Positions 1 through 20,683 of a stretch of 20,683 nt of DNA are shown here, piece after piece. Below the pieces are notes generated by a model. That model was given only the letters and a program-made list of their open reading frames with translations, made no database searches and was not told the origin of the DNA. Source of the DNA: a virus; IMG/VR virus record IMGVR_UViG_3300011013_000119, positions 1-20,683 of that record. The stretch is one strand, 5' to 3'. A program made the position numbers and the translations under genes. Positions within the stretch are counted from its first letter, which is position 1. The number at the start of each line of letters is the position of its first letter.

Positions 1-1
1 A

Positions 2-892
2 AATGAAAGACATATTAAAAAGATTGTTGAGGATGAAAACTCCATTACTATCGTTTACGCTAAAACTGAGGATTTCGAGGGTATCGAAACTGATAAAGAA
101 GATAATGCCGAATCGGTGGAAAGTGAGCAAGAGGAGGAAGCTTTAAGAGGTCCAGATGATTTAGAAGAAGATCCAAAAGAGGATATCTTGGAGGAAATAG
201 ATGAAGAAGAAGAAGAAGAAATAGAAGAAGATCCAGCTTTAGAGTACGCTAATAGAAGCACTCATAAGATTGATGTATGGGACAAAAAACATACTCAGGA
301 AAAAAGATTCTTTGAGATAGAAAGTAGAATAACACAAAAAGAGGGAAAAGATGTAGTAGTAGGACACGCTGCAGTCTTTAATTCACTATCAGAGGATTTA
401 GGAGGATTTAGAGAGAAGATAATGCCTGGAGCTTTTGATGATGTTTTAGATAATGATGTCAGAGCTTACTTTAATCACGATCCTAATTTTTTATTAGGGA
501 GAGTATCGGCTGGCACTTTAAGGTTAGGAGTAGATGAAAAAGGATTAAGATATGAGCTAGATATTCCAGATACAACTGCAGGGAGAGATTTAAAGGAGAA
601 TATGCGAATTGGCAATATTACCCAGTCTAGCTTTGCTTTTACTTTGGGTAGGAATGGCGACTCTTGGGAGCGCAATGAGGATGGAAACGATATTCGTATT
701 ATCCACAAAGTAGATCGGCTTTATGATGTTTCTCCTGTGAGTTTGCCTGCTTACCCTTCAGCTGATAATTTAGCTTTAGCAGTTAGAAGTAACTTTATAG
801 ATAAAGAAAATACAAGAAAAAAACAAGAGGAAGAATTTGAATTGAATACATTATTAAACTTAAAAATTAATTTACTAAAAAGAAAAAAATGA
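2..892 (+). CDS. HK97-family prohead protease, 5'-partial, with acidic N-terminal extension
   Basis: Capsid maturation protease (S78/U35-type), which cleaves the capsid scaffold domain inside the procapsid. The frame is open from base 2. The first possible start in the window is a GTG at 116, but nothing like a leader precedes it and the upstream 38 codons read like real protein (HIKKIVEDENSITIVYAK), so the true start probably lies outside the window. Numbering from the GTG: residues 1-40 are extremely acidic, including a run of Glu; the protease domain begins near residue 64. It shows the GHAAVFNS stretch (83-90), GGFREKIMPGAF (96-107), the FNHD motif with likely catalytic His121, and TQSSFAF with likely catalytic Ser171 or Ser172, then SPVSLPAYP. 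The stop overlaps the next start as ATGA, so the capsid gene is translationally coupled. The family call is firm; the role of the acidic extension (scaffold-like, or part of a fused upstream domain) is open. Confidence 0.9.
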   Translation, partial: NERHIKKIVEDENSITIVYAKTEDFEGIETDKEDNAESVESEQEEEALRGPDDLEEDPKEDILEEIDEEEEEEIEEDPALEYANRSTHKIDVWDKKHTQEKRFFEIESRITQKEGKDVVVGHAAVFNSLSEDLGGFREKIMPGAFDDVLDNDVRAYFNHDPNFLLGRVSAGTLRLGVDEKGLRYELDIPDTTAGRDLKENMRIGNITQSSFAFTLGRNGDSWERNEDGNDIRIIHKVDRLYDVSPVSLPAYPSADNLALAVRSNFIDKENTRKKQEEEFELNTLLNLKINLLKRKK

Positions 893-2103
893 AAAAATCA
901 TTAGAATTAAAAGAATCTCGTTCTGGTTTAGTAGATACTTTGGAAGCTATAAAAAATACTGCTGAAGGAGAATCTCGTAATCTTAATGAGGCTGAAACTA
1001 TTGAAGTAGATAATACTCTAGCTTCTATAGATGAATTAGATGTACAAATTACAAGAGCAGAAAAAATGGAGGCAGAATTAAGAACTGCAGCTAGTGTTTC
1101 TGGAGCTAAAATTTCTACAAAAACTGATAAGGATTTAGATAGATTTACTTTTCAAGGAGCTGTAAGAGCTGCATATAGTGGAAAAGTAGATGGTATCTAT
1201 AAAGAGATGCACGATGAAGCTGTAAACGAATCTCGTTATACTGGTAATGCAGTCAAAGGATTCGGTATTCCTTCATCTGTATTAACAAGAGCGTGGAGTA
1301 CATCTTCAGTAAATGCTGAGGAAGTAATGAGCTTTACAGATCAATTAGAGAAAAATTTAGTATTAGCTTCAGCCGGAGCAAATACATACTTCGGGATCAA
1401 TGATATGAAATTCCCTGTATTCTCTGGTATTACTTCATCTTGGGTACAAGAGGATGGGACAGGCGCTCCATCATCTGCAGGAAATTTATCTGCTGTAACT
1501 TTAACTCCAAAGAAACTTATCTCTGTAGTTAATATGACTTCTGAGTCTATGATGCAAAATCCATCTTTAGAAGGTGCTTTAACTAGACAAATGGCTACTC
1601 AAGTAGCTGCTTCTTTAGAGTTTGCTTTACTAGATACTGGAGATGTTTCAAATGCTCCTCAGTCTATCTTTGCTGATGCAACTGCAGGACCTACTACAGT
1701 AACTGCTGCTGACTGGGTAGAAATGGAAACTGACTGTCTAGCTTTAGGTGTGAACAGAGAAGGTGCTAGATTAGCTTACCTTTTAGATATGGATGCTTAT
1801 AAGACAGTTAAGACTTTAGCTCAGGTAGCTTCAGTTAGTCCTCTATGGGATAATTCAGATGCTAGATTAAATGGTTACTATGCTTTCCATTCTGCTAACG
1901 TAGCTGATGCAGGATCTTCAGCTAAAGCTCACGCTTTATTCGGAGATTTCTCTAAAGTACATATAGCGCAATTCGGTGGATTAGATATCTTATTTGATCC
2001 TTATACTAACGCTGCTTCTGGACTTCCTAGAATGGTCGTTACTTCTTTAGTTGATGGAGATGCAGTACAAAATGACTCTTTCATTAAATTGATCGAAGCA
2101 TAA
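889..2103 (+). CDS. major capsid protein, HK97 fold
   Basis: Forms the icosahedral shell. The 404-residue length, the position directly after the protease and the domain layout fit the HK97 gp5 family (Phage_capsid). Residues 1-75 are helical and charged (LDTLEAIKNTAEGESRN type), matching the scaffolding delta domain that the protease normally removes. The mature part starts around residue 85-125, with the conserved GFGIPSSVL stretch at 124-132. Later come WVQEDG and SEEAM-like segments (MTSESMMQNPS) and the C-terminal GLDILFDPYT region typical of this family. The gene uses a narrow codon set (GCT, TCT, GGA, TTA), as expected for a highly expressed gene. It starts inside the protease stop (ATGA) and is followed by a strong hairpin with a T-run, so its transcript may be partly terminated there. 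Confidence 0.95.
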   Translation: MKKSLELKESRSGLVDTLEAIKNTAEGESRNLNEAETIEVDNTLASIDELDVQITRAEKMEAELRTAASVSGAKISTKTDKDLDRFTFQGAVRAAYSGKVDGIYKEMHDEAVNESRYTGNAVKGFGIPSSVLTRAWSTSSVNAEEVMSFTDQLEKNLVLASAGANTYFGINDMKFPVFSGITSSWVQEDGTGAPSSAGNLSAVTLTPKKLISVVNMTSESMMQNPSLEGALTRQMATQVAASLEFALLDTGDVSNAPQSIFADATAGPTTVTAADWVEMETDCLALGVNREGARLAYLLDMDAYKTVKTLAQVASVSPLWDNSDARLNGYYAFHSANVADAGSSAKAHALFGDFSKVHIAQFGGLDILFDPYTNAASGLPRMVVTSLVDGDAVQNDSFIKLIEA

Positions 2104-2120
2104 TTAATACTATTAAGGTT

Positions 2121-2158
2121 GGAAATTGGAGCTATGCTCCTTTTTCCTCCCTTTTTTT
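2121..2158 (+). terminator. hairpin plus T-run after the capsid gene
   Basis: A two-part stem follows the capsid stop codon. The inner stem is GGAGC (2128-2132) with loop TAT and GCTCC (2136-2140). The outer stem is GGAAA (2121-2125) with TTTCC (2143-2147). A run of seven T follows at 2152-2158. This has the shape of an intrinsic terminator. Since essential connector and tail genes lie downstream on the same strand with no clear promoter between, it is more likely a partial terminator or an mRNA 3'-end stabiliser than a full stop. Confidence 0.6.
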
Positions 2159-2198
2159 AAACTTTAAGAAATAATAATAAAATTTAAAAAGTATAGCT

Positions 2199-2780
2199 AT
2201 GAAATATTTAGAGGTAGTTACCCCTCACGAGGTTACAGTAGTTTCAACTGCAGATTTAAAAACTCATCTTAGAATAACTTTTTCTGATGATGATGATTAT
2301 ATAGTAGCTTGCGAGGCAGCTGCAGTTAGAATGGTAGAGGAATATACGAATCTATATTTAGGTACTACTAATTTAGTGCAGTATGGTAATAGTTTTTCTG
2401 ATCTAAAAATTCTATATAAAAGCCCTGTCAGTAATACTGTATCGCATTTGCCTACTGTATCTTATTACTCTGGTGCTTCTTGGAATACTTTAGCTACAAC
2501 TGAATATGAATTTGTCCCTTTAATTAAACCAGCTAGATTATATCCTTCTGATGATTCTAGTTTACCTTCTACAGATGATGTTTTTCAAGCCTGGAAGATT
2601 TCTTATTATGCAGGTTATGCTACTACAACTGATATCCCTCAGCCTTTAATTCAAGCAGTAAAAATTATAGTAGCTGATATGTATGAGAATAGGCAAAGCG
2701 TTATTGTAGGAAAAATTGTTTCTACTATTCCAAAGACTGCAGAATATTTAATGAATCCATATAAAATTCAGACTCTATGA
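2199..2780 (+). CDS. head-tail connector protein (HK97 gp6 / phiE125 gp8-like)
   Basis: Probable connector ring protein that docks under the portal after packaging. The 193 residues follow the gp6-like pattern: an N-terminal segment leading into LKTHLRITFSDDDDYIVACE (short helix, acidic DDDD, then a long helix AAAVRMVEEYTN), a beta-rich middle with YYSGASWNTLATTEYEF, and a C-terminal helix QPLIQAVKIIVADMYENRQS that is characteristic of this family. Position directly after the major capsid gene agrees. An A-rich leader precedes the ATG, and the stop overlaps the next gene's start (ATGA). Assignment rests on pattern and gene order. Confidence 0.8.
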   Translation: MKYLEVVTPHEVTVVSTADLKTHLRITFSDDDDYIVACEAAAVRMVEEYTNLYLGTTNLVQYGNSFSDLKILYKSPVSNTVSHLPTVSYYSGASWNTLATTEYEFVPLIKPARLYPSDDSSLPSTDDVFQAWKISYYAGYATTTDIPQPLIQAVKIIVADMYENRQSVIVGKIVSTIPKTAEYLMNPYKIQTL

Positions 2781-3139
2781 TAACTGTAGGAGAATTAGAT
2801 ACACCTATTATAATTCAGACTCCTAGTTATACTCAAAATAGTAAGTATGGAGGAATACAAGATGAAACTTTTGCTGATGCAGCTCCAGCTTCTGTATGGG
2901 CTTATATGATTTGGAAGGGAGGAAGTGAGAGAGAGGAAGGAGATCAACAAGTAGGAGAGCAAAAAGTAGATTTTTATATAAGATATGAAAGCTACAAAGA
3001 AGATATACGACCTAACTGGAGAATAAAATATACAAGTTCTGCAGGTACTTTTATATATTATTATATAGAAAAAATTGCTCATATTGATGGAAGGCATAAA
3101 ATTACTAGATTAACTGCAGTACAAAAAGATAATAATTAA
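2777..3139 (+). CDS. head closure / head-tail adaptor protein
   Basis: Small neck protein of the SPP1 gp16 / Phage_H_T_join type, which closes the connector channel and links head and tail. It opens with GELDTPIIIQTPSYTQNSKYGG, the usual 'not-rigidly-conserved' start of these adaptors (a first strand followed by a disordered loop ending in GG). A Trp-rich core follows (SVWAYMIWKGGSE), then the typical strand KVDFYIRYESYKEDIRPNWR and a C-terminal DGRHKITRLTAV strand. The 120-residue length fits the family. It starts in the previous stop codon and the next gene starts at its own last base (TAATG), so the neck genes are tightly coupled. Confidence 0.8.
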   Translation: MITVGELDTPIIIQTPSYTQNSKYGGIQDETFADAAPASVWAYMIWKGGSEREEGDQQVGEQKVDFYIRYESYKEDIRPNWRIKYTSSAGTFIYYYIEKIAHIDGRHKITRLTAVQKDNN

Positions 3140-3600
3140 TGGAGTTAAACTCAGGTAAAGTATTAGGAAATAAAGAACTCATAAGAGCTATGAGAAAAAT
3201 CCCTTATGCTGTAAAAAGAGATAAATTCTTTATGGCTGTATTTAGACAAGCTGCAAAACCTATTATAGCTGCAGCTAGATCAAGAATAAAAAATGATGAA
3301 GGAGATTTAAGAAGGAGTATAAAAGCTTTTAGTACAAGAGCTTCTAGGAGGCTTCCTGCTTTATATGTAGGACCAAAAGCAACTGGAGGATCAGCTACAA
3401 AAAATGAGCAAAGAGGAGGAGGATATTATGGAGCTATGGTAGAATATGGAACTGCTACAGCAGATCCTCATCCATTTATGCGACCAGCGTGGGATCAAAC
3501 TCAAGGGCAAGCAGGAGCTATCTTATTAGCAGGAGCTAAAGCAATAGTAGAAAAAGTTTTACAAAGAGAACTCAAAGGACAAAAAAGAATATATAAATAA
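3139..3600 (+). CDS. HK97 gp10-family neck/tail completion protein
   Basis: Resembles the HK97 gp10-like family of tail completion proteins that sit between connector and tail tube. Supporting features are the N-terminal long helix with basic residues (ELIRAMRKIPYAVKRDKFF), the segment AAKPIIAAARSRIKNDEGDLRRSI, which matches the family hallmark (helix, then a G-x-L-R/K-S-I element), the strand LPALYVGPKATGG and the C-terminal VEYGTATADPHPFMRPAWD motif. The VE(Y/F)GT...PHPFMRPA motif is the most diagnostic part. The length of 153 residues is usual. It overlaps both neighbours by one base. Confidence 0.88.
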   Translation: MELNSGKVLGNKELIRAMRKIPYAVKRDKFFMAVFRQAAKPIIAAARSRIKNDEGDLRRSIKAFSTRASRRLPALYVGPKATGGSATKNEQRGGGYYGAMVEYGTATADPHPFMRPAWDQTQGQAGAILLAGAKAIVEKVLQRELKGQKRIYK

Positions 3601-4814
3601 TGCGAACAGGAGCAATAGTTTTTGGAATGTTAAGAGGCTATACTAGCTTAATGGAACGAATACCATCTTCTAAGATATTCGCTTTAAGGGCTGCACAGCC
3701 TACTGCTAGTCCTTATATAGTTTATAGAGAAGTAAGTACAATTCCATTAAATACTAAAGGAGCTTCTTTAGGTTACTTTAGTGATCCTAGAATATCCCAA
3801 AGGAGTTTAGTAGATACTACTAGAATCCAGCTTTCTGTTTTTGGTAAAACATATTTAGAGGTAGAAGATATAGCTGTATTAATAAGAGAGGCTATGGATA
3901 GAGAATGGGGGACTGTTCCTGCTTATCCGAATGATGTTTATGTAGATTCTTGCGTATTTGAAAACTGTGTAGATGATTATGATGATTCAGCTGAAAATAT
4001 AGGAGTTTATGTAAAGCATTTAGATTTCGTAATAAGAATAGTAAGACTAGATATTTCTAATACTTGGACTAATCAATATTCTTTAGCTTTTGATGGAGTA
4101 GATGATTATGTTACTTTCGGAAACGCTACAAACTGGAGTATAAATGGATCTGGAGGAAATAGAGGATTTAGTCTTTCAGTATGGGTAAATTTTGCAGAAA
4201 GTGCATCTGGTCAATATATACTCAATAAAGATGGACTCTATTACTCTGGAGCAAATCATTATGAATATTTTTTAATGAATAGATTTAACAATCAGATAAG
4301 GTTTTGTATGAAGTTCGGAGATACAAATACTAACTTTATAAACTTTGACTCTGTAGCTAGTGTAGATGATGATGTATGGAATCATATAGTAATAACTTAT
4401 GACCTCTCAGGAGCAGCTACAGGACTAAATATGTATATAAATAACGTATTGAAAAATACTACAAATGGAGGAGCTAGCGTGTCTTTAACTGGAAGCTGGG
4501 GAACTCCATCTACTACAGACAATAATTTATTTATGGATAAAAGTGCAGGTACTGATTATACAGAAGGAAAAATGGATGAGTTCTCAATATGGGATGAAGT
4601 GCTATCTGCTGATGATGTTTCGAGATTGTATGGAAGTGGAGCTACAGGAGATCCTAATAAATATCCTGTATCTTCAGATTTTTTAGTAGGATTTTGGAGA
4701 AATGGAGATGGAGCTACTTATCCTACAATACCAGATAATTCTCCTTTATATAGTAATGATGGGACAATGACTAATATGTCCTCTGATGATATTAATACAG
4801 CTGTACCAGGATAA
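3600..4814 (+). CDS. tail terminator-like protein fused to a LamG/concanavalin-like lectin domain
   Basis: Residues 1-150 look like a DUF3168/tail terminator protein (alpha/beta, with YIVYREVSTIP, DTTRIQLSVFGKTYLEVEDIA and a final beta strand VYVKHLDFVIRIVRL); position after gp10-like supports this. Residues about 160-347 form a LamG_3-type jelly roll: SLAFDGVDDYVTFG (161-174), FSLSVWVNF (190-198), VWNHIVITYDLSG (259-271), MYINN, and GKMDEFSIWDEVLSADDV (323-340). The last 50 residues carry WRNGDGAT and DNSPLYSNDGTM, which is the usual tail end of LamG proteins. Terminators are normally 120-150 residues, so this protein is nearly three times as long. LamG domains bind glycans or proteins; here it would be displayed as a ring at the head-tail junction. 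The frame is uninterrupted, so the fusion is real unless the assembly is wrong. Binding function is inference. Confidence 0.8.
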   Translation: MRTGAIVFGMLRGYTSLMERIPSSKIFALRAAQPTASPYIVYREVSTIPLNTKGASLGYFSDPRISQRSLVDTTRIQLSVFGKTYLEVEDIAVLIREAMDREWGTVPAYPNDVYVDSCVFENCVDDYDDSAENIGVYVKHLDFVIRIVRLDISNTWTNQYSLAFDGVDDYVTFGNATNWSINGSGGNRGFSLSVWVNFAESASGQYILNKDGLYYSGANHYEYFLMNRFNNQIRFCMKFGDTNTNFINFDSVASVDDDVWNHIVITYDLSGAATGLNMYINNVLKNTTNGGASVSLTGSWGTPSTTDNNLFMDKSAGTDYTEGKMDEFSIWDEVLSADDVSRLYGSGATGDPNKYPVSSDFLVGFWRNGDGATYPTIPDNSPLYSNDGTMTNMSSDDINTAVPG

Positions 4815-4817
4815 GAT

Positions 4818-5042
4818 ATGAAAAAATATTGCATAATACCTACTACAGAAATTAATAAGATTAATTTCATAAATGTATTGGAGCGAAAAGAAACAGTAAG
4901 ATATAAAATAGATGAAAGCGAATTTATAGTAAAATATTCTGGAGAGAAGCCTAAAGATTTAGAGGGCTTTACTGATTACTCACACTCAGAGATCCTAGAA
5001 TTAATTAATAACCCAGCAAATGGCTGGATAAATATAGAATAA
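4818..5042 (+). CDS. small hypothetical phage protein (74 aa)
   Basis: Not recognised. It encodes 74 residues beginning MKKYCIIPTTEINKINF, with a mixed alpha/beta pattern and a Trp near the C-terminus (NPANGWINIE). It starts three bases after the terminator/LamG gene and ends one base before the next gene, so it belongs to the neck-tail operon. Its position between tail terminator and tail tube is where small decoration or accessory structural genes are found, but no motif supports a function. Confidence 0.65.
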   Translation: MKKYCIIPTTEINKINFINVLERKETVRYKIDESEFIVKYSGEKPKDLEGFTDYSHSEILELINNPANGWINIE

Positions 5043-5043
5043 A

Positions 5044-5232
5044 ATGCCAACAATAACAACAATTAAAGAATACACTAGAGGAGAAAAGACATTTCCTATA
5101 GGTACGAAAATCAATGTAACTTGGGAATTTGCTGCAGAACTAGCTGAAGCTGGAATATGCGAGCCTGTAAAAGTTGCTAAAAAAAGTAAAAAGAAAACTA
5201 AAAAAATAGAAGAAGATGGCACTAATAGCTAG
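5044..5232 (+). CDS. small basic-tailed hypothetical protein (62 aa)
   Basis: Not assigned to a family. The first 40 residues are ordinary globular-looking sequence (KEYTRGEKTFPIGTKINVTW, then a helix AAELAEAGICEP); the last 20 are strongly basic and disordered-looking (AKKSKKKTKKIEEDGTNS). The pattern of a short fold that specifies a 'pre-set value' strand followed by a lysine-rich tail is common among small phage structural proteins, but function cannot be deduced. The 3' end overlaps the next gene by 17 bases. Confidence 0.65.
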   Translation: MPTITTIKEYTRGEKTFPIGTKINVTWEFAAELAEAGICEPVKVAKKSKKKTKKIEEDGTNS

Positions 5233-5563
5233 TCAAGCAATAATTGAGGAGGGATTAACAGTTAGCTTAACTTCTCCTGGAGCAGTTACTAATACTTTTA
5301 CTAATACAGGAAAAGAGTTTATACTTATAGAAAACTCTGGAGAAGCTTCTGTAACTTGTACTGTAACTACAGTAGTAACTTCTGTAGATAGTCCTCAATA
5401 TGGAGATCTAACAAAAGCCAATGCAGTTGAAACTGTAGATGGAAACTCTACTTCATTAATGGGTACATACTCGGTGGCTTCTTTTAATAGTGAAGATTCT
5501 ACAGTAAGTTTTACTCTTAGCTCAACAACAGATATTAAAATAGCAATATTATATATAGGATAA
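5216..5563 (+). CDS. beta-rich minor structural protein (decoration-like)
   Basis: A 115-residue Thr/Ser/Val-rich protein with alternating polar-hydrophobic strands throughout (NTFTNTGKEFILIENSGEAS, TCTVTTVVTS, TVSFTLSSTTDIKIAILYIG). The combination of a 'tN.G.eFi.i.N.g.asvt.tv' segment and an all-beta profile resembles small head/tail decoration proteins found in many siphophages close to capsid or tail-tube genes. No cysteine pair, signal peptide or enzymatic motif is visible. It overlaps the preceding gene and its stop codon directly abuts the ATG of the first tail-tube gene. The structural role is inferred from composition and place. Confidence 0.65.
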   Translation: MALIASQAIIEEGLTVSLTSPGAVTNTFTNTGKEFILIENSGEASVTCTVTTVVTSVDSPQYGDLTKANAVETVDGNSTSLMGTYSVASFNSEDSTVSFTLSSTTDIKIAILYIG

Positions 5564-6013
5564 ATGGCTATAAATGGAGTTATAAATGGGAGCGAATATT
5601 TACTGCTAGTGAATGGGAAATATGCAATATTAGGAGATAATGCTAATTTCTCTGTAGAAAGTGCTACTAAAGATATTACAGTCAGAGAAACTTATGGCTG
5701 GAATACTTCTTTGCTATCTAGTAGGAGCTGGGTTTTTGAGTTTACAGGAAAATTAGGATTTAAGTATTCTGATGGTACTTTAACCAGTCAGCATACTTCT
5801 TTATTAGCAATGAGTCCTGATGAGATTTTAGAAGATGGAATAATAAATCAGGAGAAATTTTGGTTAAATTTAAAATGCGTAACATCTGGAACTCCTTATT
5901 GGCAGGGACAAGGATATTTACAAAGTGCAGAAATTTCTGCTCCTAATGAAGATAGTTCTACTATTAGTTTAAGTTTTTCTGGAGTAGGAGAATTAGAGCA
6001 ATTAACAATATAA
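5564..6013 (+). CDS. tail tube protein, first paralogue
   Basis: Likely tail-tube (TP901-1 major tail protein-like) subunit. It is a clear paralogue of the gene at 6082: both begin with NGVING (residues 4-9), continue with a strand, G and I/L-G, and end with YW-(Q/H)-G, a Leu strand, then PNEDSST (128-134) and SFSGxGxL. The two differ strongly in the middle, so this is an old duplication. It follows the beta-rich gene without spacing and has no A-rich leader, suggesting lower translation than its copy. It could form part of the tube, a specialised ring at one end, or an alternative subunit. The family is moderately certain; which copy is the main tube protein is inference. Confidence 0.78.
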   Translation: MAINGVINGSEYLLLVNGKYAILGDNANFSVESATKDITVRETYGWNTSLLSSRSWVFEFTGKLGFKYSDGTLTSQHTSLLAMSPDEILEDGIINQEKFWLNLKCVTSGTPYWQGQGYLQSAEISAPNEDSSTISLSFSGVGELEQLTI

Positions 6014-6081
6014 TATAAGATAAATACAACTGAAAAAATAAATAAAATAACTTAATTAATTAATTAAAAAAATTAAAAAAA

Positions 6082-6519
6082 ATGGCAACAAATGGCGTAA
6101 TCAATGGAACAAAATTTGGAGTTTATGCAGCTGGCACTAAAATTGGCTATGCTACTTCTGCTTCAATATCAATGAATCACAACTTAAGAGATACTTCTAC
6201 TAAAGACTCTTCAGGATGGAGAGAGCAAATGGAAGGACAAAGAGATTGGGAAGTTTCTGTAGAAGGAATGGTAATTTTTGTAGATAACTCAGGAGGAGCA
6301 ATCTCTGATTTGACTGTAAATGAGTTATACTCTACATATATGGAGGGAGCAAATAGAACTTCTTTTGAGTTAAAATTTTCTACAGAAGTAACTGGAGATA
6401 TATACTGGCACGGTACAGCTTGGCTGACTTCTTTATCTGCAGATACTCCTAATGAAGATAGCTCTACTTGGAGTGGATCTTTTTCTGGAACTGGAGCTTT
6501 AACTCAAGCTACTGTATAA
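6082..6519 (+). CDS. major tail tube protein, second paralogue
   Basis: Probable major tail protein. The 145 residues share the N-terminal NGVING block and the C-terminal YWHG...PNEDSST...SFSGTGAL block with the gene just upstream. The Gly-Trp segments (SSGWREQMEGQRDWEVSVEG) match the typical beta-hairpin region of TP901-1-like tube proteins (SGW-E...G...W..S..G). It has its own 68-bp A-rich leader, the type of start region associated with strong translation in Bacteroidota, and is followed by an inverted repeat, so it is set apart as a high-output gene. It immediately precedes the frameshifted tail chaperone, the conserved order in siphophages. Confidence 0.85.
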   Translation: MATNGVINGTKFGVYAAGTKIGYATSASISMNHNLRDTSTKDSSGWREQMEGQRDWEVSVEGMVIFVDNSGGAISDLTVNELYSTYMEGANRTSFELKFSTEVTGDIYWHGTAWLTSLSADTPNEDSSTWSGSFSGTGALTQATV

Positions 6520-6551
6520 TAAAATAGAGGGAATCCTTGCTGCCTTTTTAT

Positions 6552-6599
6552 TTCTTAAAGGGGTGGCTCGGATGAACTCTTATTAATAACCTTTAAGAA
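6552..6599 (+). repeat. 10-bp perfect inverted repeat with 28-nt loop
   Basis: TTCTTAAAGG at 6552-6561 pairs perfectly with CCTTTAAGAA at 6590-6599. The stem ends nine bases before the start codon of the tail chaperone gene and lies in the 89-bp gap after the major tail tube gene. There is no T-run after the stem, so it is not a standard terminator. It could protect the 3' end of the tail-tube mRNA or control initiation of the chaperone. It is the longest perfect stem I found in the window. Confidence 0.5.
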
Positions 6600-6608
6600 T
6601 AAAAAAAA

Positions 6609-6956
6609 ATGAAATACGAATTAATAGAATTAGGAGGAAAAAATTATCCTATATTTTTTGGATTTAATGGATTGAGAAAATATTGCGGATTAACAGGGAC
6701 ATCTCTAAATAAATTAATGAGCTTAGGGCAGGATATGAATTTAGACCAGGCTTTGAATTTAGTATTAATAGGGATAGAGGAAGGATGTAGGAAGTCAGGT
6801 CAAAAAATGGAGATAACCATAGATGATCTAGGAGATATGTTAGATACCGATATGAGTGGACTCACTAGAGCTTTAGAAATATTTGGGACTCAGATGGGAC
6901 ATAATATGGGAAACGCAAAAAAGCTCAACAAAAAAAAGGGAGGAGAAAAAAAGTAG
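6609..6956 (+). CDS. tail assembly chaperone, short (gpG-like) form
   Basis: First part of the tail assembly chaperone, which coats the tape measure during tail assembly. The 115 residues begin with KYELIELGGKNYPIFFGFNG, then LRKYCGLTGTSL and an EEGCRKSGQ helix, a pattern (gene-G-like, 'ig G k.ypi.fg.naLr.fc..tGtsl') common between tail-tube and tape measure genes of Bacteroidota phages. The C-terminus is Lys-rich (NAKKLNKKKGGEKK) because it is built over a run of A-rich slippery sequence, and it stops at a double TAGTAG. The downstream ORF is in the -1 frame and lacks a normal start, so a fraction of ribosomes should continue as a 234-residue fusion ending at 7312. Confidence 0.85.
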   Translation: MKYELIELGGKNYPIFFGFNGLRKYCGLTGTSLNKLMSLGQDMNLDQALNLVLIGIEEGCRKSGQKMEITIDDLGDMLDTDMSGLTRALEIFGTQMGHNMGNAKKLNKKKGGEKK

Positions 6957-6959
6957 TAG
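6937..6959 (+). promoter_or_regulatory. programmed -1 ribosomal frameshift signal
   Basis: The heptamer A AAA AAG (6947-6953) is in the correct phase (codons AAA at 6948 and AAG at 6951) and is followed directly by TAG TAG. An SD-like AGGGAGGAG lies just upstream (6937-6945). This closely resembles the E. coli dnaX signal (SD-like element, A AAA AAG, stop). After a -1 slip, reading resumes at 6953 as V-V-E-E-E and stays open to 7312. Two more in-phase A AAA AAG heptamers occur at 6917-6923 and 6932-6938, both inside the region where the -1 frame is open (6905 onward). Confidence 0.85.
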
Positions 6960-7312
6960 AGGAGGAAATTACTTTTGATATTGTTGAGCAGATTGCTTTT
7001 GGAGAGTTGAATATGAGTGTAAGAGATTTAGATGATATGACACCTAGAAACTTTATTAATGCGCAATTAGGAAGAAAAAAACTATATGAGCAAGATACTC
7101 AGGGAATGTGGGAGAGAGCTAGGTGGATGGCTTGCGTTATAATAAATCCTCATTTAAAACGCTCTATAGATCCTAAAAAAATAACTGTTTTTCCTTGGGA
7201 GAAAATTAAAAGATCTCGGAAAGCAATTAAAAAAGATATAGAAAAAATAATAAAAGAGTCTGCTTTTGATGATAAAGTACAACAAAAACTAAAAGAAAAA
7301 AAGAATGCCTAA
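6953..7312 (+). CDS. tail assembly chaperone, -1 frame extension (T part of gpGT-like)
   Basis: Second part of the chaperone, made by -1 frameshifting. The -1 frame has no ATG near its beginning; the first formal start would be a TTG at 7007, well inside coherent sequence (VVEEEITFDIVEQIAFGELN). Continuous translation from the slip site gives 119 extra residues, for a fusion of 234. The stretch contains DMTPRNFINAQLGRKKLYEQ and a helix with WERARWMACVIINPHLK, common in T-type extensions that contact the tape measure or tail tube. It ends KEKKNA and overlaps the tape measure start by eight bases. Position and frame relation match lambda G/GT and its analogues. Confidence 0.85.
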   Translation, partial: VVEEEITFDIVEQIAFGELNMSVRDLDDMTPRNFINAQLGRKKLYEQDTQGMWERARWMACVIINPHLKRSIDPKKITVFPWEKIKRSRKAIKKDIEKIIKESAFDDKVQQKLKEKKNA

Positions 7313-9926
7313 AAAAGCCCTAGCCTCCTTAAATGTAGTTATTAATGCAGTAACTACTCCTCTATTTAGAGGATTAAATAAAGCATCTAAAAGATTAGTA
7401 ACTTTTGGAGCTAAGATGCAAACAATAGGAAGATCTATTACTACTTCTTTTGCTTTACCTTTTGCAGCTGTTGGGGTAGCTGGAGCAAAAATGGCTATTG
7501 ACTTTGAAAAGAGTATGACTAAGATTAATACCTTAGTAGGAATCTCCAGTAAAGAAGTCAAAAACCTCTCAGGGGATGTGATGAAGTTGGCAGGCACTAC
7601 AGCTCAAGCTCCAGCCGAACTAGCTGAAGGTTTATTCTTTTTAACTTCTGCAGGATTAAGAGGAGCAGATGCTATGAAAGCTTTAGAGCAAGTATCTAAA
7701 GGAGTAGCAATAGGACTGGGAGAGCAAGCTGATTTGGCTAAAGTAGCAGCTGCAGCTCAAAATGCTTATGGAGCAGATACAGTTGATTCTACTCAGGCTT
7801 TAGATCAGTTTGCAATGGCAGTAAGAACTGGTATGTTTGAATCTTCAGAGCTAGCAGAATCTTTAGGAACTCAAGTAGGACTAGCTGCAGAACTGGGAAT
7901 ATCTTTTAAAGAATTACTCGCTAATATCTCTACCTATACAAAAACAACTGGAGATGCTAGATCTGCAACTACTGGATTTGGTGGAGTTATGATGGCAGTA
8001 ACTAAGCCAACAGAAAAAGGTAGAAAAGCTCTAGATGAGATCAATATGTCTTACGAATCTTTAAGGCGTATGGTGCAAGATGAAGGACTAGCTGCTACCT
8101 TATTCCATTTAAAAGATGCTTTTGCTGCTAATGGAGTAGAAATGTCCGATCTATTTGGTAAATCTCAAGCTATTAAAAATATAATGGGTACTCTGGGAGA
8201 ACAGGGAGATACTTATATTGAGATACTAGATAATATGGAGGAGTCTAGCGGTGCTTTAAATGAAGGCTTTGAATCTTTAGAGCAAACTGCAGGGTTTAAG
8301 ATGCAAAAAAGTTTCAATACTTTAAAGATGGCAGTTCAGGATCTAGGAACTACTATGATGCCAATATTTACTCAGATAGTAGAAGGAGCAGTAAAAATAG
8401 CTAGAGGATTTACTTCTTTAGATACAGGACAAAAGCAATTAGTATTGGCTGCAGGAACTCTAGTCGCTTTTAGTGGTCCTTTGATGACTATGGCTGGAGG
8501 GGTTACAAAAGCTTTAGGTATGATGACAGGACCTGTAGGAATGGTAGTAGTTGCTCTAGGAATTATGTTTGCTCTTATTTATGATAACTGGGAAAAAGTT
8601 AGACCTATCTTTGTAGATTTTATTAATTACTGGATAGATTTATGGAATGAATCCGAAGCCTTTAGAAGGCTAGTTCTTTCAATCGGAGCAGCATTTAAAA
8701 GTATCTGGGCTTTTATTAAATTTTTCTTTAAGGCACTCTTTCAGCAGATAGATAATCTTAGGGATTTTGGAGGAAAGGTCTTTAGTGGTTTAGGGAAGCT
8801 TATAGCTGGAGCTTTCACTTTAGATATGGATTTAGGGAAGGAAGGTTATGAAGAAATGATGGAATTTGGAGAGGGCATAAGGAGAGGGATGGATGAGATT
8901 GAGGGAGATTTCTTAGATGAAATAGATGAGATCAATAGAGCTATGACTGAAGGAATGAGGATGAAAGATAAGATAGAGCTAGTTACCGAAGATCAACTAG
9001 ATCAAGCTATAGGAGATATGGAGGCTTATATGACTCAGAAAATGAAGGATGCTAAAGCAAAACTCCAGTCCCTTTTTGAAGGAGGAACTAATGTAAATCC
9101 TGGAGGAGATCCTAAAGATCCAGAAGGGGGAGATCCAGAAGGGGGAGATCCTAATGAATTAGAAGGAACTTTAGATGAAAAACTATCTAAATGGCAAACT
9201 TACTGGAACTCAGTAAAAGGAGGTATGAAAAATCTAGGAAAATATTTTAAAGAAAACTATCAAACAATGATGGATTCTGCTCAAGCTATTCTAGGAGGTA
9301 TAGGTGCTTTATGGGCTGCAGAACACGAAAAACAAATGACTATCATAGAGAACGATCAAATCAGATCTCAAGAGGCTTTTGATGCAGATTATGAGAGAGA
9401 GCGACTACAGTTAGAAAATACTAAAATGACTGATAAAGAAAGAGAAGAAGCTGAATTAGAGTTGAAAGAAAAATATGATAAGAAACAAGAGAGTATGGAT
9501 AAAGGATTTGAAGCTAGAAAAAAAATTGCAGAAACAAAACAAGCTAAACGAAACAAAGCAATGAATATAGCTAACGCTATAATGGGAGGAGCAAATGCAG
9601 TTGTTCAAGCTTTAACAGTACCTCCCCCAGCTGGACCTATTTTGGCTGCAATAGTGGGAGGACTAGCTGCAGCTCAAGTAGCAGTAATAGCTTCTACTCC
9701 TATCCCTCTAGCTGAAGGGGGAATAGCCTTTGGTCCTACTAATGCTTTAGTCGGAGAATATCCTGGAGCTTCTACAGATCCAGAGGTTGTCGCTCCTTTA
9801 TCTAAATTGAAATCAATGCTAGGCAATCAAATGAATGTACAGTTACAAGTAGGAGGGGTATTAAAAGGAGAGGATATTTATTTATCTAATGACCTAGCTA
9901 CTACACAAAGAGAAAGATATATCTAA
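7305..9926 (+). CDS. tail tape measure protein
   Basis: Sets tail length and is ejected into the host ahead of DNA. Residues about 65-330 are the TP901-type tape measure core (DFEKSMTKINTLVGIS, then LAEGLFFLTSAGLRGADAMKALE and FKELLANISTYTKTTGDARS). A hydrophobic stretch at 376-426 can span membrane. Residues 597-616 form a Gly/Pro/Asp hinge with tandem DPEGG repeats. A charged coiled coil runs from about 675 to 755, a second hydrophobic stretch from 756 to 800, and the conserved C-terminal LAEGGIAFGPTNALVGEYPG follows. At about 0.15 nm per residue, 873 residues predict a tail near 130 nm. No sheath gene is present, so the tail is non-contractile. The gene overlaps the chaperone by eight bases and ends in TAATG with the next gene. 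Confidence 0.93.
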   Translation: MPKKALASLNVVINAVTTPLFRGLNKASKRLVTFGAKMQTIGRSITTSFALPFAAVGVAGAKMAIDFEKSMTKINTLVGISSKEVKNLSGDVMKLAGTTAQAPAELAEGLFFLTSAGLRGADAMKALEQVSKGVAIGLGEQADLAKVAAAAQNAYGADTVDSTQALDQFAMAVRTGMFESSELAESLGTQVGLAAELGISFKELLANISTYTKTTGDARSATTGFGGVMMAVTKPTEKGRKALDEINMSYESLRRMVQDEGLAATLFHLKDAFAANGVEMSDLFGKSQAIKNIMGTLGEQGDTYIEILDNMEESSGALNEGFESLEQTAGFKMQKSFNTLKMAVQDLGTTMMPIFTQIVEGAVKIARGFTSLDTGQKQLVLAAGTLVAFSGPLMTMAGGVTKALGMMTGPVGMVVVALGIMFALIYDNWEKVRPIFVDFINYWIDLWNESEAFRRLVLSIGAAFKSIWAFIKFFFKALFQQIDNLRDFGGKVFSGLGKLIAGAFTLDMDLGKEGYEEMMEFGEGIRRGMDEIEGDFLDEIDEINRAMTEGMRMKDKIELVTEDQLDQAIGDMEAYMTQKMKDAKAKLQSLFEGGTNVNPGGDPKDPEGGDPEGGDPNELEGTLDEKLSKWQTYWNSVKGGMKNLGKYFKENYQTMMDSAQAILGGIGALWAAEHEKQMTIIENDQIRSQEAFDADYERERLQLENTKMTDKEREEAELELKEKYDKKQESMDKGFEARKKIAETKQAKRNKAMNIANAIMGGANAVVQALTVPPPAGPILAAIVGGLAAAQVAVIASTPIPLAEGGIAFGPTNALVGEYPGASTDPEVVAPLSKLKSMLGNQMNVQLQVGGVLKGEDIYLSNDLATTQRERYI
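9117..9146 (+). repeat. two perfect 15-bp tandem repeats in the tape measure gene
   Basis: The unit GATCCAGAAGGGGGA occurs twice head to tail and encodes DPEGG repeated in a flexible hinge. Because the unit is a multiple of three, gain or loss by slippage would keep the frame and change only hinge length. Confidence 0.85.
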
Positions 9927-12900
9927 TGGCATACAATAGAACTTATTTTGGAAATTTTACTTCAGATCAAGATATAGAATATCTTATAGAGTTTCACGAT
10001 CAAGTCGCTAGCTCCTCTTATTATGACCAACCCCTTGTATTAGGTCCTGGAAGTGTGAGTATTAAATGGGGAAGTGATGGGAATAAGATGTTCGCTCCTT
10101 TAAAACCATCTACTATGACCATAGAATTTATGGTTACTGATATATTAAGTGCAAACTATATAAAACAATTAAGGACTGATAGAGAGGAAAGAGATGTCTA
10201 TGTGTACTTGTATAATCCTGTACCTTTTAATACAAGTGTAACTGCTATGCCTCAATGGGGAGGATATTTATTAATGGATTTATCTGCAGATCCAGATGAG
10301 TCTGTACCCTATGTAGTAACTTTAAACGCTATTGATGGATTAGCCTCTTTAAAATATTATGATTTTATACCTGATTCTAGCACTCAATCATCCGATCATC
10401 TTTACTTTGCGACTGATATATTTTTTGGAAAAAGTAATTTTAGCAAACTTATAGCTTCTTGCTTGTATTGGTCAGGAGCTTATACTATAGCAACTGGCTC
10501 GCAAGCTCAAGCAAGAAGAAGGCACGCTGTAAGGTGGTATAATGCTGAACACGCTAATACTACTATAGATCCTTTAGAAATGACTAGGATGCAGGATAGG
10601 AGCTGGTATGATGTACAACAACCAGATGAAAATGGATTTGTAAAATATAAAGCTCCTAGCTGTTATAAAGTCTTGACAGATGTATGCAAAGCGTGGGGGA
10701 TGAGAGCTTTTTTCTGGCACAATACCTGGTATTTCGTTCAAATAAATGAATTTAGAGAAAATCAGTCAGGGACATATATAGCTCCAGATGATATTACATC
10801 TTTTGTTTATTATTTGAATAACTCTCCTCAATCTGGTATAAGTAATACAATACAGCCTAATCCTACTGTCCCTTTAACTGGAACTGTCCCTGTTACAAAT
10901 CTCTATGCTCCCTATACTGGGACATACCATCTTCCTTTAGATAATAGACCAAATAATTCTATTTTAAATTATAAGCTTACAGGAGGTCAATATTCTAATT
11001 TACCAGCTTTAAAGCAAGTAGATATAGAATTTAATTCTCTAGACAATTTTAATTATTTTACCAGATTTCCAGATATACCAGGATATGGAGATGCTACTGC
11101 AGCTACTGATCATTATACTTTTGAATCTCTAGGAACTTTTGAATTTGATGGAACTAACGATCAATATTTTTATCAAAGAATTATTTTGGATATTTCTAAT
11201 AACTCTAATGCCTCTGGAGATTTAGAGTTTTTCTGGACTTTAGTAGCTAGACCAGCTGGCACAGGATCTGATACTTTAGATACCAGTCCTCAATCTAATG
11301 GATGGACTAGACAGCTTTATAATGTACCAGTAGGAAGTCCGACTGCAGGACCTACTCAATGGATGGGAACTGGAATTTTTGGACTTACTAATGCCTGGAT
11401 TCAACAGTCAAGTTTTGGAGCATCTGACAATACTATGTATGGAATGTGGAATAGTGTAGCAATTACTCCTGGTATGACAAATGTAGAATTAACTTCAGCT
11501 CCTTCAGCTGGAGGAAGTACCTCCTCAAATTATAGATATGTAAATTTTTTACAAGCAGGAGCTTCAGAATGGGATGGAGAATGGGAGCTAGCTTATTACT
11601 GCAGGAATTATAGATATAGCTCAACTCATATTGGTCCTCACGGAGCAGCTAATCTAGGAGCTAATCCTTCCTCTAATGATCCAGAAGCTCAAAATATAAA
11701 TTATCTAAATGCAGCTCCTAATCAAGGAGAAAATTCTTCCTGTTTTGTTCAGATAAATAATGGAGCTGTAGGTAATTATGCTTATAATACGAGTACCGTT
11801 TTAGCTACTAATGATACAGCTGTTGAAAGAGTAACTGGAGTAGTTTGTGGAGATGCAGGAGGATCGGCATCTGGGGGAGGCTTACAAGTATATACTGGTG
11901 CTACATTTTCAGGAGCAGGAGAGTGGAAATGGACTGATATAGGGGGAGAATGGGGGATAGATACTTTAGCTGGAAGTAATACTTTTACAGCTCAATTAGC
12001 TGCAGATATTTTAAATGCTCAGTCAGGAGGTCCTAAAATATTTAGCGTAACTACTACTAATGATCCTTCTGAAAGTCTATATTTAACTGATGCGAGTGGA
12101 TCTCAAACTATGACTCCAGCTCCATTTACTAGATTTTTTACTCCTTCAGATGGTCAAACTGCTACCTCTGCTCATCAATGGATTATGCATACTGGAGTAT
12201 GGAGTCCTTTTACTGATACCTGGCAATGGAAACTCTATGAGCAAAAGAATTATAATGTTGCTGGAACGACAACTACAGTAGGAACTGCTGGTAGTTATAC
12301 TGGAATCTATGGAAATGCTGGAATACCTATTCCAACAGGAGGGAGTGCAGCTTTAATAGCTCCTCCTCCAGCTGGTAATCCTCCAGCTACATTAAGCAAA
12401 CAAATAATGAGTTTAAACACTCATCAACCTACTCAAGTAGCTATAGTGAATGGAGCGCAAATAATAGATATAGCTGCAGGGAGTGGTACTGTTCTCTCTC
12501 AAACTATTACCTCTATATCAGTTCAATATATGACAAAAGCTATATTTAAAACTGGAGATGTATTTTCTTTACAAACGCAAGCCAACTCTTATCTCCCATA
12601 TAATCAAGATGGAACAGCTAGTACAAATGATTTGCAATTGAATGCGCCTTTAGAATTTGAAGTAGCATCCGATCAAGGAGTAGGAGATACCAGTATCAGA
12701 GTAGTTTCTCAAACTATTTACAGAGATATATTGATAGGAGATACTATTTCTTTTAGTGTTGATGATTTAGTAAGTCAATATCAAAACAAAACAAAAGGTT
12801 CTATAGGAGATATGGCAGTTACATCTGATAGCTTAGATGGAGCAAAAAGCTTAGGTAGAAATGTAGTTAATTTTAGAGTAGAGGGAGATAATCTAAGTGA

Positions 12901-13333
12901 TGGAACTTATTATGTATTGAATGGAGAGGACAACAATAAAAGTGGAAGATTCGGCTCTACAAATGCAAATGCTCCTACCTCTATTGGAACGCAAAGAGCA
13001 GTAAAATCTATGAAGTTTATAGCTGATTGCGACTATGAGATAGTATCTGGGAGATCAGTAATAACAGGAGATTCTGGATGGAGTATGGATGTTCTATTAT
13101 ATAAGACTACCCCTGTACAAGGATCTACTTCAGCTTCTGCAATGACTTTAATAGGCTCTTATACGGTAGGATTAACAGGGAACGCTACTACTCAAGTAGA
13201 TACAATGGCAGCAGGAACTAGCTCTAGTATAAGTGCAGGAGATGTAATAGTACCTCATATTTACGCTGCAGAGTCAGGGGGTACTACCTTTGATTTTAGA
13301 GGAGGAATAACATTTACACTCAAAAGAGTATAA
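9926..13333 (+). CDS. large tail-tip / baseplate hub and receptor-binding candidate protein
   Basis: Only gene between tape measure and lysis cassette, so it probably combines roles usually split among distal tail, tail-associated and receptor-binding proteins. Residues 1-150 look like a tail hub domain: a first strand YLIEFHDQ, SIKWGSDGNKMFAPLKPSTMTI, a strand VYVYLYNP, MPQWGGYLLMD, then YVVTLNAIDGLASLKYYDFI; similar 'W-G-(Y/F)-L-...-DGL-x-x-L-K' patterns occur in tail proteins of Bacteroidota phages. A Trp/Tyr-rich segment (about 195-290) includes CKAWGMRAFFWHNTWYFVQ. The rest is Ser/Thr/Gly-rich and beta-dominated, and the last 130 residues form a separate beta-sandwich-like unit ending in GGITFTLKRV. 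No collagen-like, peptidase or hydrolase motif is seen. The overall tail-tip role is well supported by position; the receptor-binding role is inference. Confidence 0.75.
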   Translation: MAYNRTYFGNFTSDQDIEYLIEFHDQVASSSYYDQPLVLGPGSVSIKWGSDGNKMFAPLKPSTMTIEFMVTDILSANYIKQLRTDREERDVYVYLYNPVPFNTSVTAMPQWGGYLLMDLSADPDESVPYVVTLNAIDGLASLKYYDFIPDSSTQSSDHLYFATDIFFGKSNFSKLIASCLYWSGAYTIATGSQAQARRRHAVRWYNAEHANTTIDPLEMTRMQDRSWYDVQQPDENGFVKYKAPSCYKVLTDVCKAWGMRAFFWHNTWYFVQINEFRENQSGTYIAPDDITSFVYYLNNSPQSGISNTIQPNPTVPLTGTVPVTNLYAPYTGTYHLPLDNRPNNSILNYKLTGGQYSNLPALKQVDIEFNSLDNFNYFTRFPDIPGYGDATAATDHYTFESLGTFEFDGTNDQYFYQRIILDISNNSNASGDLEFFWTLVARPAGTGSDTLDTSPQSNGWTRQLYNVPVGSPTAGPTQWMGTGIFGLTNAWIQQSSFGASDNTMYGMWNSVAITPGMTNVELTSAPSAGGSTSSNYRYVNFLQAGASEWDGEWELAYYCRNYRYSSTHIGPHGAANLGANPSSNDPEAQNINYLNAAPNQGENSSCFVQINNGAVGNYAYNTSTVLATNDTAVERVTGVVCGDAGGSASGGGLQVYTGATFSGAGEWKWTDIGGEWGIDTLAGSNTFTAQLAADILNAQSGGPKIFSVTTTNDPSESLYLTDASGSQTMTPAPFTRFFTPSDGQTATSAHQWIMHTGVWSPFTDTWQWKLYEQKNYNVAGTTTTVGTAGSYTGIYGNAGIPIPTGGSAALIAPPPAGNPPATLSKQIMSLNTHQPTQVAIVNGAQIIDIAAGSGTVLSQTITSISVQYMTKAIFKTGDVFSLQTQANSYLPYNQDGTASTNDLQLNAPLEFEVASDQGVGDTSIRVVSQTIYRDILIGDTISFSVDDLVSQYQNKTKGSIGDMAVTSDSLDGAKSLGRNVVNFRVEGDNLSDGTYYVLNGEDNNKSGRFGSTNANAPTSIGTQRAVKSMKFIADCDYEIVSGRSVITGDSGWSMDVLLYKTTPVQGSTSASAMTLIGSYTVGLTGNATTQVDTMAAGTSSSISAGDVIVPHIYAAESGGTTFDFRGGITFTLKRV

Positions 13334-13341
13334 TTAATAAA

Positions 13342-13533
13342 ATGAAAACTAAAATGATAAATGAAATAATAGGGAAGTTTTGTCCTACTACAGTAATATT
13401 AAATGCAGGAGCAATCGGAGTGAGTTTAACGGATTTGGAGATATCTCTAAAATTAGTTTCATATGCAGTTGCTATAATATGGACTGCTTTAAAGATAGGA
13501 AATGAGCTTAAAATATGGAGAAAAAAAAAATAG
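13342..13533 (+). CDS. holin-like small membrane protein
   Basis: A 63-residue protein with a short N-terminus, a moderately hydrophobic stretch around residues 15-32 (PTTVILNAGAIGVSLTDL), a second one at about 36-54 (SLKLVSYAVAIIWTALKIG) and a highly basic C-terminus (ELKIWRKKK). One or two membrane passes and a charged tail are typical of phage holins. The gene lies directly before the peptidase endolysin and overlaps it by 19 bases, which is the usual holin-endolysin arrangement. No sequence family was recognised, so the assignment rests on size, hydrophobicity and place. Confidence 0.65.
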   Translation: MKTKMINEIIGKFCPTTVILNAGAIGVSLTDLEISLKLVSYAVAIIWTALKIGNELKIWRKKK

Positions 13534-13910
13534 AATTTAATATTAAATTAAACTATTTTGATATTTCAGAATTTGACCAGCCTGGATTGCCAGGCTCAGG
13601 CAAAGAGAAAATGGATGTTAATCTATTAATGATATTAGATAATATGCGACATAGATCTGATATCCCATATAAAATAACTTCTGGATATAGAAGCCCAGAA
13701 TATAATAAAAAAATAGGAGGAGTAAAAAATTCTCCTCATATCAAAGGGAAGGCAGCTGACATATCTGCTCCAGATAGCAGAACTAAATACTTAATACTAG
13801 AAGCTGCTCTCCATTTCGGAATAGAGAGGATAGGGGTAGGATCTAATTTTATCCATATAGATATACAAGAAAAACCAGAAAAACCAACGAAATTAGTTTG
13901 GACTTATTAA
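13515..13910 (+). CDS. M15A-type zinc peptidase endolysin
   Basis: Peptidoglycan peptidase (D-Ala-D-Ala carboxypeptidase/L-Ala-D-Glu endopeptidase fold) for host lysis. Diagnostic motifs are ITSGYRSPEYN (54-64), SPHIKGKAADIS (73-84) giving the SxHxxGxAxD signature with zinc ligands His75 and Asp82, and FIHIDI (112-117) with His114 as third ligand. The 131-residue protein is a bare catalytic domain with no cell-wall-binding domain and no signal peptide, so it depends on the holin to reach the periplasm, where Gram-negative peptidoglycan is thin. An alternative role as a virion-associated peptidase is less likely given its place next to holin-like genes. Confidence 0.92.
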   Translation: MEKKKIEFNIKLNYFDISEFDQPGLPGSGKEKMDVNLLMILDNMRHRSDIPYKITSGYRSPEYNKKIGGVKNSPHIKGKAADISAPDSRTKYLILEAALHFGIERIGVGSNFIHIDIQEKPEKPTKLVWTY

Positions 13911-13938
13911 TTAATTTAAAAATTTAAAAAACAAAAAA

Positions 13939-14331
13939 ATGAAAAAAACAATTTTAGCTATGATGATAGCATTATTCACTTTTACTGCTTCAGCGCAAAT
14001 AAAAGTTTTGTCTAATGTACAAGAGCCAGCCGAAAATGAAAGCTGGGGAATAGATAATTTTACTAATAATATAGGTATAGGCTACCAGATTTCAGATGAT
14101 ATAATGGTAGGAGTTCAACAAAATGGAGATGATTATGATATGATAGGAAGATATAATCTATCTAATGATTTTTATTTATCAGTACAAATGCCAACTGAAA
14201 ACTCTACAGATCATATTACTTATGGGGTAGGGATGTCTGTTCACATTTGGGATAATTTCTATGTAGAGCCTAACTATACTCGCAAAGATGAGGAAGGCTC
14301 TTTTAATGTAGGATTGTCATATAAACTTTAA
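13939..14331 (+). CDS. secreted beta-rich protein resembling a small outer-membrane barrel
   Basis: Residues 1-19 form a clear Sec signal peptide (Lys-Lys, hydrophobic core, ASA|Q cleavage after residue 19); no lipobox Cys is present. The mature 111 residues are built of short amphipathic strands separated by turns: IGIGYQI, IMVGVQQN, MIGRYNL, FYLSVQM, TYGVGMSVHIW, FYVEPNYT, FNVGLSYKL. This alternating pattern with Gly/aromatic residues is that of outer-membrane barrels, though the mature chain is shorter than a standard eight-stranded barrel. It has its own A-rich leader and lies between endolysin and the second holin-like gene. Possible roles are modification of the host outer membrane, superinfection exclusion or aiding outer-membrane disruption; no spanin pair was seen in the cassette. 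Function is inference. Confidence 0.75.
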   Translation: MKKTILAMMIALFTFTASAQIKVLSNVQEPAENESWGIDNFTNNIGIGYQISDDIMVGVQQNGDDYDMIGRYNLSNDFYLSVQMPTENSTDHITYGVGMSVHIWDNFYVEPNYTRKDEEGSFNVGLSYKL

Positions 14332-14354
14332 TATTAACTTAAAAAAATAAAAAG

Positions 14355-14552
14355 ATGAAGGAATATTTAATAACTAAACTTCTTACCTCTAAGAAGGTAT
14401 GGCTAGGATTAGCTTCTATAGCTATCCCTCTAATTGCTAAATGGCTTTCTGTAGATGAGGAGTCAGTTTCTCAAATTTGGTGGAGTTGTATAGCAATGCT
14501 AGGAGGACAATCTTTAGCAGATTTTGGTAAAGAAGCTAAGAAAAAGAAGTAA
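14355..14552 (+). CDS. second holin-like small membrane protein
   Basis: A 65-residue protein with hydrophobic segments at about 14-31 (KVWLGLASIAIPLIAKWL) and 38-54 (VSQIWWSCIAMLGGQSL), separated by an acidic turn (SVDEES), and a Lys-rich C-terminus (KEAKKKK). This is a hairpin-type holin/antiholin topology. It sits after the endolysin and secreted protein and shares its stop codon base with the next gene (TAATG). It could be the actual holin, an antiholin paired with the gene at 13342, or a pinholin; sequence alone does not decide. Confidence 0.6.
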   Translation: MKEYLITKLLTSKKVWLGLASIAIPLIAKWLSVDEESVSQIWWSCIAMLGGQSLADFGKEAKKKK

Positions 14553-15319
14553 TGAAGCAATTTAGACCACGCTTAACAAAACAAGAAAATGGTCTGATTA
14601 ATGAATTACGCAATAGCAAAAATTTAGGAATTATTGGAGATACGCATTGCCCATTTAATTTACAAGAAACAGATGAGCATTTGTCGTATCTTCAATTTTG
14701 CTATGAAACATTTAATAGATTTGGATGTTCAGAAATTATCCATATCGGAGATGAGGTCGATAACTGTGCAATCTCCTATCATCAAAAAGAAACTGATTCT
14801 CTAAATGCAGAATCCGAAGCTGAAAAAGCTCAGCTAGAAATGAATAAATTTTATTCTGTTTTTCCAGAAGTGAAAGTATGTGTAGGCAACCATTCGGCTT
14901 TGCCTTTTAGGCAAGCAACTACTGCAGGAATCCCAAAAAGATTTATGAAAACTTATGAGGAGATATGGGAAGCTCCTAAAGGCTGGAAATGGGAGTTGCA
15001 ATGGGAGGTACAGGGAATCTTATTTGAACACGGTACAGGAAGCTCAGGACCTAATGCAGCAAAGAATAGAGCTATAGCTAATAGACAATCTACAGTCATA
15101 GGACATTGCCATTCTTTTGGAGGAGTTAATTATATGGCATCCAGAAATGATATGATTTTTGGGATGAATGTAGGCTGTGGGATTGATAATTCAGCTTATT
15201 CATTTCGTTATGGAAAACAATTTCCAAAAAAACCTACTATAGGGTGTGGTGTAATATTAGATGGGAGGATAGCGTTATTTATACCTATGGATTTAGGATC
15301 TAAAATAACTAGAATATAA
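14552..15319 (+). CDS. calcineurin-like metallophosphoesterase
   Basis: Two-metal phosphoesterase of the calcineurin-like superfamily. The full motif set is present in order: IGDTH (Asp30, His32), IGDEVD (Asp67), VGNH (Asn113, His114), FEHG (His160) and IGHCH (His185, His187). The 255-residue length is a single catalytic domain without signal peptide, so it acts in the cytoplasm. Substrate cannot be told: phage members of this superfamily include phosphodiesterases, protein phosphatases and nucleases. It is the last gene of the late cluster and is followed by a hairpin. Its place after the lysis genes points to an accessory role in host takeover, DNA processing or signalling-nucleotide breakdown, none of which is shown by the sequence. 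Confidence 0.9.
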   Translation: MKQFRPRLTKQENGLINELRNSKNLGIIGDTHCPFNLQETDEHLSYLQFCYETFNRFGCSEIIHIGDEVDNCAISYHQKETDSLNAESEAEKAQLEMNKFYSVFPEVKVCVGNHSALPFRQATTAGIPKRFMKTYEEIWEAPKGWKWELQWEVQGILFEHGTGSSGPNAAKNRAIANRQSTVIGHCHSFGGVNYMASRNDMIFGMNVGCGIDNSAYSFRYGKQFPKKPTIGCGVILDGRIALFIPMDLGSKITRI

Positions 15320-15324
15320 AAGAA

Positions 15325-15349
15325 AGCCTAGCTATTAAATAACTAGGCT
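15325..15349 (+). terminator. hairpin at the end of the late gene cluster
   Basis: AGCCTAG (15325-15331) pairs with CTAGGCT (15343-15349), with additional TATT/AATA pairing inside the loop. It lies six bases after the metallophosphoesterase stop codon and is the natural end of the late operon. No T-run follows on the + strand, so it may be a weak terminator or one that needs a factor. Confidence 0.5.
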
Positions 15350-15429
15350 CTCAATACAAGATAAAAACTCTTTCGAGTAATTTGAACTGAATTTCAAATA
15401 TACTCTTTTTCTCCTAATAAACTAGAAAC

Positions 15430-15478
15430 ATTGTTCCTTTATTAACAATCATTTAGTTAATAACTTATACTAATTAAC
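15430..15478 (+). promoter_or_regulatory. inverted repeats upstream of the early promoter (possible operator)
   Basis: ATTGTT at 15430-15435 and AACAAT at 15444-15449 form one 6-bp inverted repeat; GTTAAT at 15456-15461 and ATTAAC at 15473-15478 form another. Both lie just upstream of the -33 position and could bind a regulator. The region is AT-rich, so chance repeats are common, and no repressor gene is visible in the window. Confidence 0.3.
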
Positions 15479-15479
15479 A

Positions 15480-15509
15480 TTTAAACGCTTTATTTTGTTT
15501 ATATATTTG
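15480..15509 (+). promoter_or_regulatory. Bacteroidota-type promoter for the early operon
   Basis: TATATTTG at 15502-15509 matches the -7 consensus TAnnTTTG of Bacteroidota vegetative promoters exactly. A TTTA at 15480-15483, 18 bases upstream, can serve as a degenerate -33 element (consensus TTTG). Transcription would start a few bases after 15509, giving a leader of about 25 nt rich in A before the ATG at 15540. This is the only non-coding stretch longer than 100 bp in the window. Confidence 0.7.
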
Positions 15510-15539
15510 CCTCAGTATTAATCAAAAAAACAAGATAAA

Positions 15540-15740
15540 ATGAAAAAATTAAGCTACAATAACTGGATGAAGTACATACATAGTACCTTAACTAAAAATG
15601 ACAATCCTATAATGGAGAGTAAATTTGGAGAGGTAGGCAAAAGAACTTGTAATCAAATACAAGAAGAAATAGAGTATTTAAGAGAATTAGATAAAAAAAT
15701 TTCTAATAGAGTGAGATCATCTTATACTATTAAAAAATGA
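15540..15740 (+). CDS. small early protein, unknown (66 aa)
   Basis: First gene after the early promoter. It encodes 66 residues that are mostly helical and charged (IQEEIEYLRELDKKISNRVR). No family was recognised. Proteins at this position in phages are often host-takeover or regulatory factors, but nothing in the sequence indicates which. An A-rich leader precedes the ATG, and the stop overlaps the next start (ATGA). Confidence 0.7.
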   Translation: MKKLSYNNWMKYIHSTLTKNDNPIMESKFGEVGKRTCNQIQEEIEYLRELDKKISNRVRSSYTIKK

Positions 15741-16039
15741 AATTAAAAGATACTGTAGAATATTGGTTAAAAAAATACGCTCATTTAAGGGATGATGACA
15801 ATAAACTGTTCGCTAATATATGGGATAAAGAATTGGAGAAATACGGTGTAGATAGAGATATAAGAAAGCATATCTTATATTTAGTAGCTCAAGGTAAATT
15901 AACTCCAGCTCCTAGTATAAAAAGAGCAAGAGCAAAACTGCAGGAAGAAAATATAAATCTGAGAGGAGAAAAATACTATATAAGGAAGGGGGTAGCTCAA
16001 AATAAATGGAGAGAAAAATTAGGCTATGAAGTCAAATAA
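15737..16039 (+). CDS. conserved phage-type early protein with C-terminal LRGxxY...LGY segment
   Basis: A 100-residue protein. The N-terminal half is helical (VEYWLKKYAHLRDDDNKLFANIWDKEL). The C-terminal half has PSIKRARAKLQEENINLRGEKY followed by EKLGY. The pattern 'S-I-x-R-x-R-x-K-L-Q-E-x-N-x-x-L-R-G-x-x-Y' is familiar from small hypothetical proteins of many tailed phages, and its basic helix suggests nucleic acid or protein binding. No function is established. It is coupled to the gene before by ATGA and overlaps the next by 14 bases. Confidence 0.7.
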   Translation: MKLKDTVEYWLKKYAHLRDDDNKLFANIWDKELEKYGVDRDIRKHILYLVAQGKLTPAPSIKRARAKLQEENINLRGEKYYIRKGVAQNKWREKLGYEVK

Positions 16040-16388
16040 ATTAGTTTGCGAGGACTGGGTGCTATATGATTTTGAGTATATAGGAGAGATAGCTACAGAT
16101 CCTTATACTTCTCAAGAATATGCAGATATATCAATGAAATGTAAAAGCCTGAGAGTATTTGGAACTAATGAACAATTAAGAAATTTATCAGAAAATTATA
16201 ATATAGATGAAGTCTTTAAATATGAATCTGTAAGAAAAAATAGTTACTGGGATGGGATAGTGTGTGGAGATAGACCAGATAGACTAAGTAGAAAAGATTA
16301 TAATAAAAAAGTAAAAACAAAATATAGAGAATATACTTTGCTCTATAAATTAAATGATAACCAACCAGTAATATTAAAAACATTATGA
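16026..16388 (+). CDS. hypothetical early protein (120 aa)
   Basis: Not recognised. The 120 residues have a mixed alpha/beta pattern and are rich in Tyr, Lys and Asp. Two cysteine-containing segments (MKCKSLRV and GIVCGDRPD) do not form a standard zinc motif. The central part, FGTNEQLRNLSENYNIDEVFKYESVRK, looks like a helix-strand unit. It lies inside the tightly packed early operon, overlapping both neighbours (14 bases upstream, ATGA downstream), which supports that it is translated. Confidence 0.65.
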   Translation: MKSNKLVCEDWVLYDFEYIGEIATDPYTSQEYADISMKCKSLRVFGTNEQLRNLSENYNIDEVFKYESVRKNSYWDGIVCGDRPDRLSRKDYNKKVKTKYREYTLLYKLNDNQPVILKTL

Positions 16389-16633
16389 GTATAGCAACTA
16401 GCGTAATAGAGTTTAGATTAAAATCTTGGATAGATAAAAAAGAATCAACTCTTTTAAGAATTGAAGAATTATTAAAGGAGGGAAAAAATATAGAGGCTCA
16501 AGCTTTAGGCTTAGTATTAGATACTATTGAAGAAGTAATATTTGATCTAAGTGAAATGATAGACAGCCTAAATAATATAGCAAGCTATGAGGAAAGCTGC
16601 TTTAATTTAATAAATAAAATAACTAAAAAATGA
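16385..16633 (+). CDS. small helical early protein, unknown (82 aa)
   Basis: An 82-residue protein that appears all-helical, with heptad-like hydrophobic spacing (SWIDKKESTLLRIEELLKEG, then VLDTIEEVIFDLSEMIDSL), so it may be a small coiled-coil or helical bundle. No family was recognised and no membrane segment or zinc site is present. It starts in the previous stop (ATGA) and ends in ATGA with the SSB-like gene, so it is co-translated with the replication genes. Confidence 0.65.
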   Translation: MSIATSVIEFRLKSWIDKKESTLLRIEELLKEGKNIEAQALGLVLDTIEEVIFDLSEMIDSLNNIASYEESCFNLINKITKK

Positions 16634-17055
16634 CAAAAAAATCAAAAGTAAAAACTGCAATATTTAACAAAGTATGGAAAAACAAAGAAGGGAAAACTTT
16701 TTACTCCTATGATATTGAAATGGAAAATGGAGATAAAGGAGAATATTCTTCTATATCTAATTCTCAAGAAAAATTTATAGAAGGAAATGAGGTAGAATAT
16801 AATTATATAGAAGGGGACTATCCAAAGATTAAACCTTATTATAGTAATCCTACTTCTTATTCTTATTCTAAAAAAGTAACTAATGATGATGAGCAGATAG
16901 CTAGAAGTGTAGGTATAAAATCCGCTACCGAATTAGGAATAGCTCAGGGCTTAGAATTAGTAGATATATTAGAAACTGCTAAAATAATGAGCGATTTTAT
17001 TTTAAATGATAAAAAAGTAGTAGTAGAAAAAGAATCTGAAAAAGTACCTTTTTAA
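16630..17055 (+). CDS. OB-fold-like, probable single-stranded DNA-binding protein
   Basis: Residues 6-70 look like an OB-fold: alternating strands with basic and aromatic residues (IFNKVWKNKEGKTFYSYDIE, GEYSSIS, FIEGNEVEYNYIEGDYPKIKP). This 'trade' of a first strand with K-x-G-K-x-F/Y, then GDxG, then F-x-x-G-x-x-V-x-Y is found in phage SSB-like and recombination accessory proteins. The middle is a helical region (DEQIARSVGIKSATELG... VDILETAKIMSDF) and the tail is acidic and ends EKESEKVPF, reminiscent of the DIPF tip by which bacterial SSBs recruit partners. Placement immediately before the replication initiator genes fits. The function is inferred from fold pattern and tail; no residue is diagnostic. 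Confidence 0.6.
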   Translation: MTKKSKVKTAIFNKVWKNKEGKTFYSYDIEMENGDKGEYSSISNSQEKFIEGNEVEYNYIEGDYPKIKPYYSNPTSYSYSKKVTNDDEQIARSVGIKSATELGIAQGLELVDILETAKIMSDFILNDKKVVVEKESEKVPF

Positions 17056-17456
17056 TGAATAAAACGATAGAAATAGCTAAATGTACATTAGCTGATATTT
17101 TTAATATTAGGAGGGAGGAGCTTAATATAAGGACTAGGACTAGGGATGTAATAGAGGCTAAAAGATATTTAATTTATTTTCTAGTAAAAGAATTAAATAT
17201 GAAATTTGTAGAAGTTCCTAAATATATTAAAAGCATCAAAAGCCACGCTTCAGCTATGCATCATTATTATAAGATGAAAGATCTTTTAGAAATGAAACAC
17301 GAACTACATACTAAAACTCAATACATTCAATTTAAAAATCAAGTAATAGAAAAAGGAATGGATAAGCTAGAGAGAGAATTGCATAAGCAAATGGAATTAA
17401 AAAAGGTAGTATCTTGGAATATAAAACAACTAAAAGGTATGATAGATGAAGCCTAG
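17055..17456 (+). CDS. DnaA domain IV-like DNA-binding protein
   Basis: Residues about 8-80 follow the C-terminal DNA-binding domain of DnaA: LADIFNIRREELNIRTRTRDVIEAKRYLIYFLVKELNMKFVEV corresponds to the helix, basic loop (R-T-R-T-R-D, then EAKR) and long helix of DnaA domain IV, followed by a helix-turn-helix and KSHASAMHHYYKM, which sits where DnaA has its GRDHTTVxHAxxK signature (His64 retained, Gly and Asp lost). There is no AAA+ ATPase domain. The C-terminal 50 residues are a charged helix. It may bind DnaA-box-like sites to start phage replication or to interfere with host initiation. It overlaps the winged-helix initiator gene by 11 bases. Confidence 0.75.
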   Translation: MNKTIEIAKCTLADIFNIRREELNIRTRTRDVIEAKRYLIYFLVKELNMKFVEVPKYIKSIKSHASAMHHYYKMKDLLEMKHELHTKTQYIQFKNQVIEKGMDKLERELHKQMELKKVVSWNIKQLKGMIDEA

Positions 17457-18060
17457 TTATTATGCTATCATCCCAGCTGAGGTTAGATACTCAAATTTAA
17501 AGCCTAATGCTAAACTGCTATATGGAGAGATAACTGCTTTAAGCAGCAAAGAGGGGTACTGCTTTGCAACTAATAACTATTTCGCTAAGCTCTATAATGT
17601 TACTAAGAATACTATAAGCCTTTGGGTATCTCAATTAAATAAAGCAGGATTCATTTCTGTAGAGCTAATTAAAAAAGGAGAGCAGATAACAGAAAGAAGG
17701 ATAGGTATCACTAAAAAAGATGATAGGGCTAACATTAAAAATAATGACCTTATTAGTATAAAGATTAATAATACAAATAATATATCTTTAAGAAAAGAAA
17801 AATTTTTAAAGGGAATAGATTTTTTAGGAGTATCAAAAGAAACTAGAGAGGAATTTGTTTTATATTGGACTGAAGAAAATAAAACTAAAACAAAGATGAG
17901 ATTTGAGCTGGAGAAAACTTGGGACACTAAAAAAAGATTAGAGAGGTGGATGAATAATACTAAGAAATGGAATACTAAAAAGCCAGCATCTAAATTAAAA
18001 GCTAAGCTAGAAACATATAGTAAAGCTAGAGAAATGATTAATCAAATAAATAAACAATGA
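17446..18060 (+). CDS. winged-helix phage replication initiator (RepO-like)
   Basis: Residues 1-80 are a winged-helix domain of the HTH_36/RepO type: YYAIIPAEVRY, LKPNAKLLYGEITALSSKEG, CFATNNYFAKLYNVTKNTIS with the recognition helix around 53-66, and the wing GFISVELIK. A Lys/Asn-rich linker (about 90-118) follows. The C-terminal part has FVLYWTEENKTKTKMRFELE and then KTWDTKKRLERWMNN (137-171), the conserved segment of many phage replisome organisers that contacts the helicase loader or helicase. The 204-residue length is typical. As in lambda O, the origin could lie inside the AT-rich linker-coding stretch (about 17715-17800), but I see no clear iterons. Confidence 0.8.
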   Translation: MKPSYYAIIPAEVRYSNLKPNAKLLYGEITALSSKEGYCFATNNYFAKLYNVTKNTISLWVSQLNKAGFISVELIKKGEQITERRIGITKKDDRANIKNNDLISIKINNTNNISLRKEKFLKGIDFLGVSKETREEFVLYWTEENKTKTKMRFELEKTWDTKKRLERWMNNTKKWNTKKPASKLKAKLETYSKAREMINQINKQ

Positions 18061-18410
18061 TAAAAGATCTGCCTATACAAGATTTAAGATCTCACGCTGT
18101 AGAGATATTAAGTAAAGCCTTTTTAGAATTAGGGCAAAATCCTAATGAAGATACAATAGTATCTATGAGCTTAATCTTAGCTGAAGATTTACAAAAGGAC
18201 TTCAAAAATTTAGAGATAGATGATATTAAGGCTGCATTTCGTAGAGGTATAAGGGAATCAGAGGAATGGCATATCACAGTAAAGACTTACTATAAATGGA
18301 TTAAAACTTATCGGAATCTTTTATGGGATGCTGAATATCAAGTAACAACTCAAGGAGCAGATCCTAAGTTAGTTCCTTTATATAAACAAAAGCAAAAGCT
18401 TTTAAAATAA
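18057..18410 (+). CDS. helical early protein, possible helicase loader partner
   Basis: A 117-residue helical protein located directly after the RepO-like initiator, where lambda P/G39P-type helicase loaders are usually found. It has a long acidic helix region (LSKAFLELGQNPNEDTIVSM, then LAEDLQKDFKNLEIDDIKAAF), followed by RRGIRESEEWHITVKTYYKWIKTY, resembling small proteins next to phage initiators in Bacteroidota phages. No Walker motif is present, so it is not a DnaC-type ATPase. The loader role is inferred mainly from gene order. Its ends overlap both neighbours (ATGA and TAATG). Confidence 0.6.
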   Translation: MIKDLPIQDLRSHAVEILSKAFLELGQNPNEDTIVSMSLILAEDLQKDFKNLEIDDIKAAFRRGIRESEEWHITVKTYYKWIKTYRNLLWDAEYQVTTQGADPKLVPLYKQKQKLLK

Positions 18411-18616
18411 TGGAATATACTACTATCTATCCTATGTTATCTATAGTATTACCTTTTTTTATAGGTATAATGATAGGGGGTGTATGGTGTTATATTAATA
18501 TGGAAAAAGATATACAAGATATTAAAAAAGAACTAGATGCTAAAAATAGAGAGCTAGAAATTTATACTAAATACTTTAAAAATAAATATGACTATGAAGA
18601 ATACGATGCATACTAG
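18410..18616 (+). CDS. small single-pass membrane protein with coiled coil
   Basis: A 68-residue protein with one transmembrane segment (about residues 8-29, LSIVLPFFIGIMIGGVWCYI) and a cytoplasm-facing or periplasmic charged helix after it (KDIQDIKKELDAKNRELEIY), then an acidic Tyr-rich tail. The layout, membrane anchor plus coiled coil, resembles an inner-membrane spanin in miniature, but it lies in the early region and no partner lipoprotein overlaps it, so spanin is unlikely. The function is unknown. It starts in the previous stop codon (TAATG). Confidence 0.65.
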   Translation: MEYTTIYPMLSIVLPFFIGIMIGGVWCYINMEKDIQDIKKELDAKNRELEIYTKYFKNKYDYEEYDAY

Positions 18617-18776
18617 ATTAACCTTAAAGGAAGTTGATTTAAGTAATAAAAGAGGAATTAAAGAAGAATACGCTGAGTATAGAAAAAGGTTGCGAGCAAA
18701 CTACTATACTGTTAAATATTATTTAAAAGGAGAGCTATTCTGGGATTCATTAAGTAAAGGGACATACAGAAGATGA
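18588..18776 (+). CDS. small basic early protein, unknown (up to 62 aa)
   Basis: Not recognised. It is a basic, Tyr-rich polypeptide (YAEYRKRLRANYYTVKYYLK). Three in-frame ATGs are possible at 18588, 18594 and 18606; all lie inside the previous gene, so the true start is uncertain. The 3' end is coupled to the next gene by ATGA. The basic helix could bind nucleic acid, but there is no motif. Confidence 0.55.
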   Translation: MTMKNTMHTRLTLKEVDLSNKRGIKEEYAEYRKRLRANYYTVKYYLKGELFWDSLSKGTYRR

Positions 18777-18973
18777 GCTACTTAAAACATTTAAAAAAAA
18801 CTGCAATGGATTCAGATACAAGATGGATAGTAAAGACTCATCCTAAATCAGATAAAATAAGGGAAGTCAAGCAGATATTTAATCCAGAAGAATATAAAAG
18901 AACAAAGAACGCTAGAGAGTTATATAACAAAGATGAGCTTATAAAAATATTAGAAGATGACAAAAAAAAGTAA
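18773..18973 (+). CDS. small basic early protein, unknown (66 aa)
   Basis: Not recognised. The 66 residues are highly charged (MDSDTRWIVKTHPKSDKIRE and a C-terminal Lys-rich end). A central segment, KQIFNPEEYKRTKNARELYNKDELIKILED, is probably helical. It is coupled to its neighbours by ATGA on the left and a 17-base overlap on the right, which supports translation. Confidence 0.6.
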   Translation: MSYLKHLKKTAMDSDTRWIVKTHPKSDKIREVKQIFNPEEYKRTKNARELYNKDELIKILEDDKKK

Positions 18974-19232
18974 ACACTATTACGAAAAGGATAGGAATAT
19001 AAATACAACCAGAACTGGTGGGTTGCATAGTGATAGTAGAGTACCTAGCTACTATAAAGGTAAAAACGGTTATGAAGCTAGGAAAGTATGTGATAATTTT
19101 AATTTAACATATCATTTAGGTAGTGCTACTAAATATATATTAAGAGCTTATCATAAACATAAAAGCCCTAAAGAATGTATCTCAAAAGCTATTGCTCATT
19201 TACAATTTGAATTAGAGAAACTAAATGAATAA
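18957..19232 (+). CDS. DUF3310-domain protein
   Basis: Residues 31-90 match the DUF3310 pattern found in many phages (also called nucleotide-kinase-like or SaV-like in annotations): YYKGKNGYEARKVCDNFNL, then THYLGSATKYILRA-type core (TYHLGSATKYILRAYHKHKS) and a C-terminal helix CISKAIAHLQFELEKL. The hallmark is G-x-E-A/V...(hydrophobic)-x-LG-x-A-x-KY-(I/L)-x-RA-x-x-K, followed by a long helix. Biochemical function of the family is not established. The N-terminal 25 residues are polar and probably disordered. It overlaps the previous gene by 17 bases and the next micro-gene by 8 bases. Confidence 0.8.
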   Translation: MTKKSKHYYEKDRNINTTRTGGLHSDSRVPSYYKGKNGYEARKVCDNFNLTYHLGSATKYILRAYHKHKSPKECISKAIAHLQFELEKLNE

Positions 19233-19395
19233 GCTACTATTAAAAATAAATCTAATAGTTAAAACAATAGTAGAGGTAGTTATGGTTTGTACTATAATGC
19301 TTACAATAGGAGTAGTAGTATTTATTTTTGTTTATATATATAAGAGCATAGTTAATACCATTAAGGATTACTATCATCATATTAACAACAGTTAG
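19225..19395 (+). CDS. small membrane protein (56 aa)
   Basis: Short ORF starting at the ATG inside the end of the DUF3310 gene (overlap of eight bases). It encodes 56 residues with a strongly hydrophobic core from about 10 to 38 (IVKTIVEVVMVCTIMLTIG, then VVVFIFVYIY) and a polar C-terminus (DYYHHINNS). One long or two short membrane passes are possible. Overlap with the gene before it and the lack of any alternative frame with coding character make it likely to be translated. The function is unknown. Confidence 0.6.
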   Translation: MNKLLLKINLIVKTIVEVVMVCTIMLTIGVVVFIFVYIYKSIVNTIKDYYHHINNS

Positions 19396-19453
19396 TTAAA
19401 AAGAAACATTATTACATTGTCGCTTCAATAATTATATTATATAATTTAGGCAA

Positions 19454-19789
19454 GTGAATGAACAGAATCTACAAGAGGCTATAATAACTTATCTACAGCT
19501 TAAATATAAAGGGGTACGATACTGTGCCTCAGCTGGAGGATTAAGAACTTCTATTAGTCAAGCAGCTAAAATGAAAAGAGCAGGATATGTCAAAGGAGTA
19601 CCTGACTTACAAATAATGGAGGCTAGACATAATTACTATGGTTTGTTTATAGAACTAAAGACAAAGAAGGGCAGACTATCTCCTCATCAAAAGCAATGGC
19701 TCGATGATCTAAACAATAAAGGATATTTAGCTCAATGCTGTAAAGGAATAGAGGAGGCTATGGATTTAATAGACTGGTATTTAAAATGA
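19454..19789 (+). CDS. VRR-NUC domain nuclease
   Basis: PD-(D/E)xK-superfamily nuclease of the VRR-NUC type. Visible motifs are the N-terminal EQNLQEAIITYL helix (Glu3, Gln7), SAGGLRTS (26-33), KGVPDL with catalytic Asp51, IELKTKKG with Glu67 and Lys69, and SPHQKQWLDDLNNKGYLAQCC, the family's conserved last helix-strand. The 111-residue length is the stand-alone phage form, similar to Holliday-junction resolvases of the family. It probably processes branched DNA during replication, recombination or packaging. A 58-bp AT-rich gap precedes it, and its stop overlaps the start of a 26-residue ORF (ATGA). Confidence 0.9.
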   Translation: MNEQNLQEAIITYLQLKYKGVRYCASAGGLRTSISQAAKMKRAGYVKGVPDLQIMEARHNYYGLFIELKTKKGRLSPHQKQWLDDLNNKGYLAQCCKGIEEAMDLIDWYLK

Positions 19790-19866
19790 ATTATAGACAA
19801 ATGGAATTGCCAATACTATTAAGTATATTTTTAATAATAATACTTATTATATATTTATGTAAATGA
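19786..19866 (+). CDS. membrane micro-protein (26 aa)
   Basis: Short ORF that starts in the stop codon of the nuclease gene (ATGA). It encodes 26 residues: a short polar head (MNYRQME), then a hydrophobic helix LPILLSIFLIIILIIYL and CK at the end. Its stop overlaps the start of the next micro-ORF in the same ATGA manner. The unbroken ATGA chain from 19786 to 19937 is the main evidence that it is a real gene. No function is known. Confidence 0.5.
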   Translation: MNYRQMELPILLSIFLIIILIIYLCK

Positions 19867-19937
19867 AAGAGCCTATAAACTTATATCCCTTTATATTGTT
19901 ACTAATAGTAGTAGTTATAATATATTTATCAATATGA
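19863..19937 (+). CDS. membrane micro-protein (24 aa)
   Basis: Starts in the stop codon of the 26-residue ORF and ends in the start of the HNH-type gene at 19934, both as ATGA. It encodes 24 residues with a polar head (MKEPINLYP) and a hydrophobic helix FILLLIVVVIIYLSI. Like its neighbour it could be a single transmembrane helix. The position is explained by translational coupling; no function is assigned. Confidence 0.5.
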   Translation: MKEPINLYPFILLLIVVVIIYLSI

Positions 19938-20269
19938 AAGCTATAAGCAAAAAGCAAGCAAAGATAAATAGAGAACTGAAAAAGGTTTATAAAGAAATAG
20001 AATTAACCAGAGGACATTACTGTACTGGGTGTGGTAGATCAGATGTACCATTAAGCCATAGCCATTATATAGCAAGAAGCAGGAGGAAGGATTTAGAAAC
20101 TGATCCTAACAATATTACATATCATTGCTTATCTATTGGAGAGAGAAAAGGATGCCATCAATTATGGGAGGGGGGGATAGCTGACAAACAAAAATTATTA
20201 GACTACCCTTTAGCTATGGAATATATCTTAGAAAAAGATACTGAGCTTTATTTCTTACTAACAGAATAA
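19934..20269 (+). CDS. HNH-like / NinG-like zinc-binding nuclease candidate
   Basis: A 111-residue protein with an N-terminal basic helix (KKQAKINRELKKVYKEIE) and a zinc-binding core: CTGC (Cys30, Cys33), HSHYIARSRRKDLETDPNN (His42, His44, Asn60), HC (Cys65) and GCHQLWEG (Cys74, His75). This order, CxxC, SH-x-H, N, C, CH, is that of the HNH-type proteins often labelled recombination endonuclease or NinG-like in phages, in which SHxHxxxRS is followed by NNxxxxC. The neighbouring VRR-NUC and HNH genes fit a DNA-processing cluster. Catalysis is not certain because the canonical DH pair is replaced by SHSH. Confidence 0.7.
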   Translation: MKAISKKQAKINRELKKVYKEIELTRGHYCTGCGRSDVPLSHSHYIARSRRKDLETDPNNITYHCLSIGERKGCHQLWEGGIADKQKLLDYPLAMEYILEKDTELYFLLTE

Positions 20270-20272
20270 GTT

Positions 20273-20623
20273 ATGCCAAAGCTTCCAGATAAAAAGAATA
20301 GACCTTGGATTCCTAAAAGAAAAAAGAAAGTAGATATACTTAACATAAATAGATCCAGGGCGGCATCTGATATGATAGGGTTCTATAATTCAAAGCCCTG
20401 GAGAAGTTTAAGGGCATATAAGATACAGATAAATCCTTTATGTGAGAACTGCGAAAAGAAAGGTTTGACTGAGCCAGGTAGAGAAGTAGATCATATTATT
20501 GCAATCAAAGATGGAGGAAATAGACTCGGCTTGCATAATTTACAAACTCTTTGCCGTTCTTGCCACGCCTCAAAGTCTGCAAAAGAACGCGAAGCAAGAA
20601 AGCATATAAAAAAATATTATTAA
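20273..20623 (+). CDS. HNH endonuclease
   Basis: Classical HNH nuclease. The motif is complete: CENC (Cys57, Cys60), EVDHIIAIKDGG (Asp73, His74), LHNLQTLCRSCH (His88, Asn89, Cys94, Cys97, His98) and Lys101. Residues 1-45 are basic and disordered-looking, followed by FYNSKPWRSLRAYKIQINPL, the usual 'FY-x-S-x-x-W-R-x-L-R' lead of phage HNH proteins encoded next to the terminase. In HK97-like phages this enzyme supports terminase cutting, so a terminase gene is expected just beyond the right edge. The 116-residue length is typical. Confidence 0.93.
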   Translation: MPKLPDKKNRPWIPKRKKKVDILNINRSRAASDMIGFYNSKPWRSLRAYKIQINPLCENCEKKGLTEPGREVDHIIAIKDGGNRLGLHNLQTLCRSCHASKSAKEREARKHIKKYY

Positions 20624-20638
20624 ATTTCTACAAAAAAA

Positions 20639-20683
20639 ATGGGAAGGAGTACAAGAAATCTTAAAATAACAACTATGATAGAC
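20639..20683 (+). CDS. start of next gene, 3'-partial (possibly small terminase)
   Basis: An ATG at 20639 behind an A-rich leader (CAAAAAAAAT) opens a frame that runs to the window edge; 15 residues are visible (MGRSTRNLKITTMID). This is too little to recognise. Gene order (HNH endonuclease before, portal/protease expected after) makes the small terminase subunit the most likely product. Confidence 0.45.
   Translation, partial: MGRSTRNLKITTMID

Follow-up and report, generated by a model that had tools for sequence, protein, structure and literature searches.

The window, which is the whole stretch of 20,683 nucleotides analysed here, is a 20.7-kb virus record whose genes for head, tail tube, tape measure and further tail proteins stand in this order. 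Two overlapping open reading frames, ORF1 and ORF2, are flanked by the tail tube gene (6082-6519, PF06199) on one side and the tape measure gene (7305-9926) on the other. The features of this overlap are the following:

6609-6956, + strand: ORF1, 115 amino acids, stop codon TAG at 6954-6956; putative tail assembly chaperone, G-like, predicted abundant product
6908-6914, + strand: G GGA AAC, a fourth in-phase slippery heptamer, common to the nearest relatives (L029-L033)
6917-6923, + strand: the first in-phase A AAA AAG; not conserved (AAAGAAG in L029 and L030) and possibly a minor site
6930-6938, + strand: conserved slip run of eight A's (A8) and a G, with the heptamer A AAA AAG in phase at 6932-6938; most likely slip site
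6937-6945, + strand: AGGGAGGAG, a Shine-Dalgarno (SD)-like stretch lying 1-4 nt before the third heptamer and unlikely to influence a -1 shift
6947-6953, + strand: the third in-phase A AAA AAG, adjoining the TAG that follows it; possibly a minor site
6953-7312, + strand: ORF2, putative T-like domain in the -1 frame; predicted to be made only as a fusion to ORF1

For comparison we used 126 loci carrying both ORFs, drawn from viral contigs, named phages and prophages and grouped into 61 clusters. Of the named relatives, some infect Cellulophaga or Bacteroides, and others are found in genomes of the Prevotella type. In a protein tree the family falls into two groups (100/100): clade I, with 28 clusters including the window and Cellulophaga phage phi39:1, and clade II, with 33 clusters from Bacteroidales.

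ORF1 matches phrog_2115, annotated as "tail protein" (E 2.4e-4), and its AlphaFold model (pLDDT 78) finds its best BFVD match (E 7.4e-7, TM 0.74) in an entry named "Tail assembly chaperone protein"; by position and modelled fold ORF1 looks like a tail assembly chaperone. ORF2 matches phrog_16333 (E 4.6e-14), a family without a named function, and its predicted structure is of low confidence (pLDDT 69.5). The Pfam family Phage_TAC_6 is matched weakly by three of 22 ORF2 relatives (best E 1.9e-4) and not by the window's own ORF2, and the lambda family Phage_tail_T is matched weakly by the ORF2 of one clade II member (E 0.043). Profiles of both ORFs gave no sequence match to solved structures, Foldseek against the PDB found nothing meaningful, and in Pfam the two window proteins have no detectable sequence match to the lambda proteins. 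A tblastn search with ORF1 in named phages returned chance-level matches only, and a first scan of genome contigs with the clade I profile returned none. Protein matches and gene order together identify the two frames as a predicted chaperone pair of the G / G-T type; for ORF2 taken alone the identification is weaker. Upstream of the pair, two tail-tube-like genes stand in tandem (5564-6013 and 6082-6519, 65 bases apart), both matching phrog_1407 major tail protein, and in the gene at 3600-4814 an N-terminal tail terminator region (phrog_347) continues into a long C-terminal part of LamG/concanavalin-type appearance.

The -1 frame stays open between 6905 and its TAA stop codon (7310-7312), and a single -1 slip at any of the three A AAA AAG heptamers gives a 234 amino acid product with no intervening stop. 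This is the fusion that an earlier note on this DNA had predicted, and the prediction holds up well: the frames and heptamers are present as described, and all 33 distinct clade I relatives checked combine a -1 ORF2 with a slippery heptamer in phase. The same note had counted three in-phase heptamers; all three are there, and it had overlooked G GGA AAC at 6908-6914, which is a low-efficiency heptamer in E. coli (PMC4066793). The three fusion products vary only in a short basic linker, GNAKK[AQQKKGRR / LNKKKGRR / LNKKKGGE]KKVV, so that the predicted diagnostic peptides are KAQQKK for site 1, the KKGRRKKVVEEE-type for site 2 and KGGEKKVV for site 3. With the amino acids and the codon usage of the window held fixed, the chance that the last 40 codons of ORF1 contain three in-phase copies of A AAA AAG is about 0.0008; elsewhere only two in-phase copies occur among the 26 window genes checked.

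Comparison of the relatives singles out the second of these sites. ORF2 lies in the -1 frame in 57 of the 61 clusters and, as recorded, in the +1/-2 frame in the other four. A run of six to nine A's (A6-A9) is present in the overlap of 56 of the 57 -1 clusters, and in all 56 it aligns with the second heptamer, that is with the window's A8 (6930-6937) and the following G. In several relatives (the L038 group, L021 and L064) the run itself, or a point just before it, is where the -1 frame first opens, so that the slip must occur there. The first heptamer is lost in the two relatives of about 97% identity, L029 and L030, where the third is kept but is now parted from the stop by an extra AAG codon. 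A second downstream heptamer is found also in L031, L021, L022 and L014, most other relatives being without it, and the third heptamer, along with AGGGAGGAG, is seen in the closest relatives only or reappears at different spacings. Judged from these alignments, it is the A-run, often exactly nine long, that evolution keeps, and not the dnaX-like signal to which the earlier note had drawn attention.

The sequences show the two frames, the conserved heptamers and an ORF2 whose coding begins ahead of any start codon; that a fusion is made, where the slip occurs and by which machine is what we infer. The window would carry a programmed -1 frame fusion of the lambda G / G-T type, and probably obtains it mainly by an unassisted ribosomal slip at 6932-6938. 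The second heptamer would let two tRNA-Lys slip back by one base with no SD or structural stimulator acting, giving the 115 amino acid protein as main product and the 234 amino acid fusion as minor product. Slippage of RNA polymerase on the A8 run may contribute further, yielding an identical protein. We propose that a bare heptamer would suffice because only a few percent of fusion would be needed; phage tail chaperone constructs have given 6-7% frameshifting (PMC3711429).

The clade to which the window belongs argues for the ribosome. In clade I the run varies from A6 to A9, most members having A9, and is nearly always in the A AAA AAG phase; L038 and L046 depart from this phase and have A9. 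Nine -1 clusters have a run shorter than A9 (four A6, two A7, three A8) and all nine are in the A AAA AAG phase, a run this short being found in none of the 28 out-of-phase clusters (Fisher P 0.0018, ignoring relatedness). Seven A's were necessary for the transcriptional slippage of IS1447 (PMC6211511), so the A6 members of clade I could not use it. In the subclade formed by L064 and L107-L110, with runs of A6-A8, a strong stem-loop (in L064 within 1000-1055) follows the heptamer by 6-7 nt in five of five members (z -3.0 to -5.5), and one of its pairs appears as A-U, G-C and C-G, which is compensatory; heptamer and stem-loop have the form of a classical -1 frameshift signal. The only heptamer of L080 is the lambda-type G GGA AAG, which we take to be the heptamer of lambda itself. 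Both the stem-loop and the L080 heptamer point to ribosomal frameshifting in these phages.

Some observations speak against the ribosomal reading. Most clade I relatives have A9, and in 15 of 18 clusters an A closes the codon that precedes KKK, where 53% would be expected (P 0.008), a bias suggesting that the length of the run counts even outside the heptamer. The window's A8 is long enough for polymerase slippage, for which a run of n > 7 has been given (PMC3711429), and the window shows no structure downstream of the site (z -0.5).

That RNA polymerase slippage is the main route in the window, an extra A being added on the A8 run and the transcript then being translated normally into the fusion, is the strongest alternative, though we consider it rather improbable. 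Its evidence comes chiefly from clade II. The clade II members in -1 all have exactly A9, in three codon phases (xxx AAA AAA AAA; GAA AAA AAA Axx; xxA AAA AAA AAG) and followed by G or C, although these clusters are related, so that their independence is overstated, and A9 in any phase fits the ribosome too, every A9 containing an in-phase A AAA AAA. The run is unchanged through at least eight phase changes on the tree. It is kept although clade II loci have 44-65% GC and AAA makes up only 40% of their lysine codons, and no other A9 is present in the 84.7 kb of the out-of-phase loci (phase 0 and 1). Clade II has no recognised stimulator and, on average, no RNA structure. Four clusters of the family are recorded in the +1/-2 direction, and varying direction among orthologues has been taken as a sign of transcriptional realignment (PMC3711429). 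The A9 of IS1447 slips at about 16% in each direction (PMC6211511), and single-base insertions rise exponentially with run length, the RNA:DNA hybrid being 9 nt (PMC5574713). Taken together, this pattern points to RNA polymerase slippage as the source of the fusion in clade II.

For the window itself the case is weakened by a run that is A8 instead of A9 and lies in the A AAA AAG phase, and, within clade I, by the A6 of some members, the stem-loop of others and the lack of a long run in L080. Programmed transcriptional realignment would be expected to keep a homopolymer of at least eight at constant length irrespective of codon phase; clade II conserves length (A9) without phase, and clade I keeps phase nearly fixed while length varies from A6 to A9. 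We favour the ribosome over the polymerase for the window because its phase is that of clade I, because shorter runs work in that clade, and because the two further in-phase heptamers of the window would help only the ribosome. A slip at site 2 and an added A give an identical protein, and hence only RNA data separate the two machines.

The +1/-2 cases deserve separate description. In phi39:1 (L002 2586-3312; NC_021804.1 10330-11056) gp19 and gp20, the latter the ORF2 homologue, are joined by an A8 in the +1/-2 frame. One A more would make the usual A9 in -1, and the recorded frame could be an undercalled A9 homopolymer. In the annotation of this phage an MS/MS note is absent on gp19 and gp20 and present on most neighbouring structural proteins. 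The other +1/-2 copies of ORF2 are in prophages, with A8 in L112 (Prevotella sp. S7-1-8) and L118 (P. falsenii) and A9 in L126 (a Porphyromonadaceae MAG); L114 and L119, which are close relatives of such copies, have A9 and -1. Sequencing error, decay or a real change of direction would each account for the prophage copies, and the four +1/-2 clusters may include homopolymer errors.

A further alternative is that ORF2 is translated alone, by initiation or reinitiation at TTG 7007 or ATG 7013, which we regard as very unlikely. Such codons are present in the window and in some relatives, and the annotation of phi39:1 gp20 takes this form. The ORF2 residues T7, F8, D9, E12, G17 and E18 (TFD..E....GE), invariant in 22 relatives, nevertheless precede the first possible start of the window (TTG 7007), and among relatives the first possible start shifts between 11 and 77 nt past the ORF1 stop while the slip run is kept everywhere. 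The earlier note had named homologues with their own ORF2 start and no heptamer as evidence that would speak against a fusion; the clade I relatives checked all keep an in-phase heptamer. An independent start is rejected, as conserved ORF2 coding begins upstream of any start codon.

As for the third heptamer, this A AAA AAG does have both a stop codon and a purine stretch of SD-like sequence close by. The earlier note had read them as a signal of the E. coli dnaX kind and had suggested looking for their conservation in related phages. AGGGAGGAG ends 1 nt before the heptamer and its AGGGAG part 4 nt before, whereas SD stimulators act from 9-14 nt upstream for -1 shifts and from 3 nt upstream for +1 shifts (PMC5009743). 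The stretch is limited to the window and its relatives of about 97% identity, one of which has AGGGAGTAG in its place. An SD-like motif 9-14 nt upstream is absent at all three A AAA AAG heptamers of the window, and at the conserved site it occurs in nine of 56 clusters, against 8.1 expected at random positions, that is with no enrichment. Downstream of the window sites no stem-loop exceeds shuffled sequences (z -0.5; z 0.87 for 6954-7033), and the same holds on average 3' of the run in the A9 relatives. SD-like motifs precede only four of 33 window gene starts, the leaders being A-rich (e.g. 6601-6609), as expected for Bacteroidota. With a spacing of 1-4 nt, no conservation, few SD-like leaders and no stem-loop, an SD-stimulated slip at the third heptamer is the least credible of the explanations and can practically be set aside. 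The wider question of SD-stimulated frameshifting in Flavobacteriia, described in the earlier note as open, has already been addressed using F. johnsoniae prfB (PMC8710568), for which low-efficiency frameshifting is reported (PMC12421855). The virion mass spectrometry proposed there is a poor test, since the tail chaperones of lambda are not in mature virions (PMC5009743).

It is close to an even call, with the balance slightly on the negative side, whether two machines serve this gene pair in related Bacteroidota phages, the ribosome slipping by -1 at A AAA AAG and the polymerase at a phase-free A9, with the A8-A9 phages, including the window, being intermediate and having both in operation. 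Frameshifted tail chaperones are well known (PMC5009743). In almost all long-tailed phages that have been studied, a slip rate sets the chaperone ratio, which has been ascribed to the ribosome. The present family suggests that Bacteroidota phages, in whose hosts SD stimulation is weak, rely on an A-run alone, with RNA polymerase probably setting the ratio in the Bacteroidales clade. In a literature search limited to freely available papers, we found neither transcriptional slippage for tail chaperones nor any slippage in Bacteroides phages, and we know of no tail chaperone made by transcriptional slippage. The -1 chaperone fusion is thus of a known kind, and its phase-free A9 version appears to be new. 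In practical terms, gene finders split this chaperone gene when applied to such phages, and mass spectrometry by itself does not distinguish between the mechanisms of slippage.

Among known systems the closest is lambda G / G-T, which shares the position between tail tube and tape measure, the short ORF1 with ORF2 in -1, the in-phase slippery heptamer near the end of ORF1 and a second frame that needs no separate start; the window family differs in slipping at an A8 (A6-A9) run and not at G GGA AAG. With E. coli dnaX the window shares the A AAA AAG heptamer and a nearby SD-like stretch, but this stretch is far too close and there is no stem-loop, and the shift in dnaX ends the protein, whereas that of the window extends it. 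Thermus thermophilus dnaX and IS1447 (A9) resemble the family in their A-run, the Bacteroidales relatives having exactly A9 in any phase with no recognised stimulator; unlike them, the window carries an A8 that is read as A AAA AAG, and it belongs to a family where the slip would serve the structural ratio of tail chaperones. Finally, prfB of F. johnsoniae is a frameshifting case from a lineage in which SD sequences play hardly any part (PMC8710568, PMC12421855), but its shift is +1, occurs at a stop codon, is autoregulatory and is not homologous to the locus described here.
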